Positions 1 to 64,000 of a stretch of DNA of 64,000 nt are shown here, piece by piece. Each line of letters starts with the position of its first letter. Within the stretch, counting starts at the first letter, position 1. The notes beneath the pieces were generated by a model. That model saw only the letters and a program-made list of their open reading frames with translations, did not search any database and was not told the DNA's origin. The position numbers and the translations under genes were made by a program. Origin of the DNA: an uncultured Christensenella sp. (GTDB taxonomy: Bacteria > Bacillota > Clostridia > Christensenellales > UBA1750); NCBI GenBank assembly GCA_948468595.1, contig CAOKIU010000002.1:1-64000 (forward strand), written 5' to 3'.

Positions 1-18
1 CAAATAGGAGGAATCCAA

Positions 19-750
19 ATGAAAAAGTTCTTGGCTTTGACCCTTGTGGCGATGACCGCTTGCGCGTTGTTGGCGGGCTGCAACAGCGGCAAGGTGGACC
101 CCATTTTGGAAAACACCGCCACGCCCGCGCCCTCTTTGACGGACGCTCCCACCGCCACCGCAGCCGCAACGCCCGACGTGACGCCCACGGTGACGCCCGC
201 CCCCACGGTGACGCCGATTGTGACCTCCGCAAACGAGGAGATGGTGGAGATCATCGACGCCGGCTTTGACGAACTGTACAAAAAGTCGGATTACGTGATC
301 ATCGGCACGTTGACCAAGTCCCTTGGCGAGTGGAACCAGGCGCGCAAAAAGGATGGTTCGCTGTTTAAGGATATCTTTATGATGGAAAAGCAGTACACCA
401 TTGAAGTGACCGAGGTGCTCAAGGGCAAGGACGTCAAGGTCAAGGACAACATCACCCTCTCCCTCCCCTACCGCGATAAGTTCCAGGGCGATGCGGATTA
501 CACCATGCGCACCTTCCAGGAGCCCCCGCTGAACCAGTCCATGCTCTTCTTCCTCAACAAGGACGACTCGGTAACGGGCACCATCGTCTATTACCCCGAA
601 AACGAGCCCCACTCCTTCCTCATCAAGGACAACAAGCTGTTCACCTTCGGCAACAGCGCGGACCTTGCCAAGTCCTTTGCCAAGGGCGACGGCGCTTCGG
701 ACAAGGGCATCTCCCTTCCCGCCGCCAAGAAGGAAATGGGCGTCAAATAA
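19..750 (+). CDS. Secreted lipoprotein of unknown function
   Basis: A 243-residue protein with a lipoprotein signal peptide: a basic start (MKK), a hydrophobic stretch and the lipobox LAGC with Cys21 as the lipidated residue. Residues about 30-75 are a Thr/Pro/Ala-rich linker containing repeated TPTVTP-like units, typical of a spacer that lifts a domain off the membrane. The rest (about 80-243) is a soluble domain with many Lys and Asp residues that I cannot assign to a family. The start is well supported by AGGAGG at 7-12. The gene ends just before a strong bidirectional terminator. Its upstream neighbour lies outside the window, so operon context is unknown. Confidence 0.85.
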   Translation: MKKFLALTLVAMTACALLAGCNSGKVDPILENTATPAPSLTDAPTATAAATPDVTPTVTPAPTVTPIVTSANEEMVEIIDAGFDELYKKSDYVIIGTLTKSLGEWNQARKKDGSLFKDIFMMEKQYTIEVTEVLKGKDVKVKDNITLSLPYRDKFQGDADYTMRTFQEPPLNQSMLFFLNKDDSVTGTIVYYPENEPHSFLIKDNKLFTFGNSADLAKSFAKGDGASDKGISLPAAKKEMGVK

Positions 751-762
751 TCCGTTTACTGT

Positions 763-800
763 AAAAAAGAAGCTGCCGGTTCTCCGGCAGCTTCTTTTCT
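763..800. terminator. Bidirectional rho-independent terminator
   Basis: An 11-bp perfect stem GAAGCTGCCGG / CCGGCAGCTTC (769-779 and 784-794) with a 4-base loop. It is flanked by A-rich sequence on the left and TTTTCT on the right, so it can serve both the + strand lipoprotein and the - strand epimerase that converge here. Confidence 0.9.
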
Positions 801-819
801 CATCTTCTGCTTTTCGCCA

Positions 820-1665
820 TCACATCAGCGCTCTTAGGTTGCTCAGGGAGAGGCGCACGGCTTCCTGACAGGGCTCCATGCCCTCAAACTCAATGGCCAC
901 CGCGCCGTCGTAGCCCGCGCGGCGCAGGATGCGCAGCGCCGCCTCCACCGGCACCACGCCGTGCCCGATGATTGTGCCGCGCAGATATGCGCCCGCGCGC
1001 GTCTCAAACCAACCCTGGCCCGGATTGCGGGCGGTGCAGGGCTTATAGAAGAAGTCCTTGGCGTGAACGTGGAAGGCGTGGGGCGCCATGATGCCCACAG
1101 CCTTGGCGGGGTCCTCGTCCGCGCAGAGGAAGTTTCCCATGTCCACCAGCGCGCCGAAGTTCTCATGGTCCACGCGCCCGATGAGCGCCTCCACCCGCGC
1201 GCTATCCTGCACAAAGGTGCCATGGTTTTCCACCATTGTGGGAATGCCCAGGGTCTGGGCGTACTCCGTCACCGCGCGGCAGCCCTCGGCAATGCGGGGC
1301 AGCGCCTGCTCAAAGGTGCGCGCGGGGCCCTTCTTATCAAGGCCCCAAGCCGCGTCGTGGCGGAAGGTCTTGGCCCCCAGGCGAACGGCGTTTTGCAGCT
1401 CGTCCTTGACGCGCTCGATCTCCGCCTTGAGGTCGTTGTTCAGAAAGTCCGCCGCGACGGCGTAATTGCTCACGGTCAGTCCCGCGTCCTTGGCCTGTGC
1501 GCCCAGCTTATCGCACATCTGGGGCAGGGGATCGTCTCCCAGCAGCACCGCAAAGTCGATGGCCTCAAATCCCCTGCGCGCCGCCGCGTCCACAATGTCG
1601 TAGGTGCTCATGCGCCCCGCGCTGACTGCCTGATGGAAACTGTAACTGCTCACGCCGATCTTCAT
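820..1665 (-). CDS. Sugar phosphate isomerase/epimerase family protein (TIM barrel)
   Basis: A 281-residue protein of the xylose-isomerase-like TIM-barrel (AP endonuclease family 2) group. It opens with MKIGVSSYSFHQ, characteristic of the first barrel strand of this family. Candidate metal and substrate residues sit on later strands: the Glu of TMVENHG, the Asp of LVDMGNFLC, the His pair of FHVHAKD, and the Glu of AIEFEG near the C terminus. Such enzymes isomerise or epimerise sugars, inositols or related hydroxyketones in the cytoplasm; the substrate cannot be read from sequence. The start has TAGGAGG upstream with good spacing. It lies 36 bases downstream of the SNF2 helicase gene on the same strand, so the two may be co-transcribed although no functional link is evident. 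Confidence 0.85.
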   Translation of the reverse strand: MKIGVSSYSFHQAVSAGRMSTYDIVDAAARRGFEAIDFAVLLGDDPLPQMCDKLGAQAKDAGLTVSNYAVAADFLNNDLKAEIERVKDELQNAVRLGAKTFRHDAAWGLDKKGPARTFEQALPRIAEGCRAVTEYAQTLGIPTMVENHGTFVQDSARVEALIGRVDHENFGALVDMGNFLCADEDPAKAVGIMAPHAFHVHAKDFFYKPCTARNPGQGWFETRAGAYLRGTIIGHGVVPVEAALRILRRAGYDGAVAIEFEGMEPCQEAVRLSLSNLRALM

Positions 1666-1701
1666 GTCCGTTTCCTCCTATCCTATTTCACTCTGCCCGC
1701 C

Positions 1702-3486
1702 TCACGGCGCGCCGCCCTCCGCCATGCGCTGGGCGAGCTGCTCGGCCAGGATGCGGATGTGCTCGCGCGCCTCCTGCTGCAAGAGCAGCGCTTCATCCCT
1801 TGCGGGCACGGCATCCCCCATCAGCTGAACAAATTGACTGACCTTCAGTCCCAGCGCCTCCTGCATCTGCGCGTCGCTGCCGCGCGGGCTCACCAAATAG
1901 TAGCAAAGCACGCTGTCCTTCTGGCCCATGCGATGGGCGCGATCCTCGGCCTGGGTGTGAACGGCGGGCGACCAGTCCAATTCGCCGAAAACCACGCAGG
2001 TAGCGCGCTGCAAGTTGAGGCCCGCGGCCGCGCGCATGGAGATGCAGCACAGGTCGGTCTTGCCGCTCATAAAGGCGTTCACGGCGCGGTCCTTCTGCGC
2101 GGTGTTTTCCCGCCCGGTGATAAAGACGGGCCGCGCGGCGGAGAGCGCCTCCCGATAGGCATCCATCACCTGGTGATGATGGGCAAAGAGCAGCACCTTC
2201 TCCCCGCCCTCCAAGAGCGCGCGCACAAAGGCCGCCACATACGGCGCCTTGGCCACGCCCGTGGCCTGGCGCATGTGTTGGCAGATCTCGTCCTCAATTC
2301 GCGTGCGGTCAAAGTTGGTGCGCGCGTCATACAGGCGGCGGAGCGCCTCCATGGCGGGCTGCATCAGCTGCCGGTATACGTCGTCGTCCGCATCGATTTC
2401 CTGTACCAGTCGGCGCTTGGGCGGCAATTGGTCGAGCACCGCGTCCTTGGTGCGGCGCAGCATGTACCCCTCCTCCCGAAGCATCTCGCCCAGCACGTCG
2501 GGCTTGGCCACGATGTTGTTGCCGTAGCCGTAGCACCACTCGCGCGTAAAGCTCTCCCAGTCGCCCAGCGCATGGAAATCCAGGATGTTGATCACGTTCC
2601 AAATCTCCCCGCCGCGGTTGTAGATGGGCGTGCCCGAAAGGCCAAAGACGCGCGGCGCACGCTCGGCAAGCAGGGAGGCGGCGCTGTACTTTTCCGTGCC
2701 GCTGTGGCGCAGTTCCTGAATCTCGTCGTAGATCACCGCGGCAAAGTCCGCTTTGGCCAGCGTTTCCTTCCAGCCGCGCAGCAACAAATAGTGCACAATG
2801 TAGATCTGCGCCGGCGGCAGGGCGTAGGGCTTGAGTCCCTTGAGCACGTGCACCGTGGGCGCGCTGCCATCCGCGTTCTTGAGGAAGTGTGCAATTTCGC
2901 GCTGCCAGTTGGTCATCAGGTGCGATGGCACCACCAGCATCAACGGATAGGCCTGCAGCTCCGCCACCGCCGCCAGCGCCTGCACGGTCTTGCCCAGGCC
3001 CATCTCGTCGGCCAGCAGGGCGCGGGGCGTGTTGACCAGATAGGCCGCGCCCTCGCGCTGAAAGGGCATCAGCTTCCCCGAAAAATAGGCCGGAGAGGGG
3101 TCCAGCGCCTGCGGCGCGCTGCGCGCCCGCTCCCGGGAAAGCGCGAAATCCCGCGCGCCGCGCAGGGCTTGTTCCCACCGCACGGCATCGCTGGGCCGCA
3201 CGCGGAGCGGGTAGCGCAGCATCAGCCAATTCAGGTCCCCCGCGTTGCGGCGGTTGGCGGTGAAGCGCGCCACGCCGCGGCCCTTGCCATCGCAGCCGGG
3301 GAACAGGCGCTTGGCCATCTGGCATACGATGGGCTCGCCCTTGATCACCCAGGAGCGGGTGCGCTTGTTGTAGCTCAGTTCGCCGTAAACGCGGCGGCCG
3401 CCCTCGCCGTCCCTTTGCAGGTAAGGCGGCAGCAGAAGCTCCTCGGGCAGGTCGGGCAGCTCGTCATACGGATCGTATTCCGTCAT
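1702..3486 (-). CDS. SNF2-family DNA helicase/translocase
   Basis: A 594-residue superfamily 2 ATPase of the SNF2 group. Visible motifs: a front entry motif LMPFQREGAAYL, Walker A DEMGLGKT at about 160-167, a DExx box YDEIQ at about 253-257 (DEIQ rather than DEAH), LSGTPIYN as motif III, and a C-terminal RecA lobe ending in QAEDRAHRMGQ (motif VI). It should move along duplex DNA using ATP. The ATG at 3486 is chosen because it overlaps the stop codon of the upstream nuclease gene (TGATG), which implies translational coupling. A longer open frame to 3708 runs antisense-like through that nuclease gene and is rejected. The helicase plus small nuclease pairing suggests DNA repair or defence, but no methylase or other defence gene is nearby. 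Confidence 0.9.
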   Translation of the reverse strand: MTEYDPYDELPDLPEELLLPPYLQRDGEGGRRVYGELSYNKRTRSWVIKGEPIVCQMAKRLFPGCDGKGRGVARFTANRRNAGDLNWLMLRYPLRVRPSDAVRWEQALRGARDFALSRERARSAPQALDPSPAYFSGKLMPFQREGAAYLVNTPRALLADEMGLGKTVQALAAVAELQAYPLMLVVPSHLMTNWQREIAHFLKNADGSAPTVHVLKGLKPYALPPAQIYIVHYLLLRGWKETLAKADFAAVIYDEIQELRHSGTEKYSAASLLAERAPRVFGLSGTPIYNRGGEIWNVINILDFHALGDWESFTREWCYGYGNNIVAKPDVLGEMLREEGYMLRRTKDAVLDQLPPKRRLVQEIDADDDVYRQLMQPAMEALRRLYDARTNFDRTRIEDEICQHMRQATGVAKAPYVAAFVRALLEGGEKVLLFAHHHQVMDAYREALSAARPVFITGRENTAQKDRAVNAFMSGKTDLCCISMRAAAGLNLQRATCVVFGELDWSPAVHTQAEDRAHRMGQKDSVLCYYLVSPRGSDAQMQEALGLKVSQFVQLMGDAVPARDEALLLQQEAREHIRILAEQLAQRMAEGGAP

Positions 3487-3845
3487 CAGACCGCCACCCC
3501 CCACAGCCGGTTGAGCGCCACCACCGCGCAGGGCTTGCCCATGACGGTGCGGGGCAGGTCGGCCGTGCGCTCCACCACCAGAATCACCGCGCGCACCCCT
3601 TCCTGCGCGGCATAGCGGCGCAATTGCTCCAGCAGGCGTCCGCGCGGGGGCTTGCCGCGCTTGACCTCCACGGCTATGCCGCCCGCGCACAGGAAGTCCA
3701 CCCGGCACCGCGGCGCCAGGCGCGCCTCCTTTTCAAAGGCGATTCCCTCCCTGCCCAGCGCCTCGCCCACCAGGGCCTGCAATTGGTATTCGTCCGTCAC
3801 CAACGGGATGCGCAGCGCCCCAAGAGCGGATATGATTTCCTCCAT
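3486..3845 (-). CDS. Small PD-(D/E)XK (VRR-NUC/RE-like) nuclease
   Basis: A 119-residue protein with the core of a PD-(D/E)XK nuclease. Asp50 in the string CRVDFL, the pair Glu60-x-Lys62 in AVEVKRG, a preceding acidic helix (Glu39) and Gln74 in LLEQLRRYA fit the four conserved positions of restriction-endonuclease-like folds. Family members cut DNA using Mg2+. No extra DNA-binding domain is visible, so specificity probably comes from a partner; the obvious candidate is the SNF2 helicase whose start overlaps this stop (TGATG). A GAGGAG lies 13 bases before the ATG, longer than ideal, so the start is less certain. The assignment rests on motifs rather than full-length similarity. Confidence 0.7.
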   Translation of the reverse strand: MEEIISALGALRIPLVTDEYQLQALVGEALGREGIAFEKEARLAPRCRVDFLCAGGIAVEVKRGKPPRGRLLEQLRRYAAQEGVRAVILVVERTADLPRTVMGKPCAVVALNRLWGVAV

Positions 3846-3988
3846 GCCTTTTTCATCGCTCCTCTTTTCTTAGGCTCATTTTATCATAAAGCAGGCGCTT
3901 AGAACAGCCCAATTTCCCAAGCGACGCACGTTTTTCGGAACGCACTCATAAGATGGTACAGAAAAACGCAGAGAGGAGCTGTTTCCCT

Positions 3989-5134
3989 TTGAAGAGAATC
4001 AAACCTACATATGGCGCCTACACAAAAGAGGATATGGACGCGCTCTACGGCACGCGGCCCGCGACCAGCACCCTGCAAACGGTGGAGTGCCCCGATGGCT
4101 ACGAAGCCTATACCATCATGGCGGGCGATACCCTGCGCTCCATCGCCACGTCCCGCGGCATCACCGTGACCGAACTGCTCTTCTACAATCCCTCGCTCAA
4201 CCCTTATGGCTATAAGAGAGGGGATGTCATCTGCGTGCCGGCCAACTCCACCGCGGCGCCCCGCAACGCCGCCAGGACCGCCCCCGCCGAAGATGACGCC
4301 GCGCCCGCTGAGACGGAGGATGGCGCCGAATCCAACGGCGAAGGGACCATGCCCCTGCCCACGCCCTCCTTGCCTGGCGGCGACGACTCCACCACCCCGC
4401 CGACCGCCGAGCCCGACGAGGACATGCAGCCCACGCCCTCTCTGCCCGACAACACCCAAAACAACGACATCGACCAGCAGCCTGCCTCGCCCGACGAAGG
4501 TCCGCTGCCGCTGCCCACGCCCGCCTTGCCCTCCCCCTCTCAGCCCGCGGAGCCTGGCGAGGGGCCGGTGCCGCTGCCCACGCCTTCTGTGCCCTCCACG
4601 CCCGCCCTGCCGCCCACGCCGCGCTGCCCGAATGGAACACTGTATACCGTCCGTTCCGGCGACACGCTGCGCCTCATCGCCCAGCGGTTTGACGTCACGC
4701 TGGACGCCCTGATGGCCGCCAATCCCGGTCAGACCAACAGCCGCCTCATCATCGGGCAAAAGCTGTGCATCCCCCAGCCCATTTGCGAGGCTTGCTGCCC
4801 GGCGGGCACGTCCTCCGTGCGCATTCAGTCCACCAACTTTGTGGACTATCTTGTGAACTATAACATCTCCTACGCGGCCCTTGCCGCCGCCAACCCCAAC
4901 CTGGATCTCGATCGCCTGATCACGGGCCGGCAGATCTGCATTCCGCCCATCGGCTCCCGCGGCAACTGCTCGCAGGGCGTCGGCACCCAGGAGCTGGCCA
5001 TCGATCTGACCGCGGCGGAGCTCGCCCAGCAGCTGCGCGTGACCATTGCGCAGCTGATGAAGTACAACCCCAATTACACGCCCACGGACTTCCGCAGGGG
5101 CCGCATCATCTGCGTACCCCCGGCGCTGCGCTGA
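3989..5134 (+). CDS. Multi-LysM cell-wall or spore-surface protein
   Basis: A protein of about 381 residues with four LysM or LysM-like repeats. The first begins YTIMAGDTLRSIA, the second YTVRSGDTLRLIA; two more divergent copies follow, each closing with an ICIPP or ICVPP motif. LysM modules bind N-acetylglucosamine-containing glycans such as peptidoglycan. Between repeats 1 and 2 is a linker of about 130 residues rich in Pro, Glu and Asp with four imperfect repeats of the type PLPTPSLP. Cysteines occur at the end of each LysM. The TTG at 3989 is preferred over the ATG at 3953 because GAGAGGAG lies about 10 bases upstream of it. There is no signal peptide, as in spore morphogenetic LysM proteins such as SafA; that comparison is inference. 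Confidence 0.8.
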   Translation: MKRIKPTYGAYTKEDMDALYGTRPATSTLQTVECPDGYEAYTIMAGDTLRSIATSRGITVTELLFYNPSLNPYGYKRGDVICVPANSTAAPRNAARTAPAEDDAAPAETEDGAESNGEGTMPLPTPSLPGGDDSTTPPTAEPDEDMQPTPSLPDNTQNNDIDQQPASPDEGPLPLPTPALPSPSQPAEPGEGPVPLPTPSVPSTPALPPTPRCPNGTLYTVRSGDTLRLIAQRFDVTLDALMAANPGQTNSRLIIGQKLCIPQPICEACCPAGTSSVRIQSTNFVDYLVNYNISYAALAAANPNLDLDRLITGRQICIPPIGSRGNCSQGVGTQELAIDLTAAELAQQLRVTIAQLMKYNPNYTPTDFRRGRIICVPPALR

Positions 5135-5152
5135 GCCGCGCTCCCCGCGACC

Positions 5153-5181
5153 TAGGCATGTAGGCTAAACTGTGCTATAAT
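5153..5181 (+). promoter_or_regulatory. Candidate sigma-A promoter for the pentapeptide gene
   Basis: TATAAT at 5176-5181 is a perfect -10 box; a weak -35 (TAGGCA, 5153-5158) lies 17 bases upstream. Downstream, ATCAAG (5180-5185) and CTTGAT (5210-5215) can pair across the ribosome binding site, followed by a T run, so leader folding may modulate expression. Confidence 0.6.
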
Positions 5182-5220
5182 CAAGTCACCTCACAATCAC
5201 GAGAGGGGGCTTGATTTTTT

Positions 5221-5898
5221 ATGGGAACGCGCGCAACAAGGGAGACGCTCCCCCTGCCGCCGCAGGTAAAGGAGGGGGCGCTAACGAGCGGAGACCTGCT
5301 CGCCCTCATGGGGGAAGAGGACTTCGCGGAAGCGGAGGCGGAGGGCCTGTCATTCACCGGGCAAGACGCCTCCTATGTCTCAGGCCGAGGGGTGGAGATG
5401 CGCGGCTGCGCGTTTAGCGGCTGTTCGCTGCGCGGCGCGCGCCTCAAGGGCGTCAGCTTTACCGACGTGGTCTTTCAAAACTGCGACTTTTCCAACGCAA
5501 AGCTGCAAGAGCTCTACATGCAGCGCGTGCGCTTTATCGGCTGCAAGCTGGTGGGTACGGACATGGTGGAGGCGCGCCTGCGCAACGTCGTGATGGAGGA
5601 CTGCGTGCTGCGCATGGTCAACCTCACGGGCAGCAAGTTGGACACCGTGCGCCTTCTCTCCTGCGACGCGGCGGAGGCGGCGCTGCAAATGATCTCCGAG
5701 CTCAAGCGCGTGACGCTGACGGACTGCGACCTAACCCGCGCGGAGCTGATGAACACCCGCCTTTCCGGACTGGATCTGACCACCTGCCGCATCGACGGGC
5801 TGATGGTCACCGGCGCATTGGAGCTGCGCGGGGCGATCGTCACGCCCATGCAGGCCCTGTCGCTGTCCACCCTGCTGGGCATCCGCATCAAGGAATAG
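5221..5898 (+). CDS. Pentapeptide-repeat protein
   Basis: A 225-residue protein whose residues about 55-200 form successive five-residue turns of the pentapeptide-repeat type, with Leu/Phe/Met/Val at the central position and polar or Asn/Asp/Cys residues before it (for example GCSLRGARLKGVSF and NCDFSNAKL). This predicts a right-handed quadrilateral beta-helix. The first 50 residues are acidic and not repeat-like. There are no signal peptide or membrane segments, so it is cytoplasmic. Family members include DNA mimics that protect gyrase, but most are of unknown role and nothing here points to gyrase. GAGAGGGGG lies 11 bases before the ATG. A CPBP protease gene follows 33 bases later, probably in the same transcript. 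Confidence 0.8.
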   Translation: MGTRATRETLPLPPQVKEGALTSGDLLALMGEEDFAEAEAEGLSFTGQDASYVSGRGVEMRGCAFSGCSLRGARLKGVSFTDVVFQNCDFSNAKLQELYMQRVRFIGCKLVGTDMVEARLRNVVMEDCVLRMVNLTGSKLDTVRLLSCDAAEAALQMISELKRVTLTDCDLTRAELMNTRLSGLDLTTCRIDGLMVTGALELRGAIVTPMQALSLSTLLGIRIKE

Positions 5899-5931
5899 TG
5901 CCGATTGGCTTTTTCAGAAAGGAGCTTCTTC

Positions 5932-6636
5932 ATGCAGGGCTTGTTTCATCCTTTTCGCACCGACCCGGCGTTCCGCGCCCAGGTCAGGCGCTATAACCGC
6001 CGGGACGGCTGGTGCGCCGTCCTGCTCTTTTTGTTGGTAATGGCGCTCTATTACGCCGCGGGGCTGCTGATGCGCTGGCGCAATCTGTATGTCGGCGTGC
6101 CCATGAATCTTCTGCTGACGGCCGCCTGCGTGGCTTTGGCGCTGGGGCGCGGCGGCACGCTCGCCTCTTTGGGCATCACCGTGCGCAACGCGGGAAAATC
6201 AGCCCTGCTCGGCCTTCTGGCCGGTTTGCTCTTCCTCTTGCTGAGCAGCGTGCTCCCCGGCCTGCGGGCCGGAAGGGCGCTGGCTCCGCTCGGCGCCTTA
6301 ATCGGCAAGCTGCTCTACTATTTCTTTGTCATTGCCCTGATGGAGGAGGTGGTCTTCCGCGGCTACATCCTCACGCGCATCCAGGGCCTGGTGGGCAGCG
6401 GATGGGCGGCCACTGTGCTTTCCGGCGCGATGTTCGTGCTGATGCACATTCCCTTCCAGATGGGGCAAGCCGGTATGGGGCTGATCGAATTTTGCAAGGG
6501 CAATCTCTTTTGGTTTCTCCTGCTCTTCCTGTGGCATTTGGTCTTCACCCTCCTCTACCGGCGGTACGCGAACCTGCTCGCCCCCACGATCTTTCATGCG
6601 CTGATGGACTTTGGCAACGCGCTATTCATGGCCTGA
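5932..6636 (+). CDS. CPBP family intramembrane metalloprotease
   Basis: A 234-residue integral membrane protein with about six to eight hydrophobic segments. It has the three CPBP (CAAX protease and bacteriocin-processing, Abi) motifs in order: EEVVFRGY, the His of VLMHIPFQ, and HALMDFGN. In this family the Glu and His residues form the intramembrane active site of a glutamic/metallo-type protease; roles include peptide processing and bacteriocin self-immunity. The ATG at 5932 is chosen because AAAGGAGC precedes it at ideal spacing; a TTG at 5905 lacks a site. The pentapeptide gene precedes it and no bacteriocin-like gene is near, so the substrate is unknown. Confidence 0.85.
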   Translation: MQGLFHPFRTDPAFRAQVRRYNRRDGWCAVLLFLLVMALYYAAGLLMRWRNLYVGVPMNLLLTAACVALALGRGGTLASLGITVRNAGKSALLGLLAGLLFLLLSSVLPGLRAGRALAPLGALIGKLLYYFFVIALMEEVVFRGYILTRIQGLVGSGWAATVLSGAMFVLMHIPFQMGQAGMGLIEFCKGNLFWFLLLFLWHLVFTLLYRRYANLLAPTIFHALMDFGNALFMA

Positions 6637-6700
6637 GTGGCAGCGCCTCACCGGCTGTCTTAGCAAGGGATCAAACCATCGCTCACCATCCCCCTTATGC

Positions 6701-6770
6701 AAAAAGCCGGAGCCAACCGCTCCGGCCCAGCCGCCCCTCCCGCGTCCCAGCCGGCGCCGGAGGGGCGGCT
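6701..6770 (-). terminator. Terminator region for the ArsR-type regulator
   Basis: Two adjacent hairpins. GCCGGAGC/GCTCCGGC (6706-6713, 6719-6726) is followed on the - strand by TTTTT and is a good intrinsic terminator. A second 12-bp stem (6730-6741 with 6759-6770) lies between it and the gene stop. The + strand CPBP gene ends upstream and may use the same structures. Confidence 0.75.
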
Positions 6771-6773
6771 CCT

Positions 6774-7658
6774 TTATGCGTCCGCATACTCCACGCGCAC
6801 GGCGATGTTCTCCCCATAGTTGCCAAATCCCTTGCCAAAGAGCGTCAGCCCCCCGCCCTGCTGCGCGCTCTCCACGCTCAGGCGATAGGTCAGCGGCTCG
6901 CCCGGGCGCAGCGGGAGCTGCGCGGCCGTCACGCCGCCGATGCGCTCGCCGTCCATGTAAGCGCCGCGCGCGTCCACCCGCAGCGTTTTGCGCAAGCCGT
7001 ATTGATTGAGCCCGTCGCTCCACCAGGGTGGGTTGTGCAGCCCGCGCCGGTCGCCGTAGTCGCCGGGACTGACCCAGCTGCCAACCCCGGCGCCGCAGAG
7101 CGAAAAGTCGATGCGGCTGGGCCAATCCCCGCACACGCCCGGGGCCTCGGAGGAGATCTCCTGGGTGATCAAGACCGCCTTGAGCCGCTTCCCCTTGGGG
7201 ATATAGTTGGGGATGCGATACGTCACTTGCCCCGCCATCAGCCAGAGCACGCCCGCGGAAAAATGCGCCGGATCGTCAAAATAGCGCGGATCGTCTATCT
7301 GCCCCAGAAATCCCTCCGCCGTGGCCAGCCCGCACGTGGGCCGCACCTCGTGCTCGACATAGCTGCCCACCGGGATCTCCACTTCGTACCCTTCCTGGGC
7401 CCTTCTCTCCGGCGCGAAGCACAGCAACAGCCGCTCCTCCCCCAGGGAGACCATGCGCCGCACCCCATGCACGCCGTTTACATTGTCCACGCGCACCAAT
7501 CCCGCCTCCCGCAGCGCGCGCACATGGCCCGTCACCGCCCCGCCGGAAAGGCCCAGCCGCTGCTTGAGTTCTCCCGCCGAAAGCGCCCCCTCCTCCGCCA
7601 GCATGCGCATCAGCCTTATCCTCGCCTCATGCGCCAGCGCCCGGCCCAATTGCTCCAT
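6774..7658 (-). CDS. ArsR-family winged-helix regulator with large C-terminal sensor region
   Basis: A protein of about 294 residues. The first 80 residues are a winged helix of the ArsR/SmtB type (LGRALAHEARIRLMRML, then LSGGAVTGHVRALREAGLV as recognition helix). The remaining 200 residues are a soluble domain rich in Trp and Tyr that I cannot name; ordinary ArsR repressors are about 100 residues, so this is a fused effector or sensor domain. It is transcribed divergently from a GH51 arabinofuranosidase with interlocked promoters, so it probably controls that gene in response to a sugar (inference). The open frame extends to 7721, but that ATG overlaps the predicted -10 box. ATG 7658 is the first later in-frame methionine; CCCCTCCT (7688-7695, AGGAGGGG on the - strand) is 29 bases upstream, so the exact start is unsettled. 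Confidence 0.75.
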   Translation of the reverse strand: MEQLGRALAHEARIRLMRMLAEEGALSAGELKQRLGLSGGAVTGHVRALREAGLVRVDNVNGVHGVRRMVSLGEERLLLCFAPERRAQEGYEVEIPVGSYVEHEVRPTCGLATAEGFLGQIDDPRYFDDPAHFSAGVLWLMAGQVTYRIPNYIPKGKRLKAVLITQEISSEAPGVCGDWPSRIDFSLCGAGVGSWVSPGDYGDRRGLHNPPWWSDGLNQYGLRKTLRVDARGAYMDGERIGGVTAAQLPLRPGEPLTYRLSVESAQQGGGLTLFGKGFGNYGENIAVRVEYADA

Positions 7659-7700
7659 CCCCTCATACCCGATTTCTCGCGTAAAAACCCCTCCTGTCCC

Positions 7701-7729
7701 TTGACATCGCTCTGCCCGCATGATATCAT
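7701..7729 (+). promoter_or_regulatory. Promoter for the arabinofuranosidase gene
   Basis: TTGACA (7701-7706), a 17-base spacer and TATCAT (7724-7729). The -10 lies within the perfect palindrome ATGATATCAT (7720-7729), which also carries the -10 of the opposing promoter. Confidence 0.8.
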
Positions 7730-7749
7730 GCCCGTATAGTTTAAGTCAA
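7720..7749 (-). promoter_or_regulatory. Promoter for the ArsR-type regulator
   Basis: On the - strand, TTGACT (7744-7749), an 18-base spacer and TATCAT (7720-7725). Both divergent promoters share the palindrome at 7720-7729, so RNA polymerase or a repressor bound there affects both genes. Confidence 0.7.
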
Positions 7750-7792
7750 CCTAAATCTTTTTAAGAAAACATAAAACAAAGGAGCGAGTGCA

Positions 7793-9280
7793 ATGGCACA
7801 GCAGGTCATCTTTCCCGCCGAGCGCGGCGCGGTCATCCGGCCGGAAGTGTACGGCAACTTTTCTGAGCACCTGGGGCGCTGCATCTATGAGGGGCTTTAC
7901 GTGGGCGAGGACAGCCCCATTCCCAACGTAAACGGCCTGCGCACCGACGTTGTGGAGGCGCTGCGCAACCTCAGCCTGCCGGTTCTGCGCTGGCCGGGCG
8001 GATGCTTTGCCGATGAATACCATTGGAAGGAGGGCATCGGCCCCAAGAAAGGGCGCAAGCGCATCGTCAACACCAACTGGGGCGGCGTTGTGGAAGACAA
8101 CAGCTTCGGCACGCACGAGTTCATGGAGCTGTGCCGCCAGGTGGGCTGCAAGCCCTACATCAACGGCAACGTGGGCTCCGGCACCGTGCAGGAAATGGCG
8201 GAATGGATCGAGTACATGACCGCCGGTGGGGATTCCACCATGGCGCAGATGCGCGCGGCCAACGGACATGCCGAGCCCTGGCAGGTGGATTACTTCGGCG
8301 TGGGCAACGAAAACTGGGGCTGCGGGGGCAACATGCGGCCGGAGTACTACGCGGACCTGTTCCGCCGCTACCAGTCCTATGTCAAGCGCTACGGCGAAAA
8401 GCCCGTCTACAAGATCGCCTGCGGCGCGGGCACGAGCTTGGAAAACCCCAATTACGAGTGGACAGAGGTGCTGATGAAGAACGCCGCACCCTATATGGAC
8501 GGCCTCTCCCTGCACTACTACACCGTGCCCGGACCGGATTGGCAGCACAAGGGCAGCGCCACGGACTTCGACCGCCAGGAATACTATGTAACGCTGCAAA
8601 AGGCGCTCTTCATCCAAACGCTGGTGGAGGGCCACGGCGCGGTGATGGACAAGTACGACCCCGAAAAGCGCATCGGCCTTATTGTGGACGAATGGGGCAC
8701 CTGGTACGACGTGGAGCCCGGCACCAACCCCGGCTTCCTCTACCAGCAGAACACCATGCGCGATGCGCTGGTTGCGGGCCTGAGCCTCAACGTCTTCAAT
8801 AAGCACTGCGACCGCGTGCACATGGCCAACATCGCCCAGACGGTCAACGTGCTGCAAGCGGTTGTGCTCACCGATGGCGCCAAGATGGCGCTCACCCCCA
8901 CCTACCACGTCTTTGACCTATACAAGGTTCACCAGGGCGCGCGCCTGCTCGCTTCGTCGCTGACCTGCGACCGCGTCGAGGGCCTGCCCGCGGTGCAGGA
9001 ATCCGCCTCCATTTCCGCGCAGGGCGCCATCTCCACCACCGTGTGCAACCTCTCCCTGGATTCCGCCGCACCCATGCGCACGGTGCTCACCGGCGTCAAC
9101 GTCCGGCCCACGCAGGCGCTGGTGCTCACCGGCGATATGCGCGCGTACAACGACTTTGAGGCGGGCAGCTCAGTTGCCCCGCAGCCCCTTGCCGGGGTGG
9201 AAGCGGTCTATGATGGGCGCGATACGGTGCTCACCTATACCCTTCCCCCCTGCTCGGTGGCGCGCATCACGGTCCAGTGA
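7793..9280 (+). CDS. arfA: Alpha-L-arabinofuranosidase, glycoside hydrolase family 51
   Basis: A 495-residue cytoplasmic enzyme that releases terminal L-arabinofuranose from arabinan or arabinoxylan oligosaccharides with retention of configuration. The TIM-barrel signature residues are present: [14 protein letters not shown], the acid/base Glu173 in [11 protein letters not shown], the nucleophile Glu300 in [10 protein letters not shown], and [17 protein letters not shown] near residue 350. A beta-sandwich follows to the C terminus. Length and motifs match full-length GH51. There is no signal peptide, as usual for this family. AAAGGAGCG precedes the ATG. It is divergent from an ArsR-type regulator and its GTGA stop overlaps the next small gene. 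No arabinose transporter or araBAD genes are in the window. Confidence 0.95.
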
Positions 9281-9540
9281 GCGCGTCCGCAAGGCCGCCC
9301 TGCCGCAAGTGCCTGCTCTCGGACGAGGAGGACCGCAGGGCCTACGCCACGATACGCGACTACATCGACTCGCTCGATCCCGCATCCAAGGTGGACGACG
9401 CCCTCTATCAGGCGCGGCTGATGCAGTGCCGCGCCTGCGAGCACCTGCGCAACGCGCTGTGCCTCAAGTGCGGCTGCTATGTGGAGGTGCGCTGCGTGAA
9501 AAAACGCCTTTCCTGCCCCGACGTGCCCGCCAGATGGTAA
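9277..9540 (+). CDS. DUF6171-like small cysteine-rich protein
   Basis: An 87-residue protein with paired cysteines CRKC near the N terminus and CRAC, CLKCGC and further Cys residues in the C-terminal half, a pattern that can hold one or two zinc or iron-sulfur sites. It resembles the DUF6171 family of Firmicutes small proteins (assignment by pattern only). It starts at a GTG overlapping the arabinofuranosidase stop (GTGA), so translation is coupled. Its role is unknown. The sequence continues in an Arg/Lys-rich tail and stops shortly before a strong hairpin. Confidence 0.65.
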
Positions 9541-9590
9541 AAAAATGCGGCCATCCCTCCCAAGCGCAAGCGCGCTTATGAGGGATGGCC
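9541..9590 (-). terminator. Terminator for the MATE gene
   Basis: An 11-bp stem GGCCATCCCTC/GAGGGATGGCC (9549-9559, 9580-9590). The T run lies on the - strand side (A run at about 9539-9545), so it mainly ends the MATE transcript; the + strand lacks a clear U tract. Confidence 0.8.
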
Positions 9591-9597
9591 GTTCGGA

Positions 9598-11010
9598 TTA
9601 AACCTGGATCTTTGTCCACTTGCCGGAGCTAAAGCGCGGCAAGGTGGCCAGCAGGCGGCTGTACTGGTCCAGGATCAGTCCAACCCACGCGCCGATTAAG
9701 CCGAAGTTGAGCGGGTAACACAGCACGTAGGAGAGCACTGGCCTTAAGAACAGGATGCTGACAAAGGAGACCATGGCAACATACTTGGTGTCGCCCGCGC
9801 CGCGCAGGCAGCCGGAGAACACCACCTGCGAGGTCTGGGCAAAGGTGATAATCGCGGTGAAATAGAGCAGGGGGATGCCCGCCCGAATGATCGCGGGGTC
9901 GTCGGTGAACAGGCGCATAATGGGCTCGGCACAGGTAAAGAACGCCACGCACAGCCCCGAGGAGATGCACATGGCCAGCCGGTTGCCCACCTTGCCATAG
10001 ATGATGGATAGATCCGGCCGGCGCGCGCCCAGGTTCTGCCCCACCAGGGAGGCGCAGGCCACCGACAGCCCATCGCCAAAGGTGAAGGACATGCTCATGG
10101 CGTTCATGACGATTTGGTGCGTGGCAAAGGCGTCGGTGCCCAGGCCCGCGATGATCTTGGCATAGGTAAAAAAGCCCACGCGCATGAATACCTGCTCCAC
10201 AAAGGCGCTGGAGGAGATGGACCACATGCTCTTTAGGGAGAACTTGTCCATCATCCAACTGCACCGAATGCGCATCGAGAGGAACCCATCGTGATACAGC
10301 AGGGAGGCGATCGCAATCACCAGCGACACGGCCGAGCCGATGACCGTGGCGATGGCCGCGCCCGCGATGCCCAGGCGCGGGAAGCCGAAATTGCCGCCGA
10401 TGAGCAGGTAGTTGAAGACCATGTTGATGCCGTTGGCGGCAAGGTTGGTCACCATGGAGATCTTGGTGTTGCCCGCGCCGCGCTGGGCGGCGTTGATGGT
10501 CATGGACAGGCCGTTGAAGATGGTGCCCAGCATGATGATCTGAAAATAGATCACCGCCATGTCGATGATGTCCTCGCCTGCGCCCGCAAAGCGCATCATC
10601 GGCCGCGCAAAGGCAAAGCCCAAGCCCCCGAAGATCAGCGAAATCACCGCGCCCAGGAGAATGGAAAAGCGCAGGCATTGGTTGGCGCCCTTTCGGTCCA
10701 TACCGCCCTTGCGCCGCGCCACAATCGCCGTGACCGAGACGTTGAGGGACATAATGATGGCCAGCACGATCATCTTGGGCTGATTGGTCAATCCCACGGC
10801 GGCAATCGCGCCGGCGCCCAGCGTGCTGACCATGATGGTATCAATGACGCCCACCAGCCCCACCAGCACCGCTTCCAGCGTCGAAGGCCAGGCGATGCGG
10901 AAGGCCGTGGCGTAGATCTCTTTGGTCGGCGGAATCACTCCGCACACCTGATCCGGTCGAATCATGTGCGCGGGAATGAAGAAGTTGCGTATTCGATCCA
11001 GCAATCCCAT
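9598..11010 (-). CDS. MATE family efflux transporter
   Basis: A 470-residue integral membrane protein with twelve hydrophobic segments in two similar halves, the layout of MATE (multidrug and toxic compound extrusion) antiporters. The N-terminal region IAWPSTLEAVLVGLVGVIDTIMVSTLG and the later GAGNTKISM and GAGDTKYVAM repeats are typical of the NorM/DinF group. It should export organic cations or drugs in exchange for H+ or Na+. AGGGGGG precedes the ATG. A promoter matching the consensus lies upstream and a terminator downstream, so it is a single-gene transcript. The substrate is unknown. Confidence 0.92.
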   Translation of the reverse strand: MGLLDRIRNFFIPAHMIRPDQVCGVIPPTKEIYATAFRIAWPSTLEAVLVGLVGVIDTIMVSTLGAGAIAAVGLTNQPKMIVLAIIMSLNVSVTAIVARRKGGMDRKGANQCLRFSILLGAVISLIFGGLGFAFARPMMRFAGAGEDIIDMAVIYFQIIMLGTIFNGLSMTINAAQRGAGNTKISMVTNLAANGINMVFNYLLIGGNFGFPRLGIAGAAIATVIGSAVSLVIAIASLLYHDGFLSMRIRCSWMMDKFSLKSMWSISSSAFVEQVFMRVGFFTYAKIIAGLGTDAFATHQIVMNAMSMSFTFGDGLSVACASLVGQNLGARRPDLSIIYGKVGNRLAMCISSGLCVAFFTCAEPIMRLFTDDPAIIRAGIPLLYFTAIITFAQTSQVVFSGCLRGAGDTKYVAMVSFVSILFLRPVLSYVLCYPLNFGLIGAWVGLILDQYSRLLATLPRFSSGKWTKIQV

Positions 11011-11048
11011 AGTCGACGGTTCCCCCCTGATTTGTGTTTTTCTCTTTT

Positions 11049-11077
11049 ATTATATCGCATACGGGGGGGAAATGCAA
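11049..11077 (-). promoter_or_regulatory. Promoter for the MATE gene
   Basis: On the - strand TTGCAT (11072-11077), a 17-base spacer and TATAAT (11049-11054), about 40 bases before the start codon. Confidence 0.7.
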
Positions 11078-11115
11078 ATTAGCGGAGGAAGCCATCGTTT
11101 GCTGAGAAAAGAAAA

Positions 11116-11508
11116 ATGGTTATAAAGGCCCAAATAGAAAACTTGCACATTGTGGCGGGCTTGGCGGCACTTTTGTGGAATCATCATTCCGCTGATGGAC
11201 GCAATCAAGAGTTTACCGTGCTCGCTTTATCGGGCAGCGCCCAGTTTTTCCTAAAATATGAGGGCGGCGTTCCCGTCGGCTTCGCACAATGCCAGCTGCG
11301 GCACGATTATGTGGAAGGAACCGCTACAACGCCCGTGGGTTACTTGGAAGGGATCTTTGTTCAGCAGGCGCATCGCCGCAAGGGTTACGCACGGGAGCTG
11401 CTTTCCGCCTGCGAGGCCTGGACAAGGGACAAGGCTCGCTGGAGCGTCCCCCTCGGAGAGCGCACGGCTGCCGCCAGGCAGTACCATCGCCGATCCTGCC
11501 GGTGGTGA
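11116..11508 (+). pseudogene. Truncated AAC(6')-like GNAT acetyltransferase
   Basis: Residues 1 to about 100 match aminoglycoside 6'-N-acetyltransferases of the AAC(6')-I type: LLWNHHSADG near the start, KYEGGVPVGFAQCQLRHDY, then the acetyl-CoA loop region YLEGIFVQQAHRRKGYAREL and CEAW. Intact relatives are about 145-150 residues and continue with a conserved Ser-Asp and FHLxxGF segment. Here the reading frame runs into an unrelated Arg-rich tail and stops at about 130; no other frame restores the lost segment. The C-terminal third therefore appears replaced or deleted, and activity is unlikely. The upstream ribosome site is weak. A 14-bp palindrome sits right after the stop. Confidence 0.75.
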
Positions 11509-11509
11509 G

Positions 11510-11523
11510 TAAGTGCGCACTTA
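11510..11523. repeat. 14-bp perfect palindrome at the acetyltransferase breakpoint
   Basis: TAAGTGCGCACTTA is a perfect inverted repeat without loop, immediately after the truncated acetyltransferase frame. It might mark a recombination junction or be a protein binding site; nothing else supports either idea. Confidence 0.5.
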
Positions 11524-11539
11524 GAAAAAGGTCGGCATC

Positions 11540-11568
11540 TTGTAACCGTTTCCTTGATGCGCTATAAT
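11540..11568 (+). promoter_or_regulatory. Promoter for the kinase-like gene
   Basis: TTGTAA (11540-11545), a 17-base spacer and TATAAT (11563-11568), about 50 bases before the start. Confidence 0.7.
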
Positions 11569-11620
11569 TCCAACACGGCTCAACGGAGCGACAAATCTAT
11601 GTTTTGATGAGAGAAAAAAT

Positions 11621-12124
11621 ATGAAAAAGCATCTATTTTTAATTGGCGGTGCAAGTGGATCTGGTAAAACCGCAATCTGCCAAATGTTAGCGGGAACAAT
11701 TGACAAGGTTATTTGCTTGGATGGCGATTCTTTGTGGCATCCTCAAATATTCAATTTGGAAAATACGATGCAATTCTATGACCTGTGGTTTAAACTGGCA
11801 AATGACATTACAGACAATGGTGTGTCTGTGGCCATCTTCCATGCAGGCCTCGGCCTACCAGAAAATTTGACTTCGTTTGCAAGAGATACCTTTGATGTTC
11901 ATTTCTTAACTCTATATTGTTCAAATGAAGAACTGGAGTTCAGATTGCTTTCAAGACCCGAATGGAAGAACTCAGGCGAAAGTGCAATAGGTTTTATAAA
12001 TGCGATGAAAGGGATGAATATGAAGTACCAACATTTGCCAGTTAAGACTAAAATTGACACGTCCGATGTATCGCTTTCTGAAAGTTCTTCAAAAGTTAAA
12101 GAGTGGATTTTGTCGTGTATGTAA
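11621..12124 (+). CDS. P-loop nucleoside kinase-like protein
   Basis: A 167-residue protein beginning MKKHLFLIGGASGSGKTAIC, a clear Walker A motif (GGASGSGKT, about residues 8-16). The second strand LDGDSLW carries an Asp pair typical of the substrate-binding DxD of small-molecule kinases, and the segment LLSRPEW (about 110) may supply lid arginines. It is about the size of shikimate, gluconate or cytidylate kinases, but the substrate cannot be named. Base use is clearly more AT-rich than the neighbouring genes, with many ATT, TTG and AAA codons, suggesting acquisition from a lower-GC donor. It has its own promoter and ends shortly before a hairpin at 12149. It lies beside a truncated acetyltransferase gene. 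Confidence 0.75.
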   Translation: MKKHLFLIGGASGSGKTAICQMLAGTIDKVICLDGDSLWHPQIFNLENTMQFYDLWFKLANDITDNGVSVAIFHAGLGLPENLTSFARDTFDVHFLTLYCSNEELEFRLLSRPEWKNSGESAIGFINAMKGMNMKYQHLPVKTKIDTSDVSLSESSSKVKEWILSCM

Positions 12125-12148
12125 GCTCCTGTTTGTAGGGCTGTAAAA

Positions 12149-12183
12149 GGGGACATGACCGCCCATCGGCGTGTCATGTCCCC
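12149..12183 (+). terminator. Probable terminator of the kinase-like gene
   Basis: An 11-bp perfect stem GGGGACATGAC/GTCATGTCCCC with a 13-base loop, followed by ATCTGTTTT. The T tract is interrupted, so efficiency is uncertain; similar long GC-capped hairpins also occur at transposon remnants. Confidence 0.55.
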
Positions 12184-12322
12184 ATCTGTTTTGCGTCCGC
12201 CCTCCTTTCAGCCTGGCGCTTCACTTTGCCACAAATGAGCCGCCAGCCATGTGTATTAGGTAGGTGAAACTACCCTTTATACAATAACTCTCACCAGGCG
12301 ATGCATTTCACCCAGGTAAATC

Positions 12323-12352
12323 GCATTGTCTGTTTTGCATTGTCTGTTTTGC
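12323..12352. repeat. Two tandem copies of a 14-base unit
   Basis: GCATTGTCTGTTTT occurs twice in direct succession (12323-12336, 12337-12350), followed by GC. It looks like a slippage duplication in non-coding DNA. Confidence 0.8.
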
Positions 12353-12379
12353 CAAGAAGCTGCCTGGCCGGGTAGGCTA

Positions 12380-12432
12380 GCGCGCAAAACGCCCCGCACC
12401 GGTGGTTTCGCCGGTACGGGGCGTTTGCGCGC
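12380..12432 (-). terminator. Terminator for the transglutaminase-fold lipoprotein gene
   Basis: A long GC-rich hairpin: GCGCGCAAAACGCCCCG pairs with CGGGGCGTTTGCGCGC across a GC-rich middle that itself pairs (CACCGG/CCGGTA). It lies 14 bases past the stop codon of the - strand gene. Confidence 0.75.
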
Positions 12433-12445
12433 TTAAAAGCATGCG

Positions 12446-13696
12446 TCACTCCAAGGAGATGACGTTCTCCTCCTGCTCCGGGCTGTCCTGACGAATGTAG
12501 CGCAATTCACCCGCCACGCGCCGCATCGCAAACAGCGGCACGCCCTCCAGCACCTGGCGCACGTCGCCATCGCTGGTGCGGTAGCGGTAGAGCTGGCTGT
12601 CCTGCTCCTCCAAGTAGTAGACGTTATCCCCCAGCACGGCCAGCGCCGTGGGCTGCGCCTGCGCCACCTCGATGACGTCCCCGCTGCTCAGGTCGAACCG
12701 GAACACGCCGTCCAGGCCCTCCATGCGCGTAAAGTAAAGGGCGTTGCCCGCAGTTTCCACGTCGGCATAGGGCGCTTCTTTGACCCCGGTTAAGATCTCC
12801 GCGTCGCAGTCGAGCAGCGCGCGGTTTTCGCTCGTATAGGTATTCCACCCGTTTTTCTCCGATAGCTCCCGATCGCTCAGGCCAAAGAGGGTCAGCGCCT
12901 GGCCGCCGTTTAGGCCAGACTCCACCTGCGGATCGCAGTGGAAGGACATGCCCTCCATCGTCAGCACGTTCCAGGCGTGCGTCCCGTCCTCGGAGAAGAC
13001 GACGGTGTTTTGCACGCCGATCTGGTCCAGCAAAAAGCTGTAGGCATAGGCGTATGCGCTCTCCACGCCCTTGCCCAGCACCAGCGCGCCGTACAGGCCG
13101 CCATCCGCCGCCTCATAGTCCTCTTCAATGGTCTGTGCCACGTATTTATACAGCGCCACCGCCGCGGAAAGCTGCGTGCACCCCTCCGGGATCGTCGTCT
13201 CCAGGATGAGGCTTACCGCCTCGTCGAACTTCTGCGCGTTCAAGGCGCGCTCCTCCACGTCCTCCGTCGCGTAGGTCAGCTTGATCGCGCCCTCCTGGTC
13301 GCGGGTGATGTCGGTCAGCGTCCCCCACGGGTTCCGGCTGAGCAGGAACGCGCGCACGCCCTCAAACTGTTCGTCCGTAAAGGCAAGGCCCTGGGGGTCC
13401 GCCTCGTCGCTGCCCGCGCGGATGCTGCTGGTAAGCAGCGCGTAGAGCTCGCTGGAAAAGGTCTCGCTCTGGGCGAAGGCGCTGGGCACGGTCTCCGGGC
13501 GGTAGACCGCCTTGCCGGCAATCGCGCTTCCCGGCAGGGGCGTGGCCGTGCTCTGCGCCGGGCTGGGCTCGGGCGTGCTCTCGGGCAGGGACACCACGTC
13601 TTGGCTGGGCGCCGCGGTCCCGTCCACATGCGGCGCAGCGCAGCCCGTCATCAGAAGCAGAAGCGCCACCGCGCCCGCGATCCATCTTTTTTTCAT
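12446..13696 (-). CDS. Lipoprotein with catalytically dead transglutaminase-like fold
   Basis: A 416-residue lipoprotein with lipobox MTGC (Cys19) and a Ser/Pro/Thr-rich linker to about residue 60. Residues about 170-260 follow the transglutaminase-like (papain-fold) pattern: a helix after GCTQLSAAVALYKYV, then GKGVESAYAYAYSFLL, then GTHAWNVL with His240, and FHCDP with Asp255. In active members the motif is GVCxGYA with a catalytic Cys; here the aligned residue is Glu212, so the nucleophile is missing while His and Asp stay. The C-terminal 130 residues have repeated YYLEEQD/LYRYRTSDG-like strands resembling beta-propeller or DUF5050-type blades. It should be an outer-surface binding protein. 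It is downstream of a PrsA-like foldase gene but separated from it by a terminator. Confidence 0.8.
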   Translation of the reverse strand: MKKRWIAGAVALLLLMTGCAAPHVDGTAAPSQDVVSLPESTPEPSPAQSTATPLPGSAIAGKAVYRPETVPSAFAQSETFSSELYALLTSSIRAGSDEADPQGLAFTDEQFEGVRAFLLSRNPWGTLTDITRDQEGAIKLTYATEDVEERALNAQKFDEAVSLILETTIPEGCTQLSAAVALYKYVAQTIEEDYEAADGGLYGALVLGKGVESAYAYAYSFLLDQIGVQNTVVFSEDGTHAWNVLTMEGMSFHCDPQVESGLNGGQALTLFGLSDRELSEKNGWNTYTSENRALLDCDAEILTGVKEAPYADVETAGNALYFTRMEGLDGVFRFDLSSGDVIEVAQAQPTALAVLGDNVYYLEEQDSQLYRYRTSDGDVRQVLEGVPLFAMRRVAGELRYIRQDSPEQEENVISLE

Positions 13697-13717
13697 ATTT
13701 TGTTCACCTCTCTAAAA

Positions 13718-13761
13718 CGAAAAGCGACTGACAAAATTGCGCTTTCGTCGGTCGCTTTTCG
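13718..13761 (-). terminator. Terminator of the PrsA-like gene
   Basis: An imperfect stem of about 15 bp, CGAAAAGCGACtGAC with GTCGGTCGCTTTTCG, located between the foldase stop and the next gene on the - strand, with a T-rich flank. Confidence 0.75.
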
Positions 13762-13786
13762 CGTGATCATGCTTATTTCTCCACAA

Positions 13787-14983
13787 TTAGAGCTTGTTGC
13801 TCTTGATCTCTACGTTGGCCTCGCTGATCCAGGCATCCACCTGCTCATCGTATTTCTGGCTCTTCTTGTCGTTGAGCATCGCTTCCATCAGCGCATCCTT
13901 GACGTCCTCAAACTTGGCTTCGCCCGCGGGCAGCGTGTCAACCCTACGGATGATGTGGTAGCCAAAGTCCGTGCCCACCAGGCCCGTGGTCATGCCGTCG
14001 GCCGTCAGGCCCTCGCACGCCTTGGCAAACTCCGCCACAAATCCGGTGTCGCCGGCATAGGTCAGGTAGCCGTCCTTGTAGTTTTCGTTCTTCATGCCCG
14101 GGTCCTCGCCGTATTCCTCCATCAGCGCGTCAAAATCGCCGCCATCGTTGACAAGGCCCAGCACGGTATCCGCCTTTTCCTTGATGGTCAAAAGGTACTC
14201 CTCCCGCTTGGCGTCGGCGGTCGCCGCAACGGCTTCGTCATCGTCGGCGCGCAGATCGGTGATCTCCTTCTTCTGCTCATCGGTAAGGCCAATGAGAATG
14301 TGCTTGACAAAGAAAGCTCCCTCGGGCGTGTAATAGAGGGTCCGGCCGCTTTCATAGGCGCTGATGAAGCTGGCAAGGTCCTTTTCATAGGTCTCCTTGT
14401 CCGCCTTGGCCTTCTGCGCGAACTCCAGCTTGGCCTCCTCCTCGGTCACGGTGACTTCGCCCGTCACATGATCGTAGAGCTTCTGGGTGGAAACCGCGGC
14501 GATCTCCTCTTCCTTCATGTCCTCCAAGGTGATGCCGTACTGATCCAGATAGTCCTCAATGGTAGAAGCCGCCTTCTCCTCGGGATTTTCGACGCTCTCA
14601 TCCGCCTTGAACTGCTCCAGGAGCATCGCGTACTGCTCGTCGTACCAGTCCTGTACCCGCTGCTCGGCCTCGGCCTTTTCCGCATCGGTCACGGTGTCAA
14701 AGCCCAGCTCCTTGATCTTGTTTTCCAGCACGAGGTTTTCCACCATGGAGTCAATGTAATTCTGCTTAAGATCCTTCAGCTGTTCGGCGATCTCCTCGCT
14801 CTCCTGCGTGTAACCAAACTGCGAAAGGAACGAATTGAACTGCTGATCGAACTCCGCCTTGGTGATCTGCTGATCCCCCACGGTCGCCACCACGATTTTT
14901 TCGGTGTTGACCGTCACCAGCGAGCAGCCTGCAAGCGCCGTGACCGCAAGCGCGGCGGCCAGCAGCTTGATAAACTTCTTCAT
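13787..14983 (-). CDS. PrsA/SurA-like peptidyl-prolyl isomerase lipoprotein
   Basis: A 398-residue lipoprotein (signal peptide ending LAGC, Cys20) with a SurA-type N-terminal chaperone region (KAEFDQQFNSFLSQFG, long charged helices to about 250) and a parvulin domain starting at FFVKHILIG (about 215) and completed by DFDALMEEYGEDPG, GYLTYAGDTGFVAEFAKA and FGYHIIRRVD. An insertion rich in Asp/Glu/Ala separates the first parvulin strand from the rest, longer than usual. It should act outside the membrane to fold exported proteins. The promoter lies at 15037-15066. It is followed by its own terminator. Confidence 0.9.
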   Translation of the reverse strand: MKKFIKLLAAALAVTALAGCSLVTVNTEKIVVATVGDQQITKAEFDQQFNSFLSQFGYTQESEEIAEQLKDLKQNYIDSMVENLVLENKIKELGFDTVTDAEKAEAEQRVQDWYDEQYAMLLEQFKADESVENPEEKAASTIEDYLDQYGITLEDMKEEEIAAVSTQKLYDHVTGEVTVTEEEAKLEFAQKAKADKETYEKDLASFISAYESGRTLYYTPEGAFFVKHILIGLTDEQKKEITDLRADDDEAVAATADAKREEYLLTIKEKADTVLGLVNDGGDFDALMEEYGEDPGMKNENYKDGYLTYAGDTGFVAEFAKACEGLTADGMTTGLVGTDFGYHIIRRVDTLPAGEAKFEDVKDALMEAMLNDKKSQKYDEQVDAWISEANVEIKSNKL

Positions 14984-15036
14984 TGTAACGTATCTCCCTT
15001 TCTTTACAAGACAGTCGTATCCTCGGGCACTGGTCC

Positions 15037-15066
15037 ATTATACATGATAATGGGTTGGGATGCAAA
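15037..15066 (-). promoter_or_regulatory. Promoter for the PrsA-like gene
   Basis: On the - strand TTTGCA (15061-15066), an 18-base spacer and TATAAT (15037-15042), about 50 bases before the start codon. Confidence 0.6.
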
Positions 15067-15103
15067 CACAATTCTGTGTCCAATTTTTGAACAATGCTTA
15101 AAC

Positions 15104-15793
15104 TCAATTGGTTTGCGCATCGAGAACCTGCTTTAGCTCCTCCTGCCCGCATTGGTACATTTCACTGACCTCCTTGAGCAGGTCTTCATAAAACCTTACG
15201 GCTGTATTCCTTCTCTTGCCCGCGAGCTCTTTCCCGCTGCGGGTATAGAACGTTGAATAAATTTTTTCCAATTTATATCTGTATTCCTGGAAGAAGGAGG
15301 GCTGTGCATCCCCCGCGCCGTCCGACACCGTCCCATCCGGCAGCACCCTATAAATGGGTTCGGAAACAAACCCCTTGTATATCAGCGTTCTTGCCAAGCC
15401 AATCGCGCCGGCCGCATCCAGTTTATCCGCGTCAAACAGGATCTTGGCTTCCAGGCTTTCCGGCTCGCAGTTCTTTCTATACCGGTGCGTCTGAATGCAG
15501 TGCTTTACTTTTTCCGCAAAATCCACCGCAAATCCATGCTCCACCAAGAAATCAAACGCCTTTTCTCCGCCCAGGGTCGCATGGCAGATCTCGGGATTGG
15601 AGAACTGATCGACGCGGGCAATGTCGTGCAGCAGGCAGGAGGCAACCAAAACATCATAATCGACATGGCGCTCCGATTTGGCAATCATCAGCGCGTTGTA
15701 CAGCACCCGATAAATGTGCTCGCGGTCATGCGCGCTGTCGCGCATGCAAGAGAGCATGTATTCTTCCATCGTCCTATATTGTACTTGATCCAT
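15104..15793 (-). CDS. HD-domain hydrolase
   Basis: A 229-residue cytoplasmic protein of the HD superfamily. The metal ligands are visible: the His of AHDREHIYRV near residue 24, the HD pair in SCLLHDIARVD near 56, and the Asp of ILFDADKLDAAGAIG near 120. This arrangement (first His, HD, later Asp, then the DADKLDA string) is that of the YedJ/Ycgj-type phosphohydrolase subgroup, which acts on nucleotides or other phosphorylated molecules; the substrate is unknown. AAGAGGA precedes the ATG. It lies 50 bases downstream of mfd on the same strand and may be the last gene of that transcript. Confidence 0.85.
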   Translation of the reverse strand: MDQVQYRTMEEYMLSCMRDSAHDREHIYRVLYNALMIAKSERHVDYDVLVASCLLHDIARVDQFSNPEICHATLGGEKAFDFLVEHGFAVDFAEKVKHCIQTHRYRKNCEPESLEAKILFDADKLDAAGAIGLARTLIYKGFVSEPIYRVLPDGTVSDGAGDAQPSFFQEYRYKLEKIYSTFYTRSGKELAGKRRNTAVRFYEDLLKEVSEMYQCGQEELKQVLDAQTN

Positions 15794-15843
15794 TCCTCTT
15801 CCCTCGCCTTCATCTTTGTTTCGCGGCCTGCGCTTCGGCGCTT

Positions 15844-18800
15844 TTACAGCCTCTCCATCTCCCGCAGCAGCTGCTCCACCGCGTCCACGGCCTTCTCCAT
15901 CAACACCTCGGTCTCGCCCTTTTCATCGAGCACCAGCGCCGTGCTGGTTCCCACCCGTTGCAGCGCCAGGCGCTGCTTTTTCATCCGCCCCAGCGCGGTG
16001 ACGAGCTTCCCCGCGTCCACCTTAGCATAGGGGGAAAAGCGCATTAGGATTCTCCCGCCGCGCATGAAGACCATCTCCACGCCCAGGCGCGCGCATAGCG
16101 ACTTGAGCAGCGCGATCCAAAGCAAGTGCTCCGCCTCCACGGGCACGTCGCCAAAGCGGTCAATGAGCTCATCCATGGCATCGCGCCAATCCTCGCGGTT
16201 CTCAATGGCCGCAATGCGCTTGTAGACCTCCATGCGCACCTGGTCGCCCTGCACAAACTCGATGGGCAAGTAGGCGTCCACGCGCAGCTCCACCTTGGTT
16301 TCGATTTCGGTATCCAAGCCCGCCTGGCCGCGCAGCTCCGCCACCGTCTCCTCCATCAATTTGCAGTAAAGGTCGTATCCCACGTCCGCAAGCTGGCCGT
16401 GTTGCTGGCTGCCCAGCAGATTGCCCGCCCCGCGGATCTCCAAGTCGCGCATGGCGATTTTAAATCCCGAGCCGAACTGCGTGAACTCGCGTATGGCCGA
16501 GAGGCGCTTTTCCGCGACCTCGGTGAGCACCTTGTTGGGCGGCACCGTGAGGTAGCAGTACGCCAGGCGGTTGGAGCGCCCCACGCGCCCCCGCAACTGG
16601 TAGAGCTGCGACAGGCCGAAGCGGTCCGCGTCGCAAACGATCATGGTGTTGGCCGCGGGCACGTCCAGGCCGGACTCGATGATGGTGGAGCAGACCAGCA
16701 CGTCAAACTTGCCCTCGTAGAAGTCGAGCATGACGTCCTCCAGGCTGTTCTCCCGCATCTGCCCATGGCCCACGGCCACGCGCGCCTCGGGCACCAGGCG
16801 GCAGATGTGCTCGTAAAACCGCTCGATGCTGCGCACGCGGTTGTAGAGGATGTAGACCTGCCCCTGGCGGGAAAGCTCGCGCAGGATGGCGTCCCTGAGC
16901 AGCGCGTCGGAGAGCTCCAGCACATAGGTCTGCACGGGGTACCTTTCCTCGGGCGGCGTCTCCAACAGGGACATGTCGCGGATGCCCACCATTGACATGT
17001 GCAGCGTGCGCGGAATGGGCGTGGCCGAAAGGGTGAGCACGTCCACGGTGTTCTTGAGCTGCTTGAGCTTTTCCTTATGCGCCACGCCAAAGCGCTGCTC
17101 CTCATCGACAATGACCAGCCCCAGGTCCTTAAACCGCACGTCCTTGCCCAGCAGGCGGTGCGTGCCGATGAGAATATCCACCTTCCCCTCCTTTAGCTGC
17201 TCCAACACCTGCTTTTGCTCCTGCGGCGTGCGGAACCGGGAGAGCATCTCAATGCGCACGGGGAAGTGCTTGAACCGCTTTTTCACCGATTGAAAGTGCT
17301 GTTGGGCGAGCACCGTGGTGGGCACCAGGAAGGCCACCTGCTTGGAGTCCATCACGGCCTTGAACGCCGCGCGCACCGCCACCTCGGTCTTTCCGTACCC
17401 CACGTCGCCGCAGAGCAGGCGGTCCATGGGGTAGGGTTTTTGCATGTCCTCCTTGATCTCTTGAATGCATTGGAGCTGGTCTGGCGTCTCCTCATAGGGG
17501 AAGTCGTCCTCAAAGTCCCGCTGCCAGGGCGTATCCTGGGAAAAAGCAAATCCGGGCGTCATCTGCCGGGCCGCATAGAGCTTGATCAGCTCGTCGGCCA
17601 TTTCGCGGATCTCGCTTTTGACGCGCGCCTTGCTGCGGCTCCACTCCGCGCCCCCCAGCTTGTTGAGCTTGGGGGTCTTGTTCTCCATGCCGATGTACTT
17701 TTGCACGCGGTCCAGTTGATCGGTGGGAACGTAGAGCGCGTCGCTGCCCTGGTATTGAATGTGCAGGTAGTCGCGCGTCTTGCCCTCCATGGTCATGCGC
17801 ACCGTTCCCGTATATACGCCCACGCCGTGACTCTCATGTACGACATAATCCCCAATTTTCAGGTCGGTAAAGGCCTGTATCTTCTGCCCCGCCTTGTGCC
17901 TGCGGCGCGCCGCGCGCTGCCGGGTGGTGCCAAACAAATCTGCGTCGCCCAAAAACACCGCCCCGGCCTGAGGCAGCTCGAATCCCCGCGTAAGGCCAAT
18001 GGGCAGCACCGCCATGCGCCCCGGGGAGAGCGCGCGCGGCTCCTCCTCAAACTGGACGGGCAGCCCCTTATCCCTCAGCGTCTCGGCCAGCCGCTCGCCG
18101 CGCGCCCGGCCGCCCGAGAGCAGCGCGACCGCCATTCCCTTATTGCGGTAGTCCTCCATCTGCTCCGCCAACAGCGCGTTCTGCCCCTGAAAATCCGGCG
18201 CCTGGCGCGTCTCCAAGTTGCACACGGCGGAGAGTTTCATCTCCCCAAGACCCACGGAGAGCAGGCCCAGAATCACGCTCTTGCGCTTGTGCAGGATGCG
18301 GGAGAAGTTGTCCCAGGTATCCATCAGCGCCTGTTGGCCGGGGAAGCCCTCCCCGCGCTCCAGCGCGCTCTCCAACTGCGCGGCAAACTCCAGCCCCATG
18401 TTGATCGCGCGCTCGCGCAGGCGCCCAATTTCGTCCAGGATCACAAGCTGCGGGTCGAAATAATCGCTAAAGTAGGTGGTTTTTTCATATAAATAGGGAA
18501 TGAAATTCTCCAGCGCCTCGGTGCGCCGGCCCTCCCTTAGGCTCTCTACGGTCTCGCGCCGCTTGGAGCCCGCCGCGCCCGTCACGGCAATCTCGCCGCC
18601 CTCCTCCTGGCTCAGCCAGGGGGCTTCCTTGTATTGCGCGCCGCCCTTGGGCGCGCCCCTTAGGCTCTCTAACTCCTTTTCCAGCAGCGCCGCCGCGCGC
18701 CGCATTTCCTGCCCGCCGGCCACGGCCTCGGTGGCGGGGTAGATTTCGCAGGGCCCGTCCACAGGGTTGGATCGCTGCGTCATCACGTCCAGCTCGCGCA

Positions 18801-19407
18801 CCGAGTCCACCTCGTCGTCAAAGAGCTCCACGCGGTAGGCCGAAAGCGCCTGCACGGGATAGACGTCCAGGATGCCGCCGCGCACCGCGAACTGTCCCCG
18901 TCCTTCCACCACGTCCTCGCGCGCATAGCCCGCGCGCGTCAGGCGCGCCGCGATATCGTCCAGATCCACCTGGTCCCCCGGCTCCAACCGGATGAGGGAG
19001 GCGCGAAAACCCTCCAACGGCATCAGCGGGGTGAGCAGCGCCTCCACCGGCGCGACGACCACTTGCGTTTCGCCGCCCAGCAGCTTGCCCAGAACGGAAA
19101 TGCGCTTGTGGATCAGCTCGCGGCTCTCGGCCGCCATGTGGTAGAGCGTCATTTCCCGGGCCGGGAAGTGCAGCGCCGTTACGCCCAGGCGCGTCAAGTC
19201 CTCCGCCATGCGCATGGCGGCCTGGTCGCCGGTGGTGACTACCAACGTGGTGTTGCCCTGGGAAAGCGCGCCGGCCACCACCGTCTTGGCCCCTTCCGCC
19301 AGCCCAAAGACCGCCACCGGTTTGCCCGCGGACTTGCCCAGGGCGCGCACCGCCTCCTGGTAGCCCTGTGTGCGAAGCAGCGGCTGCAAAAAAAGGTCAG
19401 AAATCAT
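15844..19407 (-). CDS. mfd: Transcription-repair coupling factor Mfd
   Basis: A 1187-residue ATP-dependent DNA translocase that removes RNA polymerase stalled at lesions and recruits UvrA. Visible in order: a UvrB-like N-terminal module, an RNA-polymerase interaction domain (DLKIGDYVVHESHGVGVYTG, about 500-570), then the translocase with Walker A GDVGYGKTEVA, DEEQ box VDEEQRFG, TLSATPIPRTLHMSMVGIRDM, and the C-terminal lobe with the QLRGRVGRS motif. The final part is the TRCF domain that binds UvrA. Length is normal. GGGAGGG lies just before the ATG. The gene is upstream of the HD hydrolase and downstream of a histidine phosphatase and pth in one orientation, as in many Firmicutes (pth-mfd linkage). 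Confidence 0.97.
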   Translation of the reverse strand: MISDLFLQPLLRTQGYQEAVRALGKSAGKPVAVFGLAEGAKTVVAGALSQGNTTLVVTTGDQAAMRMAEDLTRLGVTALHFPAREMTLYHMAAESRELIHKRISVLGKLLGGETQVVVAPVEALLTPLMPLEGFRASLIRLEPGDQVDLDDIAARLTRAGYAREDVVEGRGQFAVRGGILDVYPVQALSAYRVELFDDEVDSVRELDVMTQRSNPVDGPCEIYPATEAVAGGQEMRRAAALLEKELESLRGAPKGGAQYKEAPWLSQEEGGEIAVTGAAGSKRRETVESLREGRRTEALENFIPYLYEKTTYFSDYFDPQLVILDEIGRLRERAINMGLEFAAQLESALERGEGFPGQQALMDTWDNFSRILHKRKSVILGLLSVGLGEMKLSAVCNLETRQAPDFQGQNALLAEQMEDYRNKGMAVALLSGGRARGERLAETLRDKGLPVQFEEEPRALSPGRMAVLPIGLTRGFELPQAGAVFLGDADLFGTTRQRAARRRHKAGQKIQAFTDLKIGDYVVHESHGVGVYTGTVRMTMEGKTRDYLHIQYQGSDALYVPTDQLDRVQKYIGMENKTPKLNKLGGAEWSRSKARVKSEIREMADELIKLYAARQMTPGFAFSQDTPWQRDFEDDFPYEETPDQLQCIQEIKEDMQKPYPMDRLLCGDVGYGKTEVAVRAAFKAVMDSKQVAFLVPTTVLAQQHFQSVKKRFKHFPVRIEMLSRFRTPQEQKQVLEQLKEGKVDILIGTHRLLGKDVRFKDLGLVIVDEEQRFGVAHKEKLKQLKNTVDVLTLSATPIPRTLHMSMVGIRDMSLLETPPEERYPVQTYVLELSDALLRDAILRELSRQGQVYILYNRVRSIERFYEHICRLVPEARVAVGHGQMRENSLEDVMLDFYEGKFDVLVCSTIIESGLDVPAANTMIVCDADRFGLSQLYQLRGRVGRSNRLAYCYLTVPPNKVLTEVAEKRLSAIREFTQFGSGFKIAMRDLEIRGAGNLLGSQQHGQLADVGYDLYCKLMEETVAELRGQAGLDTEIETKVELRVDAYLPIEFVQGDQVRMEVYKRIAAIENREDWRDAMDELIDRFGDVPVEAEHLLWIALLKSLCARLGVEMVFMRGGRILMRFSPYAKVDAGKLVTALGRMKKQRLALQRVGTSTALVLDEKGETEVLMEKAVDAVEQLLREMERL

Positions 19408-19464
19408 ATTGCCCTCCCAAGCGCCTTGGGGAGCGCCCGCCCGGCGTCTCCAAAGGCCGCGTCC

Positions 19465-19995
19465 CTACAATTCGTATTCCTCCAGGCAGCAATTCTGCGC
19501 GGAGTAACGCACGAACTGCTCGTTGGTCATGTCCTCAAAATACGTGCGGACAAGGCGCATCACGCCGCCGTGGCAGAGCAGCAGCACGCCGCGCTCCGCT
19601 CCCCGCGCCTTGATTTCGTCCAGGAGCGCGTAGACGCGGTGCGCTACCTGCATCATGGACTCCCCGCCCGGATAGCGGTAGGCAAACTGCCCTTTGGCGC
19701 GCAAAAAGCCCTCGTCCAGCCGGCTCAAGCCCTCAAACGCGCCGTAGTCCTGCTCGATGAGCCTCTCCTCCACCCAGAGCGGCGCGCCCGCCGCCTCCGC
19801 CACGATGGCCGCCGTGCGCCGCGCCCGCATCAGCGGGGAGGTTAGGACCGCCCCAATCCCCTTAGGCGCGACAAGGCGCGCGAGTTCGCGCGCCTGCCTT
19901 TCTCCCTCCGGCGTCAGGTCCAGATCCGTCCGGCCTAAGATTTTGCCCTGTGCGTTCCAGGCGGTCTGCCCATGCCTGGCCACGTATAGCTTCAC
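19465..19995 (-). CDS. Histidine phosphatase family protein (phosphoglycerate mutase-like)
   Basis: A 176-residue branch-1 histidine phosphatase. The catalytic loop is YVARHGQTAWN (His8), the second catalytic His is in LLLCHGGVMRL, and the arginine of LTSPLMRARRTA and the Glu of LIEQDYGAFEG are also conserved. This family hydrolyses phosphate esters via a phospho-His; members include cobalamin (CobC) and phosphoserine or broad-specificity phosphatases, and the substrate is not assignable here. Its GTG start is supported by GGAGGGATGAACGG. It sits between pth and mfd, 21 bases after pth, which points to co-transcription. Confidence 0.88.
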   Translation of the reverse strand: MKLYVARHGQTAWNAQGKILGRTDLDLTPEGERQARELARLVAPKGIGAVLTSPLMRARRTAAIVAEAAGAPLWVEERLIEQDYGAFEGLSRLDEGFLRAKGQFAYRYPGGESMMQVAHRVYALLDEIKARGAERGVLLLCHGGVMRLVRTYFEDMTNEQFVRYSAQNCCLEEYEL

Positions 19996-20016
19996 CCGTT
20001 CATCCCTCCGGTCCGC

Positions 20017-20580
20017 TTAACCATTGTGCTTTGCCATGGCCCGATCCACGCCGTTGCGCACGATCTCCTCCACCGCGTCCGCCGCGCGCAGAAATGCCTG
20101 GAACATCGTCTCACGGTCGCCGGCGGGGTATCTCCCCAGCACGTAGTCCGCCAGCTCGTACCCCGGATGCTCCGGCCGGCCGATGCCCACGCGCACGCGG
20201 GGAAAGTCCATCGTACCGGTGAGCGAGACGATGGAGCGCATGCCGTTGTGCGTGCCCGCGCTGCCGGAGGCCCGCACCCGCAGCCGCCCCTTGTCAAGGT
20301 CTATGTCGTCATAGACCACAATCAGGCGCTTGGAATCGATCTTGTACCAGTTCATCAGCTGCACAACCGCCTCGCCCGATAGGTTCATATAGGTCTGCGG
20401 CGCGGCCAGAACCACCTTTTCGCCCCCCACGGCGCCTTCGCCCACCAGGGACTTGCAGCGCGCCTTGTTAATGGGGATGCGCAGCTTTTCCGAAAGCACG
20501 CTCAGCACGTCAAAGCCGACGTTGTGCCGCGTGTGCTCGTATTTTTTATCTGGATTGCCCAGGCCCACGATGACAAACAT
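20017..20580 (-). CDS. pth: Peptidyl-tRNA hydrolase
   Basis: A 187-residue enzyme that cleaves the ester of peptidyl-tRNAs released from stalled ribosomes. The family signatures are visible: IVGLGNPDKKYEHTRHNVGFDVL at the start (Asn10 and His20 positions), PQTYMNLSGEAV (Asn), VYDDIDLDKGRLRVRASGSAGTHNG (Asp and Asn). An open frame continues to 20625, but ATG 20580 has GGGAGGAACT upstream and gives the usual length. The gene follows glmU on the same strand, a common Firmicutes order (glmU-(prs)-pth-mfd); prs is absent here. Confidence 0.96.
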   Translation of the reverse strand: MFVIVGLGNPDKKYEHTRHNVGFDVLSVLSEKLRIPINKARCKSLVGEGAVGGEKVVLAAPQTYMNLSGEAVVQLMNWYKIDSKRLIVVYDDIDLDKGRLRVRASGSAGTHNGMRSIVSLTGTMDFPRVRVGIGRPEHPGYELADYVLGRYPAGDRETMFQAFLRAADAVEEIVRNGVDRAMAKHNG

Positions 20581-20653
20581 AGTTCCTCCCCGCCGCGATT
20601 CGTCAGTGCGGCTTCCCTTCGTCATGCGCTCCGGCCGGCGTGCGCGCGCCGGA

Positions 20654-22030
20654 TCAGAGCTTGCCCTCCGCCTTACGCGCGTCCACCCAGCCGTTTAGGT
20701 TGGCCTGACGGCTGCGCGCGATGGCCAGCGCACCGGCGGGCACGTCCTTGGTGATGGTGGAACCCGCGGCGATATACGCCCCCGCCTCCACGACAACGGG
20801 CGAGACAAGATTGACGTTGCAGCCGATGAAGGCGCCGTCGCCCACGCTGGAGCGGTACTTGCGCTTGCCGTCGTAGTTGGAGAACACCACGCCGCACCCC
20901 AGGTTGATGCCCTCGCCCAGGTCCGCATCGCCCACATATGTCAGGTGCGAAACCTTGGTGCCGTTGCCAATGACGCTGTTTTTAATCTCCACAAAGTCGC
21001 CGATGCGGCAATGGTCGCCCACCTCGGCCTTGGGCCGCAAATAGGCGTTGGGGCCGACGGTGGTGAAGCTGCCCACGCGGCAATCCAGCAGTACGGAGGA
21101 TTCCACCGTGGTGCCATCGCCCACGCGCGCGTTGTTCATCCGGCAGCCCGGGTAGATGGTGCAGTCCTCCCCGATGACCGTTTCCCCCATCAGCGTGCAG
21201 CCGGGGTATACGGTGGTGTCCCGGCCGATGGTCACGGTGTCGTCAACGTAGGTCGCCTCCGGATCGATCATCGTCACGCCGGCGCGCATCAGGCGCTCGT
21301 TGATCCTACGGCGCATGACGCGCTGCGCCTTGGCCAGCTGCACCTTGTCGTTGACGCCCATGCAGCTCTCCATAGAGATCTCCACCGGCACGACGCGCTC
21401 CCCATCGCCGCGCAGAATGCTCACCGCGTCCGTCAAATAGTATTCCTTCTGGCTGTTGTCGTTTTTAAGCCGCGGCAAAGCCTCCAGCAGCTTTTCCACG
21501 CGGAAGCAGTAGATCGCGGCGTTGACCTCCTTTACGGCCCTCTGCGCCTGGTCGCAGTCCCGTTCCTCCACGATGGCCAGCACCGCGCCCGTCCCGTCGC
21601 GCAGCACGCGGCCGTAGCCGGTGGGGTCCTCAGCCCGCGCGGTGAGCATCGCGCAGGCCGCGCCTTCCTCCACCGCCGCGCCCAGCTTTAGCAGGTCCTT
21701 TCCTTCCAGCAGCGGCATGTCGCCGGCAAGGACGTATACCAAGCCCTTGCGGCCCGCCAGGTGCTCCCGCGCGCTCATCACCGCATGCCCCGTGCCCCAG
21801 CCGGTAGAGGGGTCCTGCACGGCAAAAACCGCCCGGCCGGCCAGGTGTTCCCGCACGCTGTCGGCCGCGTGGCCCACCACCACGACCGGCTTTTCCACGC
21901 CCACCTCGCTCACCGCGCGCAGAGGGTACTCCACCATCGCCCTGCCGCAGAGGGGGTGAAGCACCTTATGCAACTTTGACTTCATGCGCGTGCCCTCGCC
22001 CGCCGCGAGGATGATCGCCGTTTGCTCCAT
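20654..22030 (-). CDS. glmU: Bifunctional UDP-GlcNAc pyrophosphorylase/GlcN-1-P acetyltransferase
   Basis: A 458-residue enzyme making UDP-N-acetylglucosamine for the cell wall in two steps. The N-terminal nucleotidyltransferase shows AAGEGTRMKSKLHKVLHPL and LVYVLAGDMPLL. Residues about 250-440 form the left-handed beta-helix of hexapeptide repeats (for example VIGEDCTIYPGCRMNN), with the acetyltransferase site near KNSVIGNGTKVSHLTYVGDA and EGINLGCGVVFSNYDGKRK. The ATG at 22030 follows AAGGAGG by 9 bases; an open frame continues to 22099 without support. It is upstream of pth. A terminator ends purR before it, so glmU probably has its own promoter in the 22031-22129 interval. Confidence 0.97.
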   Translation of the reverse strand: MEQTAIILAAGEGTRMKSKLHKVLHPLCGRAMVEYPLRAVSEVGVEKPVVVVGHAADSVREHLAGRAVFAVQDPSTGWGTGHAVMSAREHLAGRKGLVYVLAGDMPLLEGKDLLKLGAAVEEGAACAMLTARAEDPTGYGRVLRDGTGAVLAIVEERDCDQAQRAVKEVNAAIYCFRVEKLLEALPRLKNDNSQKEYYLTDAVSILRGDGERVVPVEISMESCMGVNDKVQLAKAQRVMRRRINERLMRAGVTMIDPEATYVDDTVTIGRDTTVYPGCTLMGETVIGEDCTIYPGCRMNNARVGDGTTVESSVLLDCRVGSFTTVGPNAYLRPKAEVGDHCRIGDFVEIKNSVIGNGTKVSHLTYVGDADLGEGINLGCGVVFSNYDGKRKYRSSVGDGAFIGCNVNLVSPVVVEAGAYIAAGSTITKDVPAGALAIARSRQANLNGWVDARKAEGKL

Positions 22031-22129
22031 TTGCCGACGCCTCCTTACAAGTTCCAGAATTTGCTTCCTTATTTTATCAGCATTCTCCCGCGTTTGCAAG
22101 ATCGGTTAAAAAACGCGCTCCAAGCGCAG

Positions 22130-22168
22130 CAATCCCCCGGCGGGCTGCGTTTTTCCGCCGGGGGATTG
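22130..22168 (-). terminator. Terminator of purR
   Basis: A 14-bp stem CAATCCCCCGGCGG/CCGCCGGGGGATTG with an 11-base loop, followed on the - strand by a GC-rich stretch and TTTTTT at about 22107-22112. Located 19 bases after the purR stop. Confidence 0.85.
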
Positions 22169-22186
22169 GGCCTTGGGGGCCGCTGT

Positions 22187-23014
22187 TTAGGTCTCCAGCA
22201 GCCAGGCGGCCGGGTGAACAATGGCGCCCTGGTGCGCGTCAATGGCGTCGGACACCACAAAGAGCGAGCGGATGTCCTCGTAGATGCGCGGCGCGCCCTC
22301 CTTGCGGCGCTCCACCATCACGCCCACACCCACGCACGTGACGTCGAACTCCTGCATCAGCTCCACCATGCCGCGCACGGTTCCTCCATCCTTGGTAAAA
22401 TCGTCCACAATCAGCGCCTTCTGGCCGGATTTTACCGCGCGCTTGGCCAGGGACATGGTCTTCATCTCCCCGCCCGCGCCGGAGATGTAGTTAATCGTCA
22501 CCACCGACCCTTCAAACGCCTTGTGATCGCGCCTTGCAATCACCAGCGGCACGCCCAGCGCCCGCGCCACCATCAGCGCAAAGGGGATGCCCTTGGTCTC
22601 CACCGTCAGCACAAAGTCCGGCGACGCGGCATAGTATGGCGTGGCCATGATGGCGCCCAGCACCTCCAGCGTATCGGGCTGGGAGAGGATGTCCTGGATG
22701 TAGAGAAAGTTGCCCGGCAGCACGCGGCCAGGGTCGGACAGCTGCCCGCACAGGCCGTATAAATAGTCCAGCGCGCCCTTGTGGGTCATCTTGGGCAGGA
22801 ACTTCACCCCGCCGGCCGCGCCCGTCACGGTCTCAATTTCGCCCAAGCCAAATTGGCGATACACCTGGCGCAGCAGCTCAATATCCTCGCTGATGGTGGA
22901 TTTGGCCGCGTCAAACATGCCGCAAAAATGGCTCAATGTAAAAATATGGTTGGGCGACGCGGTCAGTATCCGCGACATTGCGCCGATGCGTTCGTTTCTC
23001 TTGATCTTATCCAT
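22187..23014 (-). CDS. purR: Pur operon repressor
   Basis: A 275-residue repressor of the Bacillus PurR type: an N-terminal winged helix (residues about 1-75, FTLSHFCGMFDAAKSTISEDI) fused to a phosphoribosyltransferase-like domain with the PRPP loop ALIVDDFTKDGGTVRGM near residue 205. In Firmicutes PurR binds PurBoxes when PRPP is low and represses purine synthesis genes. The GGAGG site precedes the ATG. It is divergent from murC and has a consensus promoter with a PurBox-like palindrome at the start site, suggesting autoregulation. In B. subtilis purR neighbours yabJ, spoVG and glmU; here glmU is also next, which supports the assignment. Confidence 0.96.
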   Translation of the reverse strand: MDKIKRNERIGAMSRILTASPNHIFTLSHFCGMFDAAKSTISEDIELLRQVYRQFGLGEIETVTGAAGGVKFLPKMTHKGALDYLYGLCGQLSDPGRVLPGNFLYIQDILSQPDTLEVLGAIMATPYYAASPDFVLTVETKGIPFALMVARALGVPLVIARRDHKAFEGSVVTINYISGAGGEMKTMSLAKRAVKSGQKALIVDDFTKDGGTVRGMVELMQEFDVTCVGVGVMVERRKEGAPRIYEDIRSLFVVSDAIDAHQGAIVHPAAWLLET

Positions 23015-23034
23015 GGCTTCCTCCGCTATACCCG

Positions 23035-23049
23035 AATGTTCGGAACATT
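23035..23049 (-). promoter_or_regulatory. PurBox-like operator in front of purR
   Basis: The near-perfect palindrome AATGTTCGGAACATT, whose complement contains CCGAACATT as in the PurBox core CCGAAC, lies just downstream of the purR -10 box. This position fits autorepression. The AWWW flank of the consensus is only partly matched. Confidence 0.55.
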
Positions 23050-23056
23050 AGGTATT

Positions 23057-23086
23057 ATTATATACGCCATTTCCCCCAAATTGCAA
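23057..23086 (-). promoter_or_regulatory. Promoter for purR
   Basis: On the - strand TTGCAA (23081-23086), an 18-base spacer and TATAAT (23057-23062). Confidence 0.7.
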
Positions 23087-23132
23087 GGGTTTTACAGAAT
23101 TTTCATTCAGATTTACAGAAAGATGCGCTCAT

Positions 23133-23161
23133 TTGTATTTTGCCGGGCAATACGATATAAT
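23133..23161 (+). promoter_or_regulatory. Promoter for murC
   Basis: TTGTAT (23133-23138), a 17-base spacer and TATAAT (23156-23161), 39 bases before the murC start. Confidence 0.7.
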
Positions 23162-23200
23162 ATATGGAAATGATTCTTGAGTAAGGATGGGTGTAGGGCG

Positions 23201-24586
23201 ATGCAGAACGTGCGCTTGATCGACTATAAGGGCAAACAGATTCACTTCATCGGCATCGGCGGCAGCTCCATGTCCGGTCTGGCGGAGCTTTTGGCGGGCC
23301 GGGGCTATCGGGTGCGGGGCGACGACCGCGTCGCCAGCCATTCCACGGAAAAGCTCGTGCGCGAGGGGATTTCCGTTGTGATCGGCCACGACGCGCAAAA
23401 CGTCCATGGGGCGGACCTTGTGGTCTATACCGCCGCCATTGCCGAGGACAACGTGGAGCGCCTGGAGTGCGTGCGCCTGGGCATCCCGCAGATGGAGCGC
23501 GCCGAGCTGCTGGGCCAGCTCGCGGATGAATACGCCCGTTCCATCGCCGTGTGCGGCACGCATGGCAAAACCACCACCACCGCCATGCTCTCCACCGTGC
23601 TGCTCCACGCGCGCCAGGACCCCACCATCCACATCGGCGGCGAAATGGACTTAATCGGCGGCAGCGTGCATTCCGGCGCGGGCGATACCTTCCTTACCGA
23701 GGCCTGCGAGTTTAAGGCCAGCTTTCTCACCCTGCATCCGACGCTGGCGCTGGTGCTCAACATCGATGCCGATCATCTGGACTTCTATCGTGATCTTGCG
23801 CACATTGAGGAGACCTTCCAAAAGTTCCTCTCGCAAATCACCCCGGGCGGCACAGCGGTGCTTTGCGGGGACAACGCGCGCGCCAAGGCGATGAAGGAGC
23901 GCATCGCGGCGCATTGCGTCACCTACGGCCTGGACGACGCCCAAAGCGATTACACGGCCGCGGACCTTTGCCATGACGACGCGCTGTGCTATTCCTTTAC
24001 GCCCTTGGAGCATGGTCAGCCGCTTGCGCGCGTGACGCTGCGCGTGCCGGGGCGGCACAACGCGCTCAACGCCCTGGGCGTTGTGGCCACGGCGCGCCAG
24101 CTTGGTCTTGCCGGCGAGGAGATCTCCGCTGGTCTATCCGCCTTTGCCGGCGCGCACCGCCGCTTTGAGCTGACGGGGACGGTGTGCGGCGTGAAGCTCT
24201 ACCACGACTACGGCCACAATCCCGCTGAGTTCCGCTCGGTCATCCCCTTGGCTGACGCCGTTGCCGGCGCGCACCATCTCTTTGTGGTGTGCCAGCCGCA
24301 TACCTATTCGCGCACCAAGCTGCTCTTTGAGGAGTACATGACCTGTTTTTCGGGTGCGGATACCGTGCTCATCACCGATATTTACGCCGCGCGCGAAAAG
24401 GACCCGGGCGACATCCACGCGACCATGCTGGTGGATGCCCTCCGAGCGCGCGGAGTGCCGGTCGTCTATACCCCTGGCTTTGACGACTGCGAGACTTATT
24501 TGCGCGCGCATTGGCAGGCCGGGGACGTGGTCATCACCCTGGGCTGCGGCAACATCAACCTCTTAAACGAACAGATCAACCGATAA
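23201..24586 (+). CDS. murC: UDP-N-acetylmuramate--L-alanine ligase
   Basis: A 461-residue cytoplasmic ATP-dependent ligase that adds L-Ala to UDP-MurNAc. The N-terminal Rossmann loop is FIGIGGSSMSGLAELL, the ATP loop is AVCGTHGKTTTTAML, the central domain has LVLNIDADHLDFY, and the C-terminal domain has YHDYGHNPAEFRSVI. The string HDYGHNP is typical of MurC/Mpl-type ligases. Length is normal. ATG 23201 is preceded by GTAGGG at close spacing, so an internal ribosome site is somewhat weak; an in-frame TTG/ATG option upstream at 23177 is less likely. It is divergent from purR and stands alone, away from other mur genes. Confidence 0.93.
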   Translation: MQNVRLIDYKGKQIHFIGIGGSSMSGLAELLAGRGYRVRGDDRVASHSTEKLVREGISVVIGHDAQNVHGADLVVYTAAIAEDNVERLECVRLGIPQMERAELLGQLADEYARSIAVCGTHGKTTTTAMLSTVLLHARQDPTIHIGGEMDLIGGSVHSGAGDTFLTEACEFKASFLTLHPTLALVLNIDADHLDFYRDLAHIEETFQKFLSQITPGGTAVLCGDNARAKAMKERIAAHCVTYGLDDAQSDYTAADLCHDDALCYSFTPLEHGQPLARVTLRVPGRHNALNALGVVATARQLGLAGEEISAGLSAFAGAHRRFELTGTVCGVKLYHDYGHNPAEFRSVIPLADAVAGAHHLFVVCQPHTYSRTKLLFEEYMTCFSGADTVLITDIYAAREKDPGDIHATMLVDALRARGVPVVYTPGFDDCETYLRAHWQAGDVVITLGCGNINLLNEQINR

Positions 24587-24603
24587 AACGCCTCGCGCTT
24601 CCC

Positions 24604-24654
24604 GCAAACAAACCGCGCACGCTTTGTCCGACAAAGCGTGCGCGGTTTGTTTGC
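24604..24654. terminator. Bidirectional terminator between murC and the aminotransferase
   Basis: A 22-bp almost perfect stem from GCAAACAAACCGCGCACGC to its complement around TTGTCCGACAA. It ends in TTTGTTTGCC on one side and the mirror on the other, so it can stop both converging transcripts. Confidence 0.92.
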
Positions 24655-24665
24655 CTTAGGGGTCC

Positions 24666-25793
24666 TCAGGCGTTGTAGCGGTATGCCTTGACCATGTCTC
24701 CCTTGAGGGGGAACCCAAGCCCTTCCAGCACCTGGGAGAGCGCCTTTAGCAGATCGAGCATGTCCTCGTCGTTGCAGCCCTCGCCCATGTGCCCGATGCG
24801 GAGGACCTTGTGCGCCAGGGCGCCAAAGCTGCCGGCAATCAGGATGTTGTGCTCCCGCATCAGCGCCTCGATTATGGCGGTATCGTCAAGGCCCTGCGGG
24901 ACCTTAAACGCCGTCACCGTATTGGAAAATCCGTCCTTTAGATACAGCGATAGGCCGCCGGCCATCAGCGCGGCGCGCACGGCCTTGGCCACGCGGGCAT
25001 GGCGGGCAAAGATCTCCTTGTCCTCCAGGACGTTGTCCAGCGCCTGGGCGAACCCGGCAATATCGCTGGCCGGCATGGTGTAGGGAAACCACTTGTCCTT
25101 GTAATAATCCCGGAAGGCCATAAGATTGCAATAATAGGAAGCGATGGGCGTGCGCCGCTGCTCCATGGCGCGCATCGCGTCGTGGGAGACGCTCACCATC
25201 GTCAGCCCCGGCGGGCAGGAGAGCGCCTTCTGCGAGCCGCCCAGCAGCACGTCCACGCGCGCCCGGCGCACGTCCACGGGATTGCCGAACATCCCGGAAA
25301 CCGAGTCCACCACCGTCAAAATCCCCTGCTCTTTGAGCAGCGGGCACAGGGCGTGGATGTCGTTGAGCACGCCGGAGGGCGTGTCGCAGTGCACCAGCGT
25401 CGCGTACTTAAACGCGCTGTCTTTTTTGAGGAAGGCGCGCAGCGGCTCCGGCGCGATGGGGCGCAACCCGTCCACGGTGTAGAGCACCGGCTCCCCGCCG
25501 TAGAGGCGCACAAAGTCCGCAAATCCCTTGCCGTACTCCCCGTTATCCAGCACCAGCACGCGGTCCCCCGGTTCGGTCAACGAGGCGCAGGCCGCTTCCA
25601 ACCCCAAGATCCCTTCTCCGCTGAGAATATAGGAGGGATTGGCGGTGTTTAAAAATTTGGAGTACCGCTGGCACACCGCGCGGTAAAAATCGAAGAACGC
25701 CGGGTCCAGGTCGGCGTTGGTCGCCTCCAGGGCGCGCGCGCCGCGCACGTTCGCGCGAACCTTGGTGGGCCCGGGGGTCAGGACATTGTACAT
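24666..25793 (-). CDS. Class V PLP-dependent aminotransferase (alanine-glyoxylate type)
   Basis: A 375-residue fold-type I PLP enzyme of the small class V group. Expected residues are present: the N-terminal TPGPTKV, Asp163 in VVDSVSGMFG, and Lys189 in GGSQKALSCPPGL as the Schiff-base lysine. The MF-like region at the C terminus ends in IGHMGE, typical of alanine-glyoxylate, serine-glyoxylate or purine catabolism aminotransferases (PucG-like). The precise substrates are not visible. It starts 3 bases after the ECF S-component stop on the same strand, so the transporter and enzyme are very likely one operon, suggesting that the aminotransferase acts on an imported compound or a vitamin-related amine. 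Confidence 0.88.
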   Translation of the reverse strand: MYNVLTPGPTKVRANVRGARALEATNADLDPAFFDFYRAVCQRYSKFLNTANPSYILSGEGILGLEAACASLTEPGDRVLVLDNGEYGKGFADFVRLYGGEPVLYTVDGLRPIAPEPLRAFLKKDSAFKYATLVHCDTPSGVLNDIHALCPLLKEQGILTVVDSVSGMFGNPVDVRRARVDVLLGGSQKALSCPPGLTMVSVSHDAMRAMEQRRTPIASYYCNLMAFRDYYKDKWFPYTMPASDIAGFAQALDNVLEDKEIFARHARVAKAVRAALMAGGLSLYLKDGFSNTVTAFKVPQGLDDTAIIEALMREHNILIAGSFGALAHKVLRIGHMGEGCNDEDMLDLLKALSQVLEGLGFPLKGDMVKAYRYNA

Positions 25794-25796
25794 GTT

Positions 25797-26330
25797 TTAC
25801 GCCTCCTTTGTGTGAACGACGCGCCGCATCAGCTTTCGCATGGGCAGGGCCAGCGGCAAGGTGACGGCGATGGCCACGCCCATCTGCAAGAGATTTCCCG
25901 GCACCGAGTTCAGCGGCGCGATCCAGTTGGCGTATAGAATGCCCTCCGCCGCGTAATAGCCCGCAATCTTGATCAGGAGCGCCAACCCCGCGCCCAAGGC
26001 GAAGGACCAAAGCGTTGGAAACCTCTCCCCCAGCGCGCCCACCACATAGCCCATCAGCCCCACGATCACCAGCGTAAACGGCGCCCAGGGCGTCCAGCCC
26101 GAGATCAGGTCGAACATCGCCATGCCAAGGCCCCCGCACAGCGCGCCCGTGCGCCGCCCAAAGCAGAAGGCTGCCAGCAGCAACGGCACGTTCCCCAAGT
26201 GGATCAGCCCGCCGTTGGCCGCAATGGGCAGCCGAACATTGATAAACATCGTAAAGGCCAGTACCAACGTCACGCTCAGCGCGTCAACCGCAAGGTCCAG
26301 CGTCGCGTACTTCCTCTTTCCCACCGCCAT
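25797..26330 (-). CDS. ECF transporter S component
   Basis: A 177-residue membrane protein with about six hydrophobic segments. NVPLLLAAFCFGRRTGALCGGLG and MAMFDLISGW fit the ECF S-component fold, in which a small membrane protein captures a vitamin or precursor and delivers it to a shared EcfT/EcfA1/EcfA2 energy module (not in this window). The substrate cannot be named from sequence; by its neighbour it may relate to pyridoxal, pantothenate or another amine. AGAGGGTGCTTCC precedes the ATG. I saw no riboswitch in the 88 bases upstream. Confidence 0.75.
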   Translation of the reverse strand: MAVGKRKYATLDLAVDALSVTLVLAFTMFINVRLPIAANGGLIHLGNVPLLLAAFCFGRRTGALCGGLGMAMFDLISGWTPWAPFTLVIVGLMGYVVGALGERFPTLWSFALGAGLALLIKIAGYYAAEGILYANWIAPLNSVPGNLLQMGVAIAVTLPLALPMRKLMRRVVHTKEA

Positions 26331-26418
26331 GGAAGCACCCTCTTTCCGCTTAAGATGCCTCCATCATAGCGCAAATCTGACCGCTTGAAAACATCCAGTT
26401 TTAAAAAACTTTAAGGGG

Positions 26419-27714
26419 TCAGTTTGTCTCCACGCGAATGGCGGTCGATTGCGCCGTGCGGTGAAGGTGGCTGGTGAGCGCGATTCCGGCAAGGGAACTG
26501 ATGAGCACCGCCACAAACACGGGCAGGAAGGAAAAGACCTCCGCCGCCAGGCCCGCAAAGTAGCTGCAAAAGGTAAAGGGGAACTGTATAATGGACTGCA
26601 ACACCAGGTAGCCGGTGCGCTTTTTCGGGTCCACGGTATCGATGACGCGGTGGGCGTAACCCAGCCAAGCGGAAAGATTCATGCCCGCCATGAGCACCAT
26701 AACCGCCACAAAGCCAAAGCAGGACCGACCCGTAGCCGGGCCGATGAAGTGAACGGCGATGCCCAATACGGCGATTAGGACGGGCAGAACGTGGGAGATG
26801 ACCATCAGCGCGGTATTGCCCCACTTCTTGGTGACGCGGACCCAGGCAAAGCCGCCGATGATCTGGCCGATGACCTGGATGTAGAGCATGGAGCTGATCT
26901 GCGTGGGGGTGAGGTTTCCGCGCGAGGAGCCAAAGAGCACGATGAGCGAGGAAACCATGGAGGAGACGACGTAGAGGATGCGGCCGTACATGATGCGGCG
27001 GAAGTTTCCGTCCGCGCGCCACAGCTCCACGAAGGAGCGCAGATAGGGCACCAAACGCACGCGCTCCCAATGCTGAATCTTCTCCCGGGGGAAATCCCGA
27101 ATGCCGTAGAGGAGGAACATGTTCAGGAAGTACACGCCCCCGCACATACCGAAAATCCAGGCGTAGCGCTGGGCAAAGGTGAGGGTGGGCGCATCCATCA
27201 GCGCCTTGACCACAAAGGCGGCGCCAAGGCCCGCGATGCCGCCAAACACCTGCTGATACCCCTGAATGGCCGCGCGCGGGCGGGGAGGCACGGTCCTTGC
27301 GCCGATCTCCGTCCAAAACAGACCCACCAGGCCATCGGAGAAGAAGAACAGACTCACTAGCACAATGACGCAGATCGCCGCCGGCGTCCCCGTCACGCCC
27401 ATCAGCAGCAGAGGCGCCATCAGGGCAATGACCCATCTGGAGGAAAAGGCGATGGTGTGCATGGCGCGGCCAAAGTTGGATACGTTCATAATCACCATGC
27501 CGAGCAGAAATTGCGCCACAATCGTCATGGCCGAGCGCAGGGCCGCGGCCAACCCCGCCAGCTGCAAGGACCCCGTCGCCTCGCTGATAAAGACCGAGAT
27601 GACGGCGTTGCCGTCGATAAAGGACGCGGCGATCCAGAACGAGGCCCCCTCGGCGATCATGAGATAGTAATTGCGCCTGGCGATGCGCTCGTTCTCCGTC
27701 AGTGTTTTTTTCAT
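26419..27714 (-). CDS. MFS transporter
   Basis: A 431-residue protein with twelve hydrophobic segments and a short central loop rich in Arg (about 190-210), the layout of the major facilitator superfamily. The first helix region EGASFWIAASFIDGNAVISVFI has an Asp/Asn within it, and loop 2-3 carries the string LLGMVIMNVSNFGRAMHT; there is no sugar- or drug-family signature I can assign. GGAGGGGGA precedes the ATG. It is upstream of the ECF S-component gene but 88 bases away, so co-transcription is uncertain. It diverges from a small lipoprotein gene. Confidence 0.85.
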   Translation of the reverse strand: MKKTLTENERIARRNYYLMIAEGASFWIAASFIDGNAVISVFISEATGSLQLAGLAAALRSAMTIVAQFLLGMVIMNVSNFGRAMHTIAFSSRWVIALMAPLLLMGVTGTPAAICVIVLVSLFFFSDGLVGLFWTEIGARTVPPRPRAAIQGYQQVFGGIAGLGAAFVVKALMDAPTLTFAQRYAWIFGMCGGVYFLNMFLLYGIRDFPREKIQHWERVRLVPYLRSFVELWRADGNFRRIMYGRILYVVSSMVSSLIVLFGSSRGNLTPTQISSMLYIQVIGQIIGGFAWVRVTKKWGNTALMVISHVLPVLIAVLGIAVHFIGPATGRSCFGFVAVMVLMAGMNLSAWLGYAHRVIDTVDPKKRTGYLVLQSIIQFPFTFCSYFAGLAAEVFSFLPVFVAVLISSLAGIALTSHLHRTAQSTAIRVETN

Positions 27715-27856
27715 TCCGTCTCCCCCTCCACGCTGCTTTGTATATAGATTAAGAATAGTCCTTCCGATTTCGTTTGTAAACGGCGCGCGCAGGCTTTTGG
27801 CCGTTCCGTTTCAAAGCGTGAAATGGCGAACAATTTATGAACATTGGAGGAAGGGT

Positions 27857-27885
27857 TTGACCGACCGGCGATTTTGTGTTACCAT
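27857..27885 (+). promoter_or_regulatory. Promoter for the small lipoprotein gene
   Basis: TTGACC (27857-27862), a 17-base spacer and TACCAT (27880-27885), 40 bases upstream of the start codon. Confidence 0.6.
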
Positions 27886-27925
27886 ATCAGCAGATTTTGA
27901 TCTGTTCATCAAAGGGGTGTTTACC

Positions 27926-28261
27926 ATGAAAACTGTCAAGGCGCTGCGCGCGGCGGTGGTGGCCGCGCTGTTGCTCGCGCTGCTCACGTCCTGCGGCGCG
28001 GGATCGCTGATTCGGGGCACCTGGGCGGAATCCACCGGCACGATGTCCTTGGAGCTGAAAAAGGATGGAAAGGCGGTCGTCACGGCCTACAACTTCCCGT
28101 TGGAGGTCTCCTATACCTATGAAAACGACGTGCTGACCATCATCTACTCCGAGGACCTGACCGAGTCCGGCGCCATCACCTTCTACGGCGATAACGAGTT
28201 CATTTGGGAGAAGACGGACAGCAACGGCGATCCCTATTGGGAGACCTACACGAGGCAATGA
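27926..28261 (+). CDS. Small lipoprotein of unknown function
   Basis: A 111-residue lipoprotein: signal peptide ending LLTSC (Cys23). The mature part is a single small beta domain (GTWAESTGTMSLELKKDG, then AITFYGDNEFIWEKTD) resembling the DUF5640/lipocalin-like clostridial lipoproteins; this match is by pattern and is tentative. AAAGGGGTG precedes the ATG at 27926. A longer open frame to 27671 has no ribosome site and no coding character upstream of this point, so it is excluded. It has its own promoter and terminator. Confidence 0.78.
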   Translation: MKTVKALRAAVVAALLLALLTSCGAGSLIRGTWAESTGTMSLELKKDGKAVVTAYNFPLEVSYTYENDVLTIIYSEDLTESGAITFYGDNEFIWEKTDSNGDPYWETYTRQ

Positions 28262-28268
28262 GCGCCGA

Positions 28269-28298
28269 ACGGAGAGCGTGAACCGCTCTCCGTTTTCT
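28269..28298 (+). terminator. Terminator of the small lipoprotein gene
   Basis: A 10-bp perfect stem ACGGAGAGCG/CGCTCTCCGT (28269-28278, 28284-28293) followed by TTTCTTTTT. Confidence 0.9.
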
Positions 28299-28452
28299 TT
28301 TTGGGTCCGGTTCACTGCCGCTTCCTCGAGCGGTACACCCGGATGAGGATGAGCAGGACCACGACTCCTCCCTTTCGCCTGCATCAAAACCCAATGCGCC
28401 TCCGGCAAAGAAGCATAAAACACCTTGATGGATGAGGTTTACTACCTCCTTG

Positions 28453-28503
28453 CATTATGGGGATTATATCCTCTTAGCGAGAAGGACTATAACCCCCATA
28501 ATG
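28453..28503. repeat. Long near-perfect inverted repeat
   Basis: CATTATGGGGATTATATCC (28453-28471) and GGACTATAACCCCCATAATG (28484-28503) pair over about 18 of 20 positions with a 12-base loop. There is no T run. It lies 28 bases before the frameshifted XRE gene and could be its operator or a relic of a small mobile element. Confidence 0.7.
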
Positions 28504-28530
28504 ATCTCTGTCAAGAAGGAGGTTGCGATC

Positions 28531-28747
28531 GTGATTGTATTTGACGGGTTGTGGAGGGTTATGCAGGAACGGGGAATTTCAACCTATGTGCTCAGAGAAA
28601 AATGCGGAATCGATTCCAAGACGATTCGCCGGTTGCGGGCCAATGAGAACATGGAGACCAAAAACGCTTAACAAGCTCTGCGCCGCCCTGAGCTGCCGGT
28701 TGGATAAAATCGCGGCATACAGGCAAGACGATCCAACGGAGAAATAA
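28531..28747 (+). pseudogene. Frameshifted XRE-type transcriptional regulator
   Basis: A GTG start (28531) with AAGGAGG 8 bases upstream opens a helix-turn-helix protein of the Cro/C1 (DUF739-like YozG) type: LWRVMQERGISTYVLREKCG, then DSKTIRRLRANENMET. After MET the frame is broken: a run of five A (28660-28664) makes the sequence read KNA-stop, while removing one A restores KTLNKLCAALSCRLDKIAAY, the conserved second half of this family, ending at 28747. The family is about 70 residues, which fits the repaired length. Either it is a recent inactivating insertion or a sequencing error in a homopolymer; programmed slippage is less likely. A long inverted repeat lies just upstream. Confidence 0.8.
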
Positions 28748-28750
28748 AGG

Positions 28751-28779
28751 TTGACATTTTATGCGAGCTGTGCTATAAA
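28751..28779 (+). promoter_or_regulatory. Promoter for the pheST leader
   Basis: TTGACA (28751-28756), a 17-base spacer and TATAAA (28774-28779), nearly perfect sigma-A consensus; transcription would start near 28786. Confidence 0.85.
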
Positions 28780-28785
28780 GAGCTA

Positions 28786-29026
28786 AGGTCGGCTGTGATG
28801 AGAGTTTGAGTAAGCCGCTTTTGCAAAGTCCCCAAAGAGAGGTTCGCCACCGGCTGAAAGCGAATCGGGATGGAAGAGCGTGCCGAAGTTCGCCTCGGAG
28901 CCGCGCGGGCGCGCCCGTTACAGCGTACAAGAGGCCGCGCGTTGTTGGACGGCGGCGAACTTGGGTGGTACCACGAAGGGTCTAAGGCTCTGCGTCCCAA
29001 TGCTTTGGGGGCGCGGGTCTTTTTTT
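28786..29026 (+). ncRNA. T-box riboswitch leader for phenylalanyl-tRNA synthetase
   Basis: Between the promoter and pheS lies a leader with T-box features: a stem I region of about 100 bases containing AGAGAGG, a candidate specifier triplet TTC (28889-28891, a Phe codon) in the bulge of GAAGTTCGCC, and the near-invariant T-box bulge TGGGTGGTACCACG (28962-28975). A terminator hairpin of about 29000-29018 is followed by a T run at 29020-29026. Uncharged tRNA-Phe would pair with the specifier and T-box bulge, favour the antiterminator and turn on pheST. Confidence 0.9.
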
Positions 29027-29058
29027 CACCCGAAAAGTTTGAAAAGGGAGGATGCATT

Positions 29059-30093
29059 ATGCAGGACAAGCTCAATGAAATCAGAGAATCCGTGCGGAGC
29101 ACGCTGAATAAGGCCAAAGAATCCTCGCACATTGAGGATCTGCGCGTTCACGTGCTGGGCCGCAAGGGCGAACTGACCGCCCTGCTCAAGGGCATGGGCA
29201 AGCTCAGCCCCGAGGAGCGCCCCGTCGTAGGGCAGAAGGTCAACGCGCTGCGCCAGGAAATCGAGGGCTGGCTGGACGAAAAGAGCCGGGAGCTCGCCGC
29301 GAAGGAGCGTCAGGCGCGCCTGAATGCCGAGACGTTGGACATCTCCATCCCCGGCGATGAGGTAAAGGTGGGCAACCCCCATCCCCTCTCCACAACGCTG
29401 GAAAAGATCATCGATATTTTCGTGGGCATGGGCTTCTCGGTCGCCGAGGGTCCGGAGGTCGAGCTGGACCGCTATAACTTCGAACTGCTCAACCTGCCCA
29501 AGGATCATCCCGCCAGGGACGCGCAGGATACCTTCTATTTCAACGAAAACATCCTGCTGCGCACCCACACCTCCCCGGTGCAGGCGCGCACCATGCTCGC
29601 GCAAAAGCCGCCCATCCGCGTCATTTGCCCGGGGCGCGTCTACCGCGCGGACGAGGTGGACGCCACCCACAGCCCGGTCTTCTCCCAGTGCGAGGGCCTT
29701 GTCGTGGATGAGGGCGTCACCATGGGCGATCTCAAGGGCACGCTGGATACCTTTGCCCGGGAGCTGTACGGCGAGGGCATCCGCACCCGCTTCCGCCCCT
29801 CCTTCTTCCCCTTCACCGAGCCCTCTGCCGAGGTGGACGTCACCTGCGCCGCCTGCAAGGGTGAGGGCTGCCGCATCTGCAAGGGCACCGGCTGGATCGA
29901 GATTCTGGGCGCGGGCATGGTCAATCCCCACGTGCTGGAAATGTGCGGCATCGATCCCAAGCGCTACACGGGCTTTGCCTTCGGCATCGGCATTGAGCGC
30001 GTGACCAACCTAAAGTACAACGTGCCGGATATGCGTCTTTTGTTTGAGAACGACCTGCGGTTCCTTTCGCAGTTCGGAAAAGGGAGGGTGTAA
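29059..30093 (+). CDS. pheS: Phenylalanine--tRNA ligase alpha subunit
   Basis: A 344-residue catalytic subunit of the alpha2-beta2 synthetase that charges tRNA-Phe. A coiled N-terminal region (residues 1-85) that contacts tRNA is followed by motif 2 region RVICPGRVYRADEVDATHSPVF and motif 3 GFAFGIGIERVTNLKY near the C terminus. PHPLSTTLEKIIDIFVGMG is the usual family opening of the class II core. A Cys-rich insertion CAACKGEGCRICKGTG (four Cys) replaces the usual short loop, common in many Clostridia. GGGAGGA lies before ATG 29059; the open frame continues upstream into the T-box and that part is not translated. It is controlled by the T-box leader. Confidence 0.97.
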   Translation: MQDKLNEIRESVRSTLNKAKESSHIEDLRVHVLGRKGELTALLKGMGKLSPEERPVVGQKVNALRQEIEGWLDEKSRELAAKERQARLNAETLDISIPGDEVKVGNPHPLSTTLEKIIDIFVGMGFSVAEGPEVELDRYNFELLNLPKDHPARDAQDTFYFNENILLRTHTSPVQARTMLAQKPPIRVICPGRVYRADEVDATHSPVFSQCEGLVVDEGVTMGDLKGTLDTFARELYGEGIRTRFRPSFFPFTEPSAEVDVTCAACKGEGCRICKGTGWIEILGAGMVNPHVLEMCGIDPKRYTGFAFGIGIERVTNLKYNVPDMRLLFENDLRFLSQFGKGRV

Positions 30094-30096
30094 ACC

Positions 30097-32493
30097 ATGC
30101 TTGTACCGCTTTCTTGGCTGAAGAGATATGTTAAGATCGATCTTTCCTTGGAGGAGTTCGTCCGCCGCATGATCATGAGCGGCACCGCGGTGGAAGGCTA
30201 TGAGGACCTGGGCGCCCAGGTCACCAATGTCGTCGTGGGCAAGATCCTCTCCATCGTCCCGCATCCCAATTCCGACCATCTGAACATCTGCCAGGTGGAT
30301 GTGGGCCAGGAGGCGCCCATCCAAATCGTCACCGGCGCGGACAACATGAGCGAGGGCGACTGCGTCCCCGTGGCCCTGCACGATTCCCACCTTCCCGGCG
30401 GCGTTCACATCAAAAAGGGCAAGCTGCGCGGCGAGGTCTCCAACGGCATGATGTGCTCCGGCGAGGAGCTGGGCGTGCCCGCGGACGTCTATCCCTCCAA
30501 TACGGAGCATGGCCTGCTCATCCTCCAGGGCGAGCTCACGCCCGGCCAGGACATTCGTCCCGTGCTGGGGCTTGACGACGCCGTGATCGACTTTGAGATT
30601 CTGGCCAACCGGCCGGACTGCCTTTCGGTGCTGGGCCTTGCGCACGAGGCGGCGGTGGCGGCGGGCCATCCCGTTGAGGAGCCGGAAAAGAGCTATACCG
30701 CCGCGGGCGGCGACATAGGCGACCTGGTCTCCGTCCAGGTGGAGGACACCGCCCTCTGCCCCCGCTACTGCGCAGCCGCCGTCAAGAACATCAAGATCGA
30801 GCCCTCCCCGCTCTGGATGCGCCAGGCGCTTCACAAGGCGGGCGTGCGGCCCATCAACAACATCGTGGACATCACCAACTTCGTCATGCTGGAGATGGGC
30901 CAGCCCATGCACGCTTTTGACCTCAACTCCGTGCGCGGCCGGCGCATCATCGTGCGCCGCGCTCAGCCGGACGAGCAGATGATGACGCTGGACGGCAAGG
31001 ACCGCAAGCTGACCGAAAGCATGCTCGTCATTGCGGATGCCGAGGGCGCCACCGGCCTTGCCGGCATCATGGGCGGCCAGGAGAGCGAGATCACGGACAA
31101 CACCCAGCTCGTGCTCTTTGAATCCGCTTGCTTCGACCGCGCGAATATCCGCCAGTCCGGCCGCGCGCTGGGCATGCGCACCGAGGCGCAGGGCCGCTTT
31201 GAGCGCGGCGTGAACGTGCGCCTTTGCCGGGAAGCGCTGGAGCGCGCCCTGCACCTGGTTGAGGAGCTGGGCGCGGGCGAGATTGTGGAGGGGATCATCG
31301 ACCTCTACCCCAATCAAGAGCCGCTGCCCACGGTGGAGGCAGAGATCCCCTACTTGCACACCCTCATGGGCATCCAGGTTCCCGCGCAAAAGATGGTGGA
31401 GATTCTGGACTCCCTGGGCATAAAGACCATTCAAAAGGGCGATTCCCTCCTCTGCCAGAGCCCGCTCTGGCGACAGGACATCGCCTGCGGCGCGGACATT
31501 GCCGAGGAAGTGCTGCGCATCTACGGCTATGATCACATCCCCTCCACCCTCATTCGCGGCGAGGCCATGGCCGGGCACAACAGCGCGCACCAGAAGCGAG
31601 ACGCGGCGCTCAGGCGCCTTCTGTGCGGCATGGGCGCCTACGAGGCGCTGACCTATTCCTTCATCAGCCCCAAGTGGTACGACGCGCTCAACCTCTCCGC
31701 GGACGATCCGCTTCGGCTCTCCGCCCAGCTGCTCAATCCCTTGGGCGAGGATTATTCCGTGATGCGCACCACGCTCATCCCCTCCATGCTCGGCACCCTG
31801 GCCACCAACCTGAGCCGCGGCAACGCGAACGCGGCCTTCTTTGAGATTGGCAAGCGCTTCCTCCCCAAGTCCCTGCCCCTGACGGAGCTTCCCGAGGAGC
31901 GCCCGGTGCTCTGCCTCGGCCTGTATGGTGAAAACGCCACCTTCTACACGCTCAAGGGCATGGTGGAGGCGCTGTTTAAAGCCTTTGGCATCCAGGATGC
32001 TGCCTGGCAGCGCGCACAGGCCCCCTATCTGCACCCCGGCCGCGGCGCGGAGGCGCTCTTTGGCAAGCGCAGTTTGGGCGTCCTGGGTGAAGTGCATCCC
32101 GACGTTGCGGAGAACTTCAAAATCAAGTCCCGCGTCTACGTTGCGGAAATCGATTGGGACGTGCTGGACGCGGTCGCCACCGAGGTGGGCCAGGCCAAGG
32201 AGATGCCCAAGTTCCCCGCCGTGCAGCGCGACTTCGCCTTTGTGATGAAGGAAGAGGTTCCGGTGGGCGACGTGATGCGCACCATGCGCCGCGCCGCGGG
32301 CGCCCTGTGCGAAGAGGTCAAGCTCTTTGACGTCTATCGCGGCGTGCCCATCCTGCCGGGCGAGAAGTCCGTCGCCCTTTCCATCGCGCTCAGGGCCGCC
32401 GATCACACCCTCACCGAAGAGGAGATCGGCAAGGTCTCCGCAAAAATCGTGGACGCGGTTTCGACGAATTACGGCGCACAGTTGCGTTCTTAA
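30097..32493 (+). CDS. pheT: Phenylalanine--tRNA ligase beta subunit
   Basis: A 798-residue subunit with the expected domain series: an N-terminal OB-fold tRNA binding domain (residues about 40-150), B3/B4 editing domain (about 210-375), the B5 domains, a class II-like core (about 480-690) and a C-terminal anticodon-binding FDX-ACB domain (about 705-798). It edits mischarged Tyr-tRNA-Phe and binds the tRNA. It starts 3 bases after the pheS stop with GGGAGGG of pheS as the ribosome site, so the two are translationally linked. A promoter for zapA lies in its last codons. Confidence 0.97.
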   Translation: MLVPLSWLKRYVKIDLSLEEFVRRMIMSGTAVEGYEDLGAQVTNVVVGKILSIVPHPNSDHLNICQVDVGQEAPIQIVTGADNMSEGDCVPVALHDSHLPGGVHIKKGKLRGEVSNGMMCSGEELGVPADVYPSNTEHGLLILQGELTPGQDIRPVLGLDDAVIDFEILANRPDCLSVLGLAHEAAVAAGHPVEEPEKSYTAAGGDIGDLVSVQVEDTALCPRYCAAAVKNIKIEPSPLWMRQALHKAGVRPINNIVDITNFVMLEMGQPMHAFDLNSVRGRRIIVRRAQPDEQMMTLDGKDRKLTESMLVIADAEGATGLAGIMGGQESEITDNTQLVLFESACFDRANIRQSGRALGMRTEAQGRFERGVNVRLCREALERALHLVEELGAGEIVEGIIDLYPNQEPLPTVEAEIPYLHTLMGIQVPAQKMVEILDSLGIKTIQKGDSLLCQSPLWRQDIACGADIAEEVLRIYGYDHIPSTLIRGEAMAGHNSAHQKRDAALRRLLCGMGAYEALTYSFISPKWYDALNLSADDPLRLSAQLLNPLGEDYSVMRTTLIPSMLGTLATNLSRGNANAAFFEIGKRFLPKSLPLTELPEERPVLCLGLYGENATFYTLKGMVEALFKAFGIQDAAWQRAQAPYLHPGRGAEALFGKRSLGVLGEVHPDVAENFKIKSRVYVAEIDWDVLDAVATEVGQAKEMPKFPAVQRDFAFVMKEEVPVGDVMRTMRRAAGALCEEVKLFDVYRGVPILPGEKSVALSIALRAADHTLTEEEIGKVSAKIVDAVSTNYGAQLRS

Positions 32494-32510
32494 GCAAAAG
32501 CGGGTATAAT
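32482..32510 (+). promoter_or_regulatory. Promoter for zapA
   Basis: TTGCGT (32482-32487, within the last codons of pheT), a 17-base spacer and TATAAT (32505-32510). Confidence 0.7.
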
Positions 32511-32545
32511 AGGGATGCGCGCGAACGCGATAAGGAGGGACGAAG

Positions 32546-32839
32546 ATGGAGAAAAACAAAGCCGTGGTCACGGTACACGGCAGAGAATACACCCTCGTCG
32601 GCGCCGAGCCTCCGGAGTACATGCAGCGCGTGGCCGCGTATGTGGATCGCCGCATGTCGGAGATTTCGTACTCATCCTATCTATCGGACGAACGGCTGAT
32701 GGCGCTTACCGCGCTCAACCTGGCGGACGAACTGCTCAAGAGCAAAGACGAGGTCAGCGCCATTCGCAAGGAACTGACGCTGATGCGTCAAGCGCTGCAC
32801 AAGGCGGAGCTGGAAGCCAAAAAAAGTGAAAAAAAGTAA
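32546..32839 (+). CDS. zapA: Cell division protein ZapA
   Basis: A 97-residue protein with the ZapA fold: an N-terminal beta hairpin (VVTVHGREYTLVG), EPPEYMQRVAAYVDRRM as first helix, and a long C-terminal coiled coil (residues about 50-97) rich in Lys and Glu. ZapA tetramers cross-link FtsZ filaments at the division site. AAGGAGGGACGAAG precedes the ATG. The pheT-zapA adjacency is a conserved Firmicutes arrangement. It ends in a strong terminator. The Lys-rich tail is somewhat longer than usual. Confidence 0.9.
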   Translation: MEKNKAVVTVHGREYTLVGAEPPEYMQRVAAYVDRRMSEISYSSYLSDERLMALTALNLADELLKSKDEVSAIRKELTLMRQALHKAELEAKKSEKK

Positions 32840-32850
32840 CCCAAAGCATT

Positions 32851-32882
32851 AAAAAACGGGGCCGGATCGGCCCCGTTTTTTC
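32851..32882 (+). terminator. Terminator of the zapA transcript
   Basis: AAAAAACGGGGCC with GGCCCCGTTTTTT around a short loop, a classical intrinsic terminator that may also work for the converging - strand gene. Confidence 0.92.
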
Positions 32883-32966
32883 TGTTTCGTGGAACGTCGG
32901 CGGTCAATCGCCGCACAAACGCCGCTCCACTCCGCCGCCCAATGCCGAAGCACATGGCGCGCCGCT

Positions 32967-34367
32967 TTAGCTCCACAGGCGGTCGTAGCTGTATTCCTTG
33001 TCCCACTCCTCGGTGGAGACCCAAATGTCGGGCGATCCCTTCCACTGGTGCTGGCGAAGCACCTCGTCGTTGAAGTCGTCCATGCCCAGGCCGGGCTTGT
33101 CGTTGGGCCGCATGGTGCCGTTCTGGATCAACGGCTCATCCAGGCCGGTCACAATGTCCTGCCAATAGTCGTCGTCCGGCGCGTTGAACTCCATGGCAAA
33201 GAAGTTCTCCGTCGCAACGCCGGCGTGCGTGGTGGCAAGGGCCGCCACCGGCGTCTCGCACATGTGCATGGCCATGGCCGTCTTGTACTTCTGGGCCATG
33301 TCGCCCATCTTCTTCGTCTCCAGGATGCCGCCGTTGGAGCAAATATCGGGGTGAATCACGGCAACGGCGCGCCGCTGGCAGAGGGGCTCGAAGCTCTCGG
33401 TGAGGTAGGCGTCCTCTCCGGTGGCCAGGGGCGTGGTGGTGTACTCGCGCAGCTGCGCGTACTCATCCACCATATACCAGGGCAAAACGTCCTCCGCCCA
33501 CATCAGGTTGTATTTCTCCAACCGCTTGAGCAGGCGTTTGGCGTCGTCCAGGCCCAGGTGTCCCAGGTGGTCGATGGCCAGCGGCGTGCGCCAGCCCAGC
33601 ACCTCGCGCATCTGCGCGATGTGCTCCTCGTAGCGGTCGAGGCCGCGGTCGGTCACGCGCAACATGGTGTAGGGATGCTCCGTGTAGAGGTAGTCGTTCA
33701 TCTTGCGCTCGGCGGGCTTGTCCGCCACCAGCGCAAGGCCCGTCACGGGGTCGGTCGCCTGGGAATTCTCAGGCTTGTGCAGGATGCTCTCCATGAAGTC
33801 CGGCGGGGCGATGACGATATCCTCATCGGGGTGGCGCTTGGCCACGTCCTCAATGCCCAGCACGGTCTTGCACATCTTGAATCCAAAGCGATCCATGCGC
33901 TCCTTGATGGCCTTGGCCTGGGTGATGCCGTTTTCGCGCAGGTGGGGCGGAGTGCGGCCCTGATCGCAGTACATGCGCACGCAGTCGCGGAACTTGCCGC
34001 CCAGCATGCGGTAGACGGGAATGCCGTAGGCCTTGCCCGCCAGATCCCACAGGGCGATCTCCAAGCCGCTGACGCCGCCGCCCTGCCGGGACTGGCCGCC
34101 GAACTGCTTGATTTTGCGGAACAGGCGGTCCACGTCGCAGGGATTCTCGCCCAGAAGGCGGCTCTTGAGCATAGCGGCATAGGTGGCGGAGGCGCCGTCG
34201 CGCACCTCGCCCATGCCCACCAGGCCCTGGTTGGTATAGATTTTCACAAGAATGCAGTGCATCGAGGCGGCGGTGACGTGCGCAAAGCGAATATCGGTGA
34301 TTTTGAGCTCGCTGGGCTTGGAATACGTGCGCACATGCGCCAGCGTCTCGTCATAAGGTCTATCCAT
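32967..34367 (-). CDS. Enolase-superfamily dehydratase/racemase (mandelate racemase group)
   Basis: A 466-residue enzyme of the mandelate racemase/muconate-lactonizing superfamily. An N-terminal capping domain is followed by a TIM barrel carrying the three Mg2+ ligands: Asp266 (AIDHLGHLG), Glu292 (WAEDVLP) and Glu318 (ATGEDAY). A possible acid/base pair is Lys164/Lys167 (FKMCKTV) and His368 (AMAMHMCET). Members dehydrate sugar acids or racemise hydroxy acids; the substrate here is unknown. The ATG at 34367 is chosen because AGGAGG precedes it by 10 bases; an open frame continues to 34463 without support. The gene is alone, next to no other sugar genes. Confidence 0.85.
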   Translation of the reverse strand: MDRPYDETLAHVRTYSKPSELKITDIRFAHVTAASMHCILVKIYTNQGLVGMGEVRDGASATYAAMLKSRLLGENPCDVDRLFRKIKQFGGQSRQGGGVSGLEIALWDLAGKAYGIPVYRMLGGKFRDCVRMYCDQGRTPPHLRENGITQAKAIKERMDRFGFKMCKTVLGIEDVAKRHPDEDIVIAPPDFMESILHKPENSQATDPVTGLALVADKPAERKMNDYLYTEHPYTMLRVTDRGLDRYEEHIAQMREVLGWRTPLAIDHLGHLGLDDAKRLLKRLEKYNLMWAEDVLPWYMVDEYAQLREYTTTPLATGEDAYLTESFEPLCQRRAVAVIHPDICSNGGILETKKMGDMAQKYKTAMAMHMCETPVAALATTHAGVATENFFAMEFNAPDDDYWQDIVTGLDEPLIQNGTMRPNDKPGLGMDDFNDEVLRQHQWKGSPDIWVSTEEWDKEYSYDRLWS

Positions 34368-34550
34368 GGATAAACGGCCTCCTTCTCTGTTTTTCTCCAT
34401 TATAGCCCTTTTTGCCGCGCAGGGAAAGCCGTGCTGCGCAATATTGGGCGCGGCGTTCCGCATACCGCACCGAGCAGGCGGGCGGCGCGATATGCGGGTG
34501 TAATCGTTCTTCCATTGCGCCCTCGCGCTCCCACCGCCCTCTCCCCCGCC

Positions 34551-34763
34551 CTAATGCCGCGTGCGCTGGTCTGTCAGCCCAATGGGATAATCTACGCTCG
34601 TCTCAAAGAGCTCCGCCAGCGCCACCAACCTCCGAATTTTTGGCCTTCGCCGCCCCTGCTCCAACGCCCCATAGGTCCGCATGCTGACCTCCAGATACTC
34701 CGCCACCTGCTTTTGCGTCAGCCCCTTCTCCTGGCGAAGGGCGCGAATCCGATCATATACCAA
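34551..34763 (-). CDS. XRE-family repressor
   Basis: A 70-residue Cro/C1-type helix-turn-helix protein (IRALRQEKGLTQKQVAEYLEVSMRTYGALEQGRRRP) with a short helical C terminus. The start is TTG at 34763 with AAAGGAGG 7 bases upstream; an ATG nearby would give only a four-residue peptide. It is divergent from another XRE gene; three copies of one palindrome separate them, which makes it likely that one or both proteins bind there and regulate each other. Its last residues TDQRTRH are not part of the HTH. The genetic context (no phage genes) does not decide whether it came from a prophage. Confidence 0.85.
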   Translation of the reverse strand: MVYDRIRALRQEKGLTQKQVAEYLEVSMRTYGALEQGRRRPKIRRLVALAELFETSVDYPIGLTDQRTRH

Positions 34764-34787
34764 GCATATTCCTCCTTTAAGCCCTTG

Positions 34788-34805
34788 TTAACTCTTTTGA
34801 GTCAA
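34788..34805. promoter_or_regulatory. Operator copy 1 between the XRE genes
   Basis: TTAACTCTTTTGAGTCAA, an 18-bp imperfect palindrome around ACTC-N4-GAGT, 20 bases upstream of the - strand XRE ribosome site. Confidence 0.75.
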
Positions 34806-34829
34806 TTTTATCTCTTCACTTCGCATAAG

Positions 34830-34847
34830 TCAACTCAATTGAGTTAA
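34830..34847. promoter_or_regulatory. Operator copy 2 between the XRE genes
   Basis: TCAACTCAATTGAGTTAA, nearly perfect palindrome, centred 42 bases from copy 1, in the middle of the divergent intergenic region. Confidence 0.8.
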
Positions 34848-34877
34848 CTTTTCTTTTGAAATTTTCTTACACTGTAT

Positions 34878-34895
34878 TTAGCTCAATTGAGCAAA
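34878..34895. promoter_or_regulatory. Operator copy 3 between the XRE genes
   Basis: TTAGCTCAATTGAGCAAA, the same core CTCAATTGAG, centred 48 bases from copy 2 and just before the ribosome site of the + strand XRE gene, where it would block transcription. Confidence 0.8.
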
Positions 34896-34909
34896 GCGGA
34901 GGTAAGAAT

Positions 34910-35152
34910 ATGAACGTTGGAAAGGCTGTTAAAGCGAGGATTTTAGACCTATGCTCACAACGCAATATTACGATCAACAAATTGGGGACGATAAGCGGTG
35001 TATCGCAATCAACCATCAACAACCTTTTAAGTGGGAGGAACTATAGCATGACGGTCGCAACCGTCAAAAAACTATGCGATGGCTTGAGCATCTCTCTTGC
35101 AGAGTTTTTTAGCAGTCCCATTTTCGATGATTTGCCACAAGAAATCAAATAA
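34910..35152 (+). CDS. XRE-family regulator
   Basis: An 80-residue protein of the helix-turn-helix XRE type (NITINKLGTISGVSQSTINNLLSGRN, then VATVKKLCDGLSISLAEFF). This style, ending in the SLAEFFSS motif, is common in small single-domain regulators of Clostridia. The ATG at 34910 has GCGGAGG at good spacing; the frame upstream (to 34856) overlaps operator copy 3 and is not used. Codon use is AT-rich compared with neighbours. It is divergent from a second XRE gene across three identical-type operators. It ends at a bidirectional terminator. Confidence 0.85.
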   Translation: MNVGKAVKARILDLCSQRNITINKLGTISGVSQSTINNLLSGRNYSMTVATVKKLCDGLSISLAEFFSSPIFDDLPQEIK

Positions 35153-35153
35153 A

Positions 35154-35182
35154 AGGGAGTATGCCTATTCGGCACACTCCCT
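35154..35182. terminator. Bidirectional terminator between XRE and hydrolase genes
   Basis: AAGGGAGTATGCC pairs with GGCACACTCCCTT around a 5-base loop (one mismatch); A-rich on the left (T-rich on the - strand), so mainly serves the - strand gene. Confidence 0.8.
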
Positions 35183-35191
35183 TCGGTTGCT

Positions 35192-36022
35192 TTACTTTAG
35201 TATCTGATTGATGAACTCCAATTCCGTCTGGAACAGCTTCTCCGCCGCCATGGGTTCGTTGTGCAGCTCGTGGAAAGCGTCGGGGAACTCCGCATACTCA
35301 ACCCCCGGCGCGCTGCGGGCAAAGGCGCGGCTGCCCTCCACCGAGCAGATGGGGTCCTGCTCGCCATGGCAGAGCAGCAGCGGCACATTCAGCTCCTCGG
35401 GGTGCGCGAGCACCCAATCGGCAGCGCGATCCGCATCCCCGGCCAGCGCAAGGCCGATGCGGCCGTGGTTGTAGGGGTCCACGTCGTATTGCGCGCAAAC
35501 CGCCGGATCATGGGAGAGCGCGGAGGAGGGAATGCCGTTGGCTATGGAAAAGGGCGCGAGCACGCCGCTCAGGCCGCGAACGGCGCCAAAGAGCGCCTTG
35601 GGCGGCGGGTTGACCAGCAGGAGCCAGGGGCTGGTGATGATGGCGCCCACAACGGGCGGCTTGGCGTGCAAGGTGGTGTACAGCCCCACCAGCCCGCCCA
35701 GCGAATGTCCGAATTGAATGATGGGCAATCCGGTCTCCCGCTTGGCGTAATCGATCATGGCGACCATGTCGCTCTCCAGGTCCGCCATGCGGGCAATGCC
35801 GCGCTGGCTCTTCTTTTCGACATTGCGGCCGTGGCCGCGATGGTCATGCACATAGACCGTCACGCCGTTCTGGTTCATAAACGCGGCAAACCTTTGGTAC
35901 CGGTCGCCATGTTCGCCCAGGCCGTGCGCCACGCACAGCGCCGCGCGGGGTTCGACCGCGACAAACGCGCGCGCGAACAGGCGCGTCCCGTCCCGACAGG
36001 GGAGCATAAACTCTTTTCGCAT
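35192..36022 (-). CDS. Alpha/beta hydrolase (monoacylglycerol lipase-like)
   Basis: A 276-residue alpha/beta-hydrolase of the lysophospholipase/monoacylglycerol lipase type: oxyanion motif CVAHGLGEHGDRY, HDHRGHGRN, nucleophile elbow FGHSLGGLV (Ser), acid Asp in the HGEQDPICSVEG loop and the catalytic His of FPDAFHELHNE. It should hydrolyse carboxyl esters of lipids. There is no signal peptide, so it is cytoplasmic. AAAGGAGCG precedes the ATG. It lies 27 bases downstream of the Crh-like gene on the same strand, so it may be in that operon. Confidence 0.9.
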   Translation of the reverse strand: MRKEFMLPCRDGTRLFARAFVAVEPRAALCVAHGLGEHGDRYQRFAAFMNQNGVTVYVHDHRGHGRNVEKKSQRGIARMADLESDMVAMIDYAKRETGLPIIQFGHSLGGLVGLYTTLHAKPPVVGAIITSPWLLLVNPPPKALFGAVRGLSGVLAPFSIANGIPSSALSHDPAVCAQYDVDPYNHGRIGLALAGDADRAADWVLAHPEELNVPLLLCHGEQDPICSVEGSRAFARSAPGVEYAEFPDAFHELHNEPMAAEKLFQTELEFINQILK

Positions 36023-36049
36023 ACTTCCGCTCCTTTTCGATCGCGCCTG

Positions 36050-36337
36050 TTACCGCCGCTCCGCTCTCTTACCCGTTTCAGCAAAGCCGGTGCTCAGCAG
36101 CGCGGCAACAGCCTGCATGGCCTCTCTCTCGTCCGCGCCGTTGACGGTGAGCGTCACGCGGTCGTGAATGCCCACGCCCAAGGAAAGCACGCCCATCATG
36201 GATTTGGCGTTGATGATCTTGGTTCCCTGTTCAATGAGGATCTGCGCGCGGTAACGGCAGGCCACCTGGACCAACTGGGCCGCGGATTTGGCGTCCAGGC
36301 CGTCGCGGTTGGCGATGACGATGTCTTGCTCTAGCAT
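36050..36337 (-). CDS. HPr-family protein of Crh type (no catalytic His15)
   Basis: A 95-residue HPr-fold protein. The phospho-site motif is NRDGLDAKSA instead of GLHARPA: position 15 is Asp, not the phosphorylatable His, so phosphotransfer in a PTS is not expected. The regulatory site NAKSMMGVLSLGV is intact, with Ser46, the target of HPr kinase/phosphatase. This combination is that of B. subtilis Crh, which has Gln15 and Ser46 and works as CcpA co-repressor; the residue here (Asp15) differs. It is 7 bases downstream of whiA, matching the rapZ-yvcK-whiA-crh cluster of Firmicutes. HPr kinase itself is not in the window. AAAGGGG precedes the ATG. Confidence 0.85.
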   Translation of the reverse strand: MLEQDIVIANRDGLDAKSAAQLVQVACRYRAQILIEQGTKIINAKSMMGVLSLGVGIHDRVTLTVNGADEREAMQAVAALLSTGFAETGKRAERR

Positions 36338-36344
36338 TATCGAG

Positions 36345-37295
36345 TCATTCCCCTTTCTGCTTTTGCATCTCCTGGGCTATTTCGATCAGTTTCCGCAGCC
36401 GGTGATTGACCGCGCTCTTGCTGATGGGGGGAATAAAGCACTCCCCCAGTTCCTTCATGGGCGTCTCCGGGTATTCCATCCGCTTTTCAGCCATCTGACG
36501 CAGGTGGCGGGGCAGCTTGGCAAAGCCCATCTTCTCTTCAATGATGCGGATGGCGTCAATCTGCCGCTGCGAGGCGTTCATCGTCTTGTCGACGTTGGCG
36601 CTGTCGCAGTTGGTGGCGCGGTTGACGTTGTTGCGCATGTTTTTTTTGATGCGCACATCCTCAATGGCAAAGAGCGCCTTGTGCGCGCCCATGCGATTTA
36701 AACACTCTACGATGGATTCGCTCTCCTTCAAGTATATCACAAAGCTCTCCCGCCTGGGAATCATCTTGGCGGGGATTTCCAGCTTATTTATAAAATTAGA
36801 CAGCGATTGCGCGTATTCCTCCGAGGCGGAGGTGATTTCCAGGTGATAGGCCTTGCCGGGGTCGGATAAGGTGCCGGTGGCCAGGAACGCGCCGCGCAGG
36901 TAGGCATGGCGGCAGCAGGTCTTGCGCAGGAGCGAGAGCGGCACCGCCCGGCTGATGCGCACACCCTCCTCCGTCTCCCGCATCAGCCCCGTCTCCATCA
37001 GGATCTCGGGCACGCGGCAGTCCTGACCCAGCACCACGTGGTATACGTTGCGCTTGCCCAGGCGCTTGCGCAGCTGCGTGCGCACCTCCGGGCTTACGGC
37101 AAAGCACTCCTTGCACAGGGAGAAAATGCGCCGCGCCACCGCGGGGGATTCGGTGGTCATCACCATGGACTGGCCGCCCCGCTGGATGCGCAGCGTGCCG
37201 ATGCCATGGATGAAGGCGGCAAGCTCCGCCCGCTTGCAGCAGGGCTTATCGGCGATCTGGCACAGCTCCTGCTTGGTGTCCGACGAAAACGACAT
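36345..37295 (-). CDS. whiA: DNA-binding protein WhiA
   Basis: A 316-residue protein with the WhiA architecture: a LAGLIDADG-like N-terminal domain (residues about 1-220; MSFSSDTKQELC start, GAFLATGTLSDPGKAYHLEI in the middle, which lacks the catalytic residues of homing nucleases) and a C-terminal helix-turn-helix (about 225-310; LPRHLRQMAEKRM, PPISKSAVNHRLRKL). It affects cell division and chromosome organisation in Firmicutes. It starts 19 bases after the rapZ stop. The GAGAGAAGTGCC site is moderate. Confidence 0.96.
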   Translation of the reverse strand: MSFSSDTKQELCQIADKPCCKRAELAAFIHGIGTLRIQRGGQSMVMTTESPAVARRIFSLCKECFAVSPEVRTQLRKRLGKRNVYHVVLGQDCRVPEILMETGLMRETEEGVRISRAVPLSLLRKTCCRHAYLRGAFLATGTLSDPGKAYHLEITSASEEYAQSLSNFINKLEIPAKMIPRRESFVIYLKESESIVECLNRMGAHKALFAIEDVRIKKNMRNNVNRATNCDSANVDKTMNASQRQIDAIRIIEEKMGFAKLPRHLRQMAEKRMEYPETPMKELGECFIPPISKSAVNHRLRKLIEIAQEMQKQKGE

Positions 37296-37314
37296 GGCAC
37301 TTCTCTCATTTCCA

Positions 37315-38175
37315 TTATTTTTCCAGTACGGTATCCCGGTGCGATACGGCGCAGTGGAAGCCCGCCTGGTTTAGCCCCTGATAAATCTCCTGGGCCAGGC
37401 AAACGCTGCGGTGCTGGCCGCCGGTACAGCCGATGCCGATCACCAGCCGGTCCTTTCCCTCGGAGACGTAGTGCGGGATGAGGAACTTGAGCATATCCAG
37501 CGTCTTTTCCACAAAAATGCGGCTCTCGATAAAGCTCATCACATAAGCGCGCACCGGCTCGTCCGTGCCGTTCATGGGCCGCATCTCGGGGATGTAGAAG
37601 GGATTGGGGATGAACCGCACGTCCAGGATCAGATCCGCATCCTGCGGCAGGCCATGCTTAAACCCAAAGGAGAGAACGTTGACCGACAGCGCCTTATCCA
37701 CATCCCCGTCGCCGTAGAGGCGCAGCAGCGTCTCGCGCAGCTGCCGGGTGAGCATGGTGGTGGTATCGATGACGCGCGTGGCGCGCTGCTCCATGCCGCG
37801 CAGCATCTGCCGCTCTTTTTGAATGTTCTGGATCAGCATCGTGTCGCTGCCCATGGGATGGGCGCGGCGCGTCTCCTTGTAGCGGCGGATGAGCTCCTCG
37901 TCCGAGGCGTTGAGGTAGATGATGTCGTAATGGATGTCCATGCGCCGCAGCTCGTCCAGGGCGTCGTCCGTCTCCCCGAAAAACGCGCCGCTGCGCGTGT
38001 CAATGCCCAAGGCCACCTTATCGATCTCGCCGTCGTGATCCACGCACAGCTTCGCCATGTTGGGAATCAGCATCGGCGGCAGGTTGTCCACGCAGTAAAA
38101 CCCCATGTCCTCCAGCGCGTGCAGCGCCTGGGACTTGCCCGCGCCGGAAAGGCCCGTGACCACGACCAACTTCAT
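37315..38175 (-). CDS. rapZ: RNase adapter/nucleotide-binding protein RapZ (YvcJ)
   Basis: A 286-residue protein with Walker A TGLSGAGKSQALHALED near the N terminus, the DNLPP string, and the C-terminal domain with IGIGCTGGQHRSVCLAQEI. In Proteobacteria it presents GlmZ RNA to RNase E; in Firmicutes (YvcJ) it affects competence through unknown nucleotide-linked means. ATG 38175 has GAAGGAGCG upstream; an open frame continues upstream to 38511 in the DUF3788 gene, which is out of frame, and is rejected. In most Firmicutes yvcK follows rapZ; here whiA follows directly, so yvcK is missing or elsewhere. Confidence 0.95.
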   Translation of the reverse strand: MKLVVVTGLSGAGKSQALHALEDMGFYCVDNLPPMLIPNMAKLCVDHDGEIDKVALGIDTRSGAFFGETDDALDELRRMDIHYDIIYLNASDEELIRRYKETRRAHPMGSDTMLIQNIQKERQMLRGMEQRATRVIDTTTMLTRQLRETLLRLYGDGDVDKALSVNVLSFGFKHGLPQDADLILDVRFIPNPFYIPEMRPMNGTDEPVRAYVMSFIESRIFVEKTLDMLKFLIPHYVSEGKDRLVIGIGCTGGQHRSVCLAQEIYQGLNQAGFHCAVSHRDTVLEK

Positions 38176-38210
38176 ATCGCCCGCTCCTTCCACACTCTCT
38201 TCTTTCCCCG

Positions 38211-38624
38211 CTACCCTTGCAGCTTCCTTTTGAGGATCGCCGCAATGTCCCGTGCCTGCTCGGGGGTTGTCACGCGGTAGTGTATCCACCCGCCGTCGCC
38301 GCAGGGGTATCTGCGGTCGATGACCCCTTGGGCATAGGGGGAAAGCTGAGGGTAAACCTCGAAAAACTGCTCGTCCTTTAGGCGAACCATCACGGTAAAG
38401 GCCCCGTTTTCGGCAAATACATCGCAGACGTGCTTGTTCTTTTTGCGATGCTCCACGCCCCAGCCATAGTTCTTGCCGTAGGGAAAGCGGATGCTGGTCT
38501 GGGTGCTCCAATCCCTTTCCATCTTTTCGTTCAGCGCCGCAAACAGCGCGCCCGTCTCGCCGCAGACGGCCGCCATTTCCTCCCGCGTGGGCGGGGTCTG
38601 CTTGTCCAGCATTCTTTCGTACAT
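38211..38624 (-). CDS. DUF3788 family protein
   Basis: A 137-residue cytoplasmic protein with the DUF3788 pattern: a start MLDKQTPPTREE, a helical segment AALNEKMERDW, the hallmark YGKNYGWGVEHRKKNKHVC, FTVMVRL, and a C-terminal DGGWIHYRVTTPEQARD. The function is unknown; some relatives are described as YdhG- or phage-associated. AAGGGGG precedes ATG 38624; a longer frame to 38726 is rejected. It lies between murB and rapZ on the same strand, 28 bases after murB and 35 bases before rapZ, an unusual insertion in a conserved cluster. Confidence 0.75.
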   Translation of the reverse strand: MYERMLDKQTPPTREEMAAVCGETGALFAALNEKMERDWSTQTSIRFPYGKNYGWGVEHRKKNKHVCDVFAENGAFTVMVRLKDEQFFEVYPQLSPYAQGVIDRRYPCGDGGWIHYRVTTPEQARDIAAILKRKLQG

Positions 38625-38652
38625 GAAAAGAACCCCCTTTTTGGTCCTTCCC

Positions 38653-39558
38653 TCAGTCCTCGCCCAGAATGCGCACCTCCGGCTCCAGGCGCACGCCAAA
38701 CTTTTCATACACCGTGCGCTGCACAAGCGCCATCAAGTCCAGCACGTCCTTGGCAGTGGCGTCGCCGAGGTTGACCAGGAAACCGGCGTGCATCTCGGAG
38801 ATCTGCGCCCCGCCCACGCGCGCGCCCTTAAGGCCCGCGTCCTGGATGAGCTTGCCGGCAAAGTATCCCTCCGGCCGCTTGAAAAAACTGCCCGCGGAGG
38901 GGAGCTTGAGCGGCTGCTTCTCGCGCCGGCGCCGGTTGTAATCCGCCATGCGCGCGGCGATCTCCTCCCGGCTGCCGGGCTCAAGGGCAAAGGTCGCCTC
39001 AAGGGCCACGGCTCCCAGGTCCATCAGCTTGGTATGGCGGTAGGACATCTCCATCTCCTCCCGGGTGAGGGAGGCGATTTCGCCCGTGGGCAGCAGCGCC
39101 CGCACGCTTTCCAGCACCTGGGAAATCTCCCCGCCATAGGCGCCCGCGTTCATGTACACGCCGCCGCCCACGCTGCCGGGTATTCCCTCGGCAAACTCCA
39201 GGCCCGCAAGGCCCGCCTCCTGCGCCGCGCATGTTACGGCGCCCATGCTCGCGCCCGCCTGGGCAAAGACGCGCGTGCCCTCGGCGCGCACGCAGGCAAA
39301 GTCCTCCCCCAGCACCAGCACCACGCCGCGGATGCCGCCGTCGCGCACCACCAGATTGCTGCCCCGGCCGATCACCGTCAGCGGCAGCGCGCGGTCTGCG
39401 CAAAGCAGCGCGACCTGCTCCACGTCGCGTACGCTCGCGGCAAAGATCACGCAGTCCGCGCAGCCGCCCACGCGCATCGTGGTCAGCCTCTTCATGGGCA
39501 CGTCCATCTCCACGCGGCCGTCAAGGTCCAGCGCCCGAAACAAATCCAAAACTTTCAC
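38653..39558 (-). CDS. murB: UDP-N-acetylmuramate dehydrogenase
   Basis: A 301-residue FAD enzyme that reduces UDP-GlcNAc-enolpyruvate to UDP-MurNAc with NADPH. FAD-domain motifs: TTMRVGGCADCVI, LPLTVIGRGSNLVVRDGGIRGVVL, and the second part GIPGSVGGGVYMNAGAYGGEI. The catalytic Ser is in SAGSFFKRPEGYFAGKLI. It lacks the Tyr/loop insert of the type I enzyme, so it is type II, normal for Firmicutes. The GTG at 39558 follows GAGG by 7 bases; the frame upstream to 39615 has no site. It heads the murB-DUF3788-rapZ-whiA-crh cluster. Confidence 0.95.
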   Translation of the reverse strand: MKVLDLFRALDLDGRVEMDVPMKRLTTMRVGGCADCVIFAASVRDVEQVALLCADRALPLTVIGRGSNLVVRDGGIRGVVLVLGEDFACVRAEGTRVFAQAGASMGAVTCAAQEAGLAGLEFAEGIPGSVGGGVYMNAGAYGGEISQVLESVRALLPTGEIASLTREEMEMSYRHTKLMDLGAVALEATFALEPGSREEIAARMADYNRRRREKQPLKLPSAGSFFKRPEGYFAGKLIQDAGLKGARVGGAQISEMHAGFLVNLGDATAKDVLDLMALVQRTVYEKFGVRLEPEVRILGED

Positions 39559-39648
39559 GTTCACACCTCGGTTATAATTTAAGTACAGTTTACCCCAAAC
39601 CGTCCAAATTTTCAAGAAGAACTCGCATGGCCGCGCGCCTGACCGGCT

Positions 39649-40686
39649 CTAGCGAAAGGCCTCGGCGCATTGAAGCTCCCCTTGCAGCGACCTTTCAATG
39701 ACGCCCATTTGCGTATCCGCATCGTATACGCCCTCTACCTGTGTTGCGGGAAACAGCCCTGCCTGGGAAAGCCGCAGCTGCATCTCATCCGTCAGCAGAA
39801 AGGAAAACAGGCGGCCCGCCCACTCGGCGCGGTAGAGCGCGTCGTCTGACTTGAGGGAGTATTTGGGGTCCACCATGCCGCCCAACAGCACCTGATCGAC
39901 GTATACGGGCTCCTCGGGCGTCAGGATCACGGTATCAAAGCCCTTGCCCGCGCTTTGCAGCGTCGCCATCCGCCGCACCTCGCGTTGGGTGGCCACGTAA
40001 AAGGCATACTTCTTCTCCAACGCGAAATCCGGCCAAATCTTCGTGTGCTCGCGCTCGCTGTCGACCTTGATCCCGCTCGTCTCCCCCATCTGCTCAAAGG
40101 CCGTCAGCGGCTGGGTGTAGGGCATGGCGGGACTGGCAACGGCCAGATCCTTCTCCTTGATCAGCTCAAGCGTCTGACCCATGGTCAGGTTGGGCGACCA
40201 CCCCGCGCCGTCCAACAAAGAGCGGTTGCCCAACAGGCAGTATCCGCCCATGGCCAGGGGCACGGCGTACCGCTCGCCGCCCACGCTCCCCAGCTCCGAC
40301 AGGCCGGGCTTGACCGCGGCCGCGCCGCGCATGCGCGTGAGCAAATCCTGCGGGCGGTTGAACACGCCCGCGCCAAAGAGCAAAATGTCGGGCAAATTGC
40401 CCGCGGCCGCGCCGGTGAGCACGCCCTCCTGCGTCATCTCCCGGAGGGAGACCAGCACGTTGCCCTCCTGCTTCTCAAAATCGCGGCTGCATGCGCCCAG
40501 CCAGCCGTTGAGGTTCAACGTGGGAAAGGACGGCACCACCGCCACCGACAGCACGCCCTCCCAGACGGGTTTGGGGGGCTTGAGCTTTTCCTTGACATCC
40601 ACCACCGCCGTCTGCGCCGCCCAGGGCGCGGCAAGCATCACCGCCGCCAGCATCAACAGCGCAAAAAACCGGCCTGCCCGCTTCAT
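39649..40686 (-). CDS. Solute-binding-like secreted protein
   Basis: A 345-residue protein with an N-terminal signal peptide (MKRAGRFFALLMLAAVMLAAPWAAQTA, residues 1 to about 25; no lipobox Cys). The mature part follows the type of extracellular solute-binding proteins of ABC sugar importers: a first strand SVAVVPSFPTLNL, the TGAAAGNLPDILLFGAGVFNR hinge-like region, an YAVPLAMGGYCLLGNRSLLDGAGW pattern and a lipocalin-unlike C terminus. No permease genes are next to it. It lies downstream of the three-gene ABC export cluster but in between are a long hairpin and 230 bases without genes, so it is separately expressed. ATG 40686 follows GAGGGAGGG. Confidence 0.7.
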   Translation of the reverse strand: MKRAGRFFALLMLAAVMLAAPWAAQTAVVDVKEKLKPPKPVWEGVLSVAVVPSFPTLNLNGWLGACSRDFEKQEGNVLVSLREMTQEGVLTGAAAGNLPDILLFGAGVFNRPQDLLTRMRGAAAVKPGLSELGSVGGERYAVPLAMGGYCLLGNRSLLDGAGWSPNLTMGQTLELIKEKDLAVASPAMPYTQPLTAFEQMGETSGIKVDSEREHTKIWPDFALEKKYAFYVATQREVRRMATLQSAGKGFDTVILTPEEPVYVDQVLLGGMVDPKYSLKSDDALYRAEWAGRLFSFLLTDEMQLRLSQAGLFPATQVEGVYDADTQMGVIERSLQGELQCAEAFR

Positions 40687-40789
40687 GTACATCCCTCCCT
40701 CCACCAGTATAGGAGGGAGGCGGGCGGGATATGCCGCCTCGCCGCAAGATCGCGCGCAAAAACCTGGGCGGTATTCCCGCTGCGCATGC

Positions 40790-40847
40790 AAACAGCGCGG
40801 GCAGCGCACTTGGAGCGTTTGCTCCAAACGCGCTGCCCGCGCTGTTT
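40790..40847 (-). terminator. Long hairpin downstream of the ABC permease
   Basis: A stem of about 25 bp, AAACAGCGCGGGCAGCGC with GCGCTGCCCGCGCTGTTT plus TTGGAGC/GCTCCAA inside. The T run on the - strand is short (TGTTTGC), so it may be a terminator or processing site. Confidence 0.6.
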
Positions 40848-40916
40848 CGTCCCATGTTCGTTTGCAGGCGAGTCCCAGGCAAGTTCACAGGCGCTTTTGC
40901 TACCTGTCCGCGCCCG

Positions 40917-42257
40917 TCACTCGTTGCGAATGGCGGCCAAGGCGCTCAAGCGCATGGCGCGCTGGGAGGGATACAGGCCCGCCATGACGCCCACCAGAAT
41001 GGAGAAGAGCAGGGCGCCCAGGGCCAGGTAGGGCGGGATCACCGAGCGGAAGGATTCCTCCGCGCCGTTGGCGGTGATGAGGGTGTTGATCAGCGAGGAG
41101 AGCCCGTAGCTGATGCCCAGGCCCATGATGCCTCCGCCCAGGCCGATGATGCCGGCCTCGGTCAGGAACATGGCGCCGATCTTGCTCATCTTGCAGCCCA
41201 GCACCTTCATCACGCCGATCTCGCGCGTGCGCTCGTAGATGGACATGAGCATGGTGTTGCAGATGGAGATAGCCGCCACCAGCATGGCCACGCCGCCGAT
41301 GCCGCCCAGCATCAATTGCAGGGACTTGGAGGATTCCTGCATCTGCTTAATCATGTCCGCCATGGACCAGCAGGAAAGGCCCATCTCCTCAATCTGCTTC
41401 TGCACGCCGGAGACGTTGTTGAAGTCGTCCACCTTGACCACGGCGCTGGGGTACTCGTCGGTCTTCATGCCGCTGTTGGTGAAGACCTTCTTGTACTTTT
41501 TCATGATGTTCTTCATGGTTTCCAGCGAGCAGTACATGTTGTAGCCGCCCTCACCGCCGTCGGCCGGGACGATGCCCACCACGCGGCCCTTAAACTCGTA
41601 AACCTTGGGGTTGCCGTCGTCGTCGACGTTGTTGTAGTCGTTGAGCTTTACGGTGTATTTGGCGTTGAGCCAGTCCAGGTCCGGCGCCTCGCCGTCCCAT
41701 CGGTTGGACTTGGGGTTGCGGAAGCTTCTTTTTACGCTCTCGCCCATGAGGATTTCAATGGTATCCGGCGAGGCGTTCCTGGAAAAATAGCTGCCCTCCG
41801 AAAGCTTGATGCCCATGGCCTCCGCCGCCTCGGGGTTGATGGCCAAAAGCGAGTAGTAGCTCACCAGCTTGCCGGTGCCCACCTGCATGTTCCAAATGTC
41901 CAATTTGGGCGATGCCACGGTGACATGCTCCAGCTGGCTGATCTTGCGCATGGCCGAATCGTCCAGCTTGATGGCCTTAACCTGTTTGCTGTCGGAGCTT
42001 GAAGCACTTCCATTTACAGAGACGATGACATAGCCCCCGCCTCCGCCGTAATAGGTGTTGGAATTGACGTTGATGGTGGTCAGCTCGCCGGTGGCGGCCA
42101 GGGAGTCTATATAGCCCTGGTTGATGCCGATGCCAAGGCTAACCATGACCACAATCGAGGCCGTGCCGATCATCACGCCCACCATCGTCAGGACCGAGCG
42201 CAGCTTGCGCCGCCAAAGGTTGGTGGCCGAGAGCTTGATCAGATCAATCCATTTCAT
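40917..42257 (-). CDS. MacB/FtsX-type ABC transporter permease
   Basis: A 446-residue membrane protein: one N-terminal helix after ATNLWRRKLRSVLTMVGVMIG, a large extracytoplasmic MacB-PCD domain (about 45-285), and three C-terminal helices (GIGGVAMLVAAISICNTMLM, FLTEAGIIGLGGGIMGLGISYG and ALGALLFSILVGVMAGLYP) with the ERTREIGVMKVLG cytoplasmic motif typical of FtsX/MacB permeases. These are mechanotransmission proteins that work with an ATPase to move substrates across the outside, not through, the membrane. ATG 42257 overlaps the stop of the exported CARDB-like gene by 14 bases, which implies translational coupling. It is third in the operon. Confidence 0.92.
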   Translation of the reverse strand: MKWIDLIKLSATNLWRRKLRSVLTMVGVMIGTASIVVMVSLGIGINQGYIDSLAATGELTTINVNSNTYYGGGGGYVIVSVNGSASSSDSKQVKAIKLDDSAMRKISQLEHVTVASPKLDIWNMQVGTGKLVSYYSLLAINPEAAEAMGIKLSEGSYFSRNASPDTIEILMGESVKRSFRNPKSNRWDGEAPDLDWLNAKYTVKLNDYNNVDDDGNPKVYEFKGRVVGIVPADGGEGGYNMYCSLETMKNIMKKYKKVFTNSGMKTDEYPSAVVKVDDFNNVSGVQKQIEEMGLSCWSMADMIKQMQESSKSLQLMLGGIGGVAMLVAAISICNTMLMSIYERTREIGVMKVLGCKMSKIGAMFLTEAGIIGLGGGIMGLGISYGLSSLINTLITANGAEESFRSVIPPYLALGALLFSILVGVMAGLYPSQRAMRLSALAAIRNE

Positions 42258-43758
42258 CGTCTTCCACCTTCGCCTTCTTGCGCTTGCGCGCAATGACGAG
42301 GACGACGATCACAACCGCGGCCGCGACCCCGCCGCCGATGACGAACCACGCCCATGTCGGGAATCCGCCCGCGGGCTGGCCCATGCCGCCGACCTCCATC
42401 ATGTTGCCGTCGTCCACGGGTTCCATGGGCATATCGTCATACCCCATGTCCATGGACGCGACGTTGACGGTGATGGGCGTGCGCTTTTCGGTGACGTTGC
42501 CCTCGGCGTCCTCATAGGTGACGACGATTTCGCCATCCACCTGTCCGCTGGCCTCCTCGGTGGGGGTGACCATGACGTCATAGCTCTTGCTGGAGCCGGA
42601 GTCCATGTTGCCGGCGTAATAGTTCTCGTCCGCCTTCAAGCCATCGCTCTCCAGGTGAACCGAGACGTTGTAAAGCGTGGATTTACCCTTGTTGTACAGG
42701 CTCATCATCAGGTTAAAGCTGTCGCCCTGATAGACCTCCACAGGGTAGTTGGGCGCGTCCAGGGAGAGGTTGGCCACCTGCTTTACCGGCATGGAGAAGG
42801 TATCGGCGGACTTCTTCGCCGTCTTATCCTGCACAAAGTCGTTGGAGAGGGTCAGCTCCACCGGCTGCACGCCCGCAGTCGCCGTGGCCTTTAGGCGCAT
42901 GGTGTATTCCGCGGTCTCCCCCGCGGCGATCTTTTCGATAAAGAAGCTGGATGCGCCGTTTACAGGGTTGATGGTCTTGTTGGCCTCCGTCAGGGTGGAC
43001 TTGACGTCCGTGACCGCCTTGGAGGAGGTGTTGCGGATTTTAAGCGTCAGATCGAACTCATCGCCCGCGGTGATCTCCTGGGGGTTTAAGGTGTAGCCTT
43101 CCAGCAGGAGGATCGCCGTGGAGGGATCGGTGGAGGGGTCCGAAGGCTGGGTCGTCTCGGTCGGCTTCTTGCCGTGGCGGATCTCAACGTATGTGGTGAT
43201 GGTGGTTTCCGCGGGTTTGGTTTCCTGCAAATTGGTGTTGGCGTAGAGGTGGTAGACCTTAAACGTGATGGGGTAGTAGCCGTTCACGGCGTCGCTTTTG
43301 ACGGTGAAAGGATACTTAAAATAGGTGGCTACGACTTCTCCGTCCGCATTTTTCTCTTCCATCAGGTCGCCCAGCTCCTGAACATAGGAAGAGTATTCCA
43401 GCTTAAAGGGGAAGCTCTTGGGGTCATCGGGAATCTGCGGCTCGATGCGCAGATACGAGATGGGCGCGTCCCTGAGGTTGCTGTTGCCCTGATAGGCAAG
43501 GTAGAGATCCAGCGTCACCTTGCCGTCAGAGGAGTCCTTTGCAATTTCCTTTTTGAGCAGGGTGATGTCGTAAATGGTTTGCAGCTGCGATTTGTCAATA
43601 TCCTGCGTGACGTATCCCGTCCAAGGATCGCTGTTCGTCGGCGACGGCTTGGGCGACGTGGTGTCCCCGTCCCCTGTGGCCAGGGCGGTGTTTACGTTCA
43701 ATGCAATGACCATCAGTAGGGTCAGCATGAGGGCGAGCGGTTTCATCAGGCGTTTCAT
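42244..43758 (-). CDS. Membrane-anchored CARDB/NEW3-like extracellular protein
   Basis: A 504-residue secreted protein: signal peptide (to about residue 28), a Pro/Ser/Thr-rich spacer, then several beta-sandwich domains of the CARDB or NEW3 type. The second begins EITAGDEFDLTLKIRNTSSKAVTDVKS and the third VYQGDSFNLMMSLYNKGKSTLYNVSVHL. A C-terminal membrane helix (WAWFVIGGGVAAAVVIVV) ends in a basic tail RKRKKAK. This S-layer-like COG1361 architecture suggests a surface adaptor. It lies between the ATPase and permease of one operon (overlapping both), so it is probably the partner of this ABC exporter. Confidence 0.85.
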   Translation of the reverse strand: MKRLMKPLALMLTLLMVIALNVNTALATGDGDTTSPKPSPTNSDPWTGYVTQDIDKSQLQTIYDITLLKKEIAKDSSDGKVTLDLYLAYQGNSNLRDAPISYLRIEPQIPDDPKSFPFKLEYSSYVQELGDLMEEKNADGEVVATYFKYPFTVKSDAVNGYYPITFKVYHLYANTNLQETKPAETTITTYVEIRHGKKPTETTQPSDPSTDPSTAILLLEGYTLNPQEITAGDEFDLTLKIRNTSSKAVTDVKSTLTEANKTINPVNGASSFFIEKIAAGETAEYTMRLKATATAGVQPVELTLSNDFVQDKTAKKSADTFSMPVKQVANLSLDAPNYPVEVYQGDSFNLMMSLYNKGKSTLYNVSVHLESDGLKADENYYAGNMDSGSSKSYDVMVTPTEEASGQVDGEIVVTYEDAEGNVTEKRTPITVNVASMDMGYDDMPMEPVDDGNMMEVGGMGQPAGGFPTWAWFVIGGGVAAAVVIVVLVIARKRKKAKVEDDEMD

Positions 43759-44486
43759 GCGGGTTCCTCCTCCGTGTTTTCGGGTGCTTTATTTTTTTCG
43801 CGCTGGTCCACGATGTCCACGATCAGACCATCCAGAATGTTGACCACGCGATCCGCGTGCTCGGCAACGGAGGGATCGTGCGTGACCATGACCAGGGTGT
43901 GCCCGTCTCTGCGGGAAATCTGCTGGATCAAGCCCAGGATCTCCTCGCTGGTGCGGCTGTCCAGGTTGCCGGTGGGCTCGTCGGCGAAGATGACCTCCGG
44001 ATTGGCCACCAACGCGCGCGCAATGCCCACGCGCTGCTGCTGGCCGCCGCTCATCTGCGACGGCCGGTGGTTGATGTGCGTCTTAAGTCCCAAGTCCCTG
44101 AGCATGCTGGCCGCCGCGGCCTTGCGCTTGCGCGTCCCCACGCCGCGATAGACCAGCGGCATGGTCACATTCTCCAGCGCCGTCATGGACGGGAACAGGT
44201 TAAACTGCTGAAAGATGAATCCCACATGCTTTAGCCGGAAGTTCACCAACTGCTTCTCGCTCATCTTTTCCAGATGCTCGCCCGCAATGACGATGCTGCC
44301 CTTGGAGGGCTTCTCCAATCCCGCCATCATGTTCAGAAGCGTGGATTTGCCGCTGCCCGAGCGGCCGATGATGCACACGAATTCCCCCGGGTAGATGTCC
44401 AGGTCTATCCCGTTGAGCGCGCGCACCCGCTCTTCCCCCACGTGATAGACCTTTTTCAGCCCCCGTATGCGGATGATCGGCTCCAA
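43755..44486 (-). CDS. ABC transporter ATP-binding protein (LolD/MacB type)
   Basis: A 243-residue ATPase: Walker A GRSGSGKSTLLNMMAG, the Q-loop LKHVGFIFQQFNLFPSMT, signature MSGGQQQRVGIARA, Walker B VIFADEPTGNLDS and H-loop VTHDPSVAEHAD. Sequence resembles LolD/MacB/FtsE. Its ATGA stop overlaps the start of the extracellular CARDB-like protein (4 bases), so all three genes are coupled in order ATPase, surface protein, permease. The role would be energising an extracytoplasmic, mechanical activity. Confidence 0.95.
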   Translation of the reverse strand: MEPIIRIRGLKKVYHVGEERVRALNGIDLDIYPGEFVCIIGRSGSGKSTLLNMMAGLEKPSKGSIVIAGEHLEKMSEKQLVNFRLKHVGFIFQQFNLFPSMTALENVTMPLVYRGVGTRKRKAAAASMLRDLGLKTHINHRPSQMSGGQQQRVGIARALVANPEVIFADEPTGNLDSRTSEEILGLIQQISRRDGHTLVMVTHDPSVAEHADRVVNILDGLIVDIVDQREKNKAPENTEEEPA

Positions 44487-44723
44487 TTTCCTACCTCCCT
44501 TGCCTCCCCAAGAGCCTCCCCTTGGACCTTCTTTGTCTATTCTTAGACGATACAGCCCCTAAAAAGTTTCTGCACAAGAAAATTTTACAAGCGGAAGAAT
44601 TTCGGGAGGTGTACCATCCGTAATCATACACATAATCCTAGCACACTCCCTCGCAAAAAGGAAGGGGTTGGAACGCCTTTTCCATGTTTCATTTTGGTGA
44701 ACGGACTATAGGCGCGCCTTTTG

Positions 44724-44751
44724 TTGAAATGCGCCCGCGCTGTGGTATAAT
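44724..44751 (+). promoter_or_regulatory. Promoter for dnaE
   Basis: TTGAAA (44724-44729), a 16-base spacer and TATAAT (44746-44751), 23 bases before the dnaE start. The rest of the 288-base gap between the ABC operon and dnaE shows nothing else recognisable. Confidence 0.65.
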
Positions 44752-44774
44752 GATATGGATAAGGAGGGCGGCGC

Positions 44775-47700
44775 ATGAGCTTTGCACATCTGCACCTGCA
44801 TACGGAATACTCCCTGCTGGACGGCGCCTGTCGGATCAAGCCATTGATCAAGCGCGCCAAGGAGCTGGGCATGGAATCGCTGGCCATCACGGATCACGGC
44901 GTGATGTACGGGGTGGTGGACTTTTACGAGGAGTGCCTGAAAGAGGGCATTCATCCGGTCATCGGGTGCGAGGTCTATGTGGCGCCCGGCAGCCGGCTGG
45001 ACAAGACCTCCGCCGCGCGGGAGTACGCCCACCTTGTGCTGCTGTGCGAAAATCAAACGGGCTATCAAAACTTGATCAAGCTCTGCTCCAAGGGATTCAT
45101 CCAGGGCTATTATTACCGCCCGCGCATCGACATGGAGCTTCTTGAGCAGATGCATGAGGGCATTATCGCGCTTTCCGCCTGCCTTTCGGGCGACGTGCCC
45201 CGCCTCATCCTGCAAGGGCGCATGGACGAGGCCAAAGCCCTTGCGCTCCGCTTTGAAGCGATCATGGGCAAGGGCAACTACTTCTTGGAGGTGCAGGACC
45301 ACGGGATGCGCGAGCAAAAGGTCGTGGTGCAGGGCATCCTCCAGCTCTCCAGGGAGACGGGCATTCCCGTGGTCTGCACCAACGACGTGCACTACATCCG
45401 GCAGCAGGACGCCCGGGCCCAGGAAATCCTCATGTGCATTCAGACGGGCAAAAAGCTGATGGATCAGGACCGCATGCGCATGGAGACGGACCAGCTCTAC
45501 CTCAAGTCCGAGCAGGAGATGCGCGCGGTGTTCCCGCAGCTGGAGGACGCCATCGAGCGCACCGGGGAAATTGCCAAGCGCTGCAACGTCGCCTTTGAAT
45601 TCGGCCACTATCACCTGCCCGACTTCCCCGTCCCCAACGGCGAGCCGCATGAGGCGTATCTGCACAGGCTCTGCCTGGAGGGCGCGGCCAAGCGCTACGG
45701 CGCGGTGGAGGGCGAGGTCAAGGAGCGCCTGGAATACGAGTTCTCCATGATCTGCCGCATGGGCTATGTGGATTACTTTTTGATTGTTTGGGATTTCATC
45801 CATTACGCCCGGAGCCAGGGAATCCCCGTGGGGCCCGGAAGGGGCAGCGGCGCGGGCTCGCTGTGCGCCTATGCGCTGGGCATCACCGGCATCGACCCGC
45901 TCAAGTACAACCTCATCTTCGAGCGGTTCCTCAACCCCGAGCGCGTGTCCATGCCGGATTTTGACATCGACTTTTGCTACGAACGGCGGCAAGAGGTGAT
46001 TGATTACGTCACCCGCAAGTACGGCGAGGATCGCGTCTCCCAGATCATCACCTTCGGCACCATGGCGGCGCGGGCGGTGGTGCGCGATGTCGGCCGCGTG
46101 CTGGGCATGCCCTATGCCGAGGTGGACCAGATCAGCAAAATGATTCCGAGCGACCTGAAGATGACGCTGACCAAGGCGCTGGAGATCTCCACCGAGCTTA
46201 AAAAGCTCTACGACACCAGCGACCAGGTCAAGGAATTGATCGATAACGCGCTCACCCTGGAAGGGATGCCCCGCCACGCCAGCACGCACGCGGCGGGCGT
46301 GGTCATCGGCGCGCGGCCGCTGGACGAATTCGTGCCGCTGCAAACCAACGACAACGTGATCACCACGCAGTTCAACATGACCACCGTGGAGCACCTGGGG
46401 CTGCTGAAGATGGACTTCCTGGGGCTTAGGACGCTTACGGTCATCAGCGACGCGCAGGAGATGGTGCGCGCCAGCGTGGACCCGGGCTTTGACGCCGACC
46501 GCGTGCCGGTGGATGATCCGGCCGTCTACAAGATGCTGGGCCAGGGCGATACCGACGGCGTGTTCCAGTTGGAATCGGCGGGCATGCGGCGGGTGCTGAT
46601 CGATTTGCAGCCGGAGTCGCTGGAGGATATCATCGCCGTCATCTCCCTATACCGCCCCGGACCCATGCAGTCCATCCCGCGGTTTATTCAGGGCAAGAAG
46701 GACCCCGCCTCCGTCAAATACCTCTCCCCCATCCTGGAAAAATCGCTGGACGTGACCTACGGCTGCATGGTCTATCAGGAGCAGGTCATGCAGATCGTGC
46801 GGGATGTGGCGGGCTACACGCTGGGCCGCAGCGACATGGTGCGCCGCGCCATGTCCAAGAAAAAGCGCGAGGAGATGGAGAAGGAGCGCAAGGTCTTTGT
46901 CGAGGGCTTTGTGGATGAGAGCGGCAAGGTGGTGGTGCCCGGGGCCGTGCGCCTGGGGACCAGCGCGGAGGTTGCGCTGCAAATCTTTTCGGAGATGGAC
47001 TCCTTCGCGCAATACGCCTTCAACAAGTCGCACGCGGCAGCCTACGCGGTGGTCGCCTGGCAGACGGCGTATTTAAAGTGCCACTATCCCGTGCAGTTCA
47101 TGGCCGCGATCCTCAATTCCGTAAACGGAAACCCCGGCAAGATCTCCGGCTTCATTCAGTATTGCCGCAAGCACGGCATCGACGTGCTGCCCCCGGATGT
47201 CAACCGCTCGCAGGCCAAGTTTTCCGTGGAGGGCAACAGCATCCGCTACGGCCTGGGCGCGGTGCGCAACGTGGGCGGAAACGCGGTGCAGGCGATTCTC
47301 CACGGCCGCCAGGACAAGCCCTATCGTGATCTATATGATTTTGTGGAGCGCGTGGAGCTGGAGTCCATCAACAAGCGCGTGGTGGAATCCTTAATCAAGG
47401 CTGGGGCCATGGACGAGTTCGAGGGCTATCGCACGCAGAAGCTGGCGATCTACGAGTCGCTGATGGACGCGGAGCAGAACAAGCGCAAGAACATGATTGC
47501 CGGGCAGCTCTCCCTCTTTGGAGACGAGGGCATAGAGGCCCCGCGCGCGCCGCTTCCCAAGCTAGGGGAAATGACGCGCCGCTTGATGCTGCAATTTGAA
47601 AAGGAGATGACCGGCGTCTACATCACCGGCCATCCGCTGGACGAGTACCGCGACGCGCTGGAAAAGATGCCCTACAACCTGCAAATCGTGAACGAATACA

Positions 47701-48215
47701 GCGAAGAGGAGAACTGGGAACAGTACGACCGGATGCCCATGGCGCTCAGCGGCATGATCATCGAGACGCGCATGAACACCACCAAATCCAACAAGCTGAT
47801 GTGCTTTGTGACGCTGGAAGACCTCTACGGAAGCATCGAGTGCCTGGTCTTTCCGCGGGTGTACGAGCGGGTTTCCCGGCTGGTCCAGGTGGATTCCACC
47901 GTCACGGTTCGGGGCGCGCTGTCGCTCCGGGAGGACGAGGCGCCCAAACTCATTGTGGACGACATTTATCCGCTCCAGTTGGATCAGCAAAAGGCCACGC
48001 CGCGCCCCCGCCGCTTCTACATCAAGGTGGAGGATCAAAAACTGATGCCGATGGTGCAGAACCTGCTCACCGCCCACGGCGGGGACACGCCCGTGCGCGC
48101 CGTAATCGAGGGCAAGGTCTACGAGCTCCCCGCGGCTTTTCACGTCACCTGCAACGACGTGCTCGTTAAGAGCCTGGAAAACCTGTTGGGGCCGGGCACG
48201 GCAAAACTCGCTTAA
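44775..48215 (+). CDS. dnaE: DNA polymerase III alpha subunit DnaE
   Basis: A 1146-residue replicative polymerase of the DnaE type. The N-terminal PHP domain begins FAHLHLHTEYSLLDGACR; the polymerase palm has GPGRGSGAGSLCAYAL and the catalytic aspartates in RVSMPDFDIDFCYERR; the HhH and C-terminal OB-fold (YDRMPMALSGMIIETRMN, then the domain to residue 1060) follow. Length and motifs are those of DnaE1/DnaE3, not PolC; Clostridia often carry both. GAAGGAGG-like AAGGAGGGCGGCGC precedes the ATG. The order dnaE, small gene, pfkA is a known Clostridia arrangement. Confidence 0.97.
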   Translation: MSFAHLHLHTEYSLLDGACRIKPLIKRAKELGMESLAITDHGVMYGVVDFYEECLKEGIHPVIGCEVYVAPGSRLDKTSAAREYAHLVLLCENQTGYQNLIKLCSKGFIQGYYYRPRIDMELLEQMHEGIIALSACLSGDVPRLILQGRMDEAKALALRFEAIMGKGNYFLEVQDHGMREQKVVVQGILQLSRETGIPVVCTNDVHYIRQQDARAQEILMCIQTGKKLMDQDRMRMETDQLYLKSEQEMRAVFPQLEDAIERTGEIAKRCNVAFEFGHYHLPDFPVPNGEPHEAYLHRLCLEGAAKRYGAVEGEVKERLEYEFSMICRMGYVDYFLIVWDFIHYARSQGIPVGPGRGSGAGSLCAYALGITGIDPLKYNLIFERFLNPERVSMPDFDIDFCYERRQEVIDYVTRKYGEDRVSQIITFGTMAARAVVRDVGRVLGMPYAEVDQISKMIPSDLKMTLTKALEISTELKKLYDTSDQVKELIDNALTLEGMPRHASTHAAGVVIGARPLDEFVPLQTNDNVITTQFNMTTVEHLGLLKMDFLGLRTLTVISDAQEMVRASVDPGFDADRVPVDDPAVYKMLGQGDTDGVFQLESAGMRRVLIDLQPESLEDIIAVISLYRPGPMQSIPRFIQGKKDPASVKYLSPILEKSLDVTYGCMVYQEQVMQIVRDVAGYTLGRSDMVRRAMSKKKREEMEKERKVFVEGFVDESGKVVVPGAVRLGTSAEVALQIFSEMDSFAQYAFNKSHAAAYAVVAWQTAYLKCHYPVQFMAAILNSVNGNPGKISGFIQYCRKHGIDVLPPDVNRSQAKFSVEGNSIRYGLGAVRNVGGNAVQAILHGRQDKPYRDLYDFVERVELESINKRVVESLIKAGAMDEFEGYRTQKLAIYESLMDAEQNKRKNMIAGQLSLFGDEGIEAPRAPLPKLGEMTRRLMLQFEKEMTGVYITGHPLDEYRDALEKMPYNLQIVNEYSEEENWEQYDRMPMALSGMIIETRMNTTKSNKLMCFVTLEDLYGSIECLVFPRVYERVSRLVQVDSTVTVRGALSLREDEAPKLIVDDIYPLQLDQQKATPRPRRFYIKVEDQKLMPMVQNLLTAHGGDTPVRAVIEGKVYELPAAFHVTCNDVLVKSLENLLGPGTAKLA

Positions 48216-48351
48216 CATGCGCGCCATGCCCAAGCCTTTCTGCGGCACGGCGCAAAAAAAGCCGGTGCGCATCCCGGTTTCCGCACGCCCGCGGCGCGCA
48301 TGAAATCAGCGAGGAAATGGGAAAAAACGGCATTAGGATTGCTTTATCCAA

Positions 48352-48380
48352 TTTACACCTGTTTTATAATGTGGTATAAT
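48352..48380 (+). promoter_or_regulatory. Promoter upstream of the small gene and pfkA
   Basis: TTTACA (48352-48357), a 17-base spacer and TATAAT (48375-48380); a second TATAAT lies 10 bases upstream. The rest of 48216-48420 holds only an inverted repeat CATGCGCGCC/GGCGCGCATG at 48216-48225 and 48293-48302. Confidence 0.65.
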
Positions 48381-48420
48381 CAGGCTGATCGGTTGGCTAA
48401 AAACGACCGAAGGGGGGAAA

Positions 48421-48627
48421 ATGATGGGGACGTGGATCGTCATCCATATGGCGCACAGCCAGCAGGAAGCGGAGCGGCTAAAGCAAAAGCTCACCGAAGA
48501 GGGCATTCTTGTGCGGCTCAAACCGGTATACAAAAATAGGCCCGCCAAGGAGAATTGCTACGAGCTATTGGTCCTGCATTCCGAAATTGAGGCAGCGCGC
48601 GAGATTTTCCTCGAAAAGGGCTTTTGA
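48421..48627 (+). CDS. Small conserved protein next to pfkA (DUF2007-like)
   Basis: A 68-residue protein with one small alpha/beta unit: GTWIVIHMAHSQQEAERLKQKLTEEGILV followed by YELLVLHSEIEAAREIFLEK. This pattern, two strands and two amphipathic helices, resembles DUF2007 signal-transducing-like proteins; clostridial relatives sit in the same place between dnaE and pfkA and are sometimes misnamed glutamate decarboxylase. The function is unknown. ATG at 48421 or 48424 is possible; AGGGGGG is just upstream. It probably shares a transcript with pfkA, 48 bases downstream. Confidence 0.65.
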   Translation: MMGTWIVIHMAHSQQEAERLKQKLTEEGILVRLKPVYKNRPAKENCYELLVLHSEIEAAREIFLEKGF

Positions 48628-48675
48628 GCGAGCCTTTATGGCATAGACACAACACAGGTAAGGAGAGAAATCGAT

Positions 48676-49704
48676 ATGGCGGAAAAGAAGAGAATCGCAA
48701 TTTTGACCAGCGGTGGCGACGCGCCGGGCATGAACGCGGCCATTCGCGCGGTGGTGCGCGCCGCGCTGTATTTCGATATGGAGGTCTATGGCATTCGGGA
48801 TGGGTATTATGGCCTGATGACGGACGATATGAGTTTGCTCAGCGCGGGCAGCGTGGGCGACATCATTCATCGCGGCGGAACGATGCTAGGCACCGCGCGC
48901 CTGCCTGAATTCGCCACCGATCCCGCGACCCGCCAGAAGTGCTACGACAACCTGCACGCGCATGGCATTGAGGGGCTGGTTGTCTGCGGCGGCGACGGCT
49001 CTTACCGCGGCGCGAGCCTTGTCCAGAAGGAGAGCGGCGGCATCAACGTCGTCGGTCTGCCCGGCACCATCGACAACGACTTGGCCTATACCGATTACAC
49101 CATCGGGTTTGATACCGCGGTCAACACCTGCGTTGACAACATCAACAAACTGCGCGATACCATGGCCTCGCACGGTCGCGTTTCCGTGGTGGACGTCATG
49201 GGCCGCGGTTGCGGCGATATCGCCGTGCGCTCCGGCATTGCCGCGGGCGCGGAGGCCATCCTCATCCCGGAAATCAAAAAGACGGATAACCAGTGGCTGG
49301 ATTACATCGTCCAAAAGCTGCGCACCTCCTTTGCGCGCGGCAAGAAGTACGGCATCATCGTCATGGCCGAGGGCGTTTACGCCGCGCCCAAGATGCAGCA
49401 CTTTACGGCCGATTATATCGCCTCCTGGCTCAACGCCAATTCCAATACCATTGGCCACCGCGTCGATGCGCGCGGCTGCGTGATCGGGCACGTACAGCGC
49501 GGCGGCTCCCCCACCGCGTCCGACCGCATTCTCTCCGCGCGCATGGGCGAAATGGCCGTCAACCTCCTGCGCGAGAACAAGGGCGGCTTGTGCGTGGGCA
49601 TCGTCAAAAACCGCATCGTGGCCGCGGATATCGATAAGGCCCTTTCCATGCGGCGCCGCGTCGACAAGCACTTGATTGAGCTGGCCGACATTCTGGCGCG
49701 GTAA
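48676..49704 (+). CDS. pfkA: ATP-dependent 6-phosphofructokinase
   Basis: A 342-residue enzyme of glycolysis converting fructose 6-phosphate to the 1,6-bisphosphate. Motifs: LTSGGDAPGMNAAIRAVV, the ATP-binding GGDGSYRGA (Gly at position 104, as in ATP-using enzymes rather than the Asp of PPi-PFK), the catalytic PGTIDNDLAYTDYTIGFDTAVNT (Gly before TIDND instead of Lys), and GCGDIAVRSG. The site favours ATP dependency. AAGGAGAG precedes the ATG. A strong terminator follows, so no pyk gene is in the same transcript. Confidence 0.97.
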   Translation: MAEKKRIAILTSGGDAPGMNAAIRAVVRAALYFDMEVYGIRDGYYGLMTDDMSLLSAGSVGDIIHRGGTMLGTARLPEFATDPATRQKCYDNLHAHGIEGLVVCGGDGSYRGASLVQKESGGINVVGLPGTIDNDLAYTDYTIGFDTAVNTCVDNINKLRDTMASHGRVSVVDVMGRGCGDIAVRSGIAAGAEAILIPEIKKTDNQWLDYIVQKLRTSFARGKKYGIIVMAEGVYAAPKMQHFTADYIASWLNANSNTIGHRVDARGCVIGHVQRGGSPTASDRILSARMGEMAVNLLRENKGGLCVGIVKNRIVAADIDKALSMRRRVDKHLIELADILAR

Positions 49705-49713
49705 TCAAACCAC

Positions 49714-49743
49714 AAATCCCCCGGCAAATGCCGGGGGATTTTG
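49714..49743 (+). terminator. Terminator of pfkA
   Basis: A 12-bp perfect stem AAATCCCCCGGC/GCCGGGGGATTT with a 4-base loop and a TTTTG tail. Confidence 0.92.
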
Positions 49744-49790
49744 CTTTACGGCAATACGCTTTTCATTTAAAAGGCCCTGCTATCGCCGGA

Positions 49791-50576
49791 TCAGCGCCCG
49801 TAACGAAACTCGCGGAACAGGTCGTAGATCAGGATGCCGGCGGCGACGGAGGCGTTGAGGGATTCCGACCCGCCTGCCATGGGCAGGCGGAACCGGTGCG
49901 TGGCGCAGGCCGCCACGGCCGGACTCACGCCGCGCCCCTCGCTGCCGATGACCAGGATGAGGTCCTGCGGCAGAGGATCGCGCGTGTAAAAGTCCTCCCC
50001 ATCTAGCGCGGAAACCACAACGGCGCGGCCCTCCGCCCGGCGCGCGGCGAGATATTCCGCCAGGTCGGGAACCTTTATCAACGGCACGCGGAACAGGCTG
50101 CCCATCGTGGCGCGCACCGCCTTAGGCGCGTAGGGATCGGCGCAGCCCGCGCCCAGAATCACGCCGCCAAGGCCCGCCGCGTCGCAGGTGCGGATCACCG
50201 TGCCGCAGTTCCCCGGGTCCTGCACGCCGTCCAGCGCCACCAAGGGGCCCTCGCCCAGCGGGCGCTGGGGAATGTGCGCGGAGAGCACCACGTCCTGCGG
50301 GGTCTTGGCCTCAGAGGCGTAATGGATGACGCGCGCGGCGACGGGATAAACCGCCGCGCCCTGCGCAAGGCATTGATCCATCAGCGCCGCGTATTCCCCG
50401 ATCTTGTCCGCGTCCACAAAGAGGGTGTCCACGCGCAGGGCGTTGACCGCCTCCAGGCAGAGCTTGCGTCCCTCCACGCGCATCAGGCCCGACGCACGGC
50501 GCGCCTTCGCCTCGTCCAGGGCGCGCATAAAGCGCACCTTTTCATTGGCGGTGCTGGTCACAAGGTCCATCAGCAT
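49791..50576 (-). CDS. TrmH/SpoU-family RNA 2'-O-methyltransferase
   Basis: A 261-residue SPOUT methyltransferase. An N-terminal L30e-like RNA-binding domain (residues 1 to about 100, VEGRKLCLEAVNA) is followed by the SpoU knot with motif 1 LDGVQDPGNCGTVIRTCDAAG, motif 2 LVIGSEGRGVSP and motif 3 LPMAGGSESLNASVAAGILIYDL. It should methylate ribose 2'-OH groups of rRNA or tRNA using SAM; the target is unknown. ATG 50576 is preceded by AGAGGGGG; the frame continues to 50597. In Firmicutes such a gene often precedes pheST; here it is alone. Confidence 0.92.
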   Translation of the reverse strand: MLMDLVTSTANEKVRFMRALDEAKARRASGLMRVEGRKLCLEAVNALRVDTLFVDADKIGEYAALMDQCLAQGAAVYPVAARVIHYASEAKTPQDVVLSAHIPQRPLGEGPLVALDGVQDPGNCGTVIRTCDAAGLGGVILGAGCADPYAPKAVRATMGSLFRVPLIKVPDLAEYLAARRAEGRAVVVSALDGEDFYTRDPLPQDLILVIGSEGRGVSPAVAACATHRFRLPMAGGSESLNASVAAGILIYDLFREFRYGR

Positions 50577-50646
50577 CGGCGATCCCCCTCTCATCAAATA
50601 AAAAGCTGCCTCTGGGAATGAGCAGTTTTCTGCGTGAAAACACTTA

Positions 50647-50838
50647 TTAAAGACTCATAACCATTTTGATTTCCGTTATTTTTTCGCCCTCTAAACTCCA
50701 AGTGGTATTTTCTCTCTCTTCCACGGGGCGGAAGCCGAATTTTTCATAGTGGCCAATTGCGGATTTAGGGGGACTTGCGGTCCACAGGATCAGCTTTCCC
50801 TCTGTTTCGGCAACCCACAGTTCTTCGCCCTCATCTTA
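50647..50838 (-). pseudogene. GNAT acetyltransferase relic with internal deletion
   Basis: Translating the - strand gives DEGEELWVAETEGKL joined to ILWTASPPKSAIGHYEKFGF and then RPVEERENTTWSLEGE, ending KMVMSL-stop. The first part looks like the beta2-3 strand of a GNAT domain and the second like its C-terminal strand-helix motif, so the acetyl-CoA loop in between (about 60 residues) is missing and an upstream stop (TAA) cuts off the N terminus. It is a decayed remnant. No open frame is long enough to be expressed. Confidence 0.7.
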
Positions 50839-50934
50839 TTCTCGATTGAGATCCAACGCGCTTTTCAACGTGCTATTCTTCTCTTTACATCTCTTACTGC
50901 GCTTCCATCACATATCAATGCCAATAAAACGATG

Positions 50935-50977
50935 AAAAAAGACTGCCCGGCGAGCGACGCGCGGACAGTCTTTTCTT
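50935..50977 (-). terminator. Terminator of infC-rpmI-rplT
   Basis: AAAAAAGACTGCCCG with CGGACAGTCTTTTCTT around a 12-base loop, 11 bases past the rplT stop on the - strand. Confidence 0.85.
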
Positions 50978-50987
50978 GGCAAGCAGA

Positions 50988-51344
50988 TTAGGCGATCTTC
51001 TCCTTCGCCGCGTCCACGAGCTTGGCAAACGCCGCGGGATCGCTGATGGCGAGCTCGGAGAGGATCTTGCGGTTGACTTCAATCCCCGCCAGCTTCAGGC
51101 CGTTGATGAACCGGCTGTAGGACAGGCCATAGGGACGGACCGCCGCGTTGATACGCGCAATCCACAGCTTGCGGAAGTCGCGCTTGCGCAGACGGCGACC
51201 GATATAGGCGTAACGCAGGGAGCGGGCGACCTGCTCGCTGGCTGCACGGTATTGCTTGGACTTCGCCCCGAAGTAGCCCTTGGCAAGTTTGAAAACCTTC
51301 CTGCGGTGCTTCTTGGCGTTGACCGACATCTTAATTCTGGCCAT
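50988..51344 (-). CDS. rplT: 50S ribosomal protein L20
   Basis: A 118-residue protein of normal length with the basic N-terminal extension [19 protein letters not shown] and the globular domain with [27 protein letters not shown]. It binds 23S rRNA early in assembly, and free L20 represses the operon through the leader upstream of infC. AAAGGAGG precedes the ATG. Last gene of infC-rpmI-rplT. Confidence 0.97.
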
Positions 51345-51383
51345 TTTGGGTATGCCTCCTTTAGTTTACCACAACAGGTTTTC

Positions 51384-51581
51384 TTACTTGTAGGGGATGA
51401 GCTTCTTGATGGTCGCACCCTCGGTGGTGGTGGTGTAACCGGTCTGGCGCAGATTGCGCTTGCGCTTGGTGCTCTTCTTGGTGAGGATGTGGCCCTTGAA
51501 GGCCTTCTGATGCTTGACCAGGCCGTTCTTCGTCACCGAAAAGCGCTTTGCGGCGCCCTTATGCGTTTTTTGCTTAGGCAT
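51384..51581 (-). CDS. rpmI: 50S ribosomal protein L35
   Basis: A 65-residue very basic protein beginning [24 protein letters not shown], the standard L35 sequence, with [17 protein letters not shown] in the middle. It is a component of the large subunit. GAGGAGG lies before the ATG. It is between infC and rplT, as in nearly all bacteria. Confidence 0.97.
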
Positions 51582-51620
51582 GGAAATGATCCTCCTCTCT
51601 TTAGGGGAAATTTATGAGAA

Positions 51621-52136
51621 TTACTTGTCCTGCTTGGGCGAGAGCATCATCGTCATGATCCGCCCCTCGGTGGAGGGCTTGCGGTCCTGAACGGCGTACT
51701 CCTTGACCCTGTCGTAGAACTCGTTCATCACATCAAGGCCAACGTTGGAATGGGTGATCATGCGGCCGCGGAATCGGATGGAGACCTTGATCTTGTCACC
51801 ATTTTTCAGGAACTTGATGCAGTCGCGCACGCGCACCTGCACGTCATGCTCCTCAATGGTGGGAGAAAGGTGAATCTCCTTGACAGAGATGACCTTCTGG
51901 TTCTTCCGCGCTTCCTTTTCACGCTTGGATTGCTCAAAACGATACTTGCCGTAGTCCATGATCTTGCATACCGGCGGCTTGGCCGTGGGAGCGATCTTGA
52001 CCAGGTCAAGTTCCATTTCCTCCGCCATGTCCATTGCCTGCTGTGTCGGCATCACGCCGAGCTGTTCGCCGTTCTGGCCAATCAAGCGGATTTCCTTGTC
52101 GCGGATTTCTTCATTGATCATCATGTCCATATTGAT
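51621..52136 (-). CDS. infC: Translation initiation factor IF-3
   Basis: A 169-171-residue factor that keeps ribosomal subunits apart and checks initiator tRNA. The N-terminal domain starts with INEEIRDKEIRLIGQNGEQLG, the linker is Lys-rich, and the C-terminal domain has MDYGKYRFEQ-KREKEARK, VKEIHLSPTIEEHD and VSIRFRGRMITH. Start: the ATG at 52130 lies 15 bases after GGAGG, too far, whereas an in-frame ATC at 52136 lies 9 bases away. IF-3 genes often begin at rare AUU/AUC/AUA codons that IF-3 itself discriminates against, so ATC is a credible start and I use it; the ATG would give a protein two residues shorter. Confidence 0.9.
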   Translation of the reverse strand: MNMDMMINEEIRDKEIRLIGQNGEQLGVMPTQQAMDMAEEMELDLVKIAPTAKPPVCKIMDYGKYRFEQSKREKEARKNQKVISVKEIHLSPTIEEHDVQVRVRDCIKFLKNGDKIKVSIRFRGRMITHSNVGLDVMNEFYDRVKEYAVQDRKPSTEGRIMTMMLSPKQDK

Positions 52137-52150
52137 TCCGATGCACCTCC

Positions 52151-52287
52151 AAATGCGTTATTCTCTGCAAGCGAAAAAGCGGACAGACATAGTCTACCCG
52201 CTGCTCATCTTTTCCATGACTGCATGTGCTTGCATTGTGACCCGCAAGCCTTTGGCGCGGGTGAGAAGCGGGCGCTTCTTCTTCAAC
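52151..52287 (-). ncRNA. L20 leader (autoregulatory mRNA element of infC operon)
   Basis: The interval between the promoter (52294-52322) and infC is typical for the Firmicutes L20 leader: GC-rich paired segments (CACCCGCGCC...GGCTTGCGGGT) and, just before infC, a terminator hairpin AGCGGGTAGAC/GTCTGTCCGCT followed by TTTTTCGC (52174-52202). In relatives, free L20 binds the leader and promotes termination, so the operon is repressed when L20 is in excess. The assignment is by position and hairpin, not by a covariance model. Confidence 0.75.
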
Positions 52288-52293
52288 AGGGAG

Positions 52294-52322
52294 AGTATAG
52301 CAGTTTCGTCGCGCGCTGTCAA
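52294..52322 (-). promoter_or_regulatory. Promoter of the infC operon
   Basis: On the - strand TTGACA (52317-52322), a 17-base spacer and TATACT (52294-52299), a near-perfect sigma-A promoter. Confidence 0.85.
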
Positions 52323-52353
52323 GCACCGGAGCGAATTTTAACACGAATCGCCC

Positions 52354-53076
52354 TCACGCTTTTACAAAGACCGGCACTTCCAGCCTCGCCGAAAGCCGGC
52401 GGCGCAGCGGCTCCAGCGCCACGCGCTCCGTTTCGTCATGGCCAGCGATGATGATTTCCATCCCCAGCCCTTGCGCCTCGATGCGCTCATGGTGCTTCAT
52501 TTCCCCCGTCAAAAACAGATCGGCGCCCAGCGCGGCGGCCTCGCGGAAGTAGCACCCGCCCCCGCCGCAGGACACCGCCACCCGCTCGATGCTTCGCCCC
52601 GCCTCGCCGTAAAACACGGCTTGCGGGCTGAGCGTCTGTCTCACTGTCGCAAGGAAGCTCCCGGCGGTCTGCGGCGCGACGCGCCCCGCGCGCACGTACT
52701 CCGTCCCCCCGTCAACCGCCAGGCCCAGCGCGGCGGCCAGGCTGTCCTCTACCCCGCCTTCCGTCCGGTCCAGGTTGGTGTGCGCGGCAAAGAGGGCGAT
52801 GCCCTCCCGAATGAGGCGGGCGAGCAGCGCGCCCTCGTAGCGGTCGGTGCGCAGGGTCTTGATTCCGGCAAACATCAGCGGGTGATGGGCCACGATGCAC
52901 GTCGCCCCGCGCGCAATCGCCTGGTCGATCGCCTCCCCCGTCGCGTCCACGCACAGCAGCACGCCGCTAAGCGCATCCTCCGGATTGCCCGTCAGCAGGC
53001 CGGGATTATCCCATTCCTCCGCCAGCCGCTCGGGCGCGATCTCCTCCATCTCCCGCATCAAATCGCGTATCTTCAC
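52354..53076 (-). CDS. Nif3-like dinuclear metal centre protein
   Basis: A 240-residue protein of the Nif3/YqfO family: EEWDNPGLLTG at the start, metal ligands in IVAHHPLMFAGI (His-His), the AAHTNLDRTEGGVEDSLA His-Asp pair and, near the C terminus, FLTGEMKHHERIE and IIAGHDETE. It forms a ring-shaped hexamer with two bound metals per subunit; its function is unclear (GTP cyclohydrolase I type 2 is one proposed name). The GTG start at 53076 overlaps the trmK stop (GTGA) and has AAGGAGGAG upstream. It lacks the YqfO insertion domain, so it is the short form. Confidence 0.9.
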   Translation of the reverse strand: MKIRDLMREMEEIAPERLAEEWDNPGLLTGNPEDALSGVLLCVDATGEAIDQAIARGATCIVAHHPLMFAGIKTLRTDRYEGALLARLIREGIALFAAHTNLDRTEGGVEDSLAAALGLAVDGGTEYVRAGRVAPQTAGSFLATVRQTLSPQAVFYGEAGRSIERVAVSCGGGGCYFREAAALGADLFLTGEMKHHERIEAQGLGMEIIIAGHDETERVALEPLRRRLSARLEVPVFVKA

Positions 53077-53789
53077 CGCAGCCTCTCCTCCTTCTCCGCT
53101 CTTGTCCGGCCGCTCCCGGCAGCAACCTCCTCCAGCGCGCGCTCCACGTCCTGCGCGTCGCGCTCGGCTTGCCGCCGCTTTTCCGCGTTGCCGCCCAGGC
53201 GCATGCCCTCCAGCGCCCGCCGCGTCACACCCTGGCGCCACTTTAGGTAGGGCAGCAGCAGCGGCGACCGGTCGCGCAGCAGGGTCGGCCCCATGTGCGC
53301 CTCGTAATCGCTCATTCTCTCGCGCCGGCCCGGCTCGGCGCGCAGCAGCACGTAGTAGCGCCCTGCGGCCAGGGCAATATCCTCCCGCTCCACGTGCATC
53401 CCAATCGCCTCCACATGCCTGCGCAGCAGCCGCAGCTCCACGTTGGCCTGCATCACCACCGGGCAGGGCGCGCCCTCCCGCAGGATGTGGGCGATGGTGC
53501 GCGCGCCCATCCCGCAGATGGTCACAACGTCCGCCGCCGCAAGCGCTATGCCGGTTAGCCCGTCCGTCACGCGCAGTTCCGCCCGCCCGTCAAGCCCCGT
53601 CTTTTCCACCAGCCCCTGCGCACGCGCCAGCGCGTCGCGGCTGATGTCGCAAATCAGCGCCCGCTCGCATAGCCCTGCTTGCAGCATGTGAACCGGGAGA
53701 AAGCCGTGGTTGCTCCCCACGTCCACCAGGCGCGCGCACCTGCCCGCCAAGCGCTCGGCACAGGCCAGCCGCTCATCCAGCGTTACCAT
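53073..53789 (-). CDS. trmK: tRNA (adenine-22-N1)-methyltransferase
   Basis: A 238-residue class I SAM methyltransferase of the TrmK family: RLVDVGSNHGFLPVHML as SAM-binding motif I, ALICDISRDALARAQ as the acidic loop, and VVTICGMGARTIAHILREG, followed by a C-terminal helical region MSDYEAHMGPTLLRDR. It methylates A22 of tRNAs. The gene precedes nif3-like with a 4-base overlap, the standard Firmicutes order rpoD-trmK-nif3. The tail beyond residue 210 is charged. Confidence 0.93.
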   Translation of the reverse strand: MVTLDERLACAERLAGRCARLVDVGSNHGFLPVHMLQAGLCERALICDISRDALARAQGLVEKTGLDGRAELRVTDGLTGIALAAADVVTICGMGARTIAHILREGAPCPVVMQANVELRLLRRHVEAIGMHVEREDIALAAGRYYVLLRAEPGRRERMSDYEAHMGPTLLRDRSPLLLPYLKWRQGVTRRALEGMRLGGNAEKRRQAERDAQDVERALEEVAAGSGRTRAEKEERLR

Positions 53790-53878
53790 TGATCAACCTC
53801 CACCCTTTCCCGCGGCTTTCCTCGCTTCCACCTTGCCTAGATGCGAAGAAAGCGGGGCTTTCGTCCCGCTTCCTGCGT

Positions 53879-54976
<1,098 letters not shown>

Positions 54977-55068
54977 TCGGGTCACTCCTTTCGGTCGGAC
55001 GCCCGTCCCGCCCTTTGGCGGAACCGCCTAAAGCCTTCTATCTAAAACCTTTCTCGGGATTATTTTTA

Positions 55069-56835
55069 TCATTCGCTTCCGCCCTGCTTGAGGCGCTCCA
55101 GCCTGCCATAGAGCTGGCCCAGCATCGAGGCGATCTCCAATTGTTCCTCTACCGTGAGCCCCGGCTGGGCGGATCGCTCCTCCATCTGGGCGATTTCCCG
55201 CTCCACGCGCCGCCGCAGCAGCTGGTCTACGCAGTTGGCGATCAGCCGCGGCTTCTTGTCCGGGTCGCATTGCTCGCCGATGAGCAGGATGCGCGAGATG
55301 TCCCCGCGCAGGCCCTCGTCCTCCATTTGCTCCATGGCCGATTGGACGCGGCGGATGTCCCCGCCCTCCTCCAGCAGAATCTTGGCCATGAACGCACACG
55401 CGGGGTCGGTAAAATCCTCAAGCCGCATGAGGTCCCTGGGGACCTTTTCCCCGATGGCCAGCATGGCGATCAGGTCCTTTTGCGCGCGGATATACCCATC
55501 ATCTTCCCTATTCTTCCCCGCATACGCCGGCGTATGCACAGGGGTTTGCGCGCGCTTTGCGGGCCGCCGCCTTCCCACCTGCTCCATCAGCGTTTCCTCT
55601 GAAAAGCCGGTTTCAATCGCCAGGCGCTTGAGGAATCGCTCCACCTCCACGGGGTTTTCCAGCTTGCGCAGCACCTGCGCCGCCTCCACGGCGTATTTGG
55701 CGCGCTCCTCTTCCGTCGCAAGGTCGTGCGACGCCGCCAGCACGTCCAGCCGGTAGGTCGTGGGGTCCACGCTGCCCAGATCGTTTAGGGCTTGTCCGCC
55801 GCGGGCGCGAACATATTCGTCCGGATCCATTTTGTCGGGCACCACGGTCACCCGCACGGGCACGTTTTCCATCTCAAATAGGTCCAGTCCGCGCGATATC
55901 GCCCGCTGCCCCGCGCCGTCGCCGTCGTAGGTGATGAGCACCTGCGGCGCGTACCGCTTCATCAGGCGGATTTGCTCGTTGGTCAGCGCCGTGCCCAGGG
56001 TGGCCACGCATCCGTCCACGCCGTGTTGGTAGAGGGAAACCACATCCATGTACCCTTCCACCAGGCGAAGATGCTCCCGCTTGCCGCCCTTTAAAAAGTT
56101 GAGGCCGTAGACGTTGCGGCGCTTGTTGAACACCGGCGTATCCGAGGAGTTGAGGTACTTGGGCTGTCCGTCGCCCATGACCCTGCCGCCAAAGGCGATC
56201 ACGCGGCCGCGGGGGTCGAAGATGGGGAACATCACCCGGTCGCGGAAGGTATCGAAGACGCGGCCGCCGCGCTCCAGGATGAGATTTGCGTCCGTGAGCT
56301 CCTGATTGGTAAAGCCCATGTCCGTTAAATACTTATGCAGGCTTTGCCAGCCGTTAGATGTGCACCCCAGGCCAAATCTTCGGATCACGTTGTCGCGGAT
56401 GCCGCGGCCGTGCAGATAGTCCAGCGCCTTTGCGCCCTCCGGCGTATAGAGCGTTCGATTGTAAAATTTCGCCGCCTCCACCAGCGCCGCGTAGAGGCGG
56501 TCGCGGTTTTTCTTAGGCGCGGCGTCCTCGCCCCTGGTTTCAGGGATGGGCATGTGCGCCCGCTCGGCCAAATGGCGCACGGCCTCGGGGAACTCCATGC
56601 GCTCCATGCTCATGACAAAGGTGATGACGTTCCCGCCCGCGTGGCAGCCGAAGCAATAGTACATCTGCTTTTCCTGGTCCACGGAAAACGATGGGGTCTT
56701 TTCGCCGTGAAACGGACACAAACCCCAGTGCTTGGAACCCTTGCGCGTCAGCGGCACATATTCCGATACGACCGATACGATCTCCGACCGGTCGCGCACC
56801 TCGTCGATCCATTCGCTGGGAAACCTGCCTGCCAT
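55069..56835 (-). CDS. dnaG: DNA primase DnaG
   Basis: A 588-residue primase. The N-terminal CHC2 zinc domain is LCPFHGEKTPSFSV with YYCFGCHAGG; the TOPRIM domain shows VEGYMDVVSLYQHGVDG and VLITYDGDGAGQRA; the C-terminal part (about 460-588) is the helicase-binding domain, poorly conserved. It synthesises the RNA primers for replication. ATG 56835 has CGGAGGG upstream; a longer frame to 56874 is rejected. It is upstream of rpoD and downstream of dgt. Confidence 0.97.
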   Translation of the reverse strand: MAGRFPSEWIDEVRDRSEIVSVVSEYVPLTRKGSKHWGLCPFHGEKTPSFSVDQEKQMYYCFGCHAGGNVITFVMSMERMEFPEAVRHLAERAHMPIPETRGEDAAPKKNRDRLYAALVEAAKFYNRTLYTPEGAKALDYLHGRGIRDNVIRRFGLGCTSNGWQSLHKYLTDMGFTNQELTDANLILERGGRVFDTFRDRVMFPIFDPRGRVIAFGGRVMGDGQPKYLNSSDTPVFNKRRNVYGLNFLKGGKREHLRLVEGYMDVVSLYQHGVDGCVATLGTALTNEQIRLMKRYAPQVLITYDGDGAGQRAISRGLDLFEMENVPVRVTVVPDKMDPDEYVRARGGQALNDLGSVDPTTYRLDVLAASHDLATEEERAKYAVEAAQVLRKLENPVEVERFLKRLAIETGFSEETLMEQVGRRRPAKRAQTPVHTPAYAGKNREDDGYIRAQKDLIAMLAIGEKVPRDLMRLEDFTDPACAFMAKILLEEGGDIRRVQSAMEQMEDEGLRGDISRILLIGEQCDPDKKPRLIANCVDQLLRRRVEREIAQMEERSAQPGLTVEEQLEIASMLGQLYGRLERLKQGGSE

Positions 56836-56994
56836 TGCACCCTCCGATCCAAATTCCGAACGTCCATATCGCAAATTGACCGCTAGATATATTCGCTAAA
56901 TACGACAATATTCCTGCAAGTTTTCAACTTTTCCTCACAAAAAACAAATTTCTATGTAAAGTCTTGGAAAAACTGCGCATAGCCTGTCACCCGC

Positions 56995-58002
56995 TTACCG
57001 CAAAAGCGTTTCGTGCCTGGGGATGAACAAGGCGGCAAACCGGTCCACGGCGTAGTTATCGGTCATGCCCGCAATGTAATCGCAGACCGCCTGCTCCACC
57101 GGCTCGTGCCGGTCCGCGCTTAGAAACTCCTCCGGCATCTGCTCGGGATAGCGCAGATAATAGCCAAACAGGCTTTCCAGCATGAACGCGGCCTTGCGCT
57201 CCTCCCGCTCGACCTCCTGGCGCGTGTAGACGTGCTGAAAAAGGAACGCGCGCAGGTCCATGGTGGCGGTGAACACCTCCCGGCTCATGCGCACGGCGTC
57301 CGTATTCCGGCTGGCGCGCCAAATGTCGGTGATCATCGTGTCGATCCGCTCGCCATGGGAGTGGCCCAGCACCTGCAATAGGGGCGCCGGGATCTCCTCC
57401 TGCCGGAGCACGCCCGCGCGGATGGCGTCGTCAATGTCGTGATTGATGTAGGCGATGCGGTCGGACAGGGAGACCACCGCGCCCTCCAGCGTCTTGGGCT
57501 TTCCGCGCGAGGTGTGCTCCAGAATGCCGTCGCGCACGGCTTCGGTCAGGTTTAGGCCCTGCCCGTCGTTTTCCAGCAATTCCACCACGCGCAGCGACTG
57601 CCGCTCGTGGGCAAAACCGCCTTTGTTGAGCTTTGACAGGATGCGCTCACCCATGTGGCCGAAGGGCGTGTGGCCCAAATCGTGCCCCAGGGCGATGGCC
57701 TCGGTCAGGTCCTCGTTGAGTTGCAGGGCGCGGGCGATGGTGCGGGCGATCTGCGCCACCTCCAACGTGTGCGTCAGCCGCGTGCGAAAATGGTCGCCCT
57801 CCGGCGCGAGAAAGCACTGCGTCTTGTGCTTCATGCGGCGGAACGCCTTGCAGTGGATGATGCGGTCGCGGTCTCGCTGAAAATCCGTGCGCAAGGGGCA
57901 GGGCTGCAAAGGGCGCGCCCGCCCGGTGAGCTCTTCGTCGCCGCAGGCCCAGGGAGAGAGCGTCTCCCGGTGCTGCGCAATGGTCCGATCCCGAACTTCC
58001 AT
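56995..58002 (-). CDS. dgt: Deoxyguanosinetriphosphate triphosphohydrolase
   Basis: A 335-residue HD-domain enzyme that removes triphosphate from dGTP. Metal ligands and the family motif are visible: FRTRLTHTLEVAQIAR (His), AIALGHDLGHTPFGHMGE (His-Asp pair) and, later, DRIAYINHDIDD (Asp). An N-terminal RFQTDRDRI-type motif is FQRDRDRIIHCKAFRRMKHKTQCF. Length is that of the short Gram-positive form. GGAGGAAGGAG precedes the ATG. The gene begins the dgt-dnaG-rpoD cluster, transcribed toward rpoD. Confidence 0.94.
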   Translation of the reverse strand: MEVRDRTIAQHRETLSPWACGDEELTGRARPLQPCPLRTDFQRDRDRIIHCKAFRRMKHKTQCFLAPEGDHFRTRLTHTLEVAQIARTIARALQLNEDLTEAIALGHDLGHTPFGHMGERILSKLNKGGFAHERQSLRVVELLENDGQGLNLTEAVRDGILEHTSRGKPKTLEGAVVSLSDRIAYINHDIDDAIRAGVLRQEEIPAPLLQVLGHSHGERIDTMITDIWRASRNTDAVRMSREVFTATMDLRAFLFQHVYTRQEVEREERKAAFMLESLFGYYLRYPEQMPEEFLSADRHEPVEQAVCDYIAGMTDNYAVDRFAALFIPRHETLLR

Positions 58003-58288
58003 CCGGCTCCTTCCTCCTTCACGCGCTCGTGCGGGCCGGCCTGCGCTCCTCTTTTCAGCTCAGGCCCTAATGCTGTGGGTACTTATTCTACATTTATTCG
58101 CTTTCTTCCTGCAATACTCTACACCGCCCGGGAAACTCCTTCTCTAGTATAGGCGGCGCGAGGCGGTCAAATGCCTTTTTCGCGCGCGCAAAAAGGCAGC
58201 CCCTTCATGCGCAGGGCAGCCCGATAAGAAAAAACAAATTCCGCGCGCAGCGCCGCGCCGGCTGTCCCGACCGCGGGAAGCCCATCCT
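58003..58288. other. Gap between dgt and phoR
   Basis: No gene is seen. There is a GC-rich hairpin at 58173-58197 (GCCTTTTT/AAAAAGGC around CGCGCGCGC) that could end phoR, and the 20-base sequence at 58202-58221 (CCTTCATGCGCAGGGCAGCC) nearly repeats the last codons of phoR at 58286-58305 (19 of 20 identical). The dgt promoter probably lies at 58080-58140. Confidence 0.7.
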
Positions 58289-60004
58289 TCATGCGCAAGG
58301 CAGCCGGACCGTGAAAACAGAGCCCTCGCCCAGCTGAGAGCGGATCTCCAGCTCCCCTTCGTAGCGCCGCACCAAGTGCTTGACAATGGCCAGGCCGAGC
58401 CCCGTGCCGCCGCTGTTGCGGGAGCGGTCCTTATCCACGCGGTAAAACCGCTCGCAAAGGCGCGGCAGGTCTTCCTGGGGGATGCCCACGCCGTCATCCC
58501 GCACGCATAGCGTCACCCAGGCGCCCTCCCGGCGCACCGTAACCCACACGTGCCCGCCCGGATGATTGTAGTGCACGGCGTTCTCCATCAGGTTTTGGGC
58601 AATGCGGCGCAGGCGCTCGGCCGAGGCGCGGCAAAGCGCCGGCTCCCGCGCGTCCACCGCAAGTTCAATCTTCAGCTTATCCGCCTGCACGCCCACAGCG
58701 CCGGCCGCCTCCCGCACCGCCGCGCAGAGTTCGCCCCGCTCCTCCTCCGGCCCTAAGGCGCTCTCAATGCGGGAAAGCTCCAGCATGTCGCTGATCAGGG
58801 CTTGCAGCCGCTCGCCCTGCACGTCCATGATCTCCAGCATTTCCAGGAGAAATTGCGGCTCCCCGGTATTGATTTGGGGATCGCGCAGGGTCTCGATGCA
58901 GCCGCGGATGGCGGTAAGCGGCGTTTTCAACTCATGGGTGGCGTTGGAGACGAACTCCGAGCGCAGGCGCTCCAAGCGGCGCATCTGCGTCATGTCGCTC
59001 AGCGCCAGTACCGCGCCCTGCGCTTCCCCTTCCCCGCCGATGGGCGCGGCAGCGGCGCGAATGACCGTCTCCCCCCGCGCCCACTCCGCCGCCCCCGGAG
59101 CGCCCTCCTGAATTGCCTTGCGCGCCAAGTCCGTCAGGCGGTCGTCCCCTGCCGCGTGGGCAAGCGCCTCTCCCACCAGCGGAGCGCGCAGGCCGAGCAG
59201 CCGAGCCGCCTCGGGATTGAACAGCGTGACGCGGCCCTGCGCGTCCATGGCGATCACCCCGGCCGGTATGGCGCGCAGCACCGCGCGCATTTGCGCCTGC
59301 TGGCTCTGCTCCTTGCGAAGCGACGCCTCCAGCCGCTCGGCCATGATGTTGAAATCGCGGGCGAGCGCACCCAGTTCGTCGGGCTGATCGGCGATGCGGC
59401 AGGATAGCTCGCCCTTTGCAAGCCGCCCCGCCCCCAGCCGCAGCGCCTCAATGGGCCGCTGCACCCGCCGCGCCGCCCAGGTGCTCAGCGCGCAGGCCGC
59501 CGCAAGCGCCGCGCCGCCCGTGATCGCCACCGCCATGAGGATCGTCCTTTGCAGATGCTCAATCTGCGCAAAGTCCTGCGAAATGCGCAGCACCCGCGTC
59601 CCGTCCGACACGGCGACATAGAGCGCGGAGCCGCCCAGCGTGGGCGAGTAGCGCAGCGCCTGCCCATATCCGCTTCTTCGCGCGCGCTCGATTTCCTCGC
59701 GGTTCTGGTGGTTCTCCATCTCCTTGGCGGCCGCGTCGGTGTCCGCGGTCACTTCCCCGCTCATGCCCACCACGGTCAGCCGGTAGACATCGTGCTGCGC
59801 GTTGAGCGCCGCCGCCCACTTTTCCAGCTGTTCCTGTGCGCCGCCGTCCTCCAGTTGGCCCAGAAGCAAGTAGGCCATGTCCTCCATGCGCTCGGCTGTC
59901 CGTTCGATCAAAAAGGCGCGCAGGAAAAAATAAGTGCCGCCGCCCAGCAGCGCCTCCACCAGAAGCGCCACGGCCAGCAGCATACAAAATACCTTCCGCC
60001 GCAT
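58289..60004 (-). CDS. phoR: Phosphate-responsive sensor histidine kinase
   Basis: A 571-residue kinase with two hydrophobic segments (FCMLLAVALLVEALLGGGTYFF and TILMAVAITGGAALAAACALS) bracketing an extracytoplasmic domain of about 130 residues, a HAMP domain, a PAS domain (RAVLRAIPAGVIAMDAQGRV), the H-box FVSNATHELKTPLTAIRGC, N-box LMENAVHYN, and G-boxes DDGVGIPQEDLPRLCERFYRVD and GGTGLGLAIVKHLV. It is next to phoP and downstream of the pst-phoU genes, so it senses phosphate limitation in cooperation with Pst/PhoU (inference). ATG 60004 has AAGGAG 8 bases upstream; the frame before it is excluded. Confidence 0.93.
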   Translation of the reverse strand: MRRKVFCMLLAVALLVEALLGGGTYFFLRAFLIERTAERMEDMAYLLLGQLEDGGAQEQLEKWAAALNAQHDVYRLTVVGMSGEVTADTDAAAKEMENHQNREEIERARRSGYGQALRYSPTLGGSALYVAVSDGTRVLRISQDFAQIEHLQRTILMAVAITGGAALAAACALSTWAARRVQRPIEALRLGAGRLAKGELSCRIADQPDELGALARDFNIMAERLEASLRKEQSQQAQMRAVLRAIPAGVIAMDAQGRVTLFNPEAARLLGLRAPLVGEALAHAAGDDRLTDLARKAIQEGAPGAAEWARGETVIRAAAAPIGGEGEAQGAVLALSDMTQMRRLERLRSEFVSNATHELKTPLTAIRGCIETLRDPQINTGEPQFLLEMLEIMDVQGERLQALISDMLELSRIESALGPEEERGELCAAVREAAGAVGVQADKLKIELAVDAREPALCRASAERLRRIAQNLMENAVHYNHPGGHVWVTVRREGAWVTLCVRDDGVGIPQEDLPRLCERFYRVDKDRSRNSGGTGLGLAIVKHLVRRYEGELEIRSQLGEGSVFTVRLPCA

Positions 60005-60038
60005 CGTCGCATCTCCTTCACCATCCGCCATACCGGGT

Positions 60039-60758
60039 TCAAAATCCCGGTCCCGATCCATCGCCCGCAGAAAGCGCGCGCATCCGGTACCCCACGCCGC
60101 GCACCGTCTGAATATAGTCTTTGGCGCCCGCCTCGTCCAGCTTGCGGCGCAGGTTGGTCATGTGCATGTCCACCGCGCGCGCTCCGCCCTCAAAGTCAGC
60201 GCTCCAAAGGGCGCCCAGCAGGTTCTCGCGCGAATGCACCCAGTTGGGCCTCTCCATGAGCTTACAGAGAATGTCGTATTCCTTGGGGGAAAGCGCCAGG
60301 GGTCTGCCGTCCACCTTGGCGCAGTGCTCGCGGGGATAAATGGCAAGGCAGCCGTGCGCCAGCGCTGCGGGCTCCCCTTGGTCCCATTGACGCCGCCGCA
60401 GCTGCGCCCGCACGCGGGAGACCATCTCCCTAAAGGAGAAGGGCTTGGTCAGGTAGTCGTCCGCCCCCGCCTCCAGGCCCAGGACGCGGTCCACCTCCTC
60501 GGCCTTGGCCGTGAGCATGATCACCGGCAGCGCGCGCGTCCGCTCGTTCCTCCGAACGGCGGAAAGCACCTCCATGCCGTCCGCGCCGCCGGGCAGCATC
60601 CAATCCAACAACAGCACGTCCGGCCGCTCCCCCGGCAGCGCGCGCAGGAACGCCTCCCCCGTCTCATACGCATGCGGCTCATATCCAGCGGATTTAAGGT
60701 GCAGGCAAATCAGGCGGGAAATGGCTTGCTCATCCTCCACAACCGCGATTACCGCCAT
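60039..60758 (-). CDS. phoP: Phosphate-regulon response regulator
   Basis: A 239-residue OmpR/PhoB-type regulator. The receiver domain has the acidic pair VVEDEQ, the phospho-acceptor Asp of VLLLDWMLPGG and Lys of MLTAKAEEVD; the C-terminal winged helix ends in FEGGARAVDMHMTNLRRKLDEAG and QTVRGVGYRMR. It should bind Pho boxes. The order phoU, phoP, phoR on one strand is the Pst-linked regulatory module; GGGGGAGGATCT precedes the ATG. It overlaps the long unused N-terminal frame of phoR. Confidence 0.94.
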   Translation of the reverse strand: MAVIAVVEDEQAISRLICLHLKSAGYEPHAYETGEAFLRALPGERPDVLLLDWMLPGGADGMEVLSAVRRNERTRALPVIMLTAKAEEVDRVLGLEAGADDYLTKPFSFREMVSRVRAQLRRRQWDQGEPAALAHGCLAIYPREHCAKVDGRPLALSPKEYDILCKLMERPNWVHSRENLLGALWSADFEGGARAVDMHMTNLRRKLDEAGAKDYIQTVRGVGYRMRALSAGDGSGPGF

Positions 60759-60811
60759 AGATCCTCCCCCTTTTTTTCATTATAGCGCATTTTTCGCCGG
60801 ACGCATAGGGA

Positions 60812-61486
60812 CTAGGGTTCTTCTGCGCGCAGATCCTTGTCCTGCGGGTGGCATCCGGTGCTCAAATAGATGCTCCACTCCCCGATGTTGGTGGCGTGGT
60901 CCGCGATGCGTTCCAGATACTTGGCCACAAACAGCATATCCACCGCTTGGGATACGGCGTCGGGGCTCTCACGCATGATGTTGGTCAGGCTCAGCACCAC
61001 CCGCTCAAACGCGGCGTCCACAATGTCGTCGCGCCGGGTCACGCCGCGGGCCTTTTCCACGTCGTTGTCAATGTAGGCATTCAGTGCGTCGCGCACCATG
61101 CCGCGCGCGGTATCGGCCATCAGGCGAAAGTCCGCCATGGGGTGGATCTGCTGCTTGCCGAGCATGCGCTCGGTCATGGCCGCAATGTCGGCGCACTGGT
61201 CGCCGATGCGCTCCAAGTCCGAAATAATGCCCATGGCCGCGGTCACGGCCCGCAGGTCGCCCGCCACCGGGGAAAACCTGGCCAGGATGGTCAGGCACTG
61301 GGTCTCGATGCGGCGCTCCATGTCGTCGATGCGGTCATCCCGCGCGATCACCTGCTCGGCCAGGTCGCGGTCCGGCTGCGCAATGACGCCCAGCACTTCG
61401 TCAATGCCGCGCTCGCAAAGGCTGCCCATTTCCAATAGTTCGTCGTTCAAGCTATCCATGGCGCTGTTCATCAAAATTCTGTTCAT
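60812..61486 (-). CDS. phoU: Phosphate signalling protein PhoU
   Basis: A 224-residue protein of two similar three-helix bundles, each with the metal-binding D/ExxxD pattern (VIARDDRIDDMERRIETQCL and VTRRDDIVDAAFERVVLSL). It links the Pst transporter to the PhoR kinase and represses Pho signalling in phosphate-rich conditions. ATG 61486 has AAGGAGG upstream; the frame before it is short. It follows pstB by 10 bases and precedes phoP. Confidence 0.95.
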   Translation of the reverse strand: MNRILMNSAMDSLNDELLEMGSLCERGIDEVLGVIAQPDRDLAEQVIARDDRIDDMERRIETQCLTILARFSPVAGDLRAVTAAMGIISDLERIGDQCADIAAMTERMLGKQQIHPMADFRLMADTARGMVRDALNAYIDNDVEKARGVTRRDDIVDAAFERVVLSLTNIMRESPDAVSQAVDMLFVAKYLERIADHATNIGEWSIYLSTGCHPQDKDLRAEEP

Positions 61487-61496
61487 CCTGTCCTCC

Positions 61497-62249
61497 TTAG
61501 CCAAATCTGCCGGTGATGTAGTCCTCCGTTCGCTTGTCCATGGGCCTTTGGAAGATTTGCAGCGTGTCGCCCGCTTCGACGATCTCTCCCTTTAGGAAGA
61601 ACGCCGTCCGGTCCGCAATGCGCGCGGCCTGCTGCATGTTGTGCGTGACAATGACAATGCAATACCGCTTCTTGAGCTCGGCCATCAGGTCCTCGATGCG
61701 CTGGGTGGAGATGGGGTCCAGGGCGCTGGTGGGCTCATCCATCAGCAAGACCTCCGGCTCCACGGCCAGCACCCTTGCGATGCACAGGCGCTGCTGCTGC
61801 CCGCCGGAGAGGCCCAGCGCGCTTTTGCGCAGCCGATCTCCCACCTCGTCCCAAAGCGCCGCGCCGCGCAGGGCCGCCTCCACGATCTCGTCCAGCTGCT
61901 TTTTGCGGCGGATGCCGTGTATGCGCGGGCCGTAGGCCACGTTGTCGTAGATGGACATGGGAAAGGGGTTGGGCTTTTGAAACACCATGCCCACGCGCTT
62001 GCGCAGGCGGGCCAGGTCGTATCCCTTTGCGAAGATGTCCTCGCCGTCCAGCCGCACGTCGCCTTGAATGCGCACGCCGTCCACCAGGTCGTTCATGCGG
62101 TTGAGGGTCTTAAGGAATGTGGACTTTCCACAGCCGGAGGGCCCGATCAGGGCCGTTACGCTGTTTGCCTCCATCTCCAGCGACACGTCCTTGAGGGCGC
62201 AAAAATCGCCGTACCAAAGGGAAAGATTTCGAGCGCTCATCTTGTTCAT
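61497..62249 (-). CDS. pstB: Phosphate ABC transporter ATP-binding protein
   Basis: A 250-residue ATPase: Walker [21 protein letters not shown]-loop [24 protein letters not shown] (typical of PstB), signature [16 protein letters not shown], Walker [15 protein letters not shown] and [13 protein letters not shown]. It drives phosphate import with PstA, PstC and the binding protein PstS (not in the window). ATG 62249 overlaps the pstA stop (ATGA) and has AGGAGGAG upstream; a longer frame to 63050 is rejected. Confidence 0.98.
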
Positions 62250-63088
62250 GTCTTTGCTCCTCCTGTAAACCTTTGGGACATGCGCCGCGCAATCCAGCTC
62301 GCCAGCGCGTTGAGCCCCACAATGATGACGATGAGAACAGTGGCCGTGGCAAACGCCTCCCCGGCGCCCAGCCCCTCCTTGACCAAGAGATACAGATGCA
62401 CCGCCAGAGAGCGCGTGGAGGAAAACACCGTCTGCGGGGCCTTGGCCATGGTGCCCGCCGTGTAGTAGACCGCCGCCGTCTCCCCCATGACGCGACCCAT
62501 GGAGAGAATGATCGCCGAGAGGATACCAGGCACGGCGCTGGGCAGCACCACGCGCATGAGGGTGGTCAGCTTGCCCGCGCCCAGGGCCAGGCTGCCCTCG
62601 CGGTAGCTGACCGGCACGGTAAAGAGCGCCTCCTCCGTGGCGCGGATGATGACGGGCAGCACCATGATCGCCAGCGTCAGCGCCGAGGAGAGCAGGGAGA
62701 ATCCAAAGGCGCACTGCATCACGAAGAAGGTGTAGCCAAATAGGCCGTAGAGGATGGAGGGAATGCCGGCAAGCGACTCCACGCAAAAGCGAATGGCGGT
62801 CAACACCCTGCCCCTTTTGGCGTACTCCGCCATATAGATGGCGGCAAACACCCCCACCGGCACGGCAATGGCCAGGGTAAGGCCCGCGATTCCCAGCGTG
62901 CCCCAAATGATCTGGCGGATGCCGGTAAGCCCCAACCCGGGCTTGTAGACGGTGGAAAGGAACTGCCAGTTGACGCCCGGAATGCCGCGCGAGAGCACAT
63001 AGATCAGAATCACCGCCAGAAACGCGATGGATAGCGCGCCGCAGAGCCACAGCAGGATATAACCCAGGGCATCCAGGATTTTGCGCAC
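62246..63088 (-). CDS. pstA: Phosphate ABC transporter permease PstA
   Basis: A 280-residue permease with about six membrane helices and the EAA-like motif [29 protein letters not shown] near residue 165, typical of the second Pst permease. The start is GTG at 63088 with GGGGGGACGC upstream, only 1 base after the pstC stop. The stop overlaps pstB. It forms the phosphate channel together with PstC. Confidence 0.96.
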
Positions 63089-63089
63089 G

Positions 63090-63956
63090 TCAGCGTCCCC
63101 CCTTTCCGCCGCGAAGGGCTAGATGCGACGCGATATTGATCCCCACAATGAACAGCAGCAGCACAACGCCCGTCAGGTACAGCGCCTCCTCGTGCAGGCC
63201 GCTGGCGTAGGAAAGCTCCAGGGCGATGTTGGCCGTCAGCGGGCGCACGGGGTCCAGTATGGAGGAGGGCAGCGCCGCGCGATTGCCCGCCACCAGGATG
63301 ACCGCCATGGTCTCCCCAATGGCGCGGCCGGTGGAGAGCACAAAGGCGTTGAGCACGCCGGACTTGGCCGCGGGCAGGGTGACGCGCAGCATCGTCTGCA
63401 TCTTCGTGGCGCCAAGGGCCAGGCTGCCTTCGCGGTAGGCAGCGGGCACGGCGCGCAGGGCGGTCTCCGCCAGGGAGACCATCGTAGGCAGAATCATGGC
63501 CGAGAGAATGACGATCACCGCCAGCAAGCTGTTGCCCGTGCCGCCGAACCACTGGGTGATCAGGGGCACAACGGCCATCAGACCAAAGAAGCCGTACACC
63601 ACCGAGGGAATGCCCGCCAGCAAGTGGATGAGGGGGCGCATCATTCCAGCCAGGGCGCGGGGCGCGACCTCGGCCAGCAGCAGTGCGCACGCAAGGCCGA
63701 TCAGCCCGCCGGCCACCGCCGCCCCCAGGGTGGAGAGCAGCGATGCCGCGATCATGGGCGCAATGCCGAACTTCTCCGCCGAGGGTTGCCAGACCGTGCC
63801 GGAGATGAAGGGCCACAGGCCGATCTTGGACGCAGCGGGCACGCCCTTGGCCACCAAAAAGACCACAATCAGCGCGAGCGCCAGCACAGCGGCCGCCGCG
63901 CACAGAAAAAAACCGGTCTCCGCAACCCTCTCCAGGGCTTTTTTCATTCGTTTCAA
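63090..63956 (-). CDS. pstC: Phosphate ABC transporter permease PstC
   Basis: A 288-residue permease with six membrane helices; the EAA-like motif [30 protein letters not shown] is around residue 180. The first helix follows GFFLCAAAAVLALALIVVFLV. The start is read as TTG at 63956 because GGAGG lies 7 bases upstream; the frame goes on to an ATG at 63989 but without a ribosome site. It is the first visible gene of pstC-pstA-pstB-phoU-phoP-phoR; pstS is expected beyond the window edge. It works with PstA. Confidence 0.95.
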   Translation of the reverse strand: MKRMKKALERVAETGFFLCAAAAVLALALIVVFLVAKGVPAASKIGLWPFISGTVWQPSAEKFGIAPMIAASLLSTLGAAVAGGLIGLACALLLAEVAPRALAGMMRPLIHLLAGIPSVVYGFFGLMAVVPLITQWFGGTGNSLLAVIVILSAMILPTMVSLAETALRAVPAAYREGSLALGATKMQTMLRVTLPAAKSGVLNAFVLSTGRAIGETMAVILVAGNRAALPSSILDPVRPLTANIALELSYASGLHEEALYLTGVVLLLFIVGINIASHLALRGGKGGR

Positions 63957-64000
63957 AGGCTTCCCTCCCAGACTTTTCGCGCGCAGCATGCCTGCGGGCG

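Follow-up and report, generated by a model that had tools for sequence, protein, structure and literature searches.

Phosphorylation of HPr at Ser46 is usually explained within a network centred on the PTS and on CcpA, and Bacillus has Enzyme I, EIIC and CcpA. Under sugar plenty, HPrK of Bacillus phosphorylates Crh at Ser46 and Crh-Ser-P works with CcpA, while unphosphorylated Crh inhibits methylglyoxal synthase; residue 15 of Crh is given as Gln for Parageobacillus (PMC9631020). In B. subtilis, crh belongs to a glmR-whiA-crh operon with glmR upstream of whiA (PMC10714963). HPrK without CcpA is already known from Gram-negative bacteria (PMC6916182), and in Clostridium ultunense HPr-like proteins accompany a complete PTS (PMC5924567). 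HPr variants with Asp in place of His15 have been made in the laboratory in PTS organisms (E. coli 1cm2, 1cm3 and 3ccd, by structure titles; T. saccharolyticum, PMC3526391). Titles of the E. coli structures also refer to a succinimide ring.

The window, a stretch of 64,000 nucleotides from an uncultured Christensenella sp. (contig CAOKIU010000002.1), contains a gene whose product is similar to Bacillus Crh in having an HPr fold, no His15, Ser46 within an HPrK motif and a gene position directly 3′ of whiA. It differs from Crh in that residue 15 is Asp rather than Gln and in that the source genome has no detected Enzyme I, PF02378 EIIC or CcpA-grade protein. It is like HPr (ptsH) in fold and length, but His15, Arg17 and Pro18 are absent and no Enzyme I was found in the genome. 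The laboratory His15Asp proteins share with it Asp15 on an HPr fold, whereas in the present protein Asp15 occurs naturally, in a genome without a detected PTS. Xanthomonas and other Gram-negative bacteria likewise combine HPrK and HPr without CcpA, but Enzyme I and EIIA proteins remain in the Xanthomonas HPrK/HPr cluster (PMC6916182).

The HPr-like gene and its neighbours

The HPr-like gene occupies positions 36050..36337 on the minus strand and encodes an HPr/Crh-like protein of 95 aa (ORF translation, Pfam and congener comparison) that starts at an ATG codon and has the N-terminus MLEQDIVIANRDGLDAKSAAQ. Counting from Met1, residue 15 is Asp in GLDAK, encoded by GAC (36293..36295, minus strand), and residues 17 and 18 are Lys and Ser. 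Ser46, the expected HPrK site, is encoded by TCC (36200..36202, minus strand) and lies within NAKSMMGVLSLGV. The Pfam PTS-HPr model (PF00381) matches residues 2–81 with 84.4 bits (E 5.7e-24) against a curated cut-off of 23, so the match is not due to chance, and with the HPr fold it places the protein in the HPr superfamily. The combination of His15, Arg17 and Pro18 that marks the HPr phosphocarrier (ptsH) is replaced by Asp15, Lys17 and Ser18. A first-pass annotation, made from the sequence alone and giving no strand, had reported Asp15 and an intact Ser46 motif and had called the protein Crh-like; all three hold, the label resting on a non-His residue 15, the retained Ser46 motif with an HPrK in the genome, and a gene directly 3′ of whiA. 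The nearest NCBIfam model is PRK13782, which we take to be the Crh model; its score of 74.1 bits is under the equivalog cut-off of 123, a further difference from Bacillus Crh.

A congener (G020, same genus) has the same GAC codon within GLDAKSAA, which makes the sequencing error at codon 15 that the annotation had envisaged unlikely. Protein identity between the two is 80% over 86 residues, and the genes differ by dN 0.13 and dS 0.62 (NG86), a dN/dS of about 0.21; on this codon comparison the gene is under purifying selection. An AlphaFold model built from 16 orthologues has a mean pLDDT of 91.4 and places helix 1 at residues 16–26 and helix 2 at 47–52, so that residues 15 and 46 are each predicted to lie just before a helix. 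The best PDB matches of the model are HPr of Thermoanaerobacter (44% identity); comparison with 3le1 gives TM 0.88/0.96, and rank 12 among the matches is the Crh chain from the CcpA-Crh-DNA complex.

On the minus strand the HPr-like gene follows murB, a DUF3788 gene, rapZ and whiA, in that order. murB (38653..39615, the longest ORF, with a TTG start) scores 371 bits against NF010480 (cut-off 259), and the DUF3788 protein (38211..38624, start estimated within a listed ORF reaching 38726) matches PF12663 with E 6.6e-29. rapZ (37315..38175, start placed at the Met before the domain of a listed ORF reaching 38511) scores 346.8 bits against NF003828 (cut-off 244), and whiA (36345..37295) 306 bits against TIGR00647 (cut-off 44). 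The DUF3788 gene thus sits between murB and rapZ in the span 37315–38624, and the interval between rapZ and whiA is without a gene. The whiA stop codon is 7 bases from the start codon of the HPr-like gene, and this proximity suggests that translation of the two may be coupled; a run of purines at the 3′ end of whiA (36348..36356, minus strand), as read from the sequence, is a probable ribosome-binding site. In several families of the order a single cluster brings together hprK, murB, whiA and the HPr gene (e.g. G001, G143, G112, G074 and G034).

Enzyme I, HPrK and CcpA in the source genome and its order

Two HPr-family genes, both lacking His15, are found at E 0.001 in the source genome (2.48 Mb in 126 contigs, 97.6% complete). 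The second (L002 1450–1677, G000:C14) encodes 75 aa and has a Ser46 motif, DAKSILGIFSLD; it is a member of a third, short HPr class that in the order sample described below has Ser46 in 41/41 copies read and His15 in none. The annotation had proposed looking for a canonical His15 HPr elsewhere in the genome, and none was found at this completeness, neither of the two genes having His15. An HPrK, the absence of which the annotation would have counted against its own reading, is present: both Pfam domains are found, with GESGVGKSE as a Walker A motif by eye, in a frame of 268 aa that the contig end truncates. HPrK of the congener G020 is intact at 304 aa. Directly 3′ of the congener hprK (L074 3974–5888) is a ROK-family kinase gene, which plausibly fits glucose use without a PTS, and upstream are a gene of HAD type (by eye) and uvrC.

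No match to the Enzyme I N-domain PF05524 was found in the source genome at its 97.6% completeness (7/14 controls positive). The sole match to the PEP-utilizer C-domain is within a 916-aa frame, the size of which leads us to read it as pyruvate phosphate dikinase (PPDK). EIIC PF02378, the sole EII family covered, also gave no match. All eight LacI candidates were scored for CcpA, and the best reached 143.5 bits, the cut-off being 442, so no CcpA-grade protein was found; the gene of this best match adjoins a uronate isomerase gene (by eye).

The order sample comprises 151 genomes (the source and 150 others, with at least 90% completeness requested), with HPr-family matches in 89, Enzyme I in 15 and HPrK over cut-off in 90. 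From 118 match rows, 112 HPr copies were read in 85 of the 89 genomes, leaving out six weak rows (G008, G050, G015:C41, G065, G059:C10:21940 and G078). His15 is present in all 15 Enzyme I genomes and in 1 of 70 read genomes without Enzyme I (Fisher p 9e-16, a value that ignores relatedness). All 77 HPrK genomes read have a Ser46 copy, as does one (G070) of the eight without HPrK that were read; conversely, HPrK is found in 77 of the 78 read genomes with a Ser46 copy. The other 13 of the 90 HPrK genomes were unread, nine being without an HPr match and four having weak rows alone. B. subtilis has HPrK, and the HPrK search gave no match in the B. subtilis control, so calls of HPrK absence carry some doubt.

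The one His15 copy read in an order genome without Enzyme I (L045, G112) has the context GLHPKTSV, in which the neighbours of His15 are lost. Ten copies lack Ser46, and all ten have His15 and are in Enzyme I genomes; seven are in genomes without HPrK over cut-off, and the other three (G002, G007 and G088) are in HPrK genomes that also have a Ser46 copy. Nine HPrs adjacent to Enzyme I (L008, L009, L011, L012, L015, L017, L023, L033 and L037) have His15 with Arg or Lys in place of Ser46, and seven of these nine are in genomes without HPrK over cut-off. One is in the congener G085 (93% complete), which has no HPrK match and no whiA-type HPr copy; its HPr and Enzyme I pair (L015 460–1743) adjoins a gene for a Dak2-domain (DhaL-like) protein, and the group suggests a possible dihydroxyacetone-kinase relay. 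The best LacI protein of the 151 genomes scores 243.7 bits against the CcpA cut-off of 442 (10 to 13 candidates were scored in each LacI-rich genome, here and in the class sample below). A CcpA orthologue is accordingly taken as absent from the order sample at this level of similarity, where a divergent one could be missed.

Residue 15 in whiA-linked copies

Fourteen copies in the order adjoin Enzyme I (with L030 divergent from it and L037 about 850 bases away) and 53 follow whiA; one more, near a contig end with no whiA seen (L069), was assigned by sequence, giving 54 whiA-type copies. Three His15 copies (two in L038 and one in L041) are outside both sets. The Enzyme I-adjacent copies have His15, Arg17 and Pro18 in 14/14 and Ser46 in 5/14, and the whiA-type copies have Ser46, Gly49 and Gly67 in 54/54, Arg17 in 7 and Pro18 in 5. 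A mutated ptsH beside Enzyme I was considered as the origin of the non-His proteins and rejected: the 14 Enzyme I-adjacent copies form a separate set, and the long non-His copies are behind whiA.

The survey of residue 15 in relatives that the annotation had called for finds 13 amino acids among the 54 whiA-type copies (K12 D7 R6 N6 T6 S5 Q4 L2 G2 H1 A1 E1 I1). Eight copies have alignment gaps shortly before residue 15; the 46 gap-free copies have 12 amino acids (K12 R6 N6 D5 S5 Q4 L2 T2 H1 A1 E1 I1). The family of the source genome (f1) has D2 N4 E1. Asp15 is present on three branches (f1, f15 and f18) and perhaps on two more (f26 and f27, where the alignment is gapped). Residue 15 is steady in some families (Lys in 9/10 in f25, Arg in 4/4 in f20), so local constraint is possible there.

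Parsimony steps were counted for each HPr column on a WhiA tree of 53 tips (one WhiA being a 145-aa fragment). Column 15 has 26 steps, which ranks 14 of 82 (tied) against a median of 16; columns 17 and 18 have 27 and 26, and columns 46, 49 and 67 none. Helix capping is structurally easy for Asp, Asn, Ser, Thr and Gly, which make up a fraction of 0.49 in column 15. Other variable columns have 0.45–0.70, so helix capping is not specific to column 15, and selection for such residues at this site was dropped as an explanation and kept as a weak structural remark.

Beyond the order, 92 copies were read in a class sample of 195 genomes, at the best-scoring 90 of the listed places, a choice biased to canonical HPr. 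Seventeen of these follow whiA, nine with His15 and eight without (Q3, R, Y, T, E and N); the whiA-linked gene is therefore not always Crh-like. The simplest reading of these sequences is that His15 has been repeatedly lost from the whiA-linked gene. The Glu15 copy (L281, G329; GLEARPVA) is from another family of the class. None of the 195 genomes passes the CcpA cut-off of 442 bits, and 22 have LacI-type proteins at 300–376 bits. In a scan of named genomes, His15 is present at 78 of 80 loci among the matches listed (mostly Proteobacteria), the other two having Gln (L194, Melghiribacillus) and Asn (L127).

Asp15 and a proposed serine switch

We favour, with a probability of about 0.8, the reading that the protein is a Crh-like HPrK substrate whose PTS face decayed after loss of Enzyme I, and that Asp15 is one tolerated residue before helix 1. 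Once Enzyme I was lost, the face that contacts Enzyme I and EII (residues 15–18) would have been released from selection and would have drifted, with Asp just before helix 1 as one tolerated outcome. By extension from Bacillus, an abundance of glycolytic intermediates would lead HPrK/phosphorylase to phosphorylate Ser46, and binding to a partner would change in the Ser-P form. What we infer here is the phosphorylation, what triggers it metabolically, the sequence of losses and the partner. The Ser46 step is likely, since HPrK and the HPr-like protein are both present and the site is invariant in the alignment; the CcpA step of the Bacillus scheme is unlikely in the source genome. Asp15 need not block the switch, since His15Asp HPr of other species is still phosphorylated at the serine in vitro (PMC3526391).

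The first-pass annotation had taken Asp15 for a permanent mimic of phospho-His15 that makes the protein a constitutively charged signal or a dedicated co-repressor. Asp is indeed used in the laboratory as a phospho-mimic at His15 (PMC3526391), the two members of the genus that carry the gene (G000 and G020) both retain it, and across the order it is seen on three to five branches. Orthologues, however, show Asn, Glu, Lys, Arg, Leu or Ala at the same site, among the 13 residues counted there, and in the protein itself the neighbouring Arg17 and Pro18 are lost as well. The genome yielded none of the components able to write or read phospho-His (Enzyme I, PF02378 EIIC or a His15 HPr); as the enzyme producing phospho-His15 is among them, there seems to be nothing for Asp15 to mimic. 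The published His15Asp HPr, moreover, relieves catabolite repression, and mimicry of phospho-His at residue 15 is expected to make CcpA binding weaker, not stronger (PMC3526391). The residue range in column 15 and this phenotype lead us to discard the mimic as very improbable, and, with no CcpA-grade protein detected in the genome, neither a constitutive signal nor a dedicated co-repressor is supported.

A functional Asp15 of another kind, re-selected in each lineage as a contact to a new partner such as a LacI-type regulator or an enzyme, would account for the family-level fixation of Lys in f25 and Arg in f20, and unphosphorylated His15 of HPr is said to aid CcpA binding (PMC3526391). Term look-ups in two further papers gave no CcpA contacts of HPr residue 15 (PMC4591507) and nothing on Crh or His15 (PMC2405797). 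Column 15 is nonetheless among the faster-changing columns and this system has no known partner, and we regard such re-selection as unlikely. That the gene is simply a decaying ptsH remnant agrees with the disappearance of both Enzyme I and His15, and with the His15 kept in 9/17 whiA-linked copies of the class, which may point to an ordinary HPr as the earlier state of the locus. It is hardly credible, however, given the invariance of Ser46, Gly49 and Gly67 in the whiA-type set, the low dN/dS and the near-constant company of HPrK in genomes with a Ser46 copy.

The Crh-like HPrK substrate with a decayed PTS face leads to a broader and more tentative proposal, to which we give somewhat less than even odds: that the HPrK-Crh serine switch outlived the PTS and CcpA in many families of the order and acts on other effectors, for example methylglyoxal synthase (as for B. 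subtilis Crh) or another LacI-type protein. The order would then be a natural separation of the two sites of HPr, in which Enzyme I keeps His15 and HPrK keeps Ser46, each site decaying without its enzyme. A literature search, weak evidence on such a point, found no published account of an HPrK-Ser46 pair without Enzyme I and CcpA. The interest of the locus is the persistence of this pair without detectable Enzyme I and CcpA, and not Asp15. The decay of His15 and of Ser46, each in step with its own enzyme, provides a comparative test of the surface that each enzyme reads. What the serine switch does alone can be asked in a lineage that keeps the kinase and its substrate, in one gene cluster in several families, without detectable Enzyme I or recognisable CcpA.
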